From Glaciihabitans sp. (lineage in GTDB: Bacteria; Actinomycetota; Actinomycetes; Actinomycetales; Microbacteriaceae), in NCBI GenBank assembly GCA_025464095.1, contig JAODMF010000004.1, forward strand, positions 1 to 64,000: a stretch of DNA of 64,000 bases, read 5' to 3'. The notes beneath the pieces are model-generated. The model ran no database searches. It was not told the origin of the DNA and saw only the letters and a list, made by a program, of their open reading frames with translations. The position numbers were made by a program, and so were the translations under genes. Positions 1-64,000 of this stretch are shown in pieces (positions within the stretch are counted from its first letter, which is position 1; each line of letters opens with the position of its first letter).

Positions 1-65
1 CGCTCGCGTGCACGCCCGCGTGGCGGCCCGCGTGGCGGCCCGCGTGGCGGGAGATAAGTTGTGAT

Positions 66-87
66 GGCGGGAGCCTGGGCCCCCGCC
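66..87. repeat. Palindromic axis A1 (22 bp)
   Basis: GGCGGGAG, a 6-bp centre (CCTGGG), then CCCCCGCC. The left outer half-site starts 20 bp before it and the right outer half-site ends 20 bp after it. The flanking spacers are only weakly complementary. Confidence 0.85.
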
Positions 88-465
88 GACACGGCTCAAC
101 TCCCGCCGGGTGTGCTGCCGGTCCCGCGGGGGTGTGCCGCTGCCCGCCGGGTGTGCAATATCTCCCGCGGGGTGTGCCGCTGCTCCTGCCGGGCACAACG
201 CAACTCCCGCCGCAACCCCCGCCGGGCCTGCCGTAGCCCCCGCCGAGCCCTCCGCAACCCTCGCCGAGCCCACCGCAACCCCCGCCGGGCCCGCCCAACA
301 CCTGCCGGGTGTGCCGCACCCCTTGCCGCGAGCGCCGCAACCTGCGCCGGGAGCGCCGCAACCCCCGCCGGGCCCGCCCAACTCCCGCCGCGAGACAACT
401 TAACTCCCGCCACCAGGGCACGTCGGTGCCCTCACGGCCACCCGTGGCGGGAGATAACTTGTGTT

Positions 466-487
466 GGCGGGAGCCTGGGCCCCCGCC
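466..487. repeat. Palindromic axis A2 (22 bp)
   Basis: GGCGGGAG, centre CCTGGG, then CCCCCGCC. The arms extend outward with TTGTGTT on the left and AACACAA on the right, giving a 13-bp perfect inverted repeat. Outer half-sites lie at 446 and 507, again at 20 bp. Confidence 0.85.
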
Positions 488-757
488 AACACAACTCAAC
501 TCCCGCCGGATGTGCCGCAACCCCCGCCACCACAACGCAACTCCCGCCGCCACCGCCGCAACTCCCGCGCAACCGCGCAGCAGCTCGTCGCAACCCCCCG
601 CCGCAAACCGCGCAGCCAACCCGCACCCCGCCACAACCCCCGCCGCGCAACAACTTCTCCCGCCACCACACAACGAGGTGCGAGCAGCGGACCACGCGCA
701 TGGTAGGGATCCCACAATGTATTCGGGCGATTGCAGATCGTTGCAGACAATCGAGGT

Positions 758-2470
758 ATGGCTACCGTCGACCGCACCGTGCATCCCAGCTTCACCAAAT
801 CTCTGTTCCGGGGCAGCATCCAGAGCGAGCTCGTGATGCCATACCCGCTCATGTCGGAGTCGGAACGCGCCAAGGTCGACGCGGCTGTCGCATCCGCCCG
901 CACGTTCCTGGCCGACGAATACGACCCGTGGAAAGCGGAGCGCGAGGGCTGGGTCGGCGACGACACGATTCGCGAGTTGGGCGACCGCAAGCTGACCGGG
1001 CTGTTCGTCGACGAGCAGTATGGCGGTCTCGGCCTCAGCCAGAGCGGCTACTGCCGCGTAATGGAAGAGTTCGGCCGCGTCGACGGCACGCTCAGCGTCG
1101 TCATGGGCGTGCACCAGTCGATCGGAACCAAGCCGCTGTTCCTGTACGGAACCGATGACCAGAAGGCCCGATGGCTGCCCGACCTGGCCTCCGGTCGCAA
1201 GCTTGCCGCATTCGTGCTCACCGAGCCGAACGCCGGGTCCGACGCGTACAACCTCGAGACCTGGGCGGAGCGCCAGGGCGACGGCTCGTGGCTGCTGAAC
1301 GGCGAGAAGCGCTGGATTGGCAACGGCGACAAGGACATCCTCACCGTTTTCGCGCGCAGCGAGCTCGGGCACGTCGCGCTCATCGTCGAGAAGGGCATGG
1401 AGGGCCTGTCGACCGGCCCGCGGTTTGAGACGCTCGGCCTCAAGGCGAACCGGCTGCAGCGCGTGCACTTCAACAACGTGCGCGTGCCCGCGGAGAACCT
1501 GCTCGGCGAGCCCGGAGACGGCTTCCGCATCGCGATGAACACCCTGAACAACGGCCGGATGTCGATGGGCACGGCCATCACCGGTGGCATGAAACGCTTC
1601 CTCGAGCTTGCTCTCGAGCACACGACCAAGCGCCAGCAGTTCGGCCGCGCGCTCATCGATTTCGAGATGGTGCAGGACAAGATCGCATGGATGAACACCG
1701 CGATCTACGGGCTCGAATCATCCAGTTACCTGACGACGGGCCTCGTCGACCGCGGCGACGCCGACTTCTCGATGGAGTCTGCGATGACCAAGATCGAAGC
1801 GAGCGACACCGGCTGGTTCGCGCTCAACCGCGCGATCCAGCTGCACGGCGGCGAGGCCTACATGGCCGATCACCCGCTCGCGAAGGCGCTGCGCGACTTT
1901 CGCATCTTTCCGATCTTCGAGGGCGCAAATGACGTGATGCGAGCGTTCGTCGCGCTGAACGGGGTCAAGGCGCTCAGCGAGGATCTTCCGGATGTCGCGA
2001 ACCTGAAACTCTCTAACCCGGGCAGGGCGCTCGGCGAGCTCGGCCCTTACGTGGCTGGCCGGGTGAACCGCCGGTTCCGCCCGGAGAAGCTGGTCGGAGC
2101 ACACCCGTCGCTCGCGAAGCAGGTGGACTCGGTGGCAGAGCAGACCGTGCGCCTCCGCGGGGCGGCGGAGGCCGCGCTGCGCCGATACGGCTCGAAGGTG
2201 CAGGAGAAGCAGCTGGTGCAGAAGCGGCTCGCGGATGCGGCATCCGGCATCTACTCCCAGGTGGCCGTGATCAGCCGCGCGTCCGCGATCCTCGCTCGGG
2301 ATGGCGTCACCGAGTCGCGTGACGAGAAGATCGTCGCGATCAATTTCCTGAAACGCTCGGAGCGCGAGGTGGCGCGCCAGTTCCGCTCGCTCGAGGTGAA
2401 CGACGACAACCACACCGGCCAGATTGGCACGGCCGTGCGGAACGCGGGCGGGTACCAGTTCGGGATGTAG
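758..2470 (+). CDS. Acyl-CoA dehydrogenase, long (VLCAD-like) type
   Basis: This 570-residue flavoprotein is predicted to oxidise acyl-CoA to the 2-enoyl-CoA in fatty-acid beta-oxidation. At 570 residues it is longer than the 380-residue short/medium-chain enzymes and carries the C-terminal extension of VLCAD/ACAD9-type proteins. The N-terminal helical domain, the middle beta domain (TEPNAGSDA, then WIGNGD) and the C-terminal domain (RMSMGTAITG) are all present. IFEGANDVMR holds the Glu expected as catalytic base. The ATG at 758 was chosen: it gives a natural N-terminus (MATVDRTVHP), whereas the upstream in-frame TTG at 731 adds nine unlikely residues. The acyl chain length preferred cannot be told. 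The gene stands alone, between repeat island A and a convergent MBL gene. Confidence 0.9.
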   Translation: MATVDRTVHPSFTKSLFRGSIQSELVMPYPLMSESERAKVDAAVASARTFLADEYDPWKAEREGWVGDDTIRELGDRKLTGLFVDEQYGGLGLSQSGYCRVMEEFGRVDGTLSVVMGVHQSIGTKPLFLYGTDDQKARWLPDLASGRKLAAFVLTEPNAGSDAYNLETWAERQGDGSWLLNGEKRWIGNGDKDILTVFARSELGHVALIVEKGMEGLSTGPRFETLGLKANRLQRVHFNNVRVPAENLLGEPGDGFRIAMNTLNNGRMSMGTAITGGMKRFLELALEHTTKRQQFGRALIDFEMVQDKIAWMNTAIYGLESSSYLTTGLVDRGDADFSMESAMTKIEASDTGWFALNRAIQLHGGEAYMADHPLAKALRDFRIFPIFEGANDVMRAFVALNGVKALSEDLPDVANLKLSNPGRALGELGPYVAGRVNRRFRPEKLVGAHPSLAKQVDSVAEQTVRLRGAAEAALRRYGSKVQEKQLVQKRLADAASGIYSQVAVISRASAILARDGVTESRDEKIVAINFLKRSEREVARQFRSLEVNDDNHTGQIGTAVRNAGGYQFGM

Positions 2471-2499
2471 CGCTCCGGACAGGCACAGACGCTCACGCG

Positions 2500-3321
2500 T
2501 CAGGTCAGGTGGTCGTTCGCGCCGCTGACCCAGGCGATGTACCGATCGGCCGAACGCCGCAGGACACGCCGCGCATCCGAACGCACCGCATTGCCGAAGT
2601 TGCCGTACACGCGGTCGAACGGCCGAGTGAGCACCGAATTGGTCACGCGCTCGACGACGGCGGCAGACATGGGGAGGTAGTTCGGGTAGCTGCGCAGGAA
2701 CGACACCCATTTCTCGTCCGGCAGCGGGAACATCGTGTCGCCCGACAGCAGGACGCCGCGCCCGTCCGCACCGGCAGACCAGTAGGCAACTGCACTTCCG
2801 GGAAAGTGGCCGCCGATCCGGCTCAGGAGGATCCCCGGCAGCACCTCGAAATCGTCGGTCCAGGTGCGGACGGCCGCGTCGTCGCGCTGCACCCACGCCC
2901 GGTCGCATTCCGCTACCCAGATGGTCGCGTCGAACGCCTGCGACCAGGAGACCTGCGAGCCGTACATGTGCGGGTGGCTGGCCACGATCGCGGTGATGCC
3001 GCCCAGTTCGCGAATGCGGTCGACGCCGGCGGGGTCGATGTAGCCGGGAGGGTCCCAGAGGAGGTTTCCGGCATCCGTCTGCACCAGGTGCGCTTTCTGG
3101 TTGATGCCGATGCGAGGCGTGGGGGAGATTCCCCAGAGCCCCGGCTCGGTCTCGGTGATCTCGAGGGAGTGGCCGGATGCCGCCAGGTCTTCGAGTGTGG
3201 TCCAGGCCTGGCCGGTCGGCGGCACGTATTGGCGCTCGTCCTCGCAAATGGGGCAGGCAGCGGGCGGGGAATCGCCCTCGGGGTACTCGACGGCGCAGGT
3301 CGTGCAGATCCAGTGCGACAT
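2500..3321 (-). CDS. MBL-fold hydrolase with N-terminal cysteine knuckles
   Basis: The protein has 273 residues. The first 35 carry CTTC and CPIC pairs resembling a rubredoxin or zinc-ribbon knuckle. The rest looks like a metallo-beta-lactamase fold: NLLWDPPG, SHPHMYGS, GGHFPGSAV and LLSGDTMF match the usual order of metal-ligand loops. The second loop reads SHPHMYGS and not the canonical HxHxDH, so the metal site is altered and the activity (glyoxalase-like, lactonase or other) cannot be assigned. It converges on the acyl-CoA dehydrogenase and is divergent from recG, with only 41 bp between its start and the recG start. Confidence 0.75.
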   Translation of the reverse strand: MSHWICTTCAVEYPEGDSPPAACPICEDERQYVPPTGQAWTTLEDLAASGHSLEITETEPGLWGISPTPRIGINQKAHLVQTDAGNLLWDPPGYIDPAGVDRIRELGGITAIVASHPHMYGSQVSWSQAFDATIWVAECDRAWVQRDDAAVRTWTDDFEVLPGILLSRIGGHFPGSAVAYWSAGADGRGVLLSGDTMFPLPDEKWVSFLRSYPNYLPMSAAVVERVTNSVLTRPFDRVYGNFGNAVRSDARRVLRRSADRYIAWVSGANDHLT

Positions 3322-3362
3322 GCTTCGACCGTACTACCGCGAGGCGCGGCTACCCTCGTAAG

Positions 3363-5507
3363 GTGACTTCGCCCCTCGACGACAAACTGAGCAACGTGCT
3401 CGGCGGGCGGACCGCATCCGCGTTCTCGAAGGGGCTCGGGCTGGCGACCGTCGGCGACCTGCTGAGCCACTATCCGCGGCGGTACGCGAAGCGCGGTGAG
3501 CTGACCGCGCTCAGCGAACTCGAGATCGACACCAATGTGACCATCGTCGCCGAGGTGTTGCAGGTCACCGAGCGCACGATGAAAGCCCGACACGGGTCGA
3601 TCTTCGAGGCGCGGATCACCGACGGCAATGGCATCCTCACGCTGACATTCTTCAACCAGGCCTGGCGCAAGAACGACCTGAGGCCGGGCGTGCGCGGCAT
3701 CTTTGCCGGCAAGGTGGGGGACTACCGCGGCACGCGCCAGCTCGCGCACCCCGACTACCAGCTGTTCGAGGATGCTGCCGCGGGCCCCGATACGATCGCC
3801 AACCGGTGGGTGACGGCGCCGATCCCGATCTACCCGGCGACATCGACGGTGGCGAGTTGGCAGATCGCGAAGGCGATCGAGGTGGTGCTGGACACCCTTC
3901 CACCGCTGCCCGATCCAGTTCCGCCGCCCGTGCGGGCCGAGCGGGGACTGCTCAGCTACGCGCGCGCCGTCGAGCTCATCCACCGTCCAGAAAAGGATGC
4001 CGACTGGGGCGCCGCGCGCAAGGCGCTGCGGTTCCAGGAGGCCTTCGTGTTGCAGGCGGCGCTGCTGCAGCAGCGCGCGGTGCTGCGTGCCACCGCCGCG
4101 ACCCCACGGGTTGCCGGACCGATGGCCTCCGCGTTCGATGCCGCCATGCCGTTCACCCTCACGGGAGACCAGGTGCTCGTCGGCGAGGAGATCACGCGCG
4201 ACCTGGCTTCTACCTCGCCGATGAACCGGCTGGTTCAGGGCGAGGTCGGGTCCGGCAAGACCCTCGTGGCGCTTCGGGCGATGCTCGCCGTCGCCGACTC
4301 GGGCGGGCAGTCCGCGCTTCTCGCGCCGACCGAGGTGCTCGCCGCCCAGCACCTGCGGTCGATCGTGGCGACGCTCGGGCCGGATGTCTCGGCCCGGCTG
4401 CGGCCGACGCTCATCACCGGGCAACTGCCGCTCGCCGAGCGGCGGAAGGCGCTGCTCGCGACCGTCTCCGGCAGCGCACAGATCGTCGTCGGAACCCACG
4501 CCCTGCTGGGGGATGCCGTCGGCTTTTTCGACCTGGGCCTCGTCGTCGTCGACGAACAGCACCGATTCGGGGTCGACCAGCGCGAGGCGCTGCGATTGAA
4601 AGGCGCCACCCCGCCGCACGTGCTGGTGCTCACGGCAACGCCGATCCCGCGCACGGTCGCGATGACCGTGTTCGGCGACCTCGACATCTCGACGATCGCC
4701 GAGCTGCCAGCCGGCCGCGTGCCGATCGAGAGCTTTGTCGTGCCGCTGGCCCAGCATCCGCAGTGGGTCGGCCGCGTCTGGGAGCGTGTTTCCGAGGAGC
4801 TCGCCCAGGGACGGCAGGTATTCGTCGTCTGCCCCGCCATCGAGGCGTCGCAATCGGAAGAACCGGTGATCGAGCCGATCGACCAGCGCGTTGCGGCGGC
4901 CAACGTCACCGACGTCACTGCAGCCCTCCTCGCCAACCCGCAACTCGCGGGAGCGCGCATCGCCTCCCTGCACGGCCGCATGCCCGGCGAGCAGAAGGAT
5001 GCCGTGATGCGCGCCTTCGCGGCTGGGGAGATCGACGTCCTGGTCGCCACGACCGTCATCGAGGTCGGCGTCGACGTTCCGAACGCATCCATGATGGTCG
5101 TGCTGGATGCCGACCGCTTCGGGGTCTCCCAGCTGCACCAGCTGCGTGGCCGGGTCGGTCGCGGCGGAATCCCCGGCCTGTGCCTGTTCGTGACGAGCGC
5201 GGAACTCGACAGCCTGGGCCGCGAGCGGGTCGAGGCCGTCGCATCCACTCTCGATGGTTTCGAACTCGCGCAGAAAGACCTTGAGCTGCGGCAGGAGGGG
5301 GACGTGCTCGGCAGCATCCAGTCCGGGGGCCGGTCCAGCCTGCGGTTGCTGCGGGTCGCAAAGGACGGCGACCTCATCGGGGACGCCCGACAGGTCGCCG
5401 CAGGCATACTCGAGGCGGACCCACAGCTTGCGGATCACGAGCCGCTGCGCGAGGCGCTGGCTCGGCGACTGGACGAGGAGGAGGCCGCGTTCCTCGCGAA
5501 GAACTAG
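3363..5507 (+). CDS. recG: ATP-dependent DNA helicase RecG
   Basis: RecG remodels stalled replication forks and branch-migrates Holliday junctions. The 714 residues match the usual bacterial length. There is an N-terminal wedge/OB domain (roughly residues 1-180), then a superfamily 2 helicase core with Walker A GEVGSGKT, the DEQH box (VVVDEQHRFG), TATPIPRT, and the RecG C-terminal motifs including QLHQLRGRVGRG. The GTG at 3363 was chosen because it directly precedes the first recognisable RecG residues; longer readings overlap the divergent MBL gene. recG followed by coaD is standard actinobacterial order, but the rsmD-type methyltransferase often found between them is missing here. Confidence 0.96.
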   Translation: MTSPLDDKLSNVLGGRTASAFSKGLGLATVGDLLSHYPRRYAKRGELTALSELEIDTNVTIVAEVLQVTERTMKARHGSIFEARITDGNGILTLTFFNQAWRKNDLRPGVRGIFAGKVGDYRGTRQLAHPDYQLFEDAAAGPDTIANRWVTAPIPIYPATSTVASWQIAKAIEVVLDTLPPLPDPVPPPVRAERGLLSYARAVELIHRPEKDADWGAARKALRFQEAFVLQAALLQQRAVLRATAATPRVAGPMASAFDAAMPFTLTGDQVLVGEEITRDLASTSPMNRLVQGEVGSGKTLVALRAMLAVADSGGQSALLAPTEVLAAQHLRSIVATLGPDVSARLRPTLITGQLPLAERRKALLATVSGSAQIVVGTHALLGDAVGFFDLGLVVVDEQHRFGVDQREALRLKGATPPHVLVLTATPIPRTVAMTVFGDLDISTIAELPAGRVPIESFVVPLAQHPQWVGRVWERVSEELAQGRQVFVVCPAIEASQSEEPVIEPIDQRVAAANVTDVTAALLANPQLAGARIASLHGRMPGEQKDAVMRAFAAGEIDVLVATTVIEVGVDVPNASMMVVLDADRFGVSQLHQLRGRVGRGGIPGLCLFVTSAELDSLGRERVEAVASTLDGFELAQKDLELRQEGDVLGSIQSGGRSSLRLLRVAKDGDLIGDARQVAAGILEADPQLADHEPLREALARRLDEEEAAFLAKN

Positions 5508-5545
5508 TCGGGCCGCGTGGAGGTTACAAACCGGTAACAAGCACC

Positions 5546-5553
5546 TATAGGGT
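5546..5553 (+). promoter_or_regulatory. Possible -10 of coaD (near-leaderless)
   Basis: TATAGGGT ends six bases before the coaD ATG, with GTTACA about 19 bp upstream as a weak -35. No purine-rich ribosome binding site fits between them, so a leaderless transcript is plausible. The GTTAC/GTAAC inverted repeat just upstream could be an operator. Confidence 0.4.
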
Positions 5554-5559
5554 GAATCC

Positions 5560-6042
5560 ATGAGCAGGATCGCCGTCGTTCCTGGGTCGTTCGACCCGGT
5601 CACTCTTGGCCACATCGACGTGATCGGCCGGGCCGCGGGGATATTCGACGAGCTGCACGTCCTGGTTGTGCACAATCCCGCGAAGGCCGCCCTGCTGCCG
5701 ATTGCGCAGCGCGTCTCGCTCATCGAACAGTCGGTGAAGGATGCCGGCCTGCCGGCCAACATCCTCGTGACCAGCTGGAGCGTTGGGCTTCTTGTCGACT
5801 ACTGCACGGATGTCGGCGCGAGCGTTCTTGTGAAGGGCATCCGCTCCCAGGTGGATGTTGCGTACGAGACCCCGATGGCGATCGTCAATCGTGACCTTGC
5901 CGGAGTCGAGACGGTGTTCCTCCTGCCGGACCCGGCCAACGCTTACGTGTCGAGTTCGCTGGTGCGGCAGGTTGCATCTCTCGGCGGGGACGTCTCGCCG
6001 TATGTCCCCGCGGCCGTTGCGCGGTTCCTGCAAAACGACTGA
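5560..6042 (+). CDS. coaD: Phosphopantetheine adenylyltransferase
   Basis: CoaD transfers AMP from ATP to 4'-phosphopantetheine, the penultimate step of coenzyme A synthesis. It has 160 residues, the family's normal size. The nucleotidyltransferase signature [15 protein letters not shown] (with the TxGH motif) is at residues 8-22, and the C-terminal ISSS-like triphosphate loop reads [10 protein letters not shown]. In related genomes DUF177 and rpmF follow coaD directly. Here the next core gene is almost 25 kb away, so this is the left edge of an accessory insertion. Confidence 0.96.
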
Positions 6043-6108
6043 CACTGCCGCGATTGGGACGCGCACGCCCATCCCTGTCGCGAATTGGCCTCGGGAGAGG
6101 ACAATGGC

Positions 6109-6588
6109 GTGAACGACGCCGCGGATGTGCCGCGTTCGACCGAGGAGATCACCGTGGCCAAGAAGTCCGGCAAGAAGTCCAGCAAGAAGTCCAGCGGTAA
6201 GAAAGCGAAACCGTCCAAAAAGGACCTTCGCAAAGCCGCGAAGGCGGAAGTGAAAAAGCAGCAGAAGCTGGCCAAGGCCGCGCTGCAGAAGAAGGCGGAC
6301 CAGGCAAAGAAGGCAGCGAAGAAGGCGAAGCAGGCGGCAAAGCAGGCAAAGAAAGACGCTGCCAGGGCGATTCACGTGGTGAAGGACGCGCTGATCGTTC
6401 CCGCTGATGAAGTGCCCGCGACGAAGCCAGCCCCGGCTGCCCCGCGGCCGGCGCGAACCCCAGCCACTACCCCGAAACTCGCCGGGCTCACTGTCACGCA
6501 GCTGCGCGCCAGGGCTCGCACCGCCGGCCTCGTCGGGTACTCACGCATGACGAAGGCCGACCTGTTGGAGCGCCTCGATACCAAGTAG
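6109..6588 (+). CDS. Lysine/alanine-rich protein with C-terminal Rho_N/SAP-like domain
   Basis: The protein has 159 residues. Roughly residues 16-105 are a histone-H1-like basic tract of Lys, Ala and Ser (KKSGKKSS repeats, then [11 protein letters not shown]). A Pro/Ala linker follows, and the last 36 residues ([20 protein letters not shown], then KADLLERL) match the Rho-N/SAP fold that binds nucleic acid. A nucleoid-associated or RNA-binding role is inferred. Two starts are credible: GTG 6109 (GGAGAGG 8-9 bp upstream), used here, and GTG 6154 (GAGGAG 6 bp upstream), giving a 144-residue protein beginning MAKKSGKK. It lies downstream of coaD and 28 bp before fgd. Confidence 0.75.
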
Positions 6589-6616
6589 CCGCCGCCTCCG
6601 GTGGGAGGATGGAACC

Positions 6617-7636
6617 ATGGCAGACCTCAAACTCGGTTACAAGGCATCCGCTGAGCAATTCGACCCGCGTGAACTCGTGGAGATTGCGGTTGCGGCCGAG
6701 GCGCACGGCATGGAAAGCGTCGCGGTCAGCGACCATTTCCAGCCGTGGCGGCACAGGGGAGGGCACGCACCGTTCTCGCTCGCCTGGATGGCGGCGGTGG
6801 GCGAGCGCACCTCGACCGTCCAGATCGGCACGTCGGTCATGACACCGACCTTTCGCTACAACCCCGCCGTGATCGCGCAGGCGTTTGCGACGATGGGATG
6901 CCTGTACCCCGGCCGGATCATGCTCGGCGTGGGCACCGGTGAGGCGCTCAACGAGATCGCCACCGGCTTTCGCGGGCCCGGGGAACAGGACTGGCCGGAG
7001 TTCAAAGAGCGGTTCGCTCGGCTGCGCGAGTCCATCCAGCTCATGCGCGAGCTCTGGACGGGCGAGCGAGTGGACTTCCAGGGCGAGTACTACTCGACCC
7101 ACGGAGCATCCGTCTATGACCGCCCCGAGACGCCGATCCCGGTCTATATCGCGGCGGGCGGCCCGGTGGTCGCCCGGTACGCCGGACGTGCTGGAGACGG
7201 GTTCATTTGCACCTCTGGCAAGGGCATGGAGCTCTACACCGAGCAGCTCATCCCCGCCGTGCTCGAAGGAGCCGAGAAGGTCGGGCGTGACCCAGCGGGC
7301 ATCGACCGGATGATCGAGATCAAGCTCTCCTACGACACGTCGTACGAGGCCGCCCTCGAGAACACGCGGTTCTGGTCACCGCTGTCGCTGAGCAAGGAAG
7401 AGAAGCACGACATCACCGACCCGCTCGAGATGGAGAAGGCGGCTGACGCGCTTCCCATTGAGAAGATCGCGTCACGCTGGATCGTCGGTGCCGACCCCGA
7501 CGAGGTCGTGGCATCCATCAAGCGGTACGTGGATGCCGGACTCAACCACCTCGTGTTCCACGGACCCGGCCAGGACCAGCGCCGCTTCCTCGAACTGTTC
7601 GAGCGGGACCTCGCTCCGCGCCTGCGGGCACTCTGA
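6617..7636 (+). CDS. fgd: F420-dependent glucose-6-phosphate dehydrogenase
   Basis: Fgd oxidises glucose-6-phosphate to 6-phosphogluconolactone while reducing F420 to F420H2, and supplies reduced cofactor to other F420 enzymes. The 339 residues align closely with mycobacterial Fgd1 as I remember it, including [63 protein letters not shown] and [15 protein letters not shown]. The conserved His-Trp of the active site (DHFQPW) is present. GGAGG sits 7-8 bp before the ATG. It is the first gene of the F420 block; F420 side-chain synthesis genes follow within 3 kb, and a strong hairpin lies 26 bp after its stop. Confidence 0.95.
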
Positions 7637-7661
7637 CGCTTCCGCCGCCGTCCGGCGACGA

Positions 7662-7687
7662 CCGTCGCCGGGCGAACCCGGCGACGG
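7662..7687. terminator. Bidirectional hairpin between convergent genes
   Basis: An 11-bp perfect stem (CCGTCGCCGGG / CCCGGCGACGG) closes a CGAA tetraloop between the end of fgd and the end of the minus-strand gene at 7717. No T-tract follows, which is common in high-GC actinobacteria. The position between two converging stops supports termination in both directions. Confidence 0.6.
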
Positions 7688-7716
7688 CCGTGCGTGCAGT
7701 TCCTCGTCAGCAAGCG

Positions 7717-7977
7717 TCAACGCAGCGGCGCCGTGAGTATCCAGCGGCGTTCGGTCTCGGACTCGCGGGCCGCGCGTGCGAGCGATTGCTCGATGCGGCT
7801 GGCCCGGCGCTCGCGTGACTCCATGCTGAGCGGGCGACGGCCCCACTTGATGAGTGCGACGCCCAGGTGCAGGGCGAGACGATCAACAGCGCCGACCCGG
7901 CGGGCAGCGAGCAGTGGTGGATTCGGTTGGGGAGGGTGGTCCTGGCGACCGGGAGCGGTCGACACTAGGGATTTCAT
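7717..7977 (-). CDS. Small basic protein of unknown function
   Basis: The protein has 86 residues, starting at ATG 7977 with GAAGGA 7-8 bp upstream. It reads MKSLVSTAPG, a Pro-rich stretch, then VDRLALHLGVALIKWGRRP, followed by a strongly Arg/Glu-rich helix. The amphipathic LALHLGVALIKWG segment suggests membrane or lipid association. Short proteins of this style are common near regulators in Microbacteriaceae, but I cannot name a family. Longer upstream readings of the frame lack a ribosome binding site. Confidence 0.6.
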   Translation of the reverse strand: MKSLVSTAPGRQDHPPQPNPPLLAARRVGAVDRLALHLGVALIKWGRRPLSMESRERRASRIEQSLARAARESETERRWILTAPLR

Positions 7978-8207
7978 GCGGGTATTCCTTCGAACGTGGA
8001 TGAAAGCGGCAGCGCGAATGACCGCGAATTGCGAGCGGCGATGCCGATGGGCGCCGTGGCGAGAATCGCGGGCGGCGAGGAGGCGGCGTCGGCAGGGTGC
8101 CGGGCCGTGGCAGGGGCGGTTGACCCGAGGATGCACGAAACTGTCGTGCGGGTCTGGCTTCGAGAGCGTCACCACCGTCTGGACGGGTGGCGAACTGCGC
8201 TACCCGG

Positions 8208-8297
8208 TCAGTCGGTGACGATGCGCCCGAAGCCGGCGGTTCGACGGAATTTTTCCGTCCGTACTGCAATTGCTGCAGTCGTTGCTGGTGTGTTCAC
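8208..8297 (-). CDS. Possible 29-residue peptide
   Basis: A GTG at 8297 follows AAAGGAGC with good spacing and opens a 29-codon frame (MNTPATTAAIAVRTEKFRRT, then AGFGRIVTD). The ribosome binding site is stronger than that of most genes here, which is the only reason for listing it. It could be a leader peptide for the downstream minus-strand gene at 7977. No family is recognised. Confidence 0.3.
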   Translation of the reverse strand: MNTPATTAAIAVRTEKFRRTAGFGRIVTD

Positions 8298-8325
8298 GCT
8301 CGGCTCCTTTCGTCTGATTGGCGTT

Positions 8326-8343
8326 CCACCACGGTAGTGGTGG
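8326..8343. promoter_or_regulatory. CCACCAC/GTGGTGG hairpin upstream of LLM gene
   Basis: Seven-bp perfect arms surround a GGTA loop about 85 bp upstream of the LLM oxidoreductase start. A further CCACCACCG lies about 50 bp downstream. It could be an operator or an attenuator; the sequence cannot decide. Confidence 0.35.
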
Positions 8344-8427
8344 CACGGCGACCCGTGCAACCATTGCCGGGCATCCTGCCACCACCGTTGGCGAACCGTT
8401 ACTTTCGCAGAGCGAGAGAATGGACAC

Positions 8428-9435
8428 ATGCCCTCCACCCAGCCGCACATCGGCTATGCAGCCATGTTGGAGCGGTTCCACCCTCTCGAGGCCATGGAAC
8501 TCGCGGCCCTCGCGGAGAAGCACGGGTTTCGCGGAGTGATGGCCGCCGACCACTTCCAGCCGTGGGTGCCCGCGCAGGGCCAGGCATCCTTCGTTTGGAA
8601 CGTCCTGAGCGCTCTCGGGCAGACGACCGTCGGTGACCTCGGAACCGGGGTGACGGCACCCACCTTTCGGTGGCATCCGGCGATGGTGGCGCAGGCGTCC
8701 GCGACGCTCGCCGCGATGTACCCGGGCAGGCACTGGCTCGGGCTCGGCAGCGGCGAGGCACTCAACGAGCATGTGGTCGGGGGGTACTGGCCCGAGGCGC
8801 CCGAGCGCATCAACCGAATGTTCGAGGCCGTCGAGATAATCAAGAAGCTGTTTGCCTCCGGCCTCGCCGGCAAAGACGTGCGCCACTCGGGGCAGTTCTA
8901 CCGGCTGGAGTCGACGCGCTTGTGGACCATGCCGGAGCAGGCGCCGGAGATCCTGGTTGCGACCGCGGGACCGGTCGCCGCGAAGCGAGCGGGGCGAACC
9001 GTCGACGGACTCATCACCGAGGGCGCAGCATTCGAGAAGGTGGCCCTGCTGCTCGACCGATTCGCCGAGGGCGCCCGCGAGATTGGGCGTGACCCGTCAA
9101 CGATGGCGAAAGTTTTGCGGCTCCACCTCAGCTGGGCCGCAACCGATGAGCTGGCGATGAGCAACGCCATCACCGAATGGCCGAACGGCGCCCTGCGGTT
9201 CTCGAAGAGCGACATCCGGTCCCCCTACGAACTGGAGCAGATGGCGCGCATGGTGACCCCCGCCGATTTCGACGGCCGGATGCCGGTCAGCGCCGATCCG
9301 GACGTGCACCGCCGCCACATCCAGCGCTACCTGGATCTCGGCTTCGACCGCATCTACCTCCACAACGTCGGCCGCAACCAGCGGGAGTGGATCGAAGTGT
9401 TCGGGCGAGATGTCCTGCCGAAGCTGGTGCGCTGA
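8428..9435 (+). CDS. LLM-class F420-dependent oxidoreductase (TIGR03557-like)
   Basis: This 335-residue protein has the bacterial-luciferase-like TIM-barrel fold. Fgd-like landmarks are kept ([53 protein letters not shown]), which places it in the F420-binding branch, TIGR03557 as I recall it, and not the FMN branch. The substrate is unknown. Its stop overlaps the start of cofE (TGATG), so it is co-transcribed and translationally coupled with F420 side-chain genes. A role in F420 metabolism or in using F420H2 is inferred. Confidence 0.85.
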
Positions 9436-10196
9436 TGCTGACGGTGTTTCCGCTCCAGGGGATCCCCGAAATCGTTCCGGGCGACGACCTGGCTGAGATT
9501 GTCGGGGTGGCGGCGGATGGACTGCTTGAGGATGGCGACATCCTCGCGGTCACGTCGAAGATCGTCTCGAAGGCGGAGGGCCGCATCATCCAGGCCTCCG
9601 ATCGCGAGCAGGCCATCACCGACGAGACCGTCCGCGTGGTCGCGTCGCGCGTGCATCCGGGTGGCGTGACGCGCATCGTGGAGAACCGGCTCGGCATTGT
9701 CGCCGCGGCTGCCGGCGTGGACGCATCTAACACCCCCGAGGGCACCGTGTTGTTGCTGCCCGTTGACCCGGATGCCTCGGCGGCGGCCCTGCGTGCGGCG
9801 CTCTCCGCGCGGTTCGGCCTCACCCTCGGCGTGATCATCACCGACACGCTTGGTCGGCCGTGGCGCGAAGGGCAGACGGATGTCGCGATCGGCGGGAGCG
9901 GTGTGCGGCTGCTCGAAGACCTCAGGGGAACGACCGACGCCCATGGCCGAACACTCGACGTGACGGCCCCGGCGGTGGGAGATGAGATCGCTGCAGCGGC
10001 GGACCTCGTGAAGCGCAAGAGCGCGGCGCTGCCCGTTGCCGTGGTGCGCGGGTTGGCGCACCTGCTCGCCGAGGATGCTCCGGGTGCCCGCGTGCTCATC
10101 CGTACCGGCCCGTCCGACATGTTCCGGCTGGGGACGGATGAGGCATACGCGGAGGGGCGAGCGGCGGGGCGCGCGGAGGCCGCGGATGTCAGCTGA
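9435..10196 (+). CDS. cofE: Coenzyme F420-0:L-glutamate ligase
   Basis: CofE adds glutamate residues to F420-0 using GTP. The 253 residues match a stand-alone archaeal-type CofE. Landmarks include [32 protein letters not shown]-type sequence (here [20 protein letters not shown]) and IGGSG. Mycobacterial FbiB is about 450 residues because a C-terminal FMN reductase domain is fused to CofE; that domain is absent here and no separate copy lies in the window. The ATG at 9435 overlaps the preceding stop by one base, and the end overlaps cofC by 11 bp. Confidence 0.93.
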
Positions 10197-10854
10197 CTGG
10201 ACGATCGTGATCCCGGTCAAGGGAACCCGGTCGGCCAAGTCACGGCTCGGTGCCTCACCGGAGCTGGCCCTGGCGATCGCCCTCGACACTGTCGCTGCGG
10301 CGCTCGCGGCAGTCGCGGCGCTCGCGGCAGTGCGTCACGCCGCGGTGCCCGACCGCGTCGACGGGCGGGAGGTGATCGTGGTCACGTCCTCGTCTGCCGC
10401 CCCGGCGTTCGCGGCTCTCGGAGCGCGGGTGATTCCCGAGCACGGCGCGGGTCTCGCCGGGGCGATCGCCCTGGGCATCGCTTCGGCGGGCGCGGTTCCC
10501 GTTGCCGTGCTCCTCGGTGATTTGCCCGCGCTGCAACCCGACGAACTCGCGGTCGCGCTCGACTCGGCGGCCCAGCATCCACTGGCCATGGTTGCCGACG
10601 CCGACGCCTCGGGCACTGTGCTCATCACCGCCCTGGATGCCGCCGCGCACCTGCCCGCTTTCGGCGCTGGCTCGCGTGCTTCGCATCTCGCGAACGGCTA
10701 CTTCGAGCTCAACATCCCGGCCGACTCCGGGCTGCGTCGCGATGTCGACACCGCCGAACAGCTCGCCGCGCTCGCGGGCCGCCTCGGACCGCGCACGCGA
10801 GCGGCTCTCGGTGAGGACCGCGCCGCATCCGGTTCGCCGCTGCGGACGGCTTAG
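10186..10854 (+). CDS. cofC: 2-phospho-L-lactate / phosphoenolpyruvate guanylyltransferase
   Basis: CofC (FbiD in mycobacteria) activates the 3-carbon acid that becomes the F420 side chain, making a GDP ester for CofD. The 222 residues begin [20 protein letters not shown], the nucleotidyltransferase signature with the basic GTP-binding loop, and continue with [10 protein letters not shown], where the Asp binds metal, and [19 protein letters not shown]. Whether PEP or 2-phospholactate is used cannot be read from this. GGAGG precedes the ATG at 10186, inside the end of cofE. Confidence 0.93.
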
Positions 10855-10870
10855 TCAGCGTTCTGGTGCC

Positions 10871-11137
10871 TCAGCGGGCAAGGAGCGCTGCCGGGACCGC
10901 CGTGGCGAGGCCTCCCAGGATGAGCGCGATCGCGATGCCGCGGAGGAGCCACGGGCGAGGAGTCCATCCGCCTTCGCCGGCCGCTCGGCGGCGGCGACGC
11001 TCGGTCGGGTTGGAGCCGGCGGCGTCATAGGAGGCCTCGAACACGCGCGCCGCGCGGGTCGGGAACGCCAGCATGACCGCCCCGTACCCGGCGAGCACGA
11101 GCCCGATGGCGAGCGCTCCGATGAGCGAGGGAGACAT
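10871..11137 (-). CDS. Small two-TM membrane protein
   Basis: The protein has 88 residues and two hydrophobic helices (about residues 5-25, LIGALAIGLVLAGYGAVMLAF, described in part; and about 66-86, GIAIALILGGLATAVPA). A basic loop (ERRRRRAAGEGG) lies between them, giving a helical hairpin anchored in the membrane. The function is unknown. ATG 11137 was preferred to GTG 11143 because AGGG sits 7 bp before it. It converges on cofC, and its upstream side faces repeat island B. Confidence 0.65.
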   Translation of the reverse strand: MSPSLIGALAIGLVLAGYGAVMLAFPTRAARVFEASYDAAGSNPTERRRRRAAGEGGWTPRPWLLRGIAIALILGGLATAVPAALLAR

Positions 11138-11199
11138 GCGCACACCCTATCCCGCGGGTGGGTGGTGTGGGTGGGTGTGGGTGGGCGTGGGCGTGGTGT

Positions 11200-11640
11200 G
11201 GTGGCGGGGGTTGTGTGCGTGGTGGGCGTGGTGGCGGGAGTTATGTGCATTCTGGGGCGTCGTGGCGGGAGTTGCGTGCATCCTGAGGCGTGGTGGCGGG
11301 GGTTGCGCGCATCCTGAGGCGTGGTGGCGGGAGTTATGTGCGCGCCGAGGACCCGTGGCGGCGGTTGCGTGCGTTGTGGGGCGTTGTGTGGGTGGTGGGG
11401 TGCCGCCTTCGCGCATTCTGGGGGCGTGTTGGCGGGAGTTGTGTGGTGACGGCGGGAGTCGGGTGCACTGTCCACCCGGGTGCGGGAGCTGTGTGCACGG
11501 CTTCAGATCGAACGGCGGGAGAATTTGTGAGTTGGCGGGAGCCTGCGCTCCCGCCAACTCACAAATTCACCCTCCGTGAGTGCACGTTTCTCCCGCCGTC
11601 CCGCAACAACTCCCGCCACCTGACTGTTTTTCCCGCCACC
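11200..11640. repeat. Repeat island B: 31-bp phased GGCGGGAG array and long palindrome
   Basis: Left half-sites (GGCGGGAG or one-off variants) start at 11203, 11233, 11264, 11295, 11326 and 11357 (steps 30, 31, 31, 31, 31). They resume at 11431, 11451, 11481 (degenerate), 11514 and 11534. After the axis, CTCCCGCC-type sites end at 11555, 11597, 11617 and 11637 (steps 42, 20, 20). Spacers within the 31-bp part resemble one another (GCGTGCATCCTGAGGCGTG-like), so this is a diverged tandem repeat. From 11640 to 11756 there is CAG/CCAG-rich low-complexity DNA with no gene. Confidence 0.85.
11521..11568. repeat. Palindromic axis B with 22-bp perfect arms
   Basis: The left arm (11521-11542) begins GAATTTGTGAGTT and ends GGCGGGAGC. 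The loop is CTGC and the right arm (11547-11568) is its exact reverse complement. The 22-bp core shared with the other islands is 11534-11555. This is the longest perfect inverted repeat seen in the window and would form a stable cruciform or RNA hairpin. Confidence 0.9.
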
Positions 11641-11756
11641 ACGACATCGCGAGCAGCACCAGCACCATCGCACAACCAGCGCCGGCAGCAGCAGTGCCAG
11701 CACTGGAGCACGAGCGCGGGCAGCAGGAGCAGTGCCGCACCACCACGCCTCACACC

Positions 11757-14402
11757 TCAGTGCCCGCCCGCAACCTCCAGCGGCAGCAGCTTGAGCGACT
11801 TTCCGGTCGACGCGTAGCCGGTGGATGCGTGCGCCCGCGCGACGGCGAGCCGCTCATCCGTCGGTCGGCCGTAGGTGGTGGTCCGCTGGTAGGCGGTGCG
11901 GCCGATCGCGGTCGCGAGGGCCTCGAGTTCGTCGACGGTCTTCTCCGATCCGTTGTCGGCCCCGGCCATCCGGCTGATTGTTTCCTCCATCAGGGTGCCG
12001 CCCACGTCATCCGCGCCGCCCTGCAGCATCAGCTGCGTGCCCTCGGTGCCGAGCTTCACCCATGACGTCTGGATGTGGTCGATGCGGCCATGAAGCATCA
12101 GCCGTGCCACCGCGTGCACGGCCCTGTTCTCCTGTGCCGTCGGGCCTGGCCGGGCCACTCCGGCGAGGTACACGGGCGAATTGGCGTGCACGAACGGCAG
12201 CAGCACGAACTCGGTGAAGCCGCCCGTCTCATCCTGGATGCGCGCGAGCGTCCGCAGGTGACCGACCCAGTGACCGGGGTTGTCGACGTGGCCGTACATC
12301 ATCGTGGAAGAGGAACGGATGCCGAGGCTGTGCGCCGTCGACACGATCTCGATCCACTCGGATGCCGGCAGCTTGCCCTTCGTAAGCACCCAGCGCACCT
12401 CGTCGTCGAGAATCTCGGCTGCGGTTCCGGGAATGGTGTCGAGGCCGGCCTCCTGGGCCGAGATGAGGAAGTCGCGGTAGGAGAGCCCGGTGCGGGCGGC
12501 CCCGTTCACAATCTCCATAGGGCTGAACGCGTGCAGGTGAATGTCCGGCTGGCGCGCCTTCACCTCGCGCGCCAGGTCGAAGTAGGCGGTGCCGGGGAGG
12601 TCGGGATGGATTCCGCCCTGCATGCAGATCTCGGTCGCCCCGATGTTCCAGGCCTCGTCGACGCGGTCGCCCACCTGCTTCATTGACAGGGTGAAGGCAT
12701 CCGCGTCGGTGCGCCGCTGGGCGAACGCGCAGAAGCGGCACCCGGTGTAACACACGTTGGTGAAGTTGATGTTGCGGTTGACGACGAAGCCGATGCCGTC
12801 CCCGTTCACCTCCTGGCGGACGCGGTCGGCGAGGCCGGCGAGTGCATCGAGATCGCGGCCCTCTGCGCCGAGCAGGGCAAGGTATTCGGCATCCGTGAGT
12901 CCCGCCGGGTCCGTCTCGGCGTGCAGCAGCGCAGCGATTATCGGCCCCCGCTGAGCGGTCGGCCGGGGCGCGGAGAGACGTGGATGCTGCCCGGTGGGTG
13001 AGGCGCCGACCTTCTCGCGCAGCTCGCTCCAGTCGCCGTAGACGTCCTCAAAGTCGCTCCGTCGGTCGGTCGTGCGGCCGATCGTGTCGATCTCGGTGTG
13101 CAGGTTGACGCGGCCGGAGCCGAGCCACTCCGGATCGGGCTCCTGCCAGGGCAGGCCGACGGGTATGCGCCCTTCGACCGCGAGCCCCTGGTCGTCGGCC
13201 AGTGCGCGCACGTGCGGCAGAAGGCGCGGGTCGAGCCACGGCTCCTCGGCGCGAACGAAATGCGGATGCACCGTCAGGCGTTCGCGAAGCGTGTAGCCCG
13301 CAGCAGCGGTCAGCCGCGACAGCTCGTCGATGTTCGGCCACGGACGCTCGGGATTCACGTGGTCGGGCGTGAGCGGCGAGACCCCGCCCCAGTCGTCGAT
13401 GCCCGCGCGGACGAGCATGGCCAGCTCCGCCTCATCCGTGAGGTTGGGGGGAACCTGCAGTCGTGCGCCCGGGCCGAGAACGATGCGCGAGACAGCCACG
13501 GCCGCGATGTACTCCTCCAGCGGCAGGTCGTCGCGTCGCATCATTGCTGTCGACATCTTCGACCGGAAGTTCTGGATGATGATCTCCTGGATGTGCCCGT
13601 GCCGACGGGATGCCGCCCGCAGCTCGAACAGGCCGTCGACGCGATCCGCGTAGGTCTCGCCGATCCCGAGCAGGAGGCCGGTCGTGAACGGGACGTTGCT
13701 GCGCCCGGCATCCTCGATCACCCGCAGTCGCACGGCCGGATCCTTGTCGGGGGAGCCGTAGTGTGCCTGCCCCTTCTCCGTGAACAGGCGCGTCGAGGTG
13801 GTCTCGAGCATCATCCCCATCGACGGCGATACCGGCTTGAGCCGCTGGATCTCTTCCCAGGTCATCACCCCCGGGTTCATGTGCACGAGCAGGCCGGTCT
13901 CCTCCATGATGCGGATCGCCATCGCGCGCAGGTAGGCAAGGGTCGAGTCGTACCCGTTCGCATCCAGCCACTCGCGCGCTTCGGGCCAGCGCTCCTCGGG
14001 CCGGTCGCCGAGCGTGAAGAGCACCTCCTTGCAGCCGAGCGCGGCCCCGTTGCGGGCGACCTCGAGAATCTCGTCGGGCGACATGAACATCTCTTTGCCC
14101 TGCCGTGCCAGCTGGGCCGGAGTCTTGACGAACGCGCAGTAGTGGCAGCGGTCCTGACAGAGGTGGGTGACCGGGATGAAGACCTTGCGCGAGTACGTGA
14201 TGACGCCCGGGCGCCCGGCCTTCGCGAGTCCGGCGTCGCGCACCCGACCGGCCGCGACCAGCAGGCGGTCGAGCTGCTCGCCGCGTGCGTGCATGAGTGT
14301 TTCGGCCTCGGTCGCGTCGACGGTCACGCCCGTCTCGGCGCGCTTCAGCGCCCGGGAGATGGCGGATGCGGTGGGAACGAAGGATCCGACGGTTTCGGTC
14401 AT
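11757..14402 (-). CDS. fbiC: FO synthase, bifunctional (CofG-CofH fusion)
   Basis: FbiC makes the deazaflavin FO from 5-amino-6-ribitylaminouracil and tyrosine by two radical-SAM reactions. The 881 residues are the usual length of the fused actinobacterial enzyme. The first radical-SAM module (CofG) has [10 protein letters not shown] at about residues 81-90; the second (CofH) has [10 protein letters not shown] near residue 560. Both CxxxCxxC clusters are intact. ATG 14402 ([10 protein letters not shown]) was chosen over a TTG 11 codons upstream; its ribosome binding site is weak. It is followed 63 bp upstream by cofD in the same orientation, so cofD-fbiC probably form an operon, opposite to cofE-cofC. 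Confidence 0.96.
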
Positions 14403-14465
14403 GAAGGCAGACTTCTCGTTAGGAGGAATCGCCAATAGTCAGGCGCGGAACCGGATGCACCCAGC

Positions 14466-15479
14466 CTAACCCCGGGATGTTTCGCGTCGATTACCGCTCG
14501 CAGTGCTCGCGGCCAGCGCGAGGGCGTCGGCGGCAAGCTGCTGGGAGGTCGGCAGGTCGTGCATCCAGAGCGGTGCGGCCGCGGCACGAATGCCGAGCGC
14601 CGCGATGCCGGGGAGCAGCGCCGCATCCGACTCGTCGACGAGCCAGGCGTCGATCACTCCGCCGGACGATCGCGCGCCGTAGTGCGCGGCGACAGCATCG
14701 GCCGACGTTTCGACCCCGATCGCGGTGAGGCAGGCATCCGCCATACCCCGGACGGCTGCCCCCGCGATGATCGGCGAGATCCCGACAACGGGAGCGGATG
14801 CCGCGGCCAGCGCATCCCGAATCCCCGGGATGCCCAACACGGTTCCGATCGACACCACCGGATTCGACGGTGCGAGCACGATCACGTCCGCGGTCGCGAG
14901 GGCATCCAGCACCCCGGGTGCGGGGGACGCCGAAGCGACGCCCCGCTGCACGAACTCACGGGCGGGCAGGGCCGCGCGGTGCTTCGTCCACCACTCCTGG
15001 AAGTGCATGTCCTGGAATTGCATCGACGTGCCGTCCTCCACGACGACATGCGTCTCGACCTCGTCGTCGGTTGCCGGCAGCAGCCGCACACCGAGGTCCC
15101 AGCGGGACGCGAGGCGATCGGTGACAGCGCTGAGCGGCATACCCTCGCCGAGCAGCGACGTGCGGGTGAGGTGCGTGCCGATGTCGAGGTCCCCCAGTGT
15201 GAACCATGGCCATCCGACGCCGTAGGCCCGAAGTTCGGCGCTGACGCGCTCACTTTCGCCGACTCGGCCCCAGCCGCGAACCTCGTCATTCTCACCGGCG
15301 AGGGTGTACATGATCGAATCGAGGTCGGGCGCAATGCGCAGTCCGGTAAGCCACATGTCGTCGCCGGTATTGACGATCGCGGTGATCGTCGAGGTCGGGT
15401 CGGTCGCGCGAACGTGGCCGCGGAGGCCGCGGAGAAAGCGGGCTCCGCCCACGCCGCCGGAAAGTACGGTGATTTTCAT
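14466..15479 (-). CDS. cofD: 2-phospho-L-lactate (or PEP) transferase
   Basis: CofD (FbiA) joins the activated 3-carbon phosphoacid to FO, giving (dehydro)F420-0. The 337 residues begin MKITVLSGGVGGARFLRGL, the family's nucleotide-binding start, with IVNTGDDMWLTGLRIAPDLD and VLAPSNPVVSIGTVLGIPGI further in. Both the length and the Asp residues of NTGDD fit an intact enzyme. The promoter side faces the MoxR gene. A TAGCGT hexamer ends nine bases before the ATG, so the transcript may be leaderless. Confidence 0.95.
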   Translation of the reverse strand: MKITVLSGGVGGARFLRGLRGHVRATDPTSTITAIVNTGDDMWLTGLRIAPDLDSIMYTLAGENDEVRGWGRVGESERVSAELRAYGVGWPWFTLGDLDIGTHLTRTSLLGEGMPLSAVTDRLASRWDLGVRLLPATDDEVETHVVVEDGTSMQFQDMHFQEWWTKHRAALPAREFVQRGVASASPAPGVLDALATADVIVLAPSNPVVSIGTVLGIPGIRDALAAASAPVVGISPIIAGAAVRGMADACLTAIGVETSADAVAAHYGARSSGGVIDAWLVDESDAALLPGIAALGIRAAAAPLWMHDLPTSQQLAADALALAASTASGNRRETSRG

Positions 15480-15566
15480 GAGATGCCCACGCTAACCCGA
15501 ATGCAGCTCCGCGGATTCGCAGCGCCTGCCCATACGTCTGAATGGAGACTCTGGCAGACTGGGGGA

Positions 15567-16607
15567 GTGAACTCCTTCCCGGCAAAGTTCGAGCCGGGGC
15601 ACGCTGACGTGTCCCTGGCAGCCTCAGATGCGATGCCGCTTGACGAGTTCCTGATCGCCAGCAACAGCATCCTGAGCGCCATTGAGACCGTGATCGATGG
15701 CAAGCGGGACGCCGTCGAACTCGCACTGATGGTACTTCTGGCCGAGGGCCACCTGCTCATCGAAGACGTACCGGGCGTCGGCAAGACCATGCTGGCCCGC
15801 GCGCTTGCCCGCAGCGTCGACTGCTCGGTGTCGCGAATCCAGTTCACGCCCGACCTGCTGCCGGCGGACATCACCGGTGTTTCCGTCTTCAACCAGAGCG
15901 ACCGAGAGTTCGAATTCAAGCCGGGACCGGTGTTCGCGAACATCGTCATCGGCGATGAAATCAACCGTGCGAGCCCCAAGACGCAGTCCGCCCTGCTGGA
16001 GAGCATGGAGGAGCGCCAGGTCACGGTCGATGGAAAGACCTACACGCTCGCGACGCCCTTCACCGTCGTCGCAACGCAAAATCCGATCGAGATGGAGGGC
16101 ACCTACGCCCTCCCCGAAGCGCAGCGCGACCGCTTCATGGCCCGCATCTCCATGGGGTATCCGGATTCGTCGGCTGAGCTGTCGATGCTGCGCACGCGCG
16201 CGACATCCAGCCCGCTGGATGCGATCACCCCGGTTGTCGGCACCGCCCAGCTCCGCGCGATGATCGCCACCACCCGCAACGTGTTCGCCAGCGGTGCGGT
16301 TGAGCAGTACGCCGTTGGCCTGGCCCAGCGCACGCGCCGCGATCCCGACCTGCGCCTCGGAGCGAGCCCGCGCGCGACGCTGCAGCTGGTCCGGGCATCC
16401 AAGGCACGCGCTGCGCTCGACGGTCGCGACTTCGTGCTGCCGGACGACATCAACGCGCTCGCCATTCCCGTGCTCGCGCACCGCCTCATCCCGGCTGGCC
16501 GGGTCGGCGTCACCATGGGCGGATACTCGGGCGCATCCATCGAAGAAATCATCAGCCGCATCGTCGCTGACACGCCGGTACCGCTCGGCGCCCGCGGCCG
16601 CGCCTGA
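15567..16607 (+). CDS. MoxR-family AAA ATPase
   Basis: This 346-residue chaperone-like ATPase has Walker A DVPGVGKT at about residues 67-74, Walker B VIGDEINRA, sensor sequence VATQNPIEMEGTYALPEAQ and the lid sequence LRLGASPRATLQLVRASKA. MoxR proteins typically help assemble or activate a complex encoded nearby; here DUF58 and transglutaminase genes follow at once, a very widespread trio. The GTG at 15567 lies just downstream of a GGGGGA run, too close to be an ideal ribosome binding site; CAGACT ending six bases before it may be a -10 of a leaderless transcript. Confidence 0.92.
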   Translation: MNSFPAKFEPGHADVSLAASDAMPLDEFLIASNSILSAIETVIDGKRDAVELALMVLLAEGHLLIEDVPGVGKTMLARALARSVDCSVSRIQFTPDLLPADITGVSVFNQSDREFEFKPGPVFANIVIGDEINRASPKTQSALLESMEERQVTVDGKTYTLATPFTVVATQNPIEMEGTYALPEAQRDRFMARISMGYPDSSAELSMLRTRATSSPLDAITPVVGTAQLRAMIATTRNVFASGAVEQYAVGLAQRTRRDPDLRLGASPRATLQLVRASKARAALDGRDFVLPDDINALAIPVLAHRLIPAGRVGVTMGGYSGASIEEIISRIVADTPVPLGARGRA

Positions 16608-16618
16608 CCTCACCCGCC

Positions 16619-17926
16619 ATGCGAGTCGGTCCGGCGGGTGGTTCGAGGTTCAACGGCGGAGCCACGCGCCTGACGCTGCGTGGCTGGTGCTTTCTCGCTG
16701 CGGCCGTAATGATCGCCGTCTTCGCGTACAGCGCCGGGCTGAGCGAATTGCTTTACGCGGCCTGCTTTCTCGCCGTCCTGCCCGTCGTCGCCCTGCTCCT
16801 CGCTCGACTGCGGCGCATGCGACTGACGGTCGTGCGCACCTTTACTCCTCGAGTGGTCTCGGCCGGCTCACCCGCGGTGGTCGACATCGAGGTAACCAAC
16901 CAGTCGCGCACGGCCAGCCCGGCGGGCACGTGGGCAGATCGCATCCCCTGGGCGCCGGGTACTGCCGGTCCGGGGATACTCCCGTCGCTGTCCGCGATGG
17001 TTCCGCACTACGCAACGGAGGGTGCAGCCACGCGGCTCAGCTACACCCTGCGCCCGCCCGCGCGCGGCGTTTACGACATTGGCCCGCTCGAGGTCGAATC
17101 GATCGACCCGTTCTCGCTCGGGCGCGGTCACGCCTCCCTCGGCGGCGTGCAACAGCTGTTCGTCATTCCGACGGTGGTGCCGTTTGGTGAGGGCGGCCCG
17201 ATGATCGTCGCGGGCGACGGCAACGCTCGGCTGGTTCAACGGCACGTCAGTGGCAACGATGACGACCTGATGACCCGCGAGTACCGCAGTGGCGATGCGC
17301 TGCGACGCGTGCACTGGCGCGCATCGGCCCGGCACGGCGAGCTCATGGTGCGGCAGGAGGAACAGCGCACCTACCCTGAAGCGCGCCTGCTCATCGACAC
17401 CGTGCGCAGCGGTTATGACGACGCGTTGACGGACGCTGGCTTCACGGCGGCCGATTCGTACGCTTTCGAGTGGGCGGTGAAAATGCTGGCATCACTCGGA
17501 ATCCACCTGCACCGCGCCGGATTCCGGGTGCAGGTGATCGAGACGGGCGCCGGGCAGGTCTCCGCGCTCGGCGATGCCAACTCGGGCGGCGGACAGGACC
17601 ACGAGTTTCTCCTCAGCCTGGCGTCGCTGAGACTGACCGACGCCATTCCGACCGAACAGCGCGCCGAACGAACGGATGCCCCCGGCCCCATCTTCGCAAT
17701 CCTCGCCGACCCGGACCCGCGCACCGCTGACTGGATCGCCGGCCAGCGGCATGGCAGTGAGATCGGCATCGCATTTATCGTCGGTGGGCGGTTCGAGGAG
17801 GCACACCAACGACTGTCCGACTGGGGGTGGATCTGCGTTCCGGTGCGCGACGACGAGGATCCGGCGCTGGCGTGGGCGAGCGTCTCCCGCTTCGCATCCC
17901 TGACGGGGTTCCATGGCCGAGGCTGA
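16619..17926 (+). CDS. DUF58 domain protein (MoxR partner)
   Basis: The protein has 435 residues. Two hydrophobic helices lie close together near the N-terminus (about residues 22-60). A beta-rich region follows, then the DUF58 core with the hallmark DDLMTREYRSGDALRRVHWRASAR and LMVRQEEQ. The protein is membrane-anchored and VWA-like; the family usually works with MoxR and a transglutaminase. It starts 11 bp after moxR and ends 14 bp inside the next gene, so the three are translationally linked. Confidence 0.88.
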   Translation: MRVGPAGGSRFNGGATRLTLRGWCFLAAAVMIAVFAYSAGLSELLYAACFLAVLPVVALLLARLRRMRLTVVRTFTPRVVSAGSPAVVDIEVTNQSRTASPAGTWADRIPWAPGTAGPGILPSLSAMVPHYATEGAATRLSYTLRPPARGVYDIGPLEVESIDPFSLGRGHASLGGVQQLFVIPTVVPFGEGGPMIVAGDGNARLVQRHVSGNDDDLMTREYRSGDALRRVHWRASARHGELMVRQEEQRTYPEARLLIDTVRSGYDDALTDAGFTAADSYAFEWAVKMLASLGIHLHRAGFRVQVIETGAGQVSALGDANSGGGQDHEFLLSLASLRLTDAIPTEQRAERTDAPGPIFAILADPDPRTADWIAGQRHGSEIGIAFIVGGRFEEAHQRLSDWGWICVPVRDDEDPALAWASVSRFASLTGFHGRG

Positions 17927-20156
17927 GGTGCGAGGGGCGGCGCGGGCAGGCGTGCAGGTGCCGCGCCCGGAGTTGCGCACGAGCATCCTGCTGTTCCTCG
18001 GTCTTGCCATCGCCTTCGGGGGGTTGCACAGCGTGCTCGCGGATGCGGACTGGTGGTGGGCCGGAACCGGGATCATCTTCCTCGTCTTCGGTACTGCGCT
18101 TGCCGTGCGCACAGTCCTGCGTTCGCGCTCGGCCGGCACGATTGCGGCGGCACTTGTCGCGATCGCGGCGATCACCCTCGGCTTCGGCGGCCAGACGGCA
18201 TTCCTCGGCGTCATCCCCACCGTGGATACCTGGTCGCGGTTCGGCCAGATCTGGACGCACGGGCAGGAATCCATCTCCCAGCAGTCCATTCCTGCTACAG
18301 CGGGCGAAGGCATCACGCTCATTCTCTGCGTGACGATCGCCTCGATAGCGGTGGCGATGGATGCCATGGCGCTGTGGCTGCGCGCGCCGGCACTCGCGGG
18401 CATCCCGCTCCTGCTCGTGCTGATCGTCCCCAACGTGGTCGACCCGTCCCTGGCTGATGCGACCTTCTTCGTGCCCGTGGCGATCATCTTCCTGCTGCTG
18501 ATTCGTCCACGCATCCGGCGATCCCAGGCGACCGCCGCGTTCGGGTTCGGGGCTGTCGCCGTGCTCGGCGCACTGCTGCTTCCCCTCGCCCTGCCGAGCG
18601 TCGTGACGACCAACAACACGCAGGCGCTGGGCGGATTCCTCACCAACGGCATCAATCCGATGATCGACCTTGGCAGGAACCTTCGGCAGAGCACGGCGAT
18701 GACGGCGCTGACCTACACCTCCACCAATTTCAACGGGGAGTACCTGCGGCTCACCACTCTGGACACCTTCGTCGGCACCGAGTGGAGGCCGGACACGGTG
18801 CGGCCGATCACGGGCAACGACATCGCGAAGATCGGTGCGGCCCCTGGCCTGGGCGCCAGGGTGGCGACCGCGAAAGTCACCTCACGGGTCACTGTCGCAA
18901 ACTCGGTCGGACAGTGGCTGCCCGTTCCGTACCCCGCGACGAGTGTCACGGGGGAGTCCGGCGACTGGTTCTGGGAACCCGACGCACTCTCGGTGCGGTC
19001 GACGTCGGCCGACATGCGCGGCCAGAAGTACACGGTGAAGAGCCTGGTGGTGGCGCCAACGTCGAACCAGCTCAAGGATGCGCCGTCCTCATCGGGCTCG
19101 CCCCTCGCGCAGGTTCCGGCTGGCCTGGATCCCGTGGTCGCCGCCACCGCGGAGGCCGTGACCGCAAACGCGAAAACCGATTATGCGCGAGCGGTCGCCC
19201 TGCAGGACTGGTTCCGAGGCGGTGATTTCACCTACTCGGAGAAGGCTCCTGTCGCCCAGGGCTACGACGGGTCGGGACTGGACGTCATCCCCACCTTCCT
19301 CAGCACGAAGGCGGGGTACTGCGTGCACTTCGCTTCCACCATGGCCCTGATGGCACGCACGCTGGGGATCCCGTCCCGAATCGTCGTCGGTTTTCTCCCG
19401 GGCACGCCGTCGACGATCACTGGTCGTCCGGATATCGAGCTGTTCACGGTTTCGTCGCACGACCTGCACGCCTGGCCGGAGCTGTACTTCGCCGGGGTGG
19501 GGTGGGTGCGCTTCGAGCCGACTCCCGGGCGCGGTATCGTCCCCAACTTCCCCGCCGCCCCCGTAGATGACCCCTCCACCCCCAATGTGGATGAGTCGAC
19601 CGCCGTGCCAACCCCGGCAACAACGACGGCGCCGCCGACAACGGCCGTTCCGGGCGACGCGAACAATGACCCACAGTCAACCGCGGGCTCGTCGAAATCC
19701 GGCTCGACGGCGCCGCTGGGGCTGCTCGCCCTGAGCCTCGTGCTGCTGGTTCTCCTGGTTCCGGCCGCCACGCGCGAGGTCATCAGGCGCCGGCGCTTCG
19801 GCGCGATCCGTCGCGGTGAGCGCCCGGCGACCCAGGCCTGGACGGAGATCGCGGAGACCGCACGAGATCTCGGATACGCGGTCAGCGTGGCGAGCACTCC
19901 CCGCGATCTCGCCGAGGAACTCGAGTACGCGGCTGCACTCACGGGACCGGCTCGCGACGCCATCCTCCTGCTTCGGGCGGGCGTCGAGGGCGAGTCTTTT
20001 TCGCGGGCCGAGTCGGGGGAGGCCACGGTTGACTCAGTACAGCTGGTGCTTCATGCCCTGCGCGCGAGGTCGAGTGGCAGCCAGCGCGTTCGTGCGGCGC
20101 TGCTGCCCGTCACCATTGTCGACCGGGCGCTCGCGGGTCGGCTGCGAACGAGCTAG
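17913..20156 (+). CDS. Membrane transglutaminase-like protein (TgpA/DUF3488)
   Basis: The protein has 747 residues. About six N-terminal membrane helices (residues 25-225) precede an extracytoplasmic part. The transglutaminase core has Cys in AGYCVHFAST, His in HDLHAWPE and the FEPTPG strand, so the catalytic Cys-His pair is kept. A Thr/Pro/Ala-rich linker, another membrane helix (near LLALSLVLLVLLVPAA) and a cytoplasmic DUF4129-like tail complete the TgpA layout. The substrate is unknown. It overlaps the DUF58 gene and ends the moxR-DUF58-tgpA operon. Confidence 0.88.
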   Translation: MAEAEVRGAARAGVQVPRPELRTSILLFLGLAIAFGGLHSVLADADWWWAGTGIIFLVFGTALAVRTVLRSRSAGTIAAALVAIAAITLGFGGQTAFLGVIPTVDTWSRFGQIWTHGQESISQQSIPATAGEGITLILCVTIASIAVAMDAMALWLRAPALAGIPLLLVLIVPNVVDPSLADATFFVPVAIIFLLLIRPRIRRSQATAAFGFGAVAVLGALLLPLALPSVVTTNNTQALGGFLTNGINPMIDLGRNLRQSTAMTALTYTSTNFNGEYLRLTTLDTFVGTEWRPDTVRPITGNDIAKIGAAPGLGARVATAKVTSRVTVANSVGQWLPVPYPATSVTGESGDWFWEPDALSVRSTSADMRGQKYTVKSLVVAPTSNQLKDAPSSSGSPLAQVPAGLDPVVAATAEAVTANAKTDYARAVALQDWFRGGDFTYSEKAPVAQGYDGSGLDVIPTFLSTKAGYCVHFASTMALMARTLGIPSRIVVGFLPGTPSTITGRPDIELFTVSSHDLHAWPELYFAGVGWVRFEPTPGRGIVPNFPAAPVDDPSTPNVDESTAVPTPATTTAPPTTAVPGDANNDPQSTAGSSKSGSTAPLGLLALSLVLLVLLVPAATREVIRRRRFGAIRRGERPATQAWTEIAETARDLGYAVSVASTPRDLAEELEYAAALTGPARDAILLLRAGVEGESFSRAESGEATVDSVQLVLHALRARSSGSQRVRAALLPVTIVDRALAGRLRTS

Positions 20157-20174
20157 CGGGCTCGTGGTTAGCGC

Positions 20175-21497
20175 TCAGGCAGTCGTCGCCGCCGCGAGCA
20201 GCGCGCCGACTGACTCGAACTCGGCGCGCACCTGGCCGGCAGTGACGCGGATGAACTGCTCGCCGGGCGAGGCGAGGAAGGGCGTCCCCGCAGCGACCCG
20301 GATTCCGGCGGCCGCGAGCTGCACGACCGCGTTGCGCTCATCATCGACGCGCATCCACAGGTTGATGCCGTCCGGTATCGGCATCACGACTCCGTGGCTC
20401 GCGAGCGCGGCGTTGAGGTCGCGCTGGCGGCCGTGGTAGGTGCGCCTGGCATCGCTCACCTGGGCAACGCTCGTGGCATCGGTCAGAAGGTCGTACAGGA
20501 TGGTCTGCAGCATCCGGGACGTCCAGGCGGGACCGAGGATGCGGCGCGCCACAATGCGGTCGACGAGCTGGGCCGGGCCGCCGATCGCTGCGATCCGCAG
20601 GTCGGGTCCGTGCGATTTGGAGAAACTGCGGATGTGCAGCACCCGGTCGGGCAGGAACTCCCCGAGGCTCACATCCGAGCTGGTACTGATCTCTCCGGAG
20701 TGGTCGTCTTCGATGATGATCGTGTCGGTCGCCGTGCGGCTGGAGGAGATCACCTTCGCGAGCTCCCGCGCGCGGTCCGTAGTCATGGACACCCCGGCGG
20801 GGTTCTGGGTTCGGGGCTGCAGCACGATCGCCGCGGGGGAGTGTTTGAGTGCCTCGGCAAGCGCCTCCGGTCGCATGCCCTGTTCATCGAGTCCGACAGG
20901 GAGTCGTTCGATGCCGTAGTGCTCGAGCAGGTCGAAGATCGGGGGGAAGCCCGGATTCTCGATGGCAACCCGGTCGCCGAAGCGAAGGACGAGATCGAGC
21001 GTGCGGCTGATCGCATCCATCGCCCCGTCGACGATCGTCATGGCGCCCGGAACGAACGGCCAGTTGCCGCGCAGCAGCAACTCGAGTTCCGGCAGGACGG
21101 GCGAGTCGAAGTAGCTCGTGGTGCCGGCGCGGCTGGACACCCGCGAGAGCGCCGGCCCGAGATTCGGCAGCAGCTCGGGGTCGGGCGTGCCGGTCGAAAG
21201 GTCGAGGCTGGCAATCGGAAGCTCGGTGAGGTGGCGGGACCGGGGCGGCAGCCACGTGGTGCGCTCGGCCCGCACGAACGATCCGCTCCGACCGCGGGAG
21301 ACGATCAGGCCGACTCCGGAAAGCGCCTGCCAGGCGTGGCTCACCGTCGCGGGGCTGACGCCGAGGTCGGCCGCCAGCTCGCGAACGGTCGGCAGCCGGT
21401 CGCCGGGCGCGAGTTCCCCTGAACTGATCAGGCGCGCGATGGCGCCCGCGATGCCGCTGGGTGTGGGCTCCTCGACGGAGAGGGCTATCGGCTTCAC
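20175..21497 (-). CDS. MocR-type transcriptional regulator (GntR helix-turn-helix + aminotransferase fold)
   Basis: The protein has 440 residues. The N-terminal winged helix (about residues 10-75) reads GDRLPTVRELAADLGVSPATVSHAW. The rest is a class-I aminotransferase domain with Asn in QNPAG and the PLP lysine in IRSFSKSHGPDLR. Regulators of this type sense amino compounds through PLP, GabR with GABA being the classic case. It faces the pyrimidine operon across a 100-bp AT-rich gap, and beta-alanine, a GABA analogue and the end product of that pathway, is a reasonable inferred effector. GTG 21497 was chosen because GGGGG lies 5-6 bp upstream. Confidence 0.87.
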   Translation of the reverse strand: MKPIALSVEEPTPSGIAGAIARLISSGELAPGDRLPTVRELAADLGVSPATVSHAWQALSGVGLIVSRGRSGSFVRAERTTWLPPRSRHLTELPIASLDLSTGTPDPELLPNLGPALSRVSSRAGTTSYFDSPVLPELELLLRGNWPFVPGAMTIVDGAMDAISRTLDLVLRFGDRVAIENPGFPPIFDLLEHYGIERLPVGLDEQGMRPEALAEALKHSPAAIVLQPRTQNPAGVSMTTDRARELAKVISSSRTATDTIIIEDDHSGEISTSSDVSLGEFLPDRVLHIRSFSKSHGPDLRIAAIGGPAQLVDRIVARRILGPAWTSRMLQTILYDLLTDATSVAQVSDARRTYHGRQRDLNAALASHGVVMPIPDGINLWMRVDDERNAVVQLAAAGIRVAAGTPFLASPGEQFIRVTAGQVRAEFESVGALLAAATTA

Positions 21498-21597
21498 TCG
21501 AACCCCCGTAGGTTTTACGCCAACGTCATAAACAGAAACGAAAGAGAAATGTTTACGGCGAATAATAACAAAACGTAGTCCCCGTCGGAGGTTTCTC
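21498..21597. promoter_or_regulatory. AT-rich divergent control region of the pyrimidine operon
   Basis: These 100 bp are far richer in A and T than their surroundings (AATAATAACAAAACG, ATAAACAGAAACG). They separate the MocR regulator from the amidohydrolase gene. TTTACGCCAA and TTTACGGCGA form a near-direct repeat about 40 bp apart, the arrangement MocR proteins often bind. GGAGG precedes the ATG at 21598 by 6 bp. Confidence 0.55.
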
Positions 21598-22446
21598 ATG
21601 ACCGTAGTTCGTGCCGCTATCACCCAGACCACATGGACGGGTGACAAAGAATCCATGATCGTGAAGCACGAGCAATTCGCTCGGGATGCTGCCGCCGCCG
21701 GCGCGCAGGTCATCTGCTTCCAGGAGTTGTTCTACGGCCCGTATTTCGGAATCACCGAAGACAAGAAGTACTACGCCTACGCCGAGGCGGCCGACGGGCC
21801 GATCGTGCAGCGCTTCGCCGCCCTCGCCAAAGAACTCAACCTGGTGATGGTGCTGCCCATTTACGAAGAAGACATGCCGGGTGTGTACTACAACACCGCG
21901 GTCGTCGTCGATTCCGACGGCACGATCCTCGGCAAGTACCGCAAGCACCACATCCCGCACCTCGATCGCTTCTGGGAGAAGTTCTACTTCCGCCCCGGAA
22001 ACCTGGGCTACCCGGTGTTCCAGACCGCGGTCGGGCCGATCGGCGTCTACATCTGCTACGACCGGCACTTTCCCGAGGGATGGCGCGAGCTGGGCCTCAA
22101 CGGTGCCCAGATCGTGTTCAACCCCAATGCAACCAAGCCCGGCCTCTCGAATCGCCTGTGGGAGATCGAGCAGCCGGCCGCGGCGGGCGCCAACGGATAC
22201 TTCGTCGCCGCGGCCAACCGCGTCGGCAAGGAAGACAACGAGTATGGCGAACTCGCGGTCACCTTCTACGGGAACAGCCAGTTCGTCGACCCGCAGGGCA
22301 ACGTCATCGGCGGCTACGGCAGCGGCGAGGTCGAAGAGGTCGTCATTCGCGATCTCGACATGGACATGATCCGCCAGGTTCGCGACGACTGGCAGTTCTA
22401 CCGCGATCGTCGCCCGGAGTCGTACACGAGCATCCCCAAGCCGTAG
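21598..22446 (+). CDS. Nitrilase-superfamily amidohydrolase, beta-ureidopropionase-like
   Basis: The 282 residues contain the full nitrilase triad: Glu43 (CFQELFYGPYF), Lys113 (LGKYRKHHIPH) and Cys153 (VYICYDRHFPEG). The KYRKHHIPH and GFWEKFYF-like stretches match N-carbamoyl-beta-alanine amidohydrolases, which release beta-alanine, CO2 and ammonia. Encoded immediately before dihydropyrimidinase, it fits as the third step of reductive pyrimidine breakdown; an N-carbamoyl-amino-acid hydrolase in a hydantoin pathway is the alternative. Confidence 0.88.
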   Translation: MTVVRAAITQTTWTGDKESMIVKHEQFARDAAAAGAQVICFQELFYGPYFGITEDKKYYAYAEAADGPIVQRFAALAKELNLVMVLPIYEEDMPGVYYNTAVVVDSDGTILGKYRKHHIPHLDRFWEKFYFRPGNLGYPVFQTAVGPIGVYICYDRHFPEGWRELGLNGAQIVFNPNATKPGLSNRLWEIEQPAAAGANGYFVAAANRVGKEDNEYGELAVTFYGNSQFVDPQGNVIGGYGSGEVEEVVIRDLDMDMIRQVRDDWQFYRDRRPESYTSIPKP

Positions 22447-22487
22447 CGCGCCGAGAGAGCCTGCAACCTCGGTTGAAAGGAACAGAA

Positions 22488-23906
22488 ATGAAGACACTCA
22501 TCAAGAACGGCACGGTGGTCAACTCCACCGGCAGGGGCGCCGCCGACGTGCTCATCGATGGCGAGACCATCGCCGCGGTGCTCGCGCCCGGATCGACGCT
22601 GCTCGGCTTCGACATCGAGTCGAACGTGGACAGCGTGATCGACGCGGCGGGCAAATACGTTATCCCCGGCGGGATCGACGCCCACACGCACATGGAGATG
22701 CCCTTCGGCGGCACCTTCGCGAGCGACACGTTCGAAACCGGAACGCGAGCGGCGGCCTGGGGCGGCACGACATCCATCGTTGACTTCGTCGTGCAGTACC
22801 CCGACCAGAACATCCTCGAGCAACACAACCTGTGGCAGGAGAAGGCCGCGGGCAACTGCGCGATCGACTACGGGTTCCACCAGATCCTGTCGGACGTTCA
22901 GGATGCCTCGCTGACCGCAATGGACGAACTCATCGCCGAGGGCGTCACGAGCTTCAAACTCTTCATGGCCTACAAGGGCGTATTCCTGTCTGACGATGGG
23001 CAGATCCTGCGGGCGTTCCAGAAGGGTGCGGACAACGGAGCGCTCATGATGATGCACGCCGAGAACGGCGCGATGATCGACGTGCTCGTGAAGCAGGCCA
23101 TCGATGCCGGACACACCTCGCCGCTGTATCACGGGCTTACGCGCCCGTGGCAGGCGGAGGAAGAGGCGACCCACCGCGCCATCATGATCGCCGACCTCAC
23201 CGGTGCGCCGCTCTACGTCGTGCACGTCTCCGCCAAGCAGGCGGTCGAGCAGATCGCCGCAGCACGCGACCGCGGCCAGAACGTGTTCGGCGAGACCTGC
23301 CCGCAGTACCTGTACCTGTCGCTCGAGGAGCAGCTCGGTGCACCCGGGTTCGAGGGCGCCAAGTGGGTCTGTTCAACGCCGCTGCGATCGAAGCAGGAGG
23401 GCCACCAGCACCACATGTGGCAGTCGCTTCGCACCAACGACATCCAAATGGTTTCGACCGACCACTGCCCCTTCTGCATGAAGGGCCAGAAAGACATGGG
23501 AATCGGCGACTTCTCGAAGATCCCCAACGGAATCGGATCCGTCGAGCACCGCATGGATCTCATGTACCAGGGCGTCGTCAACGGCAACATTTCGCTCGAG
23601 CGCTGGGTCGAGGTCACCTCGACCACCCCGGCGCGCATGTTCGGCATGTATGGCAGGAAGGGCGTCATCCAGCCCGGAGCCGACGGCGACGTGGTCGTGT
23701 ACGACCCGAACGGCCACACGTCCATCGGGCTGGGCAAGACCCACCACATGAACATGGACTACTCGGCGTGGGAGGGCTACGAGATCGACGGGCACGTGGA
23801 CACCGTGATCTCGCGCGGCAAGGTCGTCGTCGACGACAACCAGTACGTCGGCACCAAGGGTGACGGCAAGTACTTCAAGCGCGGCCTCAGCCAGTACCTG
23901 ATCTGA
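22488..23906 (+). CDS. hydA: Dihydropyrimidinase / hydantoinase
   Basis: The 472 residues form an amidohydrolase-superfamily enzyme that opens dihydrouracil, dihydrothymine or hydantoin rings. Metal-site residues are visible: GGIDAHTHMEMP near the N-terminus, the carboxylated Lys in SFKLFMAYKG, His in YVVHVSAK and Asp in VSTDHCPF. The length is typical. It starts 41 bp after the amidohydrolase gene with GAAAGGAA before the ATG. Together the two convert a dihydropyrimidine to a beta-amino acid. Confidence 0.92.
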   Translation: MKTLIKNGTVVNSTGRGAADVLIDGETIAAVLAPGSTLLGFDIESNVDSVIDAAGKYVIPGGIDAHTHMEMPFGGTFASDTFETGTRAAAWGGTTSIVDFVVQYPDQNILEQHNLWQEKAAGNCAIDYGFHQILSDVQDASLTAMDELIAEGVTSFKLFMAYKGVFLSDDGQILRAFQKGADNGALMMMHAENGAMIDVLVKQAIDAGHTSPLYHGLTRPWQAEEEATHRAIMIADLTGAPLYVVHVSAKQAVEQIAAARDRGQNVFGETCPQYLYLSLEEQLGAPGFEGAKWVCSTPLRSKQEGHQHHMWQSLRTNDIQMVSTDHCPFCMKGQKDMGIGDFSKIPNGIGSVEHRMDLMYQGVVNGNISLERWVEVTSTTPARMFGMYGRKGVIQPGADGDVVVYDPNGHTSIGLGKTHHMNMDYSAWEGYEIDGHVDTVISRGKVVVDDNQYVGTKGDGKYFKRGLSQYLI

Positions 23907-23924
23907 ACGACGAGGAACGGAACC

Positions 23925-24941
23925 ATGGATTTCGGAGCAGTACTGCAGACCAACCCGCCCGCGTCGCGCACGGTGTACCTCGCCAAGCTCGCCGAGCAGC
24001 ACGGCTTCAGCCACGTGTGGACGTTTGACTCCCACCTGCTCTGGCAGGAGCCCTACGTCATCTACAGCCAGATCCTCGCTGAGACGAAGCGCGTGATCGT
24101 CGGCCCGATGGTGACCAACCCGGCGACGCGCGACTGGACGGTCACGGCATCCACCTACGCCACCCTCAATGAGATGTATGGCAACCGCACGATCTGCGGC
24201 ATCGGTCGTGGCGACTCCGCCGTGCGCGTGACGAATGGTGCGCCGACGACGCTGAAGACACTGCGCGAGTCGATCCACGTCATCCGCGAGCTCGCCAACT
24301 CGCGATCGGTGGAGTACAACGGAGCCACGCTGCAGTTTCCGTGGAGCAAGGGTTCGACGCTCGACATCTGGGTCGCCGCGTACGGCCCGCTCGCGCTGAA
24401 GCTCACGGGCGAGGTCGGCGATGGCTTCATCCTGCAGATGGCCGACCTGGATGTCGCAGAGTGGATGATCACCACCGTTCGGAATGCAGCCGAGAAGGTC
24501 GGCCGTGACCCGATGTCGATCAAGTTCTGCGTTGCGGCACCCGCCTACATCGGCGACGACTGGACCCACATGCGCAACCAGAACCGCTGGTTCGGCGGCA
24601 TGGTGGGCAACCACGTGGCCGACATCGTGGCGAAGTATGGCGAGTCGTCGACGGTTCCGAAAGCGCTGACCGACTACATCAAGGGCCGTGAGGGATACGA
24701 CTACAACGAACACGGGCGCGCGGGCAACACGCACGCCGAGTTCGTTCCTGACGAGATCGTCGACCGCTTCTGCCTGCTCGGCACCGCCGACCAGCACATC
24801 GAAAAGCTGAAGGCTCTGAAGGAGATTGGCGTCGACCATTTCGCCGCGTACCTGCAGCACGACAACAAGGAAGAGACGCTGCGCCAGTATGGCGAGACAG
24901 TCATCCCCGCACTCAGTGAGCATGTGACGGCCAAGGCATGA
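23925..24941 (+). CDS. LLM-class oxidoreductase (TIGR03842-like), candidate F420 enzyme
   Basis: The 338 residues form a luciferase-like TIM barrel (MDFGAVLQTNPPASRTVYLA, then FSHVWTFDSHLLWQEPYV, TNPATRDWTVTAST, GIGRGDSAVRVT). The sequence resembles the TIGR03842 group, known to me as a putative F420-dependent set found with hydantoinase genes. It lies between dihydropyrimidinase and the transporter, and its stop overlaps the next start (ATGA). No dihydropyrimidine dehydrogenase is encoded nearby, so this protein may catalyse the first redox step. A RutA-like ring-opening monooxygenase is the main alternative. Confidence 0.82.
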   Translation: MDFGAVLQTNPPASRTVYLAKLAEQHGFSHVWTFDSHLLWQEPYVIYSQILAETKRVIVGPMVTNPATRDWTVTASTYATLNEMYGNRTICGIGRGDSAVRVTNGAPTTLKTLRESIHVIRELANSRSVEYNGATLQFPWSKGSTLDIWVAAYGPLALKLTGEVGDGFILQMADLDVAEWMITTVRNAAEKVGRDPMSIKFCVAAPAYIGDDWTHMRNQNRWFGGMVGNHVADIVAKYGESSTVPKALTDYIKGREGYDYNEHGRAGNTHAEFVPDEIVDRFCLLGTADQHIEKLKALKEIGVDHFAAYLQHDNKEETLRQYGETVIPALSEHVTAKA

Positions 24942-25816
24942 CGCGTCGTCGCGGGGTGCGCCCGGTGCTGTTCGGCATCGCGGGCATCATGCTGCTCGGC
25001 GTCGTCTGGGAGGTGTACAAGGCGCTCGGTCCCGTCAAGGGCGTCGTGATCAACGGCCTCACGGTGCTTCCCCGAACCGACGACCAGTCGATGCCCCACC
25101 TGCTCACCATGGTCACTCGGCTGGGCGAACCCGTGCTCGCGGAGCCGGGATCGCTTCCGCTCTGGCAGGTGGTCGCGACATCCGCTGGCTTCACCCTTGG
25201 ACTCGCCGCGATCAGCTGGCTTATCGGCGTGGTCGTCGGGATGCTCCTGGCCGTTCTCATGCAGCGGTTCCGTACCGCAGAATCGGCGTTGCTCCCGTGG
25301 GTGATCCTCAGCCAGACGGTGCCGATCATCGCCCTCGCCCCGCTGGTCAGCGGAGTCGGGTCGCAGGTTCGCTTCGGCGACGCTGTCTGGCAGGACTGGA
25401 TGTCCGTGGTTGTCATTGCGTCGTACCTCGCATTCTTCCCGGTCTCGATTGGCGCGCTGAGGGGCCTCGAGGCACCGGAGCGAGCCGCGGTCGAACTGAT
25501 GCACACCTACGCGGTCGGCTGGTGGACGACGCTCCTGCGCCTGCGGCTACCGGCAGCCGTTCCCTATCTCATTCCGGCGCTGCGCCTCGGCGCGGCCAGC
25601 GCAGTCATCGGCACCGTCGTCGCCGAGGTCTCCATCGGACTGGAGGGCGGGGTGGGCCGCATGATGATCGAATTCGCGAGTGGCTCCAGCGGTGACCCCG
25701 GCAAGCCGTGGGCACCTATCTTCGGCGCCATCCTCATCGGCCTCATCGCCGCAGGCATCGTCGCGCTGCTGGGCACCGCACTGAAGAAGTACCGACGCGG
25801 GGAGATTGCAGCATGA
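24938..25816 (+). CDS. ABC transporter permease (nitrate/taurine/NMT1 type)
   Basis: The 292-residue integral membrane protein has about six helices and the BPD_transp_1 coupling motif in EAPERAAVELMHTYAVGWWTTLLRLRLPAAVPY. A large periplasmic segment after the first helix is unusual but seen in this subfamily. It overlaps both neighbours by 4 bp (ATGA), so the three transporter genes are translated as a unit. The substrate is inferred to be a pyrimidine-like compound from the surrounding enzymes. Confidence 0.88.
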   Translation: MTRRRGVRPVLFGIAGIMLLGVVWEVYKALGPVKGVVINGLTVLPRTDDQSMPHLLTMVTRLGEPVLAEPGSLPLWQVVATSAGFTLGLAAISWLIGVVVGMLLAVLMQRFRTAESALLPWVILSQTVPIIALAPLVSGVGSQVRFGDAVWQDWMSVVVIASYLAFFPVSIGALRGLEAPERAAVELMHTYAVGWWTTLLRLRLPAAVPYLIPALRLGAASAVIGTVVAEVSIGLEGGVGRMMIEFASGSSGDPGKPWAPIFGAILIGLIAAGIVALLGTALKKYRRGEIAA

Positions 25817-26625
25817 CCACACCAGCGGTGACCGCCTCGAGCGTGTCCAAATCCTTCGCAGTGAAGGGCGGCAGCGTGAGCGCGCTGGAGGGCATTGATC
25901 TCGAGGTGGCCGCAGGCGAGTTCGTCTCCCTGATCGGCCCGAGCGGCTGCGGCAAGAGCACGCTCCTGCGGCTGATCGCGGACCTGGACCAGCCCACCTC
26001 CGGAACCGTCACCGTGTTCGGCAAGACCGCGCGCCAGGCGCGGATCGACCAGAACTACGGCATCGCGTTCCAGCAGGCCGGCCTGCTGGCCTGGCGAACG
26101 GTCGGCCAGAACATCGAGCTGCCCCTTGAGTTGCACAGGGTCGCCAAGCCCACCCGTCGCGCGAGAGTTGCGGAGCTGCTCGACCTGGTCGGGCTCACCG
26201 ACTTCGCCGACCGGTACCCGGAACAGCTCTCCGGAGGCATGCAGCAGCGCGTGGCTATTGCGCGATCGCTTGCCGAGAGTCCCGAGCTCCTGCTCATGGA
26301 CGAACCCTTCGGCGCCCTCGACGAGATGACCCGCGAGCGGATGCAGAACGAACTGGTGCGCATCAAGCACGAGACCGGCGCCGCCGTTGTCTTCGTGACG
26401 CACTCCATCCCCGAAGCCGTCTTCCTCTCCGACCGCGTCGTCGTGATGTCGCCGCGACCCGGACGCATCCAGGAGGTCGTGCCGGTGCGCCTGGGCGCGA
26501 CGGGCGAACGCGACGAGAACCTCCGGGAGGCGACAAACTTCTTCTCGACCGTGCGGGCCGTGCGCGAGGCACTCCACGGTGTGCCGGTCGCCGAGTCCGC
26601 CGCACGTGGAGTGGATATCCGATGA
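25813..26625 (+). CDS. ABC transporter ATP-binding protein
   Basis: The 270 residues carry Walker A GPSGCGKST (residues 42-50), Q-loop in YGIAFQQAGLL, signature LSGGMQQR, Walker B LLLMDEPFGALDE and the switch His in VFVTHSIPEA. This is the SsuB/TauB/ThiZ-like class, which pairs with two small permeases and a soluble or lipid-anchored binding protein. ATG 25813 was chosen at the ATGA overlap with the upstream permease. Confidence 0.93.
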   Translation: MTTPAVTASSVSKSFAVKGGSVSALEGIDLEVAAGEFVSLIGPSGCGKSTLLRLIADLDQPTSGTVTVFGKTARQARIDQNYGIAFQQAGLLAWRTVGQNIELPLELHRVAKPTRRARVAELLDLVGLTDFADRYPEQLSGGMQQRVAIARSLAESPELLLMDEPFGALDEMTRERMQNELVRIKHETGAAVVFVTHSIPEAVFLSDRVVVMSPRPGRIQEVVPVRLGATGERDENLREATNFFSTVRAVREALHGVPVAESAARGVDIR

Positions 26626-27410
26626 GATCCCTGCGCGCACGTGCGATAGTGGCGCCCGCCGCGTTCGGCATCGCCGTGCTCGTACTGTGGCAGCTCGCCG
26701 TTGTCGTGTTCAACATCCAGCCGTTCGTGTTGCCGAGCCCGGTCAACATCGGCGTGCAGTTCGCGCAGGACCTGCCGATCGTCTGGGACGGCATGATCAT
26801 CACCGGGACGAACGCGCTGATCGGATTCGTTCTCGGCGCGCTCGCCGCAGTCGTTGCGGCCGCGCTGGCGGCGTCACTCCGCTTCTTCGACCAGTTGACC
26901 CAGCCAATCGTCACCGTTGCGGGCGTGATTCCGATCATCGCGCTCGCGCCCGTGTTGTACACGATGTTCGGGGCCGGGGCGGAGACGAGCCGGCAGGTGG
27001 TCGCCGCGATCGCGGTGTTCGTGCCGGTCTACCTCAACACCCTGCGGGGGCTGCGCCAGGTGAAGCCGGTGCACCGCGACCTCATGCGCGCCTACGCGGC
27101 GTCCCGCTGGCAGGCGACCCGCACGGTCACGCTGCCGGGCGCGCTTCCCTTCGTGTTCACCGGCTTGCGCATCGCGTCCTCACTCGCGGTGATCTCTGCC
27201 CTCATCTCGGAGGATTTCGGCGGCCCGATCGACGGGCTGGCGCCATCCATCTCGTCCGCGGCCGCCTACAGCAACTACACGCTCGCCTACGCGTTCGTGC
27301 TGGGAGCGATCCTGCTCGGACTCACGTTTTACATCGTCACACTGGCCCTGGAGAAGCTTGCAACGAGGCACTCACCTCTCCCGAATGAGCGTCCGGTTGT
27401 TCGAACATAG
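26622..27410 (+). CDS. ABC transporter permease, second subunit
   Basis: The 262 residues include about six membrane helices and a coupling loop in LRGLRQVKPVHRDLMRAYAA. The sequence is distinct from the first permease, so a heterodimeric channel is expected. It starts inside the ATPase stop (ATGA) and is followed 61 bp later by the binding-protein gene. Confidence 0.88.
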   Translation: MRSLRARAIVAPAAFGIAVLVLWQLAVVVFNIQPFVLPSPVNIGVQFAQDLPIVWDGMIITGTNALIGFVLGALAAVVAAALAASLRFFDQLTQPIVTVAGVIPIIALAPVLYTMFGAGAETSRQVVAAIAVFVPVYLNTLRGLRQVKPVHRDLMRAYAASRWQATRTVTLPGALPFVFTGLRIASSLAVISALISEDFGGPIDGLAPSISSAAAYSNYTLAYAFVLGAILLGLTFYIVTLALEKLATRHSPLPNERPVVRT

Positions 27411-27471
27411 CCGGCGAAAAACCGCACCATCGGAGCGCCAAGTCCCCATAAGAGCACAAGGAGGAGCACCA

Positions 27472-28611
27472 ATGAGACACAGCAAAAAGATCATGCTCGG
27501 TATCGGCGCAGTGGCAGCAGCCACGGCCCTGTTCCTGAGTGGATGCAGCAGCACGAGTACGACGACGAGCGGCGGAACCACGCTCAAGAAGGTGACCCTG
27601 CAGCTGCAGTGGTTGCCGCAGGCGCAGTTCGCTGGCTACTACGCGGCCGCCGCGCAGGGCTTCTACAAGAAGGAGGGGCTCGATGTCACGATCAAGCCCG
27701 CCGGAACGACAACGGTGCCGATCCAGTCGGTAGCGAAGGGTCAGGCCGACTACGCGATCTCCTGGGTGCCCAAGGTGCTGGGCTCGATCGAACAGGGCGT
27801 GAAGGTCACCGACGTCGCCCAGATCTTCGAGCGCAGTGGTACGACGCAGATCTCCTTCAAGAACAAGGGCATCACCGACCCGGCGGCCCTCGCGGGCAAG
27901 AAGGTGGGCAGCTGGGGCTACGGCAACCAGTGGGAGCTGTTCGCGGGAATGCAGAAGGCCGGGGTGGACACCACCAAGGGCATCAAGCTCGTGCAGCAGG
28001 CCTTCGATATGAAGGGATTCCTCGCCGGCGATATCGATGCTGCACAGGCAATGACCTACAACGAGTACGCACAGGTGCTCGAGACGACGAACCCGGCGAC
28101 GGGCAAGCTGTACACGGCCGATGACCTCAACGTCATCAACTGGAACGACCAGGGAACCGCGATGCTCCAGGACGCGATCTGGGCCGACTCCACCAAGCTG
28201 AACGACAAGGCCTACGCCGACCAGACGGTCAAGTTCATCAAGGCGTCCATCGAAGGATGGATCTACGCCCGGGACAACCCCCAGAAGGCCGCTGCCATCG
28301 TCACGGCAGCCGGTTCGACGCTCGGCACGAGCCACCAGCTCTGGATGACCAATGAGATCAACAAGCTCATCTGGCCGTCGACCGAGGGCATCGGCGTCGT
28401 TCGGCAGTCGCTCTGGGACCAGACGGTTTCCATCGCGAAGGCAACGAAGGACGAGACGGGCAAGACCATCATCTCGTCTGACCCGCCAGCATCCGCGTAC
28501 TCGAACAAGTACGTTGATCAGGCGCTCAAGGAACTGAAGGCCGCCGGCGTCGACGTCATGGGAGCAGGCTTCACGCCCCAGACGGTGACGCTGAACGCTG
28601 GCGGTAAGTAA
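27472..28611 (+). CDS. ABC substrate-binding lipoprotein (NMT1/THI5-like)
   Basis: The 379 residues begin with a lipoprotein signal (MRHSKKIMLG, hydrophobic core, LSGC lipobox at about residues 22-25). The mature part is NMT1/THI5-like: LQWLPQAQFAGYYAAAAQGF, IKPAGTTTVPIQSV and KKVGSWGYGNQWE. Relatives bind pyrimidine moieties such as thiamine precursors, which suits the operon. AAGGAGGAG precedes the ATG at 27472, the strongest ribosome binding site of the operon, as expected for a protein needed in excess over the permeases. Confidence 0.9.
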   Translation: MRHSKKIMLGIGAVAAATALFLSGCSSTSTTTSGGTTLKKVTLQLQWLPQAQFAGYYAAAAQGFYKKEGLDVTIKPAGTTTVPIQSVAKGQADYAISWVPKVLGSIEQGVKVTDVAQIFERSGTTQISFKNKGITDPAALAGKKVGSWGYGNQWELFAGMQKAGVDTTKGIKLVQQAFDMKGFLAGDIDAAQAMTYNEYAQVLETTNPATGKLYTADDLNVINWNDQGTAMLQDAIWADSTKLNDKAYADQTVKFIKASIEGWIYARDNPQKAAAIVTAAGSTLGTSHQLWMTNEINKLIWPSTEGIGVVRQSLWDQTVSIAKATKDETGKTIISSDPPASAYSNKYVDQALKELKAAGVDVMGAGFTPQTVTLNAGGK

Positions 28612-28622
28612 CTCCATTACCC

Positions 28623-28654
28623 GGTGCGGGGTCGGCTTCGGTCGGCCCCGCACC
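28623..28654 (+). terminator. Hairpin after the binding-protein gene
   Basis: GGTGCGGGG and CCCCGCACC form a 9-bp perfect stem with a 14-nt loop, 11 bp after the stop and 16 bp before the aminotransferase start. With no T-tract it may be a partial terminator or a 3'-stabilising stem for the upstream transporter mRNA. Confidence 0.5.
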
Positions 28655-28670
28655 AACCAAAGGATCAACC

Positions 28671-30053
28671 ATGAACGACATCCACCCCGCACTGCTGAAC
28701 AGTCACGCGAACATGGAGGGCCCGACGGCGCCCAGCGCGGCCGACGGCCAGCGCGCGTACGACCTTGACCGGGCGCACGTGTTCCATTCCTGGAGCGCGC
28801 AGGGCGCGCTCAACCCTCTCGTGCTCGCAGGCGGATCGGGCAGCGTCGTCTGGGACTTCGACGGCAACCGCTACCTCGACTTCTCCAGCCAGTTGGTGAA
28901 CACGAACATCGGCCACCAGCATCCGGCGGTCATCGCGGCGATCCACGCGCAGGCCGACATCCTCGCAACCGTCGCCCCCTCAACGGCCAACCTCACGCGC
29001 GGCGAGGCGGCGCGGCGCATCCTGGGCCACGCGGGCCCCAGCTTCGACAAGATCTTCTTCACCAACGGCGGTGCGGATGCGAACGAAAACGCGATCCGGA
29101 TGGCGCGACTGGTCACCGGCCGAGACAAGGTTCTGAGCACCTACCGCTCCTACCACGGCAACACGGGTGCAGCCGTGGTCGCCACCGGCGACTGGAGGCG
29201 CGTGCCGAACGAGTACGCGCGCGGCCATGTGCACTTCTTCGGACCGTTCCCCTACCGCTCCGAGTTCTGGTCGACGTCACCCGAGCAGGAGAGCGAACGC
29301 GCCCTGCACCATCTGGAGCGAATCATCCTGTCGGAGGGCGCGTCATCCATTGCGGCGATCCTGCTGGAGACCGTGCCCGGAACGGCCGGCGTGCTCGTGC
29401 CACCGCCAGGCTACCTGCGGGGCGTGCGCGAACTCGCGGACAAGTACGGCATCATCCTGATCTTCGACGAGGTCATGTGTGGCTTCGGGCGCACCGGCGA
29501 ATGGTTCGCCTGGCAGGGATTCTCGGATGACCACGGCGACGTCGTACCCGACCTCATCACCTTCGCCAAGGGGGTCAACTCGGGCTACGTGCCGGCGGGC
29601 GGCGTCGTGATCTCGCAGTCGATCGCATCCGCCTTCGAGACGCAGGTGTTCCCGGGCGGGCTGACCTACTCCGGGCATCCGCTGGCGATGAGCGCGATCG
29701 TCGGCGCCCTGGATGCGATGGAGGCCGATGGCATCGTCGACAACGCGAAACGAATCGGCACGGATGTTCTGGCCCCCGGTCTCGCGGAGCTGCAGTCGAA
29801 GCATCCGATGATCGGCGAGGTTCGGGGCATGGGCGTCTTCTGGGCACTCGACCTCGTGCACGACGCGCAGACGCGGGAGCCGGTCTCCGGTGGAACCGTG
29901 CTGGAGCTCAAGAAGGAGCTCATGAAGCGCGGGCTGCTGCCGTTCACCAGCGATAACCGCATCCATGTCGTGCCGCCCTGCATCGTCACCGACGATGAGG
30001 TGGCCCAGGCGCTCGCGATCTACGACGAGGCCTTCACCGCCGTCGAGGGCTGA
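28671..30053 (+). CDS. Class-III (omega) aminotransferase, probably beta-alanine:pyruvate type
   Basis: The 460-residue PLP enzyme has fold-type I landmarks: FTNGGADANENAIRMAR, YRSYHGNTGAA, LIFDEVMCGFGRTG and the PLP lysine K300 in LITFAKGVNSGY. In this setting it would remove the amino group of beta-alanine (or beta-aminoisobutyrate) to give malonate semialdehyde, completing the pathway; other omega-amino donors remain possible. No malonate-semialdehyde dehydrogenase follows. It ends at repeat island C. Confidence 0.88.
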   Translation: MNDIHPALLNSHANMEGPTAPSAADGQRAYDLDRAHVFHSWSAQGALNPLVLAGGSGSVVWDFDGNRYLDFSSQLVNTNIGHQHPAVIAAIHAQADILATVAPSTANLTRGEAARRILGHAGPSFDKIFFTNGGADANENAIRMARLVTGRDKVLSTYRSYHGNTGAAVVATGDWRRVPNEYARGHVHFFGPFPYRSEFWSTSPEQESERALHHLERIILSEGASSIAAILLETVPGTAGVLVPPPGYLRGVRELADKYGIILIFDEVMCGFGRTGEWFAWQGFSDDHGDVVPDLITFAKGVNSGYVPAGGVVISQSIASAFETQVFPGGLTYSGHPLAMSAIVGALDAMEADGIVDNAKRIGTDVLAPGLAELQSKHPMIGEVRGMGVFWALDLVHDAQTREPVSGGTVLELKKELMKRGLLPFTSDNRIHVVPPCIVTDDEVAQALAIYDEAFTAVEG

Positions 30054-30299
30054 CGGCGGGGGTTGTGGCGGGTGCCTGCGGGTTGGTGGGGCCCTGCGGG
30101 GTGGCTGTTGGCTGGCGGGGCGTGGCGGGTGTGAGTGGCTCGCGCCTCTAGTGGGCGGCTCGCGCCTGCCGGGGTGGGTGCCTCGCCCCTGCTCGCGTGG
30201 CGGCTCCCCATTGCCGAGGTGGCGGGAGTTGTGCCCCGCTCCGGCGGGAGAAACGCTCTGGTGGCGGGGGTTGTGGCGGATGTGGCGGGGGATAGTGCG

Positions 30300-30329
30300 A
30301 GTTGGCGGGAGCCTGGGCTCCCGCCAACT
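30300..30329. repeat. Palindromic axis C1
   Basis: Arms of 14 bp (AGTTGGCGGGAGCC and its exact reverse complement) flank TG. The shared 22-bp core is 30304-30325. Outer half-sites stand 20 bp away on both sides. Confidence 0.87.
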
Positions 30330-30566
30330 GGTAACAACTCCCGCCACCTCGCGAACTTCGCGACGGGCGAGAGCGCGGACCCTGCTTGCGCGCCGCTGCC
30401 GTGGGCTGGCTCCCAATTGCCGTGCTGAAGTCGCCCCGGCAAGATACGAGCTCGCCCCCGCCGGTGGCAGCTCGCCCCTGCCGTCGTGGCGGGAGTTGTG
30501 GCCCGTGGTGGCGGGAGAAACGCTCTGGTGGCGGGGGTTGTGGCGGATGTGGCGGGGGATAGTGCG

Positions 30567-30596
30567 AGTTGGCGGGAGCCTGGGCTCCCGCCAACT
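30567..30596. repeat. Palindromic axis C2
   Basis: Same 14-bp arms and TG centre as C1, within the 103-bp duplicate. The shared core is 30571-30592, with outer half-sites 20 bp away on each side. Confidence 0.87.
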
Positions 30597-30806
30597 TGTA
30601 ACAACTCCCGCCGCTTCCGCCCACGTACCCCCGACCCCTCTACCCGTGCCTCCCCCCGCCCACTCCCGCCACCACCCAACCCCCGCCACCTCGCATTAAC
30701 TCCCGCCACCTCGCATTAACCCCCGCCACCCCGCAATAACCCCCGCCACCCCAGGCGCAAGAGTGCAAGCGCGGGGGCGGCCCAGCGCGAGCGCGGGTCC
30801 GCAGCG

Positions 30807-30812
30807 TAGAAT
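30807..30812 (+). promoter_or_regulatory. Possible -10 (TAGAAT) of DUF177-rpmF
   Basis: TAGAAT ends nine bases before the GTG start and no ribosome binding site lies between them. A leaderless mRNA for DUF177-rpmF is inferred. Confidence 0.45.
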
Positions 30813-30821
30813 CTCCGGGTT

Positions 30822-31400
30822 GTGTCTAATTTCACTGTGAGCCCCTACACCGTTCCGGTGTTCGACCTTGTGCATCGCCCGGGCGAGATGCGTGAGCGTG
30901 AGCTCGACATCGTCGTACCCGAAGGATTTGGCAACGCGGTTGTGGGCCTCAAGGCCGGCAGTACGGTGCACGCGGATGCGCGGCTCGAGTCGTTGCACGA
31001 CGGCATCCTGGTCTCCGGAGAGGTCGAAGCGGTGGCCGACGGTGAGTGCGTGCGCTGCCTGATCGACATCCGCGTACCGGTCGAAGTCGAATTTCAGGAG
31101 CTTTTCGCGTATTCTTTCGACGAAGCTTTTGATTACCAGGTTCACGAGGAGCACATCGACCTTGAACCGGTGATCAGGGATGCGGTGGTTTTGTCACTAC
31201 CGTTCCAACCGGTCTGTCAGGAAGATTGCCTCGGCCTGTGCCCGCAGTGTGGGGTGCGGCTTCTGGACAATCCGGGTCACGAGCACGAAGCAGCCATCGA
31301 TCCTCGGTGGGCAGGCCTTGCCGGTCTGGATGCGTTCAGTGCCGTGTCAGACGACGATGTAACGGACGCAGGGGCTGCGTCTGAAGAAGAAGAGAGATAA
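30822..31400 (+). CDS. DUF177 (YceD-like) protein
   Basis: The 192 residues belong to the DUF177 family, almost always encoded just before rpmF and thought to act in ribosomal RNA or ribosome metabolism. Cysteine pairs CVRC (mid-protein) and [13 protein letters not shown] (about residues 128-140) suggest a zinc site. An acidic tail ([15 protein letters not shown]) closes it. It starts with GTG; the stop is separated from rpmF by two bases. It marks the right edge of the accessory block that begins after coaD. Confidence 0.9.
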
Positions 31401-31402
31401 CC

Positions 31403-31606
31403 ATGGCTGTTCCCAAGCGCAAAATGTCACGCGCCAGCACTCGCATGCGCCGCGCGCAGTGGAAGGCCACCCCGCCTACCCTCGTCAAGTCCATCGAGAA
31501 TGGCAAGACCGTCTACAGCCTTCCGCACCACGCGAAGGTCGTTGAGGATTCCGCCGGCACGCCCCTGTACATGGAGTACAAGGGCCGCAAGGTCGCCGAC
31601 GTCTAA
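31403..31606 (+). CDS. rpmF: 50S ribosomal protein L32
   Basis: The 67 residues begin [20 protein letters not shown], the L32 signature. The zinc-binding cysteines found in some L32 forms are absent, which makes this the C-minus, zinc-independent type. GAGAGA precedes the ATG, within the end of DUF177. Its last codons (GCC GAC GTC TAA) are also the first copy of the downstream 15-bp repeat. Confidence 0.96.
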
Positions 31607-31683
31607 CAACTCGACGTCTAACAACCCGACGCCGACAACTCGACGTCCGACAAACCGACGTCTGACAACCCGACGTCCAACAG
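31597..31683. repeat. 15-bp tandem repeat between rpmF and rnc
   Basis: CGACGTC-type words start at 31597, 31612, 31627, 31641, 31656 and 31671 (steps 15, 15, 14, 15, 15). The unit is about CGACGTCTRACAACN. The first copy lies inside the last codons of rpmF and includes its stop codon. It is unrelated to the GGCGGGAG islands. Slippage expansion is the simplest origin; the repeats fill nearly all of the intergenic space. Confidence 0.85.
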
Positions 31684-31702
31684 TTCCTTCCAGGGGATTC
31701 CA

Positions 31703-32404
31703 ATGACTGGTGATGACGCCAGCCGCGCCTCTTTGGCGACCTCTCTCGGCGTTACTGTCAGCCCCGAACTGCTCGAACTGGCGATGACGCACCGCTCCTT
31801 CGCCTACGAGCACGGTGGACTCCCGCACAACGAACGTCTCGAGTTTCTTGGCGATTCGATCCTCGGGCAGGCCGTAACGGTCATGCTCTACCGCGAGAAC
31901 CCGACGCTGGACGAGGGCGAACTCGCCAAGCGCCGGGCAAGCCTCGTTTCGAGTGTCGCTCTTGCCGAGGTGGCTCGTTCCATCGGGCTCGGCGAGCACA
32001 TCCGCCTCGGTCGCGGCGAAGTGCTCACCGGTGGCAGCGACAAGTCGTCGATTCTCGCGGATACGGTCGAGGCGCTGATCGGCGCGGTCTACCTCGACCG
32101 TGGCCCGGAGGTGGCAACCGATTTCGTGCTGAGCCTCATCCGACCGTTGCTCCTGAGCCCCGAGCGATTCGGCGCGGCGATGGATCCGAAGACCAGCCTG
32201 CAGGAGATGGCCGCACGCCTCGGGCGCGGCCTCCCCACCTACGCGGTCACCGACAGCGGCCCCGATCATTCCAAGCGCTTCCACGCCGTCGTCTCGCTGG
32301 GTGGGGTTCCCGCCGCCGAGGGCGATGGTTCGAGCAAGAAGCAGGCCGAGATGGCCGCAGCTCTCGAGGCCTGGAGTGCGCTGCAGTCATCGACACCGGC
32401 CTGA
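31703..32404 (+). CDS. rnc: Ribonuclease III
   Basis: The 233-residue endonuclease cuts double-stranded RNA, including rRNA precursors. The catalytic signature NERLEFLGDSILGQAV is at about residues 43-58, the second acidic motif in DTVEALIGAVYLD, and a C-terminal double-stranded RNA-binding domain begins near residue 155 (DPKTSLQEMAARLG). ATG 31703 follows AGGGG at 8 bp. It is followed by mutM 9 bp later. Confidence 0.95.
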   Translation: MTGDDASRASLATSLGVTVSPELLELAMTHRSFAYEHGGLPHNERLEFLGDSILGQAVTVMLYRENPTLDEGELAKRRASLVSSVALAEVARSIGLGEHIRLGRGEVLTGGSDKSSILADTVEALIGAVYLDRGPEVATDFVLSLIRPLLLSPERFGAAMDPKTSLQEMAARLGRGLPTYAVTDSGPDHSKRFHAVVSLGGVPAAEGDGSSKKQAEMAAALEAWSALQSSTPA

Positions 32405-32413
32405 GGATGCCGC

Positions 32414-33289
32414 GTGCCTGAACTTCCCGAGGTCGAGGTTGTGCGCGCCGGCCTTGAGCCCGCGGTCGTCGGTGCGGTGGTCACCTCGGTGGCGGTGCTG
32501 GACGAGCGGTCGCTCAAGCGCCACGATGGCCCGGCAGAGGACTTCATCGCACGCCTGACCGGTCGAACGTTTCTCGCCCCGCGGCGGCGCGGGAAGTTCC
32601 TGTGGATTCCGCTCGCGCCGGCAGGGGGTGAGGCGCTGGTCGTACACCTCGGAATGAGCGGCCAGGTGCTGCTGCGGGCGCCGGACGCCGCGGCCGACCC
32701 GCTCACCCGCATCCGCATCGAGATCGCGCACCCCGACCATGGGCTCCTGCGCGTCGCTTTTGTTGACCAGCGCATTTTCGGCTCCATGGCTATCGACCAA
32801 CTCGTCGAGACACCCGACGTTGCCGGCGACACGGTGCCGACACAGGTCGCGCATATCGCTCGCGACCCACTAGACCCAGCGTTCGACGACCGGCGGTTTC
32901 TGGCATCCCTTGCCCGCCGCAACACCGGCATCAAGCGGGCGCTCCTCGATCAGACGCTCATCAGCGGCGTGGGCAACATCTACGCCGACGAGTCGCTCTG
33001 GGCAGCGCGCGTGCACTACGACCAGCCGACCTCGACGCTGAGTCGCGCACGCGCAACGACGCTGCTCGCCGAGGTGCGCCTCGTGCTTGGCCGCGCGCTC
33101 GCCGAGGGCGGCACGAGCTTCGACGCGCAGTACGTCAACGTCAACGGGGCATCGGGGTACTTCTCGCACTCGCTGAACGCCTACGGGCAACAGGGACGGG
33201 GATGCCCGCGCTGCGGCCGCACCATCGTGCGCGAGCGCTTCATGAACCGCGGATCGCACCTCTGCACCTTCTGCCAGCGCATCCGGTAG
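32414..33289 (+). CDS. mutM: Formamidopyrimidine-DNA glycosylase
   Basis: MutM removes 8-oxoguanine and other oxidised purines and cuts the abasic strand. The 291 residues start MPELPEVEVVRAGLEP, where Pro2 is the nucleophile and Glu3 the acid. LISGVGNIYADESLW and the C-terminal zinc finger CPRCGRTIVRERFMNRGSHL then CTFC are intact. The rnc-mutM-smc order is classical, but SDR and GNAT genes separate mutM from smc here. Confidence 0.96.
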   Translation: MPELPEVEVVRAGLEPAVVGAVVTSVAVLDERSLKRHDGPAEDFIARLTGRTFLAPRRRGKFLWIPLAPAGGEALVVHLGMSGQVLLRAPDAAADPLTRIRIEIAHPDHGLLRVAFVDQRIFGSMAIDQLVETPDVAGDTVPTQVAHIARDPLDPAFDDRRFLASLARRNTGIKRALLDQTLISGVGNIYADESLWAARVHYDQPTSTLSRARATTLLAEVRLVLGRALAEGGTSFDAQYVNVNGASGYFSHSLNAYGQQGRGCPRCGRTIVRERFMNRGSHLCTFCQRIR

Positions 33290-33389
33290 TTGCGTTCGGT
33301 TCGACGCGGCCCGCTCGGCTTCGCCGGTTGCGATCTCAACCAGCAAGAATGGGTATAACACCCACGCACCACCGACCAATGGAGTTCAC

Positions 33390-34151
33390 ATGCTCGAGCG
33401 CTCGCGCCTCGACGGCCGCGTCGCGGTCGTCACCGGGTCCACCCGCGGACTGGGCCGCACCTTCGCCCTTGCCCTCGCCGAGGCCGGAGCCGACATCGTG
33501 ATTGTCGGACGGGATGCCGCGGCCGCCGAGTCGGTCAAGGCCGAGATCGAGGCGTTCGGAACCCGCGCACTCGTCGCGCTCGGAGACGTGACGAAGCGGG
33601 CGGATATCGAGGGGATCCTGGCCGCGACCCTGTCGGAGTTCGGCCGCGTCGACGTGCTCGTGAATAACGCGGGCACGTGCATCCATCGCCCGGCGCTCGA
33701 AGTGACCGACGACGAGTGGCGCGAGGTGATGAGCGTAAACGTCGACGGCGTGTGGTTCTGCTCGCAGGTCTTCGGCAAGCAGTTCGTGGAGCAGGGATCC
33801 GGCTCCATCGTCAACATCGGTTCGATGTCGGGCGACATCGTGAATCGCCCGCAGTTCCAGCCCGCCTACAACGCGTCCAAGGCGGCGGTACACCACCTCA
33901 CCCGCAGCCTCGCAGCGGAGTGGGGACCGCTCGGCGTCCGGGTGAATGCGCTTGCGCCCGGCTACATGCGCACGGATATGTCGCCTGTGGACGACCCGCA
34001 GTTCCGTCGCTTCTGGATCGAGGATGCCCCGCTCCAGCGCGTGGGCGAACCCTACGAGCTCGGGCCGGCCATTGTCTTCCTGGCCAGCGACGCATCCTCG
34101 TTCATGACTGGTTCGGTACTGACCATCGACGGCGGCTACACCGCCTACTGA
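33390..34151 (+). CDS. Short-chain dehydrogenase/reductase
   Basis: The 253-residue classical SDR has the NAD(P) motif TGSTRGLG (residues 15-22), NNAG (92-95) and the catalytic Ser145, Tyr160 and Lys164 (YNASK). The C-terminal SVLTIDGGYTAY is typical of sugar or 3-oxoacyl dehydrogenases. The substrate is unknown. It lies between mutM and a convergent GNAT gene, and its last bases overlap a possible small minus-strand ORF. Confidence 0.9.
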   Translation: MLERSRLDGRVAVVTGSTRGLGRTFALALAEAGADIVIVGRDAAAAESVKAEIEAFGTRALVALGDVTKRADIEGILAATLSEFGRVDVLVNNAGTCIHRPALEVTDDEWREVMSVNVDGVWFCSQVFGKQFVEQGSGSIVNIGSMSGDIVNRPQFQPAYNASKAAVHHLTRSLAAEWGPLGVRVNALAPGYMRTDMSPVDDPQFRRFWIEDAPLQRVGEPYELGPAIVFLASDASSFMTGSVLTIDGGYTAY

Positions 34152-34249
34152 CCTGTCAGTGCCGGCGGATGCGGCGCCAGCAGGGCGAGTCCGACCAGCA
34201 CCGCGCACACCGCGGCCACTATCGCGATTGCGACAAGTTCCCCCGCCAT
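34145..34249 (-). CDS. Possible 34-residue single-TM peptide
   Basis: The frame begins ATG at 34249 and encodes MAGELVAIAIVAAVCAVLVG followed by LALLAPHPPALTGQ. The result is a short acidic start, one clean hydrophobic helix and a Pro-rich tail. AGG lies 8 bp upstream. It fills the space between two convergent genes and overlaps the SDR stop by 7 bp. Composition is membrane-peptide-like, but chance is not excluded in such GC-rich DNA. Confidence 0.35.
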   Translation of the reverse strand: MAGELVAIAIVAAVCAVLVGLALLAPHPPALTGQ

Positions 34250-34273
34250 CCCGCGAGCCTACGCGCGGTCCTG

Positions 34274-35353
34274 TCACGGCTCACGCGGCAGCGCCTTGTT
34301 CCACGCACCCTCGTAGCCGAACGGAACGAAGCCGACCGCCTCGTTAACTGACAGCATGAAGCGGTTCTCCTCGGCGTTGAAGGTGTAAATCGACGGATGC
34401 CCGGGCCGCACCCGCTGCAGGTGGTCGAAGTTCGCGACCTTCAGCAGCATCCCGAGCCGGTGGCCGCGGTGCTCCCGAAGCACGAGCGTGGACTCCTGGC
34501 CGACCGACCGGTCGAGCTCCGCCGGCACGGTCAGTTCAGAGAATCCAACCAGCTGGCCGCTGGGCAGGTGCTCGGCCGCAACCGTGAGCCGGGTACGAGG
34601 GCTTGAATCCTCGCGCGCTTCCGCCTCGAGAAGTCGCTCAACCGTCCAGGGGTCTTCGGGTTCCTGCAGCGCGCCCTTTGGCTCGTCCGTGCTCATGCGC
34701 GTGAGCAACACCGCGATGTCTTCGCGCCAGCGCTCCGGGGTGTGGTCTGTCCACGTGTGCACGGCGAAGTCGGGCCCGGATGCGGCGCGAGCGGCCGCAA
34801 GCCGTTCCGCAAGTCCCGGCACGGGAAGCGCTATGCGGCTGCCGCGCTCCACCTGCGCCAGTTCGTACCCACGTGCGAGCAAAAAGCGAACCTCGTCGTT
34901 GTCGCGCGGCACCGACCCGAATCCTGTGGGCGATTGCAGTCGGGGGCCGGGGCCATCCTTCGACACGGTGTAGACGACGAGGTTCGCCATGCCGGCGTCG
35001 CGGCCAAGCTGCTCGGCAGCATCCGCCAGCGCTGTGCCGATGCCGCGGCGACGGAAGGCGGGCAGCACCTGCGCGGTGACCCACGCCGTGTGGAAGCCGT
35101 CTGCTCTCGTGGTTTCATAGACCGCGATACCGACGATGGTCCGCTCGACGCGGGCAACCAGCATCCGTTTCGTCACGAACTCGTTCGGTTGAAACGACGG
35201 GAGTTCCTCGGCGGGCAGCGAGGCGAGCTCGTCGCTGCCGTAGCCGAGTGCCTCCACCAGGTTGCCGACCTCGATCGCGCGTTCGAAGTCGGGGCCACCA
35301 GCCGCGTCCAGCGTTGCTGGAATGGCCAATTCCTCGATGCTGACGTCCGCCAT
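34274..35353 (-). CDS. Two-domain GNAT acetyltransferase
   Basis: The 359 residues hold two GNAT-like halves. The N-terminal half has the acetyl-CoA loop in LPAFRRRGIGTALADAA (about residues 98-115); the C-terminal half has STLVLREHRGHRLGMLLKVA (about 288-310) and an NEAVGFVPFGY end. Tandem GNATs of this kind include mycothiol synthase relatives, but the substrate cannot be assigned. GGAGGTGA before the ATG is a very strong ribosome binding site. Confidence 0.82.
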   Translation of the reverse strand: MADVSIEELAIPATLDAAGGPDFERAIEVGNLVEALGYGSDELASLPAEELPSFQPNEFVTKRMLVARVERTIVGIAVYETTRADGFHTAWVTAQVLPAFRRRGIGTALADAAEQLGRDAGMANLVVYTVSKDGPGPRLQSPTGFGSVPRDNDEVRFLLARGYELAQVERGSRIALPVPGLAERLAAARAASGPDFAVHTWTDHTPERWREDIAVLLTRMSTDEPKGALQEPEDPWTVERLLEAEAREDSSPRTRLTVAAEHLPSGQLVGFSELTVPAELDRSVGQESTLVLREHRGHRLGMLLKVANFDHLQRVRPGHPSIYTFNAEENRFMLSVNEAVGFVPFGYEGAWNKALPREP

Positions 35354-35424
35354 GGCTCACCTCCTGTCGGGTACCGTAGTCCCAGACCTAGAGCGGCAAC
35401 AGACGAGATTCAGAAAGGCCCGGC

Positions 35425-38400
35425 GTGTACCTGAAGAGCCTGACCCTCAAGGGGTTCAAGTCCTTCGCACAGCCGACCACGTTCGCTTTTGAGCGCGGTG
35501 TGACCTGCGTCGTCGGACCCAACGGTTCGGGCAAGAGCAACGTCGTCGACGCGCTGGCCTGGGTGATGGGCGAGCAGGGAGCGAAAACCCTGCGCGGCGG
35601 CAAGATGGAAGACGTCATCTTCGCGGGCACTTCCACTCGCGGTCCCCTCGGCCGCGCGGAAGTCCTGCTGACGATCGACAACGCGGATGGCGCCCTGCCG
35701 ATCGAATACTCCGAGGTCACGATCAGCCGCACGCTGTTCCGCAATGGCGGCAGCGAGTACGCGATCAACGGGTCGAGCGTCCGCCTGCTCGACGTGCAGG
35801 AACTGCTCAGTGACTCCGGACTCGGGCGCGAGATGCATGTCATCGTCGGCCAGGGCCAGTTGGACGCCGTGCTGCACGCCAGCCCGGAGGAGCGGCGCGG
35901 CTTCATCGAAGAGGCCGCCGGCATCCTGAAGCACCGTCGCCGCAAGGAGAAAACGCTCCGCAAGCTCGAGGCGATGCAGGCCAACCTGACGCGCCTGTCC
36001 GACCTCGCGGGAGAGATCCGCCGCCAGTTGAAGCCGCTCGGCCACCAGGCGGAAATCGCCCGTGAGGCGCAGTCGATTGCCGCGATCGTCCGGGATGCCC
36101 GCGCTCGCCTGCTGGCCGACGAAGTTGTTGAGCTTCGGGCGGGCCTGACCGAGTACAGCAGGAGCGAGAACGAGCGCCGCAGCGAGCGGATCGTCCTGCA
36201 GGAACAACTCGACCAGGCGAGGCTGCGCATCGGACGCATCGAGCAGGCGATGGTCGGGGATGCTGTCGACCTCGCTCGCCAGACGGCGTTTGGGCTCGAG
36301 CAGGTGCAGGATCGCCTTCGCGGCCTCTACACGCTAGCCAACCAGAAGCTCGCGCTGCTCGGCCAGCAGTCGGACCAGCCCGGCCGTGGCGTTACCGTCT
36401 CGCCGTCCGCGGTGCAGGACGCCAGGGACGAAGCGAACAGGCTGCGTGGCGAAGTCACACTCGCCGAGGAGGCCGTTGGGGCTGCCGCGGCAGGCACGGC
36501 GACCGCAAAGGCTTCGCTCGACTCGCTCGACGAGGAGATCAGCGCGCAGAGCGCACTTGTCTCCCGCCACGACCTCGAGGTCGCCCGACTGGCCGGACAG
36601 ATCGAGGTCGCCAAGTCACGCCTGGCGGCGACTCGCGGCGAGGTTCTGCGCCAGCAAAACGCTCTCGAGCAGGCGGAGCAGCGCCGTGACACCACGCGCT
36701 CCGAGTTCGTGTCACTCGAAGCGGCGGCAGCGACCAGCGATGAGGGCGACGGCAGGCTGGATGCCGCGTACGAGCGGGCCGAGGCCGAGGTCGCCGCCGC
36801 GCAGGTCGAGATCGAGCGGCTGCGCGACGAGCTCCATGCCTCCGAGCGGGAGCGGGACGCGCTCGCCGCCCGCAACTCGGCGCTGTCGATGGCCGTGGAC
36901 CAGAAGGATGGCTCCGCCTCGATCGTCGGAACCTCCGGCATCCGCGGCCTGGTCGCCGAACACGTGCAGGTCACCCCCGGATACGAGGCCGCGATCGCCG
37001 CTGCGCTCGGAAGCCTCGCCGATGCCGTGCTGGCCGAGACGCACGACGCGGCGCTGACGGCACTCGACTCGGCGCGGGCATCCGATGCCGGACGCGTCGA
37101 GATTGTCGTGGCCGAGGCGCAGGCCGCCGCGGGTCTCGGTTCGCTCCCCGCCGGCGTGACGCCGGCCTCCGATTTCGTGAACGCTCCCGCCGGCATCCTC
37201 GGCATCCTGGCCAGGGTCGTCGTCGTGCACGACCTGGATGCGGCCCGCAGTGCATGGCCCGCCCTGCGCAAGCTCGACGACGTGACAGTGATCACGCGCG
37301 CCGGCGACGTGTTGACCGAGTACGTGCTGCGCGGTGGGGCCGGCGGCAAACGTTCCCGGCTGGAGCTGGTGGCCGAGCGGGATGTCGCTGCCGAGAAGCT
37401 CGCCACCGTGAGCACCACGATCGAACGCACGCGTTTCGCGCTCGCCGAAAAGCGTGGGCACCTCGAGACGGCAACCTCGGAATCGGCAGCAGCGCTGGCA
37501 CGGCTGCGCGAGTTCGACGCCGCTCTCGCCGCGCACAGCGAAAAGCTCGGGCGCCTGCGCGTTCAACTCGAAGCCGCCCAGGCCGAATGCGAGCGATTGT
37601 CTGCAGCTGTGCAGGTTGCGAACGAGGCGGCGCGCGTCGCCGAGGAGGACGTCGAGCGAGCCACCGCCGAGCGCGACGAGTATGCGTCGACGCCGCGCCC
37701 CATCCTCGACGTGTCTGCCCGCGATGGAATGGTGATCGAGCTGGAGGCCGCTCGCGCCGCAGAGCTGCAGCAGCGCATCCAGCTGGAAACCGTTCGAGAG
37801 CGGGTGCGCGCCGAGGATGCCAGGGCCGAGAGCCTCGCGCGCCAGCTCATCGAGGAGCGTGCGGCCGCGGACGAGCAGGCACGGCTGGTTGTACTGCGTC
37901 AGCGGCAGGTGGCATCGGCGAATTCCGTGGTCACGGCTCTGCCCGCGGTACTGGATGCCGTTGACCGTTCCGTCTCCGAGGCCCGCGTCGCGCTGGCCGC
38001 ACGCGAGGCCGAGCGCTCCCACCAGAACGAAGAACTCGCCCAGCTGCGCGGCTCGGAGAACTCGCTGCGGGAGCGCCTGACCAGCGTGGGCGACACGGTG
38101 CACGGGATCGAAATGCAGATCTACGAGAAGAAGCTGCACCTCTCGGCTCTGCTGGAGCGGGCGGGGGAGGAGCTCGGGCTCGTCGAAGACGTGCTGGTCG
38201 CCGAGTACGGGCCGCACCTGCCGGTTCCGGACGATGCTGAGACGGAGGGCTCCGGCGAAGAGGCACCCGCGAAGAAGTTCGTCCGCGCCGAGCAGGAGGC
38301 CCGCCTTGCCCGGGCCGACCGCAAGCTCACCCAGCTGGGACGGGTGAACCCGCTCGCGCTCGAAGAGTTCGCGGCACTGGAGCAGCGCCATCGATTCCTC

Positions 38401-38946
38401 ACCGAGCAACTCACCGACCTCACCGACACTCGCAAAGACCTCCTCACGATCATCGAGGAGATCGACGAGAAGATGCAGGACATCTTCGCGAGCGCATTCG
38501 AAGACACCAAGGCGGCCTTCAACCAGGTGTTCCCGGTTCTCTTCCCGGGTGGTACCGGCAGCATCCATCTCACCGACCCGGAGAACATGCTCACGACGGG
38601 CATCGAGGTCAGCGTGAAGCCGGCGGGCAAGAAGATCGAGCGGCTGTCCCTGCTCTCGGGCGGTGAGCGTTCCCTGGCCGCGGTCGCGCTGCTGATCGCG
38701 ATCTTCAAGGCGCGGCCCAGCCCGTTCTACATCATGGACGAGGTTGAGGCGGCGCTCGACGACGCCAATCTGGGGCGACTGCTGACGATCTTCGAAGACC
38801 TGCGGCGGTCATCCCAGCTGATCGTTATCACGCACCAGAAGCGCACGATGGAGATCGCGGATGCCCTGTACGGCGTCTCGATGCGCGCAGACGGGATCAG
38901 CGCCGTTGTCGGCCAGCGCGTCGCGACGGAGTCCGCTGCCATATAG
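35425..38946 (+). CDS. smc: Chromosome segregation protein SMC
   Basis: SMC condenses and organises the chromosome with ScpA/ScpB and acts from ParB-parS loading sites. The 1173 residues are full length: Walker A GPNGSGKSNVVDAL (about residues 32-45), coiled coil to about 500, a hinge (about 510-640, SIVGTSGIRGLVAEHVQVTP), the return coiled coil, then signature LSGGERSLAA and Walker B FYIMDEVEAALDD. The GTG at 35425 gives the standard MYLKSLTLKGFKSFA start, with GAAAGG 7-8 bp upstream. Confidence 0.97.
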   Translation: MYLKSLTLKGFKSFAQPTTFAFERGVTCVVGPNGSGKSNVVDALAWVMGEQGAKTLRGGKMEDVIFAGTSTRGPLGRAEVLLTIDNADGALPIEYSEVTISRTLFRNGGSEYAINGSSVRLLDVQELLSDSGLGREMHVIVGQGQLDAVLHASPEERRGFIEEAAGILKHRRRKEKTLRKLEAMQANLTRLSDLAGEIRRQLKPLGHQAEIAREAQSIAAIVRDARARLLADEVVELRAGLTEYSRSENERRSERIVLQEQLDQARLRIGRIEQAMVGDAVDLARQTAFGLEQVQDRLRGLYTLANQKLALLGQQSDQPGRGVTVSPSAVQDARDEANRLRGEVTLAEEAVGAAAAGTATAKASLDSLDEEISAQSALVSRHDLEVARLAGQIEVAKSRLAATRGEVLRQQNALEQAEQRRDTTRSEFVSLEAAAATSDEGDGRLDAAYERAEAEVAAAQVEIERLRDELHASERERDALAARNSALSMAVDQKDGSASIVGTSGIRGLVAEHVQVTPGYEAAIAAALGSLADAVLAETHDAALTALDSARASDAGRVEIVVAEAQAAAGLGSLPAGVTPASDFVNAPAGILGILARVVVVHDLDAARSAWPALRKLDDVTVITRAGDVLTEYVLRGGAGGKRSRLELVAERDVAAEKLATVSTTIERTRFALAEKRGHLETATSESAAALARLREFDAALAAHSEKLGRLRVQLEAAQAECERLSAAVQVANEAARVAEEDVERATAERDEYASTPRPILDVSARDGMVIELEAARAAELQQRIQLETVRERVRAEDARAESLARQLIEERAAADEQARLVVLRQRQVASANSVVTALPAVLDAVDRSVSEARVALAAREAERSHQNEELAQLRGSENSLRERLTSVGDTVHGIEMQIYEKKLHLSALLERAGEELGLVEDVLVAEYGPHLPVPDDAETEGSGEEAPAKKFVRAEQEARLARADRKLTQLGRVNPLALEEFAALEQRHRFLTEQLTDLTDTRKDLLTIIEEIDEKMQDIFASAFEDTKAAFNQVFPVLFPGGTGSIHLTDPENMLTTGIEVSVKPAGKKIERLSLLSGGERSLAAVALLIAIFKARPSPFYIMDEVEAALDDANLGRLLTIFEDLRRSSQLIVITHQKRTMEIADALYGVSMRADGISAVVGQRVATESAAI

Positions 38947-38970
38947 CGGGGGGCCGCTCATTAAGCATTC

Positions 38971-40644
38971 CTACCCCAGCCGCTTGTCGCCCGGGTCGAG
39001 CACGCGGAGCCACCGGCACCCGTAGCCGTCGAGGAGCAGTTGCACCGCGCCGCGAGGCCCGACCGCCACGGTTCCTTCGACCAACAGGTCGACGAGAATG
39101 GTGCCATCCACCGTGTCGCGCAGTTCCAGGTCAACGGTGGCGGGGTTCGATCCGAAGTTGTGCAGGGCGATCATCCGCCCCTCTGCCCCCGACACGGCGT
39201 GCGCGAGTACCGCGGGAACCGGATGCTCGAGAATTTCGAGGTCGCCCCACCCGATCTCCACCGACGCGCGGTTGCGCTCGATCAGCTTGCGCACGAAATG
39301 CAGCAGGGAGTCCGGATCATGCCGCTGCTCCGACGCGTTGATGTGCTCGGGGGAGTAGCCATCGTCGGGGATGGGCGCGACGAGCCGGGACGCGGGAGCG
39401 TTGGAGAATCCGCCATTCCTGGTCGGGGCCCATTGCATGGGAGTGCGCACAGACATCCGTCCGCCAATGTTGAGGTTCTCGCCCATGCCGAGTTCTTCGC
39501 CGTAGAACAGAACGGGCGTGCCCGGAAGAGAGAACAACAGGCTGTAGACCATTCGTATTCGCCGCGGGTCGCCGCCGAGCATCGTCGGAAGCCGGCGAAC
39601 GATGCCGCGGTTGTAGGCCCGCATGTTCTCCTCGGGGCCGAACGCGTCGAAGACCTCCTGGCGTTCCGACTCGCTCAACTTGTCGAGCGTGAGTTCATCG
39701 TGGTTGCGTACGAAGTTCGCCCACTGCGCCTCCACCGGCAGCGGGGGACGAGCCTTCAGCGCCCGCGCGAGCGGCCGGGCATCCGAGCGAGCCAGGGACA
39801 GGTACATGTTCTCCATGGCGATGAAGTCGAACTGCATCGTCAGTCCGTCGGCATCGTCCCCGCCGAAGTAGCGCAGCTGGTCCTTGTGCGGCAGGTTCAC
39901 CTCGCCCAGCAACATCCCCTCGCCCGATCGGCGCCCGAGGAACTCGCGCAGTGACCGCAGGAAGTCGAGTGGATGATCCAGCACCCCCTCCTCGGGCAGG
40001 ACGCCCTCGGTGTCGAGGATGAAAGGAACGGCGTCGACCCGAAAGCCGCTGATGCCCAGTTCCAGCCAGAACCCCATGATCTTGACCATTTCATCGCGCA
40101 CCTTCGGGTTCACGACATTGAGATCGGGCTGTTCCTTGTAGAAAGAGTGGAGGTAGTACTGGTTCGTCTTCTTGTCCAGTTGCCAAACGCTCGTCTCCTC
40201 GCCGGGAAACGACACCGGTTCCGAGTGCTTCGGCGGGGAATCCCGCCAGACATAGAAGTCGCGGTACTTGTTGGTCTTGCTTGAGCGCGATGCAACGAAC
40301 CACGGATGCTTCACCGACGTGTGGTTGACGACGAGATCGATGATGACCCGCATGCCGCGATCCCGCGCGGTTCGGATGACCTCCACCGCGTCGCCCAGGT
40401 CGCCAAGGCGCGGGTCGACGGAGTAGAAGTCGCTGATGTCGTAGCCGTCATCGCGGTTCGGCGACGGGTAGAACGGCATCAGCCACAGGCAGGTCACGCC
40501 GAGTTCGTGCAGGTAGTCCATCCGGTGGGCGAGACCCTCAAAGTCCCCGACCCCGTCGTCATTCCAGTCCAGGAATGTCTTGATGTCGACGCAGTAGATG
40601 ACGGCACTCTTCCACCACAGGTCACTGGTATCGGTGATTCTCAC
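38971..40644 (-). CDS. GH13 alpha-glucosidase/trehalose-synthase-like enzyme
   Basis: The 557 residues form a GH13 TIM barrel: VIYCVDIKTFLDWNDDGVGD at the start, DLVVNHTSVKHPW, nucleophile Asp in GISGFRVDAVPFIL, acid Glu in GMLLGEVNLPHKD, and the stabilising Asp in FVRNHDE. YCVDIKTFLDWN and the LGEVN strand recall trehalose synthase (TreS) and related amylases, so maltose/trehalose interconversion or alpha-glucan hydrolysis is likely. GTG 40644 gives the natural N-terminus. It is divergent from nothing: the lipoprotein gene upstream runs in the same direction. Confidence 0.87.
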   Translation of the reverse strand: MRITDTSDLWWKSAVIYCVDIKTFLDWNDDGVGDFEGLAHRMDYLHELGVTCLWLMPFYPSPNRDDGYDISDFYSVDPRLGDLGDAVEVIRTARDRGMRVIIDLVVNHTSVKHPWFVASRSSKTNKYRDFYVWRDSPPKHSEPVSFPGEETSVWQLDKKTNQYYLHSFYKEQPDLNVVNPKVRDEMVKIMGFWLELGISGFRVDAVPFILDTEGVLPEEGVLDHPLDFLRSLREFLGRRSGEGMLLGEVNLPHKDQLRYFGGDDADGLTMQFDFIAMENMYLSLARSDARPLARALKARPPLPVEAQWANFVRNHDELTLDKLSESERQEVFDAFGPEENMRAYNRGIVRRLPTMLGGDPRRIRMVYSLLFSLPGTPVLFYGEELGMGENLNIGGRMSVRTPMQWAPTRNGGFSNAPASRLVAPIPDDGYSPEHINASEQRHDPDSLLHFVRKLIERNRASVEIGWGDLEILEHPVPAVLAHAVSGAEGRMIALHNFGSNPATVDLELRDTVDGTILVDLLVEGTVAVGPRGAVQLLLDGYGCRWLRVLDPGDKRLG

Positions 40645-40717
40645 CCTTCGACTGTTCCGTACCGGTGCAGACAAGACCAGCCCCTTGCGCCCACAACGCC
40701 GCCGCCCCGTGCAACCT

Positions 40718-40753
40718 GGTTTCGTTCCCGCAGGCGGTTTCGTTCCCGCAGGC
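40718..40753. repeat. 18-bp perfect tandem duplication
   Basis: GGTTTCGTTCCCGCAGGC occurs twice back to back in the gap between the GH13 and lipoprotein genes. It is a local slippage duplication with no evident function. Confidence 0.8.
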
Positions 40754-40778
40754 GCCCGCGACACGGCGGGCTGGCCGG

Positions 40779-41489
40779 CTACTTTGCCGTTGGCGTTGGC
40801 GTTGGCGTCGGCGCCGGCGTTGCCGTGCTCGAGAAATAGTCCTCGCTGAAGTCGATGATCACGATGTACGGCGCCTTCGACGCGCGGGTTGTCTCGATCC
40901 GGGTTGCCGTACTGTCGCCGCTCGAGGTGAGGATGGTGCCCCCGTGCCTCGGGAGCGACGACAACCGCAACGCCAGCAGATCCTCCGGCATCCCCGCGGG
41001 CATGAACTGGGCCCGCACTGCGATTCCGGATACCTCGGTGACTACGGAAGCGATGACCTTCTGGCCCGCGGAGATCTGCGCCAGCTCGGGGGAGCCGACC
41101 AGCGTCGTCGGGGACGCGAAACCGCTCGAGTCGAAGAGGGTGTCGACAACCCCGGCGTTCGCCGTGGCATCCCCGGGTACCTCGACCGAATACACGTCTG
41201 CACGCGCAATCTGGCAGTGGGTCGGGCCGTCCGCACCGCTTCCGACTGTGATGCTGCCACACGAGTCGACCACGCTGGAGGAGAGGAGCTTCATCCCGGC
41301 CGGAACGGTGAGCGTCGTAACCAGGTTCAGGTGCGTCGTCGTGCCCGCACGGAGCAACTTCATGTGCTGCGAATTGGGGTCTATCCCGATGCTCGTGCAC
41401 GCCGTGATCGAGACGAGTAGCGCGGCAACGACAGCGCCGGTGAGCACGCGTCGAGCGTGCGGCGAGATTCCCACGTGCAGTGCCCCCAT
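40779..41489 (-). CDS. Putative lipoprotein of unknown function
   Basis: The 236 residues begin with a basic start, a hydrophobic stretch (VLTGAVVAALLV) and a lipobox-like SITAC at about residues 27-31. The mature part is beta-rich, with Cys residues in DSCGS and HCQIA that could form a disulfide. The C-terminus is a Thr-Pro repeat (TPAPTPTPTPT), coded by 6-bp GTTGGC-type repeats. No family is recognised. It is transcribed toward the GH13 gene and divergently from ftsY. Confidence 0.72.
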   Translation of the reverse strand: MGALHVGISPHARRVLTGAVVAALLVSITACTSIGIDPNSQHMKLLRAGTTTHLNLVTTLTVPAGMKLLSSSVVDSCGSITVGSGADGPTHCQIARADVYSVEVPGDATANAGVVDTLFDSSGFASPTTLVGSPELAQISAGQKVIASVVTEVSGIAVRAQFMPAGMPEDLLALRLSSLPRHGGTILTSSGDSTATRIETTRASKAPYIVIIDFSEDYFSSTATPAPTPTPTPTAK

Positions 41490-41561
41490 TCCATGCGAGT
41501 GGTATGACGCTAGCGCATTCCCATTGCGGTGCGCACGCGCCGGGCGGACAGTCGAAGACGC

Positions 41562-41567
41562 TAGCCT
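41562..41567 (+). promoter_or_regulatory. Possible -10 (TAGCCT) of ftsY
   Basis: TAGCCT ends six bases before the ATG and no Shine-Dalgarno sequence lies between, so a leaderless transcript is inferred. Confidence 0.42.
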
Positions 41568-41573
41568 GAGTTC

Positions 41574-42452
41574 ATGGCTGAGCGCACGAACTCATGGTCG
41601 CTCGGGACCGCACTCCGGGGCATGTTCGCGCGCAAGACAATCGACGAGCAGACCTGGACGGATCTCGAAGACGCCCTGCTCTCCGCCGATTTCGGCCCCG
41701 ACATTGCCGACGCCGTGGTGACAGACCTCCGGGCCAAAGTCGACCGGTACCGTACAACCGATCCGACCGACCTGCAGCGGATGCTCCGCGAGACTCTCGA
41801 GGAACGTTTCACCAGGCTCGACTCGACGCTCCATCTCAGCAACCGTCCGGCGGTTGTGCTCGTTGTGGGCGTGAACGGCGTGGGAAAGACGACCACGATC
41901 GGCAAGTTCGCCAAGTTCCTCACCAACTACGGACGCACGGTCGTTGTCGGGGCGGCTGACACGTTCCGGGCCGCTGCCGTGGAGCAGCTGGCGACGTGGG
42001 CGGAGCGGGGCGGCGCATCCATCGTTCGTCCGCAGCAGCAGGGACAGGACCCGGCATCCGTCGCCTTCCAGACCGTGGAGCGCGCGCAGCGGGACGGCAT
42101 CGAGATCGTGCTGATCGACACCGCCGGTCGCCTGCAAACCAAGAGCGGGCTCATGGACGAGCTTGGCAAGATTCGCCGTGTCATCGAGAAGCAGGAACCT
42201 ATCGCCGAGGTGCTGCTCGTTCTCGACGCGACGACCGGGCAGAACGGGCTGGCGCAGGCGGAAGCGTTCATCCAGCATGCGGGTGTGACCGGGCTGGTAC
42301 TCACCAAACTGGACGGAAGTGCAAAGGGCGGATTCGTTCTTGCCGTGCAGGAGAAGACGGGCATCCCCATCAAGCTCGTCGGGCAGGGCGAAGGAATCGG
42401 GGACCTCACCGGATTCACCCCGCACGTCTTCGTGCAAAATTTGGTCGGCTGA
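41574..42452 (+). CDS. ftsY: Signal recognition particle receptor FtsY
   Basis: FtsY docks the SRP-ribosome complex at the membrane. The 292 residues contain the N and G domains only: GVNGVGKTTTIGK (residues 99-111), DTFRAAAVEQL, DTAGRLQTKSGLMDEL and TKLDGSAKGG. The long acidic N-terminal A domain of E. coli FtsY is absent, as in many actinobacteria. Its partner gene ffh lies 4 kb downstream. Confidence 0.96.
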   Translation: MAERTNSWSLGTALRGMFARKTIDEQTWTDLEDALLSADFGPDIADAVVTDLRAKVDRYRTTDPTDLQRMLRETLEERFTRLDSTLHLSNRPAVVLVVGVNGVGKTTTIGKFAKFLTNYGRTVVVGAADTFRAAAVEQLATWAERGGASIVRPQQQGQDPASVAFQTVERAQRDGIEIVLIDTAGRLQTKSGLMDELGKIRRVIEKQEPIAEVLLVLDATTGQNGLAQAEAFIQHAGVTGLVLTKLDGSAKGGFVLAVQEKTGIPIKLVGQGEGIGDLTGFTPHVFVQNLVG

Positions 42453-42453
42453 C

Positions 42454-42762
42454 ATGGCCGACGACCTCGAGGATGTTCCGCTCCGGGGGATTCCGCGGGT
42501 CGCCGCGCAGGGTGGGTTGGTGCTGGCAATCTTTGCCGGAACGATCTTCCTGATAATCGTCGTGCTCGGCGCCGGCGGATCCCAGCACCTCGCGCCCGTG
42601 TTCGGGCCGGTCGCGATCGGCGCAACGGCCCTCGGCCTCGTCGCGGCGATCGTGGCCGTCGCCCAGCCGCGCTCGCGGACTCTCGGCATCACGACCCTGA
42701 TCATCCTGCTGCCGTGCACGGTGCTGTCCTTCCTGACTGTTGTCGCCATCGTGAACCGATGA
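42454..42762 (+). CDS. Small membrane protein (three TM)
   Basis: The 102 residues have three hydrophobic helices (near residues 20-40, 48-68 and 76-98) after an acidic start (MADDLEDVP). The function is unknown. The ATG lies one base after the ftsY stop and the end overlaps the next gene by 4 bp (ATGA), so ftsY and two small membrane proteins form one operon. Confidence 0.72.
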   Translation: MADDLEDVPLRGIPRVAAQGGLVLAIFAGTIFLIIVVLGAGGSQHLAPVFGPVAIGATALGLVAAIVAVAQPRSRTLGITTLIILLPCTVLSFLTVVAIVNR

Positions 42763-43094
42763 GTACCCGGCCGACGAACCGACCGCGGCGAACGCTTCCG
42801 GTGCGCCAGCGTGCGCTGCCGCTGGTTGGGATCGCGTCCGCAGTGCTCGGAGCGACCGCGATGGGCTGGGGGTTCTTCTCGGCGATCCTCACGGCGCTCG
42901 ACGGCCAGCGCGGGACCGGATTCCTGGTCGTGTTCTTTGTGGGCGTAGCGCTCATCGTTGCGGCAATCGCGATAGCAATCGCCGAGATCGTGCGGCCGGG
43001 ACCGAACGCCCTCGCGATCCTGACGCTCGGGGTCGCCGCCCTGCCGCTGCTCGGCCTGATCGTGGTGATCGCGGTGGCGCGGGGCGCGAGCTAG
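42759..43094 (+). CDS. Small membrane protein (three TM)
   Basis: The 111 residues have a basic, Arg/Pro-rich start (MSTRPTNRPRRTLPVRQRAL) and three membrane helices. Its overall layout resembles the preceding protein and the two may be ancient duplicates. The function is unknown. It is translationally coupled to its neighbour through ATGA. Confidence 0.7.
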   Translation: MSTRPTNRPRRTLPVRQRALPLVGIASAVLGATAMGWGFFSAILTALDGQRGTGFLVVFFVGVALIVAAIAIAIAEIVRPGPNALAILTLGVAALPLLGLIVVIAVARGAS

Positions 43095-43111
43095 CCCCGG
43101 AGAATGGATGC

Positions 43112-43945
43112 ATGGTCGAGAACCTGCTCAACACGCTGAGGGCTGACTGCGCCAATTGCTTCGGCCTGTGCTGCGTTGCGCTGCCTTTCACGAAATCCGC
43201 GGACTTCCCGATCACCAAGGCGGCGGGGGATGCGTGCGTCAACCTGGGCGCGGACTTCCGGTGCGGCATCCACGATCGTCTCCGCCCCGAGGGTTTCAAG
43301 GGCTCGGCCGTGTTCGACTGCCAGGGCGCGGGCCAGCAGGTGGCGCAGGTCACGTTCGGGGGAGTCAGCTGGCTGGCGGCTCCGGAGACGGCATCCGCAA
43401 TGTTTGCCTCCCTCATCGTGATGCGCCAGCTGCACGAAATGCTCTGGTATCTCGCGCAGGCGCTGTCGTACCCGGCGGCCATCATGGTCGCGGGTGAGGT
43501 GCGGTCGAATCTCGATCGCATCAACCGACTGACGCTCAGCGCGCCCGACGACCTTCTGCGCATCGATGTGGCCGCACACCGTGGGGACGTGGCCGCGGTC
43601 CTCCGGCGCGCCAGCGAACGAGTGCGATCGGGAGTCAAGCGCGTGCCAGGCGGCCAGCGGCCACCGAAGGGGTTGCGAGAGGGAGGCGACCTCATCGGCG
43701 TGGACCTTGCCGGAGTCGACCTCAGCGGGCTCGACCTGCGTGGCGCGTACCTGATTGCGTCGGATCTCTCCGCCGCGCGCCTCGATCGCACGGACCTGAT
43801 TGGAGCCGACCTGCGCGACGCCAACGTCGCCGGCGCGGATCTCTCGACGACTCTGTTTCTCACGCAGATGCAGGCCAACTCGGCGCGGGGTGATGCGGCG
43901 ACGCGGTTACCGGCATCCATCCTGCGCCCATCGCACTGGGGCTAG
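43112..43945 (+). CDS. Pentapeptide-repeat protein with N-terminal cysteine cluster
   Basis: The protein has 277 residues. Residues 13-21 read CANCFGLCC, and further Cys lie in DACVNLG, FRCGIHD and VFDCQG, resembling the metal-binding YkgJ-type cluster. Residues about 190-245 are pentapeptide repeats A(D/N)LxG (LIGVDLAGVDLSGLDLRGAY, then ADLRDANVAGADLS), forming a right-handed beta helix. Such proteins can mimic DNA or scaffold complexes; the combination with a Cys cluster suggests a metal-dependent scaffold. The function is unassigned. Confidence 0.83.
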   Translation: MVENLLNTLRADCANCFGLCCVALPFTKSADFPITKAAGDACVNLGADFRCGIHDRLRPEGFKGSAVFDCQGAGQQVAQVTFGGVSWLAAPETASAMFASLIVMRQLHEMLWYLAQALSYPAAIMVAGEVRSNLDRINRLTLSAPDDLLRIDVAAHRGDVAAVLRRASERVRSGVKRVPGGQRPPKGLREGGDLIGVDLAGVDLSGLDLRGAYLIASDLSAARLDRTDLIGADLRDANVAGADLSTTLFLTQMQANSARGDAATRLPASILRPSHWG

Positions 43946-43954
43946 TGCGAGCGG

Positions 43955-44476
43955 CTATCCGCGCTGGAGCTGGGCGTGCGCCCGTGCGATTCCGCGGTAG
44001 TTCTCGGCGTTGCGACGAACCTTCACTCGCTCCTCGTCGGTGAGCGCCCTGCGTACCTTCGCCGGAACTCCCGCCACCAGCGAGCCTGGCGGGATGACGG
44101 TGTCTTCGAGCACAACGGAGCCTGCGGCGACCAGCGACCCGGCGCCGATCACGGCCCGGTTCAACACCGTTGCGTTCATGCCGATGAGGCAGTCATCCTC
44201 AATCGTGCAGCCGTGGATGACCGCGCCGTGGCCGACGCTGACATTCTCGCCGATGAGCACTGGCGCGCCCGGATCGCAGTGGACGGCGACGAGGTCCTGG
44301 ATGTTGCTGCCGACGCCGAGCGTGATCGAGTCGCGGTCGCCGCGCAGCACCGCCCCGTAGAACACGCTGGACTCCGCAGCGAGCGAAACTCGACCGATCA
44401 GCGTCGCGTTTGGCGCGACCCAGGCGGTCGCGTCGACGGCCGGAAAATCGTCAGCGAAACCGAGGATAAGACCCAT
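43955..44476 (-). CDS. Gamma-carbonic-anhydrase-family protein (left-handed beta helix)
   Basis: The 173 residues are built from hexapeptide repeats. Metal-binding His residues are visible in VAVHCDPG and GHGAVIHGC, as in gamma-class carbonic anhydrases (YrdA/CaiE-like). The sequence NIQDLVAVH is characteristic. Carbonic anhydrase activity is possible but many members lack it. It converges on the pentapeptide gene with 9 bp between stops, and diverges from the propeller protein gene. Confidence 0.88.
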   Translation of the reverse strand: MGLILGFADDFPAVDATAWVAPNATLIGRVSLAAESSVFYGAVLRGDRDSITLGVGSNIQDLVAVHCDPGAPVLIGENVSVGHGAVIHGCTIEDDCLIGMNATVLNRAVIGAGSLVAAGSVVLEDTVIPPGSLVAGVPAKVRRALTDEERVKVRRNAENYRGIARAHAQLQRG

Positions 44477-44588
44477 GCAGCAAGCGTAGACCGCGCCTCT
44501 CGGCCGCCCCGAACGGGGGGTGCGTGCTGGTCCGGAGCTGCATGTTGCGCCAGTAATCTGAGCACCACGATTACGAAAGGCCACCCCG

Positions 44589-46310
44589 ATGAGCCCGTCC
44601 GATCCCCGCCGCCCCGAGGGAACGACAAGAGGCTTTGTCGCCGACGGCGCAAGCGAGTTGCGACGCCTGCTGACGGGTCGCTCGGGAGTGATCGTGCTGG
44701 TAGTCATGATCGTGCTGCTTGCCGCCGAGGCGCTCCTCGCGGGCGTAATCCTGCCGCTACAGAATCCAACCGCCGAGTCCAACGGCTACCACTTCGGTCC
44801 GAACACGGGCGCGGAGGTGGCGCACTCAGATGGATTCTCGATGCCCAGCATCGAGGACGATGCGCTCGACCAATCTCCGGACGGCCGTTTTGTGTACGCG
44901 ATCACCGCCCAGCCCGACGGTATCCGGTCGTTCGATTCGACGACCCTGTCATCGATCAGCAGTGCAACGATAGATTCCGCTGACTCCACGAATGCCCCTC
45001 GCTCCATCCAGGTTCTGAGTGACGGCCGAATCTTCGTGCTCTCCGGCGACGCACTCGTCACCGAATTCCTTGCCGACGCGTCTGGCAAGCTCAGCAAGAA
45101 GCACAGCGTGACCCTCTCCATTCCAACGTTTGCCAGCCAGATCGTGGTGGCACCCAACGGAAAACGGCTGTACGCAATCAACGAGTCGGGCGTCGAAGTG
45201 GTCGATGCTTCGAGCGGCCGCGTGATCGCGACCCTGCCATTCGGTGGCGCGCGGGTGCTTGCGATTGGCGTCGCGAGCAAGGCGGGCACCCTGTTCGCGA
45301 CAATTCAGCACGAGATCTTCGCCGTCTCGCCGACGTCGCTCAAGGTGATCGGGCACTACGCGAAGCCGAGCGACAGCGACGCCAACATCGACGGCTTCTA
45401 TCACCTGACCGTCTCAGCATCCGGGGATCGAATCTATTTCCTCGATTCCGGGGAGATCCTTCGCTTCGACGCGTCTGGTTTCACGCCAAACGGCGAATAC
45501 TTGGGCGGAAACGAGACTCTGTCTCCCACCGGCGCCATCCTGGCAAACAACTCGCACTCAGACCTGTTGACGATCTCCAGCGCGTCGACCGGCGCCGACC
45601 TGTTCGAGATCCCGACCTCGAATGTGTGGGCTTCACCGCTGGCGCTTGTCGACCCGGCGAAAGGCTTTGTGGTCGCGCCCAACGCGTCGGGCGGGGAGTT
45701 CGACAGTGTGCATCTGGCCCGCTACGCCGCCGACGCTCCACGCATCACCATTGCGGGAATGTTGGCGCTCTTTGCGATCGTTGATGTCGCATTGCTGCTT
45801 CTGGCACTTGTTGTCGTCTTGTTCATTCCGGTTGCGCGCCGATACCGGGAAGAAGCTCCGCAGCGCGATGCACTCGCCAATGAGCGCCTTCGCGAGCAGA
45901 GCGCCGTGGCCGCTGCCAAGGCGGATGCCGACGCAGCTGCTGCGGCCTCTGCTGACCACGAGGCGCGCGTACAGCAGATCACCCTGTGGGAGGCCGCGTA
46001 TGCCGATGCGCATCCGGGGCAGCCGATCCCTGCGATGCCGCTCCCGCCCGCAGCTCCGGTTGGAAGTGTGGCCGCTCCGTATTACTCGCAGCACACAAAC
46101 ACAATGGCGATACTCGCGCTGATCTTCGGACTCGGCGGCGGGCTTCTCGGAATCATCTTCGGCCATGTCGCGCGCTCACAGATTCGTCGGACAGGAGAGC
46201 GCGGCGCCGGCCTCGCAACCGCCGGTTTGGTCTTCGGCTATCTCGGCCTGGTGGCGACCATCGTCATCGTTATTGTGTACGTCGCTGCCCTGGCAAGCCT
46301 GCGAGGTTAG
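44589..46310 (+). CDS. Membrane protein with beta-propeller and DUF4190 tail
   Basis: The protein has 573 residues. One membrane helix (about residues 33-56) precedes a WD40/YVTN-like propeller outside the cell (DQSPDGRFVYAIT, VAPNGKRLYAINESG, VSASGDRIYFLDSG repeats). A second helix follows near residue 390, then an Ala-rich coiled segment, a Pro-rich linker and two C-terminal helices separated by FGHVARSQIRRTGERGAGLA, the DUF4190 motif. It is probably a surface sensor or envelope protein; no substrate is evident. GAAAGG precedes the ATG. Confidence 0.78.
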   Translation: MSPSDPRRPEGTTRGFVADGASELRRLLTGRSGVIVLVVMIVLLAAEALLAGVILPLQNPTAESNGYHFGPNTGAEVAHSDGFSMPSIEDDALDQSPDGRFVYAITAQPDGIRSFDSTTLSSISSATIDSADSTNAPRSIQVLSDGRIFVLSGDALVTEFLADASGKLSKKHSVTLSIPTFASQIVVAPNGKRLYAINESGVEVVDASSGRVIATLPFGGARVLAIGVASKAGTLFATIQHEIFAVSPTSLKVIGHYAKPSDSDANIDGFYHLTVSASGDRIYFLDSGEILRFDASGFTPNGEYLGGNETLSPTGAILANNSHSDLLTISSASTGADLFEIPTSNVWASPLALVDPAKGFVVAPNASGGEFDSVHLARYAADAPRITIAGMLALFAIVDVALLLLALVVVLFIPVARRYREEAPQRDALANERLREQSAVAAAKADADAAAAASADHEARVQQITLWEAAYADAHPGQPIPAMPLPPAAPVGSVAAPYYSQHTNTMAILALIFGLGGGLLGIIFGHVARSQIRRTGERGAGLATAGLVFGYLGLVATIVIVIVYVAALASLRG

Positions 46311-46380
46311 GAATTTCGCCGAAGCTGTAGGGTACCTCTCGCCGCGAACCGGCATCCGCTCCTGTTAAACTGGATGCCAA

Positions 46381-47934
46381 ATGGCCAGCTTTGGAAACCT
46401 CTCCGATCGCCTCTCAGCGACCTTCAAAAATCTCCGCGGCAAGGGCAAGCTCACGCCCGCGGATGTGGACGGCACCGTTCGCGAGATTCGTCGCGCCCTG
46501 CTCGATGCCGACGTGGCCCTCGAGGTCGTGAAGGACTTCACCGCACGCGTGCGCGACCGAGCCCTCGGCGACGAGGTCTCGAAGGCGCTCAACCCCGCCC
46601 AGCAGGTCGTGCAGATCGTCAACGACGAGCTCGTCACGATCCTCGGTGGTGAGCAGCGTCGTCTCCAGTTCGCGAAGACCGGTCCGACCGTCATCATGCT
46701 CGCGGGTCTCCAGGGCGCCGGTAAGACGACCCTCGCCGGCAAGCTCGCAAAGTGGCTCGCCAAAGACAATCACACCCCGCTGCTCGTCGCCGCCGACCTC
46801 CAGCGTCCGAACGCGGTCACCCAGCTGCAGGTGGTCGGCGAACAGGCGGGCGTGCCTGTTTACGCGCCCGAGCCGGGCAACGGCAAGGGAAACCCGGTCA
46901 AGGTCGCCAAAGACGCGATGAAGTTCGCGAGGGACAAGCAGTACGACATCGTCATCGTTGACACGGCCGGTCGGCTGGGCGTTGACGCGGAGCTGATGAA
47001 GCAGGCGTCCGACATCCGCAGGGCCATCGATCCCGATGAGGTGTTGTTCGTCATCGACGCGATGATCGGCCAGGATGCCGTGCAGACCGCGAAGGCATTC
47101 CAGGACGGCGTCGACTTCACCGCCGTTGTGCTCTCCAAGCTCGACGGCGACGCGCGCGGTGGTGCAGCGCTGTCCGTGGCATCCGTCACCGGTCGTCCGA
47201 TCATCTTCGCCTCAACGGGTGAGGGACTCGATGATTTCGAGCCGTTCTATCCGGACCGCATGGCCAGCCGCATCCTGGACCTGGGTGACATCCTCACCCT
47301 GATCGAGCAGGCGCAACAGAACTTCGACGAAGACGAGGCCGCCAAGGTCGCGCAGAAGTTCGCGACCGACACGTTCACGCTCGAAGATTTTCTCGCGCAG
47401 ATGCAGCAGCTCAAGAACATGGGCTCGATCAAGGGAATGCTCGGGATGCTTCCCGGCGCCCGCGGCATGCGCGAGCAGTTGGACAATTTCGATGAGCGCG
47501 AAATCACCCGCACCGAGGCGATCATCCAGTCGATGACCCCGCAGGAGCGCCGCGTTCCCAAGGTGCTCAACGGATCGCGTCGCCTGCGAATTGCCCGGGG
47601 CGCGGGCACGACCGTGACCGAGGTCAACGGCCTCGTGAACCGCTTCGAGCAGGCCGCCAAGATGATGAAGACGGTCGCGAAGGGTGGAATGCCGCAGGTG
47701 CAGGGCATGGGGCCCATCCCGGGCGGCAGCTTCGGTGGCGGGCGACCCAAGGTGCAAGCCAAGAAGAAGTCGAAATCGGGCAATCCTGCGAAGCGGGCCG
47801 CGGAGAACGCGGCGCTGGCGGCCGGCACGCCGGCCAAGCCCGCGGCATCCGGTTCCGCATTCGGGGCGGCAGGCAAGAAGTCTGCACCGTCTGAGGAAGA
47901 GCTCGCGAGCCTGCAGAAGTTCCTCGGCCGCTAG
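46381..47934 (+). CDS. ffh: Signal recognition particle protein Ffh
   Basis: Ffh binds signal peptides emerging from the ribosome together with 4.5S RNA. The 517 residues have the N domain, the G domain with GLQGAGKTT (residues 109-117), DTAGRLG and SKLDGDARGG, and the methionine-rich M domain (MQQLKNMGSIKGMLGMLPGA). A basic Ala/Lys-rich tail (KAKKKSKSGNPAKR-like) ends it. A TAAACT hexamer nine bases before the ATG may be its -10. No gene for the SRP RNA is seen in the window. Confidence 0.96.
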   Translation: MASFGNLSDRLSATFKNLRGKGKLTPADVDGTVREIRRALLDADVALEVVKDFTARVRDRALGDEVSKALNPAQQVVQIVNDELVTILGGEQRRLQFAKTGPTVIMLAGLQGAGKTTLAGKLAKWLAKDNHTPLLVAADLQRPNAVTQLQVVGEQAGVPVYAPEPGNGKGNPVKVAKDAMKFARDKQYDIVIVDTAGRLGVDAELMKQASDIRRAIDPDEVLFVIDAMIGQDAVQTAKAFQDGVDFTAVVLSKLDGDARGGAALSVASVTGRPIIFASTGEGLDDFEPFYPDRMASRILDLGDILTLIEQAQQNFDEDEAAKVAQKFATDTFTLEDFLAQMQQLKNMGSIKGMLGMLPGARGMREQLDNFDEREITRTEAIIQSMTPQERRVPKVLNGSRRLRIARGAGTTVTEVNGLVNRFEQAAKMMKTVAKGGMPQVQGMGPIPGGSFGGGRPKVQAKKKSKSGNPAKRAAENAALAAGTPAKPAASGSAFGAAGKKSAPSEEELASLQKFLGR

Positions 47935-48247
47935 CGAGGCCTGCATATCTGGCGCTGTCGGGCGTCTGTTTGGCGCCCTGCGTCCCGTCCAGGTCCGGCG
48001 TTCGTCCGGCCCGACCGTCCGTTCCGTTGCCCGTTGCCCGTTGTTCGCTGCCCGGCCATCGCCCGGCGGTTGCCGGGTCTGCCCGCTGTGGTGGCGGGAG
48101 TTACGGCCGGCTGGCGGGAGTCGTCGCGACTTTGGTCGGGAGTGGTCGGCGGTTGGGCCCCGGTGGCGGGAGTTGTGGCCCGCTCCGGCGGGAGACATAG
48201 CGCCGCCCGCGAGGCATTCCGCGCACGTGGCGGGAGTCAAGTTGTGA

Positions 48248-48271
48248 TGGCGGGAGCCTGCGCTCCCGCCA
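48248..48271. repeat. Palindromic axis D
   Basis: Ten-bp arms (TGGCGGGAGC / GCTCCCGCCA) flank CTGC, the same loop as in island B. The 22-bp core is 48249-48270, with outer half-sites exactly 20 bp away on both sides. Confidence 0.87.
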
Positions 48272-48548
48272 CTTCGACTTATCTCCCGCCGCGAAGGATG
48301 TATCTCCCGCCACCTCGGCCCATCTCCCGCCACGCCGGCCTAACTCCCGCCACCACACACCAGGGCAACCCGAACGCCGTTTGCCCAACCTCCCGGGCGC
48401 CGCTCGCCCATCCCACAACTCCCGCCGCCACAACCCCCGCCACCACAACTCCCGCCGCCACAACCTCACGCCACCACGACTCCCGCCGCCGCAAGACCCC
48501 ACACCCCACCCCCCACACCCCGCGCGCAACCCACCCCCACCCGCGCCT

Positions 48549-48554
48549 TAGGCT
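48549..48554 (+). promoter_or_regulatory. Possible -10 (TAGGCT) of the LLM gene
   Basis: TAGGCT ends six bases before the ATG at 48561, with no ribosome binding site between. A leaderless start is inferred. Confidence 0.4.
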
Positions 48555-48560
48555 GGTTTC

Positions 48561-49358
48561 ATGACTACTGATCGTCCCGTCCGCATCGGTGTGCAGGTCG
48601 CACCGCAGCACGCCCTCTACCCGAAAATCCGCGAAACGGTCGGAGCGCTGGAGGACATCGGCGTTGACGTCATCTTCAACTGGGACCACTTTTACCCGCT
48701 CAACGGCGACCCGGATGGCCTGCACTTCGAGTCGTGGACGATGCTGGCGGCAATCGCCGAGCAGACGAGCCGCGTCGAATTCGGCGCGCTGGTGAACTGC
48801 AATAGCTACCGCAACGCCGACCTGCAGGCCGACATGGCGCGCACCATCGACCACATCAGCGCGGGTTCGACCGGTGTTGGCCGCTTCATCTTCGGCACCG
48901 GCTCGGGCTGGTTCGAGAAGGACTACGACAACTACGGCTACGAATTCGGCACGGTCGGCGGCCGACTGGATGCGCTGGCCGAGAACCTGCCCCGTATCGA
49001 GGCGCGCTGGGGCGTTTTGAATCCGCCGCCCACGCGCCACATCCCGGTGCTGATCGGCGGCGGTGGCGAGAAGAAGACGCTGCGAATCGTGGCGCAGCAT
49101 GCGGATATCTGGCACAGCTTCTCGGATCCGGAGACGCTCAAGCGCAAGCTGGGCATCCTCGCGGAGCACGGGAAAGCGGTCGGCCGCGACACCTCCGAGA
49201 TCGAAATCTCGACCGAGCTTCGCGGCAGCACTGAGGCGGACGCGGCCCAGCTGCACGAGCTGGGAACAAGCCTCTTTACAGTCGGTCTCTCCGGTCCGGA
49301 CTACGACCTCGAGCCAGTGAAGAAATGGATCGCCTGGCGCGACTCCGTCAACGGATAG
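48561..49358 (+). CDS. LLM-class F420-dependent oxidoreductase (short form)
   Basis: The 265-residue luciferase-like TIM barrel is shorter than the other LLM enzymes here. Landmarks are FNWDHFYPLNG, GALVNCNSYRNADLQADMA, GTGSGWFEKDYDNYGYEFG and LIGGGGEKKTLRIVA, a pattern typical of actinobacterial putative F420 enzymes. The substrate is unknown. It lies alone after repeat island D and 42 bp before the large surface protein. Confidence 0.82.
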   Translation: MTTDRPVRIGVQVAPQHALYPKIRETVGALEDIGVDVIFNWDHFYPLNGDPDGLHFESWTMLAAIAEQTSRVEFGALVNCNSYRNADLQADMARTIDHISAGSTGVGRFIFGTGSGWFEKDYDNYGYEFGTVGGRLDALAENLPRIEARWGVLNPPPTRHIPVLIGGGGEKKTLRIVAQHADIWHSFSDPETLKRKLGILAEHGKAVGRDTSEIEISTELRGSTEADAAQLHELGTSLFTVGLSGPDYDLEPVKKWIAWRDSVNG

Positions 49359-49387
49359 CGCGGTAATTTCCGAGAGCTTCTCACTGC

Positions 49388-49393
49388 TAGAGT
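49388..49393 (+). promoter_or_regulatory. Possible -10 (TAGAGT) of the surface-protein gene
   Basis: TAGAGT ends seven bases before the GTG at 49401. No Shine-Dalgarno sequence is present, so leaderless transcription is inferred. Confidence 0.45.
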
Positions 49394-49400
49394 CTGGCTC

Positions 49401-51854
49401 GTGACTACGCAGCGCAGGGCTCGCCGGTTCATCGCCGGCCTGGTGGCATTCGCGTTTGTCGCGGCATCCGTTCTTCTCGGATCCGCGCCAGCGACAGCCG
49501 TCACCACTATCACCGTCTCGGGCGTAATCCCAGCGGCCGCCCGCGCCGACATGACAGTGGACGCCTACGTTTCGACTGGTAGCTCGTGGGCGCCCTCCGG
49601 GTCCGCGCACTCGGTCAACCCCACAACGGGCGCCTTCTCCTTCACGCTCACGAAGAGCACCAAGCACTACACGCTTGCATTTATGGCCGGGCGGGTTCCG
49701 TTCCTCGACACGGTACTCGGAGGGCTGGATGACCTGCCCACGAGCAGCGCGCTCGGCAGCTCGGTCTTCTCCGCCGCCGCCGACGCTGACGTCGGAACCG
49801 TCGACCTGCTTTCAGCCGGGGTAATCGAGGGCACGATCACGTCGTCGACCGATGGATCGGCCATCGGCGACGCCGACGTTTTCGCCCAGACGACGGCCGG
49901 CTCTCCCGGCGGCGCCGGTGAATACGTGACGGACGACTACACGTTGTCCGACGGCTCCTACTACCTCAAGCTCGCCGCTGGCCAGGGCTACGCGATCGGA
50001 GTCGATGCGGACGGCTACAACAGCGCCAACTATGCGACGACCGTGACCCCGTCGAGTGCGAACAATGATCACGTGGCAGGTATCGACCTTGTGATGGATC
50101 CAACGGGACCGTCCATTCACGGGGCGTTCTTCGACGACAACTCCGGCGGCGGGGGCAATCCACCCGCCGGCGCTCCCCAGTACGAGGCGTACCTCTACGC
50201 CGTCGATGGATCCGGCAATGCCACCTCCTCGATTCCTGTGCAGGGGAGTGGCTCCGCCAGCAGCATTTTTGACTTCGGTCCGATCGATCCGGGCAATTAC
50301 GGCATCGCCTTCCGCGATCCCTCCACGGGAGCCTGGCTGCCGTGGCTCTCCTATGCGGGCTCCCAGGGCACGCCCGGTCAGTCCGGGAGCCAGACGTCGT
50401 GCCTGCTTCCGCTCACGGCCACCCTCAACAACGACATCGACTTCGGCAAGGTGACGCTCGGCGCAACACCGTGCGCCGCGCCGTTCCCCGCTGCTGCGCC
50501 CTTCTCAGGCCATGTCACGAACTACGACGGTCACTCGTCGGTCATGGCGACCCTGTACTTCGTTGACCCGAACTACCTGCCCGAGTTCGACTATTACGAC
50601 CTCGGCCCGCTGCATCCCGTCAACAAGGCGCTGGTGGACCCCAACGGTGACTACTCGATCCCTGGTGTGTCAACTGCGGGCAAGTACGTCGTGTACTTCA
50701 CAGCATCCGATACATCCCCGTTCATGGACACCTGGCTGGGCGGATTCAACAGCGCCTCGAGTGCGGGGCTGGATTCTGCCGTCGCTGCTGCGCCCGTGAT
50801 TGCTGACTCGGCGGCATCGTCGGGCAACGACGTCGCGCTCATCGAGTCGGCCACGATCTCCGGTACCGTCCGCATCGGCGGCACGGCGACCCGGAACGCC
50901 GAGGTTGGTGCATTCAGCGGTAGCTCTGCCGACGACACGGCTCCCCAGTACGGACCGGTTCTGACGAACTCAGCCGGTCACTACACGCTGAAGGTCGCGG
51001 CCGGCACGACCTACACCGTCGACGCATACAAGTCGTCCTACCTCGTGCAGTACTACGACCGTGCCGCAACACCGGATGCGGCAACTCCCGTTCTCGCGAG
51101 TGCCGGCAGCGTTGCGAGCGGAATCGACTTCGCCCTCTTCCAGCCGCCGGCGGCGATCATCGGGATCGTGTTTGACATGAACAGCCCGTCGGCCGATCCC
51201 ATTCCGGGACTGCGAGCGAGCCTCTACAAGAAGACAACCGGGTACTGGAAGAAGACCGAAGCTGAGGACATCACTCCGCTGTCCGGCCTCGGCAATGTGT
51301 TCGTTTTTCCAAACACGCAGCGCACCGACCCGACGTCCAATTCCTCCCTCAAGCCCGGCAGCTACCGCGTTCGAATCTCGCTCAACGGGCATTGGGTGCC
51401 GCTGGCCACGTACATCCTTGTCGACGTCCTGAACGGCGATGCCCACATCGTCAACGGACCCGTCTGCTACGCCCAGATCGACGACGTCAAGGCTCACCAG
51501 ACGCAGCTCGTCGAGGCGGCGCTCACGTTCGACAGCGCTCACACCTGTGCCGGCGAGCCGCAGCATGCGGCCGCTGTTCCTGCGGTGTACAGCGTTCCCC
51601 GGGCGACCTTCCCGTCCGATGGCGGTTCGAGGGACGCCTCGGAGCAACCGACCGATGTTCCGACCGCCCTGCCCACGACGCCCACCGACGCACGGACGAC
51701 CGCTCCCGTGCCAACGAGCGACCCGACAACGGCGCCTGTCACCGCCGCGCCGACGAGTTTTCTCGGCGGCGTCGGCTGGGTGATCTGGGTGGCGATCGGC
51801 GTGCTGCTGCTGATAGTCGCCGCCGGCATCGTGCTCTTTCGCCGACGCGCCTAG
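49401..51854 (+). CDS. Large surface protein with repeated carboxypeptidase-regulatory-like domains
   Basis: The protein has 817 residues. A signal peptide (basic start, hydrophobic core, ATA near residue 33) leads to a beta-rich ectodomain. At least three modules share a pattern: an aromatic-D-T-W/V-LGG-type turn, an Ala/Ser stretch, then a strand start SGTV/EGTI/IGIV (FLDTVLGG, FMDTWLGG, YYDRAATP). These are typical of Ig-like CarboxypepD_reg repeats. A Thr/Pro linker (residues about 735-775) and one C-terminal helix followed by FRRRA anchor it to the membrane; there is no LPxTG motif. Adhesion or envelope function is inferred. Confidence 0.8.
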   Translation: MTTQRRARRFIAGLVAFAFVAASVLLGSAPATAVTTITVSGVIPAAARADMTVDAYVSTGSSWAPSGSAHSVNPTTGAFSFTLTKSTKHYTLAFMAGRVPFLDTVLGGLDDLPTSSALGSSVFSAAADADVGTVDLLSAGVIEGTITSSTDGSAIGDADVFAQTTAGSPGGAGEYVTDDYTLSDGSYYLKLAAGQGYAIGVDADGYNSANYATTVTPSSANNDHVAGIDLVMDPTGPSIHGAFFDDNSGGGGNPPAGAPQYEAYLYAVDGSGNATSSIPVQGSGSASSIFDFGPIDPGNYGIAFRDPSTGAWLPWLSYAGSQGTPGQSGSQTSCLLPLTATLNNDIDFGKVTLGATPCAAPFPAAAPFSGHVTNYDGHSSVMATLYFVDPNYLPEFDYYDLGPLHPVNKALVDPNGDYSIPGVSTAGKYVVYFTASDTSPFMDTWLGGFNSASSAGLDSAVAAAPVIADSAASSGNDVALIESATISGTVRIGGTATRNAEVGAFSGSSADDTAPQYGPVLTNSAGHYTLKVAAGTTYTVDAYKSSYLVQYYDRAATPDAATPVLASAGSVASGIDFALFQPPAAIIGIVFDMNSPSADPIPGLRASLYKKTTGYWKKTEAEDITPLSGLGNVFVFPNTQRTDPTSNSSLKPGSYRVRISLNGHWVPLATYILVDVLNGDAHIVNGPVCYAQIDDVKAHQTQLVEAALTFDSAHTCAGEPQHAAAVPAVYSVPRATFPSDGGSRDASEQPTDVPTALPTTPTDARTTAPVPTSDPTTAPVTAAPTSFLGGVGWVIWVAIGVLLLIVAAGIVLFRRRA

Positions 51855-51863
51855 CGCGCACGG

Positions 51864-53000
51864 TTAGGAGAGGCCGTCCCGCAATTCCGTGACCAGGGAT
51901 GCGACTACGGCCTTGAGGCTCCCATTGTGCTCGGCAGCAACGCGCAGCTGCCGCTGGTAGCTTGCGCCACGTCTGACGATGTCGTGCACGGAGGCGAGTT
52001 CGTCCGAGCATCCCAGCCGGTCGGCAATGGGTTCGAGTCAGTCGAGCAGCACCGCCAGGTCGTCGGTGACCAGCGCCTCGTCGCCGTGCGAATTGCGGAT
52101 GATGACGGCTTCCATGCCGTACCGGGCGGCGCGCCACTTGTTCTCACGAACAAACCACGGCTGGAGCACCCCAATCGGTTCATCCCGGTCGAGGCGGGTG
52201 GAGAGGTCTTCGACGAGGCATTGGGCGAGCGCGCCGAGAGCGCCGACTTCCTCGATCGACGGAACGCCGTCACAGACGCGCAGCTCAACCGTTCCCCACT
52301 TCGGCGACGGGCGAACGTCCCAGCGCAGCTCGGAGTGGTCATCGATCACGCCCACGTGGGTGAGATCGTCGACGACCTCCTCGTAGTTCGCCCAGGCGCC
52401 GAGCTGGGGTGGCAGTCCCGCCGTGGGCAGCTGCTGGAACATCATGGCCCGGTTCGACGCGTATCCGGTGTCTTCGCCGGCCCAGAACGGGCTGGATGCC
52501 GACAACGCCTGGAAATGCGGGTAGTAGGTGAGCAGGCCGTTGATGATCGGCAGCACCTTGTCGCGGTCGTCGATGCCCACGTGCATGTGCACGCCCCAGA
52601 TCATGAGCTGGCGCCCCCACCACTGCGTGCGGTCGACAAGTGTCGCGTAGCGCTCGTGCCCCGGCGTCACTCGCTGTTGAAACCACTGGCTGAACGGATG
52701 CGTGCCCGCGCACATGAGGTCGACCCCGAGAGGATCGGTGACCGCGCGCACACGGCGCACCATTCCGTCGAGCTCAGCCACCGCATCCTGTACCCGGTCG
52801 TGCGGGCCGCTAACGACCTCGACGGTGTTAGTGAGAAACTCGGCGGTCACCTGCGGGAACTCGCCCTCCGTCCCCTCGCCCAGTGCGGCGAATACTTCGG
52901 GCGCGGCGGGCGACAGTTCGCCGCTGGCGTGGTCGACGCAGGCCAGCTCCCACTCGAGCCCCACGGTAGAGCGACGAGACGAGCTGAATGGGATGGACAT
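51864..53000 (-). pseudogene. Carboxylate-amine ligase (YbdK-type) interrupted by one in-frame TGA
   Basis: The frame from ATG 53000 encodes 320 residues of a GCS2-family glutamate-cysteine-ligase-like enzyme (VGLEWELACVD, FPQVTAEFLTNTVEV, WGVHMHVGID, GTVELRVCDGVPS). It stops at TGA 52038-52040, just after VTDDLAVLLD. In the same frame the next 57 codons continue with family-like sequence (LEPIADRLGCSDELASVHDI, then VRRGASYQRQLRVAAEHNGS) to a TAA at 51864. Read through, it would be 378 residues, the family's normal length. It is one substitution from intact; a sequencing error, strain-specific inactivation or readthrough cannot be separated here. Confidence 0.82.
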
Positions 53001-53104
53001 GCCCTGATTCTCGCTGAGAACGGGCCGAAGCGACCCGACTCGGCCAATAATCGACGGACTGCTGCCAGGTCCGTTTTTCGCCGGGCGAGGTCGGCGTCGA
53101 CCAG

Positions 53105-53110
53105 TAGCGT
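53105..53110 (+). promoter_or_regulatory. Possible -10 (TAGCGT) of the EamA gene
   Basis: TAGCGT ends six bases before the ATG at 53117. A GAGGGA sequence lies too close to the ATG to act as a ribosome binding site. Confidence 0.38.
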
Positions 53111-53116
53111 GAGGGA

Positions 53117-54040
53117 ATGACCACGACAGCTGCCCCCGCCATCACGACGCGACCCTCCCTGTCGCCGCTCGTGCTCATCGCCATCGTGATCACCGTGCTG
53201 GCCTGGGCGAGTGCCTTCCTCGTGATTCGGGGCACGGCGCCGCACTTCAGCGGGGGAGCGCTGGCACTCGGCCGTCTGGTCGTGGGAACCGTCGTGCTCA
53301 GCGTGATGGTCATCGGGCGGCGGTGGGTGAAGCCGACCCGGCGTGAGTGGCTGCTCATCCTCGGATTCGGCGTGCTGTGGTTCGGCGGCTACAACATCGC
53401 CCTCAACATCGCCGAGCAGACGCTGGATGCGGGAACGACCGCAATGGTCGTGAACATCGGGCCCATCCTCATCGCGCTCGGGGCGGGCGTGTTCCTGCGC
53501 GAAGGCATCCCGAAGTGGCTTGCGATCGGTGCCGGTGTGGCCTTCCTCGGGGCGGTACTGATCGGTGTGGCAACCGCCGGCTCGGTGGGGCTGACGAACG
53601 GCGCCGGCATCCTGTGGTGCTTCGCCGCCGCGGTGGCCTACGCGGCGGGCGTGCTCCTGCAGAAGCCGGCGCTCAGGAGACTGCCCGCCGCCCAGGTGAC
53701 CTGGATGGGCTGTGCCATCGGCATGATCGCCTGCCTTCCCTTCAGCGGTGACCTTGTTGCGGGACTGGCCGTCGCGCCCCTCCCGGCGATTCTCGGCGTG
53801 GTCTACCTCGGCGCGATCCCGACCGCGCTCGCGTTCAGCACCTGGGCTTACGCGCTTTCCCGGATGCCCGCGGGGCAGCTGGGCGTCACGACCTACGTGG
53901 TGCCGGCCCTTGTTGTGCTGTTCGGGCTCGCCGTATTCCACGAGGTGCCGGTCCCGCTGGCCATCGCGGGAGGCCTCCTCTGTCTCGCCGGGGTGGCGCT
54001 CAGCCGAAGAAAGAGCCGAGCAATAGTCGCGCAGGAATAG
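53117..54040 (+). CDS. EamA/DMT-family transporter
   Basis: The 307 residues form about ten membrane helices in two EamA halves, the first starting near WASAFLVIRGTAPHFSGGAL and the second near GAGILWCFAAAVAYAAGVLL. YLGAIPTALAFSTWAYAL is a conserved second-half motif. The family exports amino acids or metabolites; the substrate cannot be told. It diverges from the broken ligase gene. Confidence 0.88.
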   Translation: MTTTAAPAITTRPSLSPLVLIAIVITVLAWASAFLVIRGTAPHFSGGALALGRLVVGTVVLSVMVIGRRWVKPTRREWLLILGFGVLWFGGYNIALNIAEQTLDAGTTAMVVNIGPILIALGAGVFLREGIPKWLAIGAGVAFLGAVLIGVATAGSVGLTNGAGILWCFAAAVAYAAGVLLQKPALRRLPAAQVTWMGCAIGMIACLPFSGDLVAGLAVAPLPAILGVVYLGAIPTALAFSTWAYALSRMPAGQLGVTTYVVPALVVLFGLAVFHEVPVPLAIAGGLLCLAGVALSRRKSRAIVAQE

Positions 54041-54049
54041 GATGCGGAC

Positions 54050-54712
54050 GTGACCGACTCCACTGCGACGCATCCTGCAACACCGCCCGCGCGCAATCCG
54101 GGAGCGGTTTGGCTCATTGCCACCGGTTCCGCGGCGCTGATCGGTCTCGGGCTGCAGCTGCTCTCCGGGGTGGGTGGTCTTCCCGGGATGGTTGGCGGGA
54201 TAAGCACGCTGCTGCGGCTCCTGCTGACCTACCTGCTGGGGCCGATTGGCTTTCTCATCGGGATGGTGCTGCTCGCGGGCATCCGCAATGCGGGGTTCGC
54301 AAGCATCATCGGAACGTCGCGCGCCCGCCAGATGCTGCTCGGCGCATTCGGTGCGGGACTCTGGCTTGCACAGGCCGCGTACCTCTTCTCCCTTTTCGAC
54401 ACGCCCGCGACCCGCGGGGTCGGCGAAGTGGTGCGACTCGTCATCACCGCGATCGTTTTTGTGCTGGGGATCGTGTGCGCCTGGCTGATCGACCAGGCCG
54501 GAGTCGCGACCGGCTTCGCCCGGCGCAGCCTCCTCGTCGCTCTTGCCCTGTGGCTCGTGACGCTCATTCTCTTCGCTGGCCCGGTCGGCGCATCAGTGCT
54601 CTGGGACCTGCCGCGGATCCTCGGAGTGCTCATTCTTGGCGTGTCCTGGATGCACGTGGGACAGACGAGATCAACCTCGGTTCCCGCATCCGCCAAAGTT
54701 CTGGCAGAATAG
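54050..54712 (+). CDS. Multi-pass membrane protein of unknown function
   Basis: The 220 residues have about six predicted helices after a Thr/Pro/Ala-rich start. GTG 54050 lies 9 bp after the EamA stop, so the two are probably co-transcribed. The family is not recognised. Its last codons (CTG GCA GAA TAG) also form part of the presumed rpsP promoter. Confidence 0.7.
   Translation: MTDSTATHPATPPARNPGAVWLIATGSAALIGLGLQLLSGVGGLPGMVGGISTLLRLLLTYLLGPIGFLIGMVLLAGIRNAGFASIIGTSRARQMLLGAFGAGLWLAQAAYLFSLFDTPATRGVGEVVRLVITAIVFVLGIVCAWLIDQAGVATGFARRSLLVALALWLVTLILFAGPVGASVLWDLPRILGVLILGVSWMHVGQTRSTSVPASAKVLAE
54702..54710 (+). promoter_or_regulatory. Extended -10 (TGGCAGAAT) upstream of rpsP
   Basis: TGGCAGAAT followed by AGCC matches the sequence upstream of rplS (TGGCAGAAT then TGCC). 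The element overlaps the preceding stop codon. It leaves a leader of about 125 nt before the rpsP GTG. Confidence 0.5.
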
Positions 54713-54841
54713 CCAGTTGAGTCCATCGGCAGCCGACCCTCTAATCAGCAGCCGACAGACACCATCAGAGCTTTTGCGCCGTTTGTGCCCCCACGCCTCC
54801 GGCTAGCAGTTCGCCACCCACACATGTAATTCAGGAGAATT

Positions 54842-55384
54842 GTGGCTGTAAAGATTCGTTTGAAGCGCCTCGGCAAGATCCGGGCACCGTACTACCGCAT
54901 TGTCGTCGCCGACTCGCGCACCAAGCGTGACGGTCGCGTCATCGAGGAGATCGGCAAGTACCACCCGACCGAGGAGCCCTCGTTCATCGAGGTCAAGTCG
55001 GACCGGGCCCAGTACTGGCTGGGCGTCGGCGCGCAGCCGAGCCCGCAGGTCGAGGCGATCCTCAAGCTCACGGGCGACTGGGGCATCTTCAAGGGCGACA
55101 AGAACGCCGTCAGCACGGTGAAGACCAAGGAAGCCAAGGTCGAGTTCCAGGCTGACGAGAAGAAGAAGCCGGTTCTCAAGCCCAAGGCTGAGAAGGCGCC
55201 CGAGCCCGTCGCCGCTCCGGCGGAGGTCGTCGAGGAGCCTGTTGCCGAGTCGGCTGTCGAGGCTGACGCCGCTGTCGAGGCACCGGAAGCCGCGCCCGCC
55301 GCTGCGGAAGCTGCGCCTGCCGCCGACGAGGCCGCACCCGCCGCTGACGAGGCGCCCGCCGCCGAGACGCCGGCCGAGGCCTAA
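54842..55384 (+). CDS. rpsP: 30S ribosomal protein S16 with long acidic tail
   Basis: The first 80 or so residues are canonical S16 ([20 protein letters not shown], then [13 protein letters not shown]). The other 100 are an Ala/Glu/Pro-rich acidic tail ([20 protein letters not shown], then repeats of EAAPAADEA). Actinobacterial S16 often has a tail, but 180 residues is at the long end. AGGAG precedes the GTG. It heads the rpsP-khpA-rimM operon. Confidence 0.96.
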
Positions 55385-55387
55385 GTC

Positions 55388-55624
55388 TTGCTCGCTCAGG
55401 CTCTCGAGCACCTCGTCAAGGGGATCGTTGATCACCCCGCCGAAGTGCAGGTCGTAGCAAAGAACTCTCCACGTGGCGAGGTCCTCGAGGTGCGCGTGCA
55501 CCCCGAGGACCTCGGTCGCGTCATCGGTCGCGCGGGTCGCACCGCGAAGGCTCTCCGCACGCTCATCACGGCTCTCGCCGATGGCAAGCGTGTGCGCGTC
55601 GACGTGGTCGACACCGACTTCTAG
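55388..55624 (+). CDS. khpA: KH-domain RNA-binding protein KhpA
   Basis: The 78 residues form a single KH domain with the GxxG loop in HPEDLGRVIGRAGRTAKALR. KhpA pairs with KhpB to bind small and messenger RNAs in many Gram-positives. It starts with TTG three bases after the rpsP stop, and rimM begins two bases after its stop. The TTG start is supported by the tight packing and family length. Confidence 0.92.
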   Translation: MLAQALEHLVKGIVDHPAEVQVVAKNSPRGEVLEVRVHPEDLGRVIGRAGRTAKALRTLITALADGKRVRVDVVDTDF

Positions 55625-55626
55625 CC

Positions 55627-56229
55627 GTGGCCTCCGCCAAGGCGGCCGGTTCGAACCGCACGCAGCTGCGCGTCGGTCGCCTGACGAAAGCCCACGGCCT
55701 CAAGGGCGCACTCAAGGTCGAGCTCTACACGGATGACCCGGACCGCCGGTTCACCCCGGGAGCGACGTTCACCCTGCAGGTGCCGACGAGCTCGCCGTGG
55801 CACGGCAAGACGCTCGAGCTCATCGAGCTCAAGTGGTACAACAGCCATGCCGTGGGGTTCTTCAAGGACGTCCCCGACCGCACGGCCGCTGAGACCCTCG
55901 TCAAGGCGATCCTCTGGGTGGAGCAGGATGCGGCCGAGCTCCCCGACGAGGACGATGCCTGGTACGACCACCAGCTGGTCGGTCTCGGGGTGGTGCGCGA
56001 CGGCATCCGGATCGGAACGGTGTCGCAGATCGATCACCTGCCCGCACAGGACCTGCTGACGATTAAGACGGATGCCGGCGACGTGCTCGTGCCCTTCGTC
56101 AAGGCCATCGTGCCCACCGTCGACATCAAGGCGGGGACGCTGACCGTGACGCCGCCGCCCGGGCTCTTTGAGCCGCTGCCCGACGGCGCCATCGAGGATG
56201 CCCCCGAGGGACCGTCCACCGCCGACTGA
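55627..56229 (+). CDS. rimM: Ribosome maturation factor RimM
   Basis: RimM helps mature the 30S head by binding S19. The 200 residues contain the N-terminal RimM domain (LRVGRLTKAHGLKGALKVEL) and a C-terminal PRC-barrel (DDAWYDHQLVGLGVVRDGIR, TDAGDVLVPFVKAIVP). A short acidic C-terminal extension follows. In most bacteria trmD comes next at once; here 1.16 kb with a minus-strand gene and two hairpins intervenes. Confidence 0.94.
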   Translation: MASAKAAGSNRTQLRVGRLTKAHGLKGALKVELYTDDPDRRFTPGATFTLQVPTSSPWHGKTLELIELKWYNSHAVGFFKDVPDRTAAETLVKAILWVEQDAAELPDEDDAWYDHQLVGLGVVRDGIRIGTVSQIDHLPAQDLLTIKTDAGDVLVPFVKAIVPTVDIKAGTLTVTPPPGLFEPLPDGAIEDAPEGPSTAD

Positions 56230-56230
56230 C

Positions 56231-56313
56231 CACCCCCACCGCGGAGGATGACACGCCGCGCGCGCCCGCGATACCGCGCCGGTTGCGGCGTGTCGTCCTC
56301 CGCAATGGGGGTG
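56231..56313. repeat. Left hairpin flanking the DUF559 cassette
   Basis: Arms of 29 bp (56231-56259 and 56285-56313) pair with three mismatches. The right arm reads GCGGCGTGTCGTCCTCCGC then AATGGGGGTG. The loop is 25 nt. It begins one base after the rimM stop codon and nearly touches the nuclease stop. The same arms recur at 57294-57376. Confidence 0.85.
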
Positions 56314-56317
56314 CGGG

Positions 56318-57199
56318 TCAGTGCGCGAGGCCAGCGCGGCGGTGACCCCGGGTCCACAGGTGCTCGCCGCGTCCCACCATCGCGACGATTGCCAACTCGA
56401 CCGCCGCCCACTCGAACATGACCTGCGCGTAGGTAAGTCGGATCACGTGGTAGCCGCGGTGCATGAGCGCGAGATCGCGCGCCCGGTCGCGGGCGAATGT
56501 CTCGGCGTCCGCGTGCCACATCGCGCCGTCCGTCTCGACCACGATTCGGTCGCCGACCACGAGGTCGACCCGGCCAACACCCGCGATGGCGACCTGCGTG
56601 CGCACGCGGAGATTCAGCGCCCTCAACCTGAGTCGGGCGAGCGTTTCGAGCCCCGACTCCGAACCGCCGTCAATATCCGACAGTGCACGCGACCCGAGAG
56701 AACTCGTCGCGTCGACAATCCCGGTGAATTCGGTCAGCGACAATTGCCTCCGATTCAGTGCCGAATCGATGGAGGCGACCGCATCCTCGTATTCGGCGCA
56801 CTGCAGAAGCTGGCGTGCGACCTCGACAGGTCGCTCGATCGGCGCCCGCCACCGGTAGAACGGCTCCGCCTCCCAGTGCACGACGACCTCATCCGTAGTC
56901 CGTCCGGTCGCGCGACCGGAGTGCCTGGGCAGGCTGACGTGGAGGCGGGTCGCTTCACTGGCTGACCACCAGCCCAGCAGTCGCGCGGCGCTTTCGCATC
57001 CGACACGACCGCCGAGTTCGACCGCGCGTACCACCAGCGGGTCGGCGTCAAGCAGGCAGACCCACCCCGTGCGAATGCGGTGAATGCTGCGCCGCTCGAC
57101 TGCGCCGCGAATTACGTCGCGCGACACACCAAGGCGTAGGAGTGATGTAACGGATGCGACGCCGCCGGCCTGGCGGAGTGCGGATTCAAGCGATCTCAC
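56318..57199 (-). CDS. AbiEi-like/DUF559 nuclease-like protein in a hairpin-flanked cassette
   Basis: The protein has 293 residues. The N-terminus ([40 protein letters not shown]) is an AbiEi-type helix-turn-helix. The last 90 residues are a DUF559 (Vsr-like PD-(D/E)xK) domain: [24 protein letters not shown], with the acidic residues and His, then [24 protein letters not shown] nuclease is inferred, not shown. GTG 57199 has AGGA 7 bp upstream. It is antisense to and inserted in the rimM-trmD operon, between two matching hairpins. Confidence 0.85.
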
Positions 57200-57293
57200 G
57201 GCGAAATCCTGAGCGGCCGCCCCTGCCCCGGTGGCTGCATCCGCGGGTTTGGGGAAAGTGCGCTCCTCACCGTGCCGGTGGAGGGCAGGCGCG

Positions 57294-57376
57294 CATCCCC
57301 ATTCCGGAGGACGACGCGCCGCATCCCGGCGCAGATCGCGGCCCGCTGCGGCGCGCCGTCCTCCGCAATGGGGGTG
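57294..57376. repeat. Right hairpin flanking the DUF559 cassette
   Basis: Arms of 30 bp (57294-57323 and 57347-57376) pair with three mismatches around a 23-nt loop. The arms match those of the left hairpin; the loops do not. It ends 17 bp before the trmD GTG, so it lies in the trmD leader. Confidence 0.85.
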
Positions 57377-57393
57377 GATGGGATGATGGCCGA

Positions 57394-58074
57394 GTGCGCA
57401 TCGACATCGTCACGATCTTTCCGGAGTTCTTCTCCGTGCTCGACGTGTCGCTGCTCGGGAAGGCGCGCGAACGCGGGCTCATCGATCTCGGCGTGCACGA
57501 CCTGCGCGACTTCGCCCACGACCGGCACCGGACCGTGGATGACACTCCCTACGGTGGCGGGGCCGGGATGGTCATGAAGCCGGAGCCGTGGGGCGAGGCG
57601 CTGGACGGCATCCTGACGCCCGAAACGACGGTCATCTTTCCCTCCCCAGCGGGCGAGCGATTCACCCAGTCCACCGCGCGCGAGCTGGCACTCCAGCCGC
57701 ACCTGGTCTTCGGATGCGGCCGCTACGAGGGCATCGACCAGCGCGTCATCGAGCACACCGCTTCACGCGCGTCGGTTCGGGAGATCAGCCTCGGCGACTA
57801 CGTGCTCAACGGCGGCGAGGTCGCCGCGATGGCGATGATCGAGGCCATCGGGCGTCTCGTCCCCGGCGTCGTTGGCAACCCGGAGAGTCTCACCGAGGAG
57901 AGCCACGAGGATGGCCTGCTCGAGTATCCGAGCTACACCAAGCCGGGCCAGTGGCGCGGCCTGGATGTGCCGCCGGTGCTGTTGAGCGGCAATCATGGCG
58001 CCATCGCTGCCTGGCGCCGCGAGCAGCAACTGGAGCGAACGCGTCGCGTGCGACCGGACCTGCTGCCCGACTGA
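57394..58074 (+). CDS. trmD: tRNA (guanine-37-N1) methyltransferase
   Basis: TrmD methylates G37 of tRNAs using AdoMet, preventing frameshifts. The 226 residues begin [13 protein letters not shown] and include [15 protein letters not shown], the knot-forming [13 protein letters not shown] and [12 protein letters not shown], where the Asp is catalytic. GTG 57394 was chosen because it gives the conserved N-terminus. The gene is cut off from rimM by the hairpin cassette, so it needs either read-through of both hairpins or its own promoter. Confidence 0.95.
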
Positions 58075-58084
58075 GCCGCGCCGG

Positions 58085-58852
58085 CTATGAGCGCGCGGTG
58101 AGCACCAGCGGGCCGTCCGGCGTGATCGCGATGGTGTGCTCGACGTGGGCAGCGCGAGAGCCGTCCTGGCTGCGGAGTGTCCAGCCGTCGATATCGGTGT
58201 AGATGCGGTCGGTGCCGAGCATGAACCAGGGCTCAATCGCGAACACGAGGCCCGATCTCAGCGGCCACCCACGGTGCGCGCGGCCGTCGTTCGGCACGTG
58301 CGGATCGCCGTGCATCGTACGCCCGACGCCGTGCCCGCCGAATTCGAGATTGACCGTGAGGCCGTCCGCGCGCGCGACGGATCCGATGGCCGCGGAAACG
58401 TCGCCCATCCTGCTGCCGGAGTGCGCGGCTTCGATCCCGGCCTCGAGCGCACGCTCCGCGGTGTCGATCAGCCGCAGGTCTTCCTCACGCGGGGTTCCGA
58501 CAATGAGCGTGAGGGCCGAGTCGGCCACCCAGCCATCGACGGATGCCGCGAAGTCGAGGCTGAGCATGTCGCCGTCGCGCAGCACGTAATCGTGCGGCAG
58601 CCCGTGCAGCGCCGCGTCGTTCACCGACGTGCAGATGTAGTGCCCGAAGGGCGACCCTCCGAAGGACGGGTGGTAGTCGACGTAGGTGCTGAGAGCGCCC
58701 GCCGATTTGGTGAGGTCCCGGGCGATCTTGTCGATCGTCAGCAGGTTGACCCCCACCGCGGATGCTGCCGCAGTCTCCTGGAGTACACGCGCGACGAATT
58801 TTCCTGCGGCCCGCATCTCGTCGATCTCGGCCGGTGTGTGGAGTTCGATCAC
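58085..58852 (-). CDS. map: Methionine aminopeptidase, type I
   Basis: MetAP removes the initiator methionine. The 255 residues show all five metal ligands: Asp in LSLDFAASVDGWVADSA (two), His in GGHGVGRTMHGDP, Glu in VFAIEPWFM and Glu in HVEHTIAI. It lies between trmD and rplS on the opposite strand. The GTG start overlaps the tetR stop (GTGA), so it is translated with that regulator. Actinobacteria usually have a second map gene near adk-infA; this copy may be the accessory one. Confidence 0.92.
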   Translation of the reverse strand: MIELHTPAEIDEMRAAGKFVARVLQETAAASAVGVNLLTIDKIARDLTKSAGALSTYVDYHPSFGGSPFGHYICTSVNDAALHGLPHDYVLRDGDMLSLDFAASVDGWVADSALTLIVGTPREEDLRLIDTAERALEAGIEAAHSGSRMGDVSAAIGSVARADGLTVNLEFGGHGVGRTMHGDPHVPNDGRAHRGWPLRSGLVFAIEPWFMLGTDRIYTDIDGWTLRSQDGSRAAHVEHTIAITPDGPLVLTARS

Positions 58853-59496
58853 GACTCACTCGGCAGGTCGGTGTGGTCGCGCAGGTAGTCCCTGCCGATG
58901 CTCCTCGCGGCGTTGATGAAACGCTCGTCGCCCTGGCGGTCGGCGTGGAATGCGCGCTTGAGCAGCGCATCCGTGATTTCGACGACCACTTCGAGCTCGA
59001 AGATGAACTGCTCGGAGGGCTCGAACTCATACTTCTCGCCGAGCAGCCCGGCCAGCGAGCGCGCGAGCACCGCGTTGTTGCTCAGGTCGGGCGAAAGAAA
59101 GCGGTCGGCGATGACGTCGCCGAAGCGCAGCGCGCGAAACCCCGGACGGGTGCGCGCCAGGTCCACGAAGGCATCGACGGCCACGTCAAAGGAGTTGCGC
59201 CACTCACCGGCGTCCCCCTTGAGGGAGGAGAAGATGCGGTCGGCATAGTCCGACATGAAGCTCGCGGCGAGCGCCCGAAGCAGGGACTGGATGTTCGGGA
59301 AGTACCGGTAGACGACCCCGATGGATGAGCCCGACCGCGTCGCGACGTCGCTGGTCGTGAGGCCGTCGATGCCGTTTTCGTCGATCAGTTCGGCAGCGGC
59401 TTCCAACAGGAGCGCGATCCGCTGGGCGCTGCGCTGCTGCACGGGCTCCGTGCGAACGGATGCCAGGACGGAGGAGAGATCCGGCTGGTCGATCAC
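58849..59496 (-). CDS. TetR/AcrR-family regulator
   Basis: The 215 residues carry an N-terminal helix-turn-helix (about residues 25-70: RIALLLEAAAELIDENGIDG, TTSDVATRSGSSIGVVYRYF). The C-terminal ligand domain is unassigned. GTG 59496 was chosen with GGAAAGG 6-8 bp upstream; an upstream reading to 59670 would run through the rplS promoter. It is coupled to map by a 4-bp overlap, and a palindrome 25 bp upstream may be its operator. Confidence 0.85.
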   Translation of the reverse strand: MIDQPDLSSVLASVRTEPVQQRSAQRIALLLEAAAELIDENGIDGLTTSDVATRSGSSIGVVYRYFPNIQSLLRALAASFMSDYADRIFSSLKGDAGEWRNSFDVAVDAFVDLARTRPGFRALRFGDVIADRFLSPDLSNNAVLARSLAGLLGEKYEFEPSEQFIFELEVVVEITDALLKRAFHADRQGDERFINAARSIGRDYLRDHTDLPSES

Positions 59497-59520
59497 TGGT
59501 GTGCCTTTCCAAAGAGGGTC

Positions 59521-59534
59521 TACCCTCGAAGGTA
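59521..59534. promoter_or_regulatory. Possible TetR operator
   Basis: TACCCTCGAAGGTA is a 14-bp palindrome with one mismatched pair, 25 bp upstream of the tetR start and in the divergent region with rplS. Autoregulation of tetR-map is inferred. Confidence 0.38.
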
Positions 59535-59591
59535 CCCCCGCCTGCCGCGAGTGTGCTGCGCGAGGCCGTGTTCGCCTAACCGCGCACTTTG

Positions 59592-59600
59592 TGGCAGAAT
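59592..59600 (+). promoter_or_regulatory. Extended -10 (TGGCAGAAT) upstream of rplS
   Basis: The same 9-bp element as upstream of rpsP. It leaves a leader of roughly 115 nt before the rplS ATG. TGTGGCAGA (59590) and TCTGCCACA (59624) form an inverted repeat around it. Confidence 0.5.
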
Positions 59601-59720
59601 TGCCCCTCGTGCCATGTTTCGGCTCTGCCACAGGGGAGCCCATCAACACGAAGGCACAATTCACCTTCATTCTTATCTAAACCGTGATCGACCTGTGGCG
59701 GTTACAGGAAGCGAAACGCC

Positions 59721-60071
59721 ATGTCTCATCTCCTCGCGAATGTCGATGCAGCATCACTGCGCACCGACGTCCCGGACTTCCGCGCCGGTGACACCGTCAA
59801 GGTGCACGTAAACATCATCGAAGGCACGCGCTCGCGTATCCAGGTGTTCCAGGGCGTCGTGATCGGTCGCCAGGGCGACAGCGTGCGCGAGACCTTCACG
59901 GTGCGCAAGGTCAGCTTCCAGGTCGGTGTCGAGCGTACGTTCCCCGTGCACTCCCCGGTCATCGACCACATCGAGATCGTCACGCGCGGTGATGTGCGTC
60001 GCGCCAAGCTGTACTACCTCCGCAACCTGCGCGGCAAGAAGGCCAAGATCAAGGAAAAGCGCGACGCGTAG
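59721..60071 (+). CDS. rplS: 50S ribosomal protein L19
   Basis: The 116 residues carry L19 landmarks [53 protein letters not shown] and the [20 protein letters not shown] end. ACAGGAAG precedes the ATG. The usual trmD-rplS linkage is broken by map-tetR, and rplS has its own promoter and a hairpin-closed end, so it looks like a single-gene unit. Confidence 0.96.
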
Positions 60072-60106
60072 TACACGGTTTTCGCGCCGGACTGATTAGA
60101 AACGTA

Positions 60107-60145
60107 CCTGAGCTCCCTGCCTTTACACTTGGCAGGGAGCTCAGG
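60107..60145 (+). terminator. 15-bp perfect hairpin between rplS and lepB
   Basis: CCTGAGCTCCCTGCC and its exact reverse complement enclose a 9-nt loop, and GGTTT follows. It lies 36 bp after the rplS stop. The right arm runs into AGGGG, the only ribosome-binding-like sequence of lepB (ATG 60152), so the stem could both end rplS transcription and mask the lepB start. Confidence 0.7.
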
Positions 60146-60151
60146 GGTTTA

Positions 60152-60922
60152 ATGACAAGCGAGATTGACCAGTCGCCATCCGGCAGTGTGGACACGGATG
60201 GCGTTTCTACTGTTCAGAAGCCGTCGCGTTCGCGCGGCCTGAAGCTGTTCCTGCGGGATGTCCTGCTGATTCTGCTGGCCGCGCTGCTCATTTCGTTCCT
60301 CATCAAGACCTTCCTCTTCCGGTCGTTCTACATCCCCTCGGAATCGATGGAAGACACGCTCCTGGTCAACGACCGGATCATCGTGAACCAGCTGGAGCCG
60401 AAGTTCATGCCCGTCCACCGCGGCGATATTGTCGTGTTCAAAGACCCCGGCGGGTGGCTTTCCGAACAGCCCGCCACCCCGCAGCCCGGTGGGGTGACCG
60501 GGGCGGTGGATGCCGTGCTCGGCTTCGTCGGACTGAGCGCGCCCGACAGCAACGACCACCTCATCAAGCGCGTGATCGGCCTTCCCGGCGACCACGTTGT
60601 CTGCTGCAACGATTTCGGGCAGATCACGGTCAACGGGGTCCCGCTCGACGAGCCGTACACGAAGCTGCCGCCGGGTACGACGAAGGCGACGGCATCGGAT
60701 TTCGACATCACGGTGCCCAAGGATTCGCTGTGGGTCATGGGGGATAACCGGTACTCGTCCGCGGACTCCGCCTTCCATTTTTCCCAGCACTCGGCTCACG
60801 TCTACGTTCCCTACAGCGATGTGGTCGGCAGGGCGGTCGTGATCAGCTGGCCGATCAATCGCTGGACGGTTCTGGATGACTACCCGATCGTGTTCCAGGG
60901 AACGGACCCGAAAACCAAGTGA
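60152..60922 (+). CDS. lepB: Signal peptidase I
   Basis: LepB cleaves secretory signal peptides. The 256 residues have one membrane helix (about residues 31-52), then the nucleophile Ser65 in IPSESMEDTL and the general base Lys139 in DHLIKRVIGLPGD. LWVMGDNRYSSADSAFH is the conserved C-terminal box. It overlaps rnhB by 4 bp. Confidence 0.95.
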   Translation: MTSEIDQSPSGSVDTDGVSTVQKPSRSRGLKLFLRDVLLILLAALLISFLIKTFLFRSFYIPSESMEDTLLVNDRIIVNQLEPKFMPVHRGDIVVFKDPGGWLSEQPATPQPGGVTGAVDAVLGFVGLSAPDSNDHLIKRVIGLPGDHVVCCNDFGQITVNGVPLDEPYTKLPPGTTKATASDFDITVPKDSLWVMGDNRYSSADSAFHFSQHSAHVYVPYSDVVGRAVVISWPINRWTVLDDYPIVFQGTDPKTK

Positions 60923-61587
60923 TGGTTCCAGTCGCTGATCCGACGCTCGCAACCGAGCTGGCGCTGCACGCCGAGGGTGTGCGGTACGTGATCGGCTGCG
61001 ACGAGGTGGGGCGTGGCGCGATCGCGGGCCCGGTCGCCGTGGGATTCTGCGTGATCGACCTGTCTGTGGGGGCGCATCCGGTCGGGCTGCGCGACTCGAA
61101 GCTGCTCAGCGAGAAGCGGCGGGAAGAACTCGCTCCGCTGGCCCGCCAGTGGGCGCTGCACTCCGCGGTCGGCCTGGCAACCGCCGACGAGGTGGATGAG
61201 ATCGGCATCATCCGTTCGCTGGGCCTCGCGGCCAGCCGGGCACTCGAATCGCTGGCCGGCTTCCTGGATGACTGCGTCGTGCTCCTCGACGGATCGCACA
61301 ACTGGCTGACCCCCGCGCTCGCGTCGCCGCTCGACGTTCGAACCCGCGTCAAGGCCGACCGGGACTGCGCGTCGGTGTCGGCGGCATCCGTTGTGGCCAA
61401 GGTGCACCGCGACCGTCTCATGATCGATGCGGATGCGCGGATCCCCGGCTACGGCTGGACCGGAAACAAGGGCTACGGCTCGTCGGACCACTACGCGGCG
61501 CTCGACGCGCTGGGCCCGTCGGAGCTGCACCGTTTGACCTGGCTCCACAAGGCCGTGGACCCGGCCGAGCTTCGCGAATCGGCCTAG
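60919..61587 (+). CDS. rnhB: Ribonuclease HII
   Basis: RNase HII removes ribonucleotides and RNA from RNA-DNA hybrids. The 222 residues show Asp-Glu in VIGCDEVGRGAIAGP, Asp in VVLLDGSHNW and Asp in RVKADRDCASVSAASV. GTG 60919 and ATG 60922 are adjacent in-frame starts; either overlaps the lepB stop. Confidence 0.94.
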   Translation: MMVPVADPTLATELALHAEGVRYVIGCDEVGRGAIAGPVAVGFCVIDLSVGAHPVGLRDSKLLSEKRREELAPLARQWALHSAVGLATADEVDEIGIIRSLGLAASRALESLAGFLDDCVVLLDGSHNWLTPALASPLDVRTRVKADRDCASVSAASVVAKVHRDRLMIDADARIPGYGWTGNKGYGSSDHYAALDALGPSELHRLTWLHKAVDPAELRESA

Positions 61588-61599
61588 ACTGCTGGGAGC

Positions 61600-61923
61600 A
61601 TGGAAGAAGACGAATTCGAAGACTACGACCGCGAGGTCGAGCTCGCGCTGTACCGCGAGTACCGCGACGTCGTGGGCCAGTTCCGCTACGTCGTGGAGAC
61701 CGAGCGCCGGTTTTACCTGGCCAATGAGGTCGCCCTCGAGCGTCGCGACACGGAGCACGATTTCTACTTCGAACTGAACATGACCGATGTCTGGGTGTGG
61801 GATGTCTACCGTTCCGACCGTTTCGTGAAGTCGGTGCGCGTGCTCACGTTCAAGGACGTCAACGTGGAAGAACTGTCGTCGAAGGAACTCGAGCTTCCCA
61901 AGGAACTCGCGCTCGACGAGTAG
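61600..61923 (+). CDS. DUF2469 protein
   Basis: The 107 residues match the small acidic actinobacterial family DUF2469 (Rv2901c-like), found next to rnhB across the phylum: EDEFEDYDREVELALYREYR, then YFELNMTDVWVWDVYR. The function is unknown. TAGACT nine bases before the ATG may be a separate -10. Confidence 0.9.
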   Translation: MEEDEFEDYDREVELALYREYRDVVGQFRYVVETERRFYLANEVALERRDTEHDFYFELNMTDVWVWDVYRSDRFVKSVRVLTFKDVNVEELSSKELELPKELALDE

Positions 61924-62016
61924 TTCTTCTCCTCAGGCCCCGGACGGTTTGGGCGCCTCTCCACCGAGCCCGACAGTGCGGTCTTTTCGACCCGCCGGGC
62001 CGGGCATCCTCGTCCT

Positions 62017-62373
62017 GTGGCAGCGAAGGATGACCTGGGCAGGCGCGGCGAGGCGATAGCCGCTCGCCATCTGGTCGACAGCGGTCTCACCGTCATCGAT
62101 CGCAACTGGCGCTGCAGGCTCGGGGAGATCGACCTGGTCGCCCGCGCGGGCGACGAGACCGTCTTCGTTGAAGTGAAGACGCGCACGAGCGTCGCGTTCG
62201 GGCATCCGCTCGCGGCAATCACCGTGCAGAAGCTGGCACGCCTCCGCAGGCTGGCGGCGGCATGGTGCGAGGCGCATCCGGAGGTGCGGGGGCGCATCCG
62301 CATCGACGCGATCGGGATCATCGCGCCCACCCACGGTCTCATCGAGATCGAGCACCTGGCGGGGGTGTTCTGA
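62017..62373 (+). CDS. yraN: YraN-family (UPF0102) endonuclease-like protein
   Basis: The 118 residues have the UPF0102 nuclease-like fold: LGRRGEAIAARHLVDSGLTV, NWRCRLGEIDLVARAGDETV and FVEVKTR, with the PD-(D/E)xK pattern (E, D, ExK). The function is unclear. It starts with GTG 62017, 93 bp after DUF2469, and its stop overlaps the next ATG (TGATG). Confidence 0.9.
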   Translation: MAAKDDLGRRGEAIAARHLVDSGLTVIDRNWRCRLGEIDLVARAGDETVFVEVKTRTSVAFGHPLAAITVQKLARLRRLAAAWCEAHPEVRGRIRIDAIGIIAPTHGLIEIEHLAGVF

Positions 62374-63908
62374 TGCCGCTCGCTCGAACCCATGCCGTGT
62401 CCCTGCTCGGCCTCCGTGGCGCAATGGTCGAGATCGAAGCGGATCTCTCGGCCAATCTCCCCGGGTGGCTTCTCATCGGGCTCCCGGATGCGTCCCTGAA
62501 TGAGGCAAAGGACCGCGTTCGAGCCGCCGCGACGAACGCGGGGGTGGAACTGCCGAACCGTCGCTTCACTATCAACCTGTCTCCGGCCTCGCTTCCCAAA
62601 CACGGCTCGAGCTTCGACCTGGGGATAGCGATGGCCGCACTCGGAGCCGCGGGCGAGGTCGAGCCGGCGTCGGTCGAGCGCGTTGTGCATCTTGGTGAGC
62701 TCGCGCTCGACGGAAGATTGCGCCCGACACCGGGGGTTCTCCCGTCAGTGCTTGCGGCAGCGAGGGCGGGCTTCACGATCGTCATGGTGCCCGCGGGCAA
62801 CGCGGAGGAAGCGGAGCTGGTGCCCGGCATCCGGGTGATCGCCGTCGCCTCACTGCGGGATGCCGCCATCTGGCACGGGGGAAAATACGAGCCCGAGGTC
62901 GTCGAGCCCATCCTCGTGCCGGCGCCGTCCGTTCCGCCCGACGAGGCGCTCGACCTCGCGGACGTCATCGGCAACGAGGATGCGATCGACGCCATGCTCG
63001 TCGCGGCGGCGGGTGGTCACCACGTCTTCCTGCTGGGTCCGCCGGGAGCGGGCAAGACCATGCTGGCGTCGCGGCTGCCCGGCCTCCTGCCCGACCTGGA
63101 ACCGGAGGCGGCGCTCGAGGTGAGTTCAATCCGGTCGCTCTCGGGGCTTCCGGTGGGGCGGAGCCTGGCCACGCGTCCGCCACTCGAAAGCCCGCACCAC
63201 ACCGCGACCGCGGCCGCGCTCGTGGGCGGAGGCAGCTCGGTGATCCGTCCCGGCGCGGCCGCCCGGGCATCGCACGGTGTGCTCTTTCTTGACGAGGCGC
63301 CGGAGTTTAGTTCCGCGGTACTCGACGCGCTGCGTCAGCCCCTCGAATCGGGAGTCATCAGCATCCATCGCGCCAATGCGGTCGCGCACTTTCCCGGGCG
63401 GTTCCAGCTGGTGATGGCAGCGAATCCCTGCCCGTGCGGACAGTATGGCGCCAGGGACTCCGACTGCACCTGCGCGCCATTTGCCCGGCGGCGCTACCTC
63501 GCGCGAATCTCGGGACCGCTTCTGGATCGGATCGACATCCAGTTGCGTGTGCCGCGCATCACCGCGACCCAGCTGCGACTCGCGGCGGGCAGCCACCGCA
63601 TGACGACTCTCGAGGCGCGGGCGAAAGTCGAGGATGCCCGGGCGGCCGCGCGTGAGCGCCTGGCCCTCACTCCGTGGACCCAGAATTCGCAGGTGCCCGG
63701 GGCGTGGCTGCGCGGCCCGCAGGCGCGCCTTGGCTCGGAGACGACGGCATCCATCGACCGCGCCCTCGAGCGCGGCGGGATCACCATGCGCGGCTACGAC
63801 CGCGTTCTGCGGGTCGGCTGGACGCTCGCCGACCTGGATGGCGCATCCACCCCGACTCCCGAACACATCGGGCGCGCTCTGTACTTTCGAAAGGCGATGG
63901 CATCATGA
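62373..63908 (+). CDS. comM: YifB/ComM-family AAA+ ATPase (Mg-chelatase-like)
   Basis: The 511 residues have an N-terminal Lon-like domain (SLLGLRGAMVEIEADLSANL), a central AAA core with Walker A GPPGAGKTML and Walker B GVLFLDEAPEFS, and a C-terminal Mg-chelatase-type domain with zinc-like cysteines (NPCPCGQYG, then DCTC). ComM helps branch migration during natural transformation in some bacteria. It overlaps both yraN and dprA, a conserved trio. Confidence 0.92.
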   Translation: MPLARTHAVSLLGLRGAMVEIEADLSANLPGWLLIGLPDASLNEAKDRVRAAATNAGVELPNRRFTINLSPASLPKHGSSFDLGIAMAALGAAGEVEPASVERVVHLGELALDGRLRPTPGVLPSVLAAARAGFTIVMVPAGNAEEAELVPGIRVIAVASLRDAAIWHGGKYEPEVVEPILVPAPSVPPDEALDLADVIGNEDAIDAMLVAAAGGHHVFLLGPPGAGKTMLASRLPGLLPDLEPEAALEVSSIRSLSGLPVGRSLATRPPLESPHHTATAAALVGGGSSVIRPGAAARASHGVLFLDEAPEFSSAVLDALRQPLESGVISIHRANAVAHFPGRFQLVMAANPCPCGQYGARDSDCTCAPFARRRYLARISGPLLDRIDIQLRVPRITATQLRLAAGSHRMTTLEARAKVEDARAAARERLALTPWTQNSQVPGAWLRGPQARLGSETTASIDRALERGGITMRGYDRVLRVGWTLADLDGASTPTPEHIGRALYFRKAMAS

Positions 63909-64000
63909 CCATGTTCGGGCTGAAAGAGGCGGAAGTCGCCACCCTGACGCGAGCCGTCGCCGGGGACAACCTCGACCGCGACGGGATCCGTGAAGCGTTC
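63905..64000 (+). CDS. dprA: DNA-processing protein DprA, N-terminal fragment (cut by window end)
   Basis: Only 32 codons are inside the window (MTMFGLKEAEVATLTRAVAG, then DNLDRDGIREAF). They match the start of actinobacterial DprA, which loads RecA on incoming single-stranded DNA. Identification rests mainly on position: the ATG overlaps the comM stop (ATGA), and yraN-comM-dprA is a standard order. Confidence 0.8.
   Translation, partial: MTMFGLKEAEVATLTRAVAGDNLDRDGIREAF

Follow-up and report, generated by a model that had tools for sequence, protein, structure and literature searches.

A family of REP-like hairpins in Actinomycetales recurrently encloses genes of the DUF559 family

Introduction

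How does a single gene come to lie between rimM and trmD with a copy of the same hairpin on either side, and what connects the hairpins with the protein encoded between them? This arrangement is found in the 64,000-nucleotide stretch of Glaciihabitans sp. DNA that was analysed here (the window), where the enclosed gene belongs to DUF559 / MTES_1575, a very common family with, to our knowledge, almost no known function. The recurrent link between hairpins and DUF559 genes reported below offers a cheap and direct test both for the mobiliser of REPs that lack a RAYT and for the function of DUF559 and, if true, would explain how single accessory genes enter conserved actinobacterial operons.

The rimM-trmD locus

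The locus comprises the following features:

55627 to 56229, plus strand: rimM, the left neighbour (Pfam RimM, 8.5e-19)
56231 to 56313, no strand: left hairpin, a symmetric dyad of 83 bp (arms 56231-56259 and 56285-56313)
56318 to 57199, minus strand: DUF559 / MTES_1575 gene, 293 aa (Pfam DUF559, 1.6e-6; MTES_1575, 3.4e-9)
57294 to 57376, no strand: right hairpin (arms 57294-57332 and 57338-57376 as extended)
57394 to 58074, plus strand: trmD, the right neighbour (Pfam tRNA_m1G_MT, 7.9e-66, on an overlapping ORF; protein search)

These coordinates confirm a preliminary description of the locus, which had reported two hairpins around a minus-strand DUF559 gene between rimM and trmD, the left one starting one base past the rimM stop codon (56227-56229) and the right one ending 17 bp before trmD, whose start is most likely the GTG at 57394. 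The left hairpin has the stop codon of rimM on one side and that of the DUF559 gene on the other, and the right one lies upstream of the starts of both the DUF559 gene and trmD. The 29-bp arms of the left hairpin are 90% complementary, with the outer ends paired and two bases further in (CC versus AA) unpaired. The right hairpin has the same 26-bp arm as the left one and, as described previously, an unrelated loop, while the stem ending in CACCCC/GGGGTG given in the same description is better replaced by a symmetric arm of about 26 bp, CCCCATTGCGGAGGAYGACRCGCCGC. Folded as single-stranded DNA, the left and right hairpins score 8.2 and 6.6 SD better than dinucleotide shuffles, respectively. A search of positions 54000-59000 against Rfam gave no match above chance. 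Two familiar kinds of element were rejected at this locus: an intrinsic terminator, as no GC hairpin followed by a U-tract occurs in 56000-57600 and no T-run follows the copies elsewhere in the genome, and a type IV toxin-antitoxin operon of the AbiE kind, as there is no AbiEii toxin gene, a single ORF lying between the hairpins with rimM and trmD as neighbours.

The enclosed protein is predicted to consist of an N-terminal AbiEi-like winged-helix region and a C-terminal nuclease domain of the PD-(D/E)XK type, similar to Vsr and I-Bth0305I. Residues D212, E222, D224, H229 and D238 are invariant in the alignment of its relatives. The AlphaFold2 model is of moderate quality (pLDDT 74, pTM 0.51, three sequences). 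In the fold search the best solved match was the AbiEi antitoxin 6y8q (E=1.7e-5), the C-terminal domain matched the homing endonuclease I-Bth0305I (3r3p_B; TM-score 0.77 by target length, E=2.2e-3), and Rv2827c (1zel) and NGO0050 came next. A sequence search against the PDB returned only weak matches, namely 3hrl and 3r3p, and the weak matches from PADLOC include a homing-endonuclease model. Judged by the model, an AbiEi DNA-binding domain seems to be joined here to a homing-endonuclease domain of the Vsr/I-Bth0305I kind. AbiEi and Rv2827c autoregulate by binding pairs of 23-bp inverted repeats at a fixed spacing of 3 or 13 bp (PMC7319586), and because AbiEi proteins bind such paired repeats, the hairpin dyad is, by analogy, a plausible target.

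The same site was compared in relatives by TrmD protein searches, with the loci read by a covariance model. S. metalliresistens (L115), Salinibacterium ACE_ACT13 (L116) and FW300_bin.11 (L124) carry the DUF559 gene with both hairpins between rimM and trmD, and here the hairpin-DUF559-hairpin unit is inherited within its own clade of four species. The nuclease is 46-48% identical to the Salinibacterium proteins, compared with 82-84% for TrmD, and is hence fast evolving. In Micrococcales 72-143 (L118) the nuclease gene is present at this site without hairpins, and in Homoserinibacter (L117) and G386/G059 rimM directly adjoins trmD, so that empty sites of the kind looked for on the basis of the preliminary description do exist. 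The empty site of Homoserinibacter carries no hairpin and therefore provides no evidence of a hairpin landing pad there. As a side observation, the rimM frame appears to enter the hairpin in FW300_bin.11 (L124:333-417) and ACE_ACT13 (L116:3308-3391), where the predicted C-terminus ...PEDDAP corresponds to the hairpin arm.

A dispersed dyad family

The draft genome to which the window belongs (2.50 Mb, 29 contigs, 83% complete) contains exactly 19 dispersed copies of the hairpin according to the covariance model, all with E<5e-11 and none between 5e-11 and E=1. Since the same element is present 19 times at this significance, the hairpins of the window are not chance structures. The copies align without internal gaps and share the conserved arm, and the spacer between the inner arms, i.e. 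the loop, measures 27 nt in all 19 of them, its sequences being unrelated or nearly so (pairwise identity 0.39 versus 0.35 when shuffled). As the preliminary description had anticipated, many copies are solitary hairpins (17 of the 19). Solitary arms were absent from the 201 kb of this genome that were searched, where every arm with at most two mismatches is paired; the unit is therefore the inverted pair, and the same absence speaks against a DNA uptake sequence, an idea that was rejected. CG/TG and A/G positions vary independently between the two arms. A pairing constraint at the RNA level was not retained as an interpretation, as this independent variation fits recognition of duplex DNA equally well. 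Clean empty sites for a single hairpin were not found, and the intergenic flanks are too diverged for target-site duplications of the MITE kind to stand out.

Related hairpins extend well beyond this genome. Across 84,980 species genomes, a pattern scan matched Salinibacterium, Homoserinibacter and a Micrococcales MAG, in which the outer arms differ yet remain self-complementary (CCATTGC, CCGTTCG, GTTAGGTTGC). The inner arm YGACRCGCCG is common to hairpins from several families of the order, and a core-only pattern, YGACRCGCCG-N14..34-CGGCGYGTCR, matches 91 of 396 genomes from the order. With the reversed pattern as control there was at most one match and usually none. Copy numbers range from 1 to 33 per hairpin genome, with the highest in G387 (33), and are patchy within genus g45 (0 to 24). 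The elements are about 80-100 bp in size and symmetric with lineage-specific ends. Examples of the outer block are CGTCTATGTAGCG (G387) and CGCTGTGGGTGCA (g44); in g45 it is AACGGA and in g58 TTCAGGA or CGTAGGA, each of these with 8 bp after it. Spacer lengths are fixed or nearly so within a genome and fall at 17-19 or 26-29 bp across lineages, with none at 20-25; two classes about one helical turn apart suggest recognition on duplex DNA, the long class comprising only two or three independent lineages. The centre of the G387 hairpins is palindromic as well (69% symmetric pairs versus 26% when shuffled), which fits a more recent burst. Among viral contigs, six stretches carry the hairpin core and none of the six has the lineage arms, and a phage link was consequently rejected.

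The constraint on the element can be read from G208 and G063, two related g45 genomes in which corresponding sites hold the same hairpins, down to the spacers. Across eight orthologous hairpin pairs, substitutions amount to 1/160 in the core arms and 0/96 in the AACGGA blocks, compared with 19/128 in the interleaved 8-bp spacers and 9/231 in the central spacer. To judge by this pattern of substitution, conserved blocks alternating with spacers that are fixed in length yet neither conserved nor complementary resemble a dyad bound by protein and not a hairpin kept solely for its folding.

Several rearrangements were seen near hairpins. In G387, an IS110-family element (Transposase_20, 1.4e-20) splits the right arm at the same point at two sites (L146:1578-1622 and L148:1614-1658); elements of this family, IS621 and its relatives among them, insert into REPs (PMC1525189). 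Two hairpins of G386 that lie 1.2 kb apart with identical spacers and similar flanks (L131:2990-4240) are a recent duplication including a hairpin, and a similar pair is found 7 kb apart in L132. Two further candidates were set aside. An indel beside a conserved hairpin in G208 and G063 (L112:2339-3761 versus L113) proved to be a tandem permease paralogue, present in G208 and missing in G063, that was duplicated or deleted at a locus with one hairpin only, and the apparent empty site L091/L110 was discarded owing to a run of N in L110.

Genes enclosed by hairpins

Genes beside hairpins were clustered into families (305 genes beside 197 hairpins, 12 lineage groups), and DUF559 was the most recurrent of these, being found in seven lineage groups, six of them independent. 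Next, with four lineage groups, come ABC ATPases, whose genes rank with the most abundant in any genome. The six independent lineages are the own/Salinibacterium clade, g58, g59, g44/f9, g104/f8 and g120/f18, which bears out the earlier expectation of hairpin-flanked DUF559 genes at non-orthologous sites. Hairpins lie on both sides of the DUF559 gene in G221 and its orthologue G398 (family f9), in G220 (family f8), where two of the three strict hairpins enclose it, in G302 (family f18), where the gene is DUF559-like, and in G059 (genus g58), which was found by relaxed criteria around DUF559 genes and has one core mismatch on each side; in G251 (genus g59) a hairpin is present on one side only. 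The sites are not orthologous, as exemplified by the dapA-dfrA region in G059 and a position beside MarR and MFS genes in G221. The enclosed protein of G302 scores with our home-made DUF559 profile and falls into no Pfam family. At the position of the nuclease motif where the second acidic residue is usually found it carries Q (L183:2307-3236) and, judging from this residue, is possibly inactive.

Against a background of 55 DUF559 genes in 59.8 Mb, or about 0.1% of genes, the probability of the four independent adjacencies that lie outside the own clade is about 8e-5 (1e-3 with a doubled background), and that of DUF559 occurring in three of ten single-gene enclosures, with the window and G059 left out, about 1e-7 to 1e-6, all of these values being rough and partly post hoc since the counts were drawn up after the pattern had been noticed. 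The association of DUF559 genes with hairpins exceeds chance.

The link is far from exclusive. Nearly all hairpins are without a DUF559 neighbour, most DUF559 genes are without a hairpin, and genomes that lack hairpins commonly carry the family too. All hairpins of G387 and G208, which represent the lineages richest in copies among those examined, were inspected, and none of the 33 and 24, respectively, has a DUF559 neighbour, which shows that hairpins persist or spread without one. A single DUF559 clade as the partner of the hairpins was likewise rejected, as the enclosed proteins are scattered over the tree with 6 label changes, at least 4 of which are forced by supported branches, unlike RAYTs, which form one group (PMC2817692).

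Other genes are enclosed as well, among them a rhodanese gene, an ECF sigma factor operon, and MarR and MFS genes. One comparison captures the change itself. In G221 a multicopper oxidase gene is followed by a hairpin and the next gene, and G398 has, in the same place, the oxidase gene, a hairpin, a GNAT acetyltransferase gene, a second hairpin and the next gene, with flanks that are 89% identical on both sides. Up to its right arm, the single hairpin of G221 corresponds to the hairpin on the oxidase side in G398, and beyond this arm to the far flank, so that a gene and one hairpin must have been gained or lost exactly at a hairpin. The cargo in this sole case is the GNAT gene and not a nuclease. 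In S. metalliresistens (L064:4206-5221) a membrane-protein gene lies between two hairpins between tig and clpP, a layout like that of the window with a non-nuclease gene.

The preliminary description had gone on to suggest that the DUF559 family mobilises or maintains such palindromes. In this general form the idea found no support, given the scattered tree, the DUF559 genes of hairpin-free genomes, the hairpin-rich G387 and G208 and the GNAT cargo. The likeness to REPs flanking a RAYT, also drawn there, applies to the layout and stops at it, since a Y1/RAYT transposase (PF01797) is absent from all 16 genomes searched, including the own one.

Candidate explanations

The reading that we tentatively favour, and which we regard as quite possible if short of probable, is that these REP-like dyads are recombination or landing sites, occupied most frequently by AbiEi-Vsr nucleases, which would probably cut there and thereby home in. 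Each dyad runs from an outer block that differs between lineages through about 8 bp to the inner block YGACRCGCCG and a spacer of fixed length, followed by the mirror image. Maintained mainly right behind genes, the hairpins would serve as sites of recombination and landing, and single genes would become enclosed to give hairpin-gene-hairpin units. No other family occupies such units nearly as often as DUF559, and the most likely reason for this excess would be recognition of the dyad by the nuclease and a break in the DNA there, whereupon repair would copy the nuclease gene into other hairpin sites by way of the homologous hairpins on its flanks. The outcome would be a unit that resembles a REPtron in outward layout, behaves in a homing-like manner and has no HUH transposase. 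Observed here are the family of repeats, the constraint acting on its blocks, the repeated enclosure of genes and the one gain or loss of a gene with a hairpin at a hairpin. To these, the reading adds two steps that we infer, namely binding or cutting of the hairpin by the nuclease and a spread driven thereby. A bolder form, which we consider conceivable and on balance doubtful, would see a prokaryotic mobile unit of a new kind, in which a predicted AbiEi-Vsr endonuclease enclosed by two hairpins would recognise the long dyad and drive its own homing between hairpin sites as well as the spread of the hairpins and of other single genes trapped by them, i.e. a REPtron built on a homing-endonuclease fold and widespread in Actinomycetales.

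The position of the hairpins invites a different explanation, in which they are 3'-end elements of the host, acting as bidirectional terminators, transcript stabilisers or insulators with arms under selection, and enclose DUF559 genes as solitary accessory genes in need of isolation. Hairpins of the own genome, and most of the related ones, begin 0-20 bp past a stop codon, and those between convergent genes make up nearly the entire intergenic region; among 91 hairpins classified on the basis of simple gene calls, 38 lie between convergent, 43 between tandem and only 10 between divergent genes. The hairpins are furthermore very stable, and their arms are constrained after insertion. What makes this explanation unlikely in our view is that no U-tract or terminator pattern accompanies them and that several of them, including the right hairpin of the window, are placed between divergent starts, a position in which a terminator is senseless. 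Nor would a terminator need a sequence shared across families, variable 8-bp spacers or fixed loop lengths, and the dominance of one gene family with a share of 0.1% among the enclosed genes is left unexplained.

Alternatively, some other transposase or recombinase might spread the hairpins as non-autonomous miniature elements, with DUF559 genes as passengers caught between two copies. Such a mobiliser would agree with the lineage-specific arm families and with the patchy copy numbers within a genus, with the gain or loss of a non-nuclease gene at a hairpin, and with G387 and g45, which are rich in copies without an enclosed nuclease while related DUF559 genes are common elsewhere. We consider it distinctly unlikely, as the 16 genomes searched hold no Y1 transposase, no other family recurs at hairpins to the same extent, the next being the abundant ABC ATPases, and passengers do not predict the dominance of DUF559 in single-gene enclosures. 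That the dyad is merely an AbiEi-type operator, to which the nuclease binds through its winged-helix domain so that its own gene is repressed from both sides while dispersed copies regulate or sequester the protein without any mobility, would suit the AbiEi match of the N-terminal fold, the autoregulation of AbiEi and Rv2827c through paired repeats (PMC7319586) and a block-and-spacer constraint resembling protein binding to duplex DNA, but it is improbable given that most copies lie behind genes, away from promoters and far from any DUF559 gene, that the nuclease gene of the window has the left hairpin at its 3' end, and that the gain or loss of the GNAT gene with its hairpin would go unexplained.

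Comparison with known systems

The hairpin family is matched by no curated RNA family and by no searchable paper. Our literature search returned papers on REPs and RAYTs and none that deals with hairpins of this kind in Actinomycetales or with DUF559 genes beside palindromes, an absence that is weak evidence as subscription journals were mostly uncovered. The sole recent functional study of the family that we found concerns Caulobacter VsrA (PMC12907096), which shares the DUF559 / Vsr-like endonuclease family with the window protein and differs in being linked to a solitary cytosine methyltransferase, with no hairpins described in the accessible part of that paper.

Integron cassettes and their attC sites resemble the present units in having a structured recombination site right behind a gene, conserved arms around a variable centre, and gene and site that are gained or lost together. 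In contrast to integrons, the hairpins occur at single chromosomal sites without arrays, and their arms are without the R/L box pattern of attC as far as inspected. With the AbiEi antitoxins of type IV AbiE systems and Rv2827c, the protein shares its N-terminal fold (6y8q, 1zel), and AbiEi proteins likewise bind paired inverted repeats of 23 bp (PMC7319586), whereas here no AbiEii toxin gene adjoins and a C-terminal nuclease replaces the antitoxin domain. Free-standing Vsr-like homing endonucleases of the EDxHD type, such as I-Bth0305I, provide the closest solved catalytic fold and are also fast-evolving single nuclease ORFs between conserved genes; two whole flanking palindromes with 17 further copies in the genome and an N-terminal AbiEi-like domain set the present gene apart from them.

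A close parallel is with the REPtrons formed by REPs and RAYTs (PMC2817692, PMC3733652). These, too, feature dispersed extragenic palindromes mostly downstream of genes, insertions of IS110-family elements and, in some genomes, one enzyme gene tightly placed between two palindrome copies. They differ in that here a nuclease of the PD-(D/E)XK type takes the place of the Y1/HUH transposase, the enclosed enzymes are not monophyletic, copies number 1-33 compared with more than 100 for REPs, and the hosts belong to the order Actinomycetales. REPs are also shorter (20-40 bp) and carry an unpaired GTAG/CGTC tag at one end, while the hairpins described here are symmetric, about 80-100 bp long and without a tag that we noticed. 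REPs of the CGTC class are said to have no dedicated transposase (PMC3733652). Enclosure by two copies as in REPtrons is found in the window and in five further lineages, in G251 on one side only.
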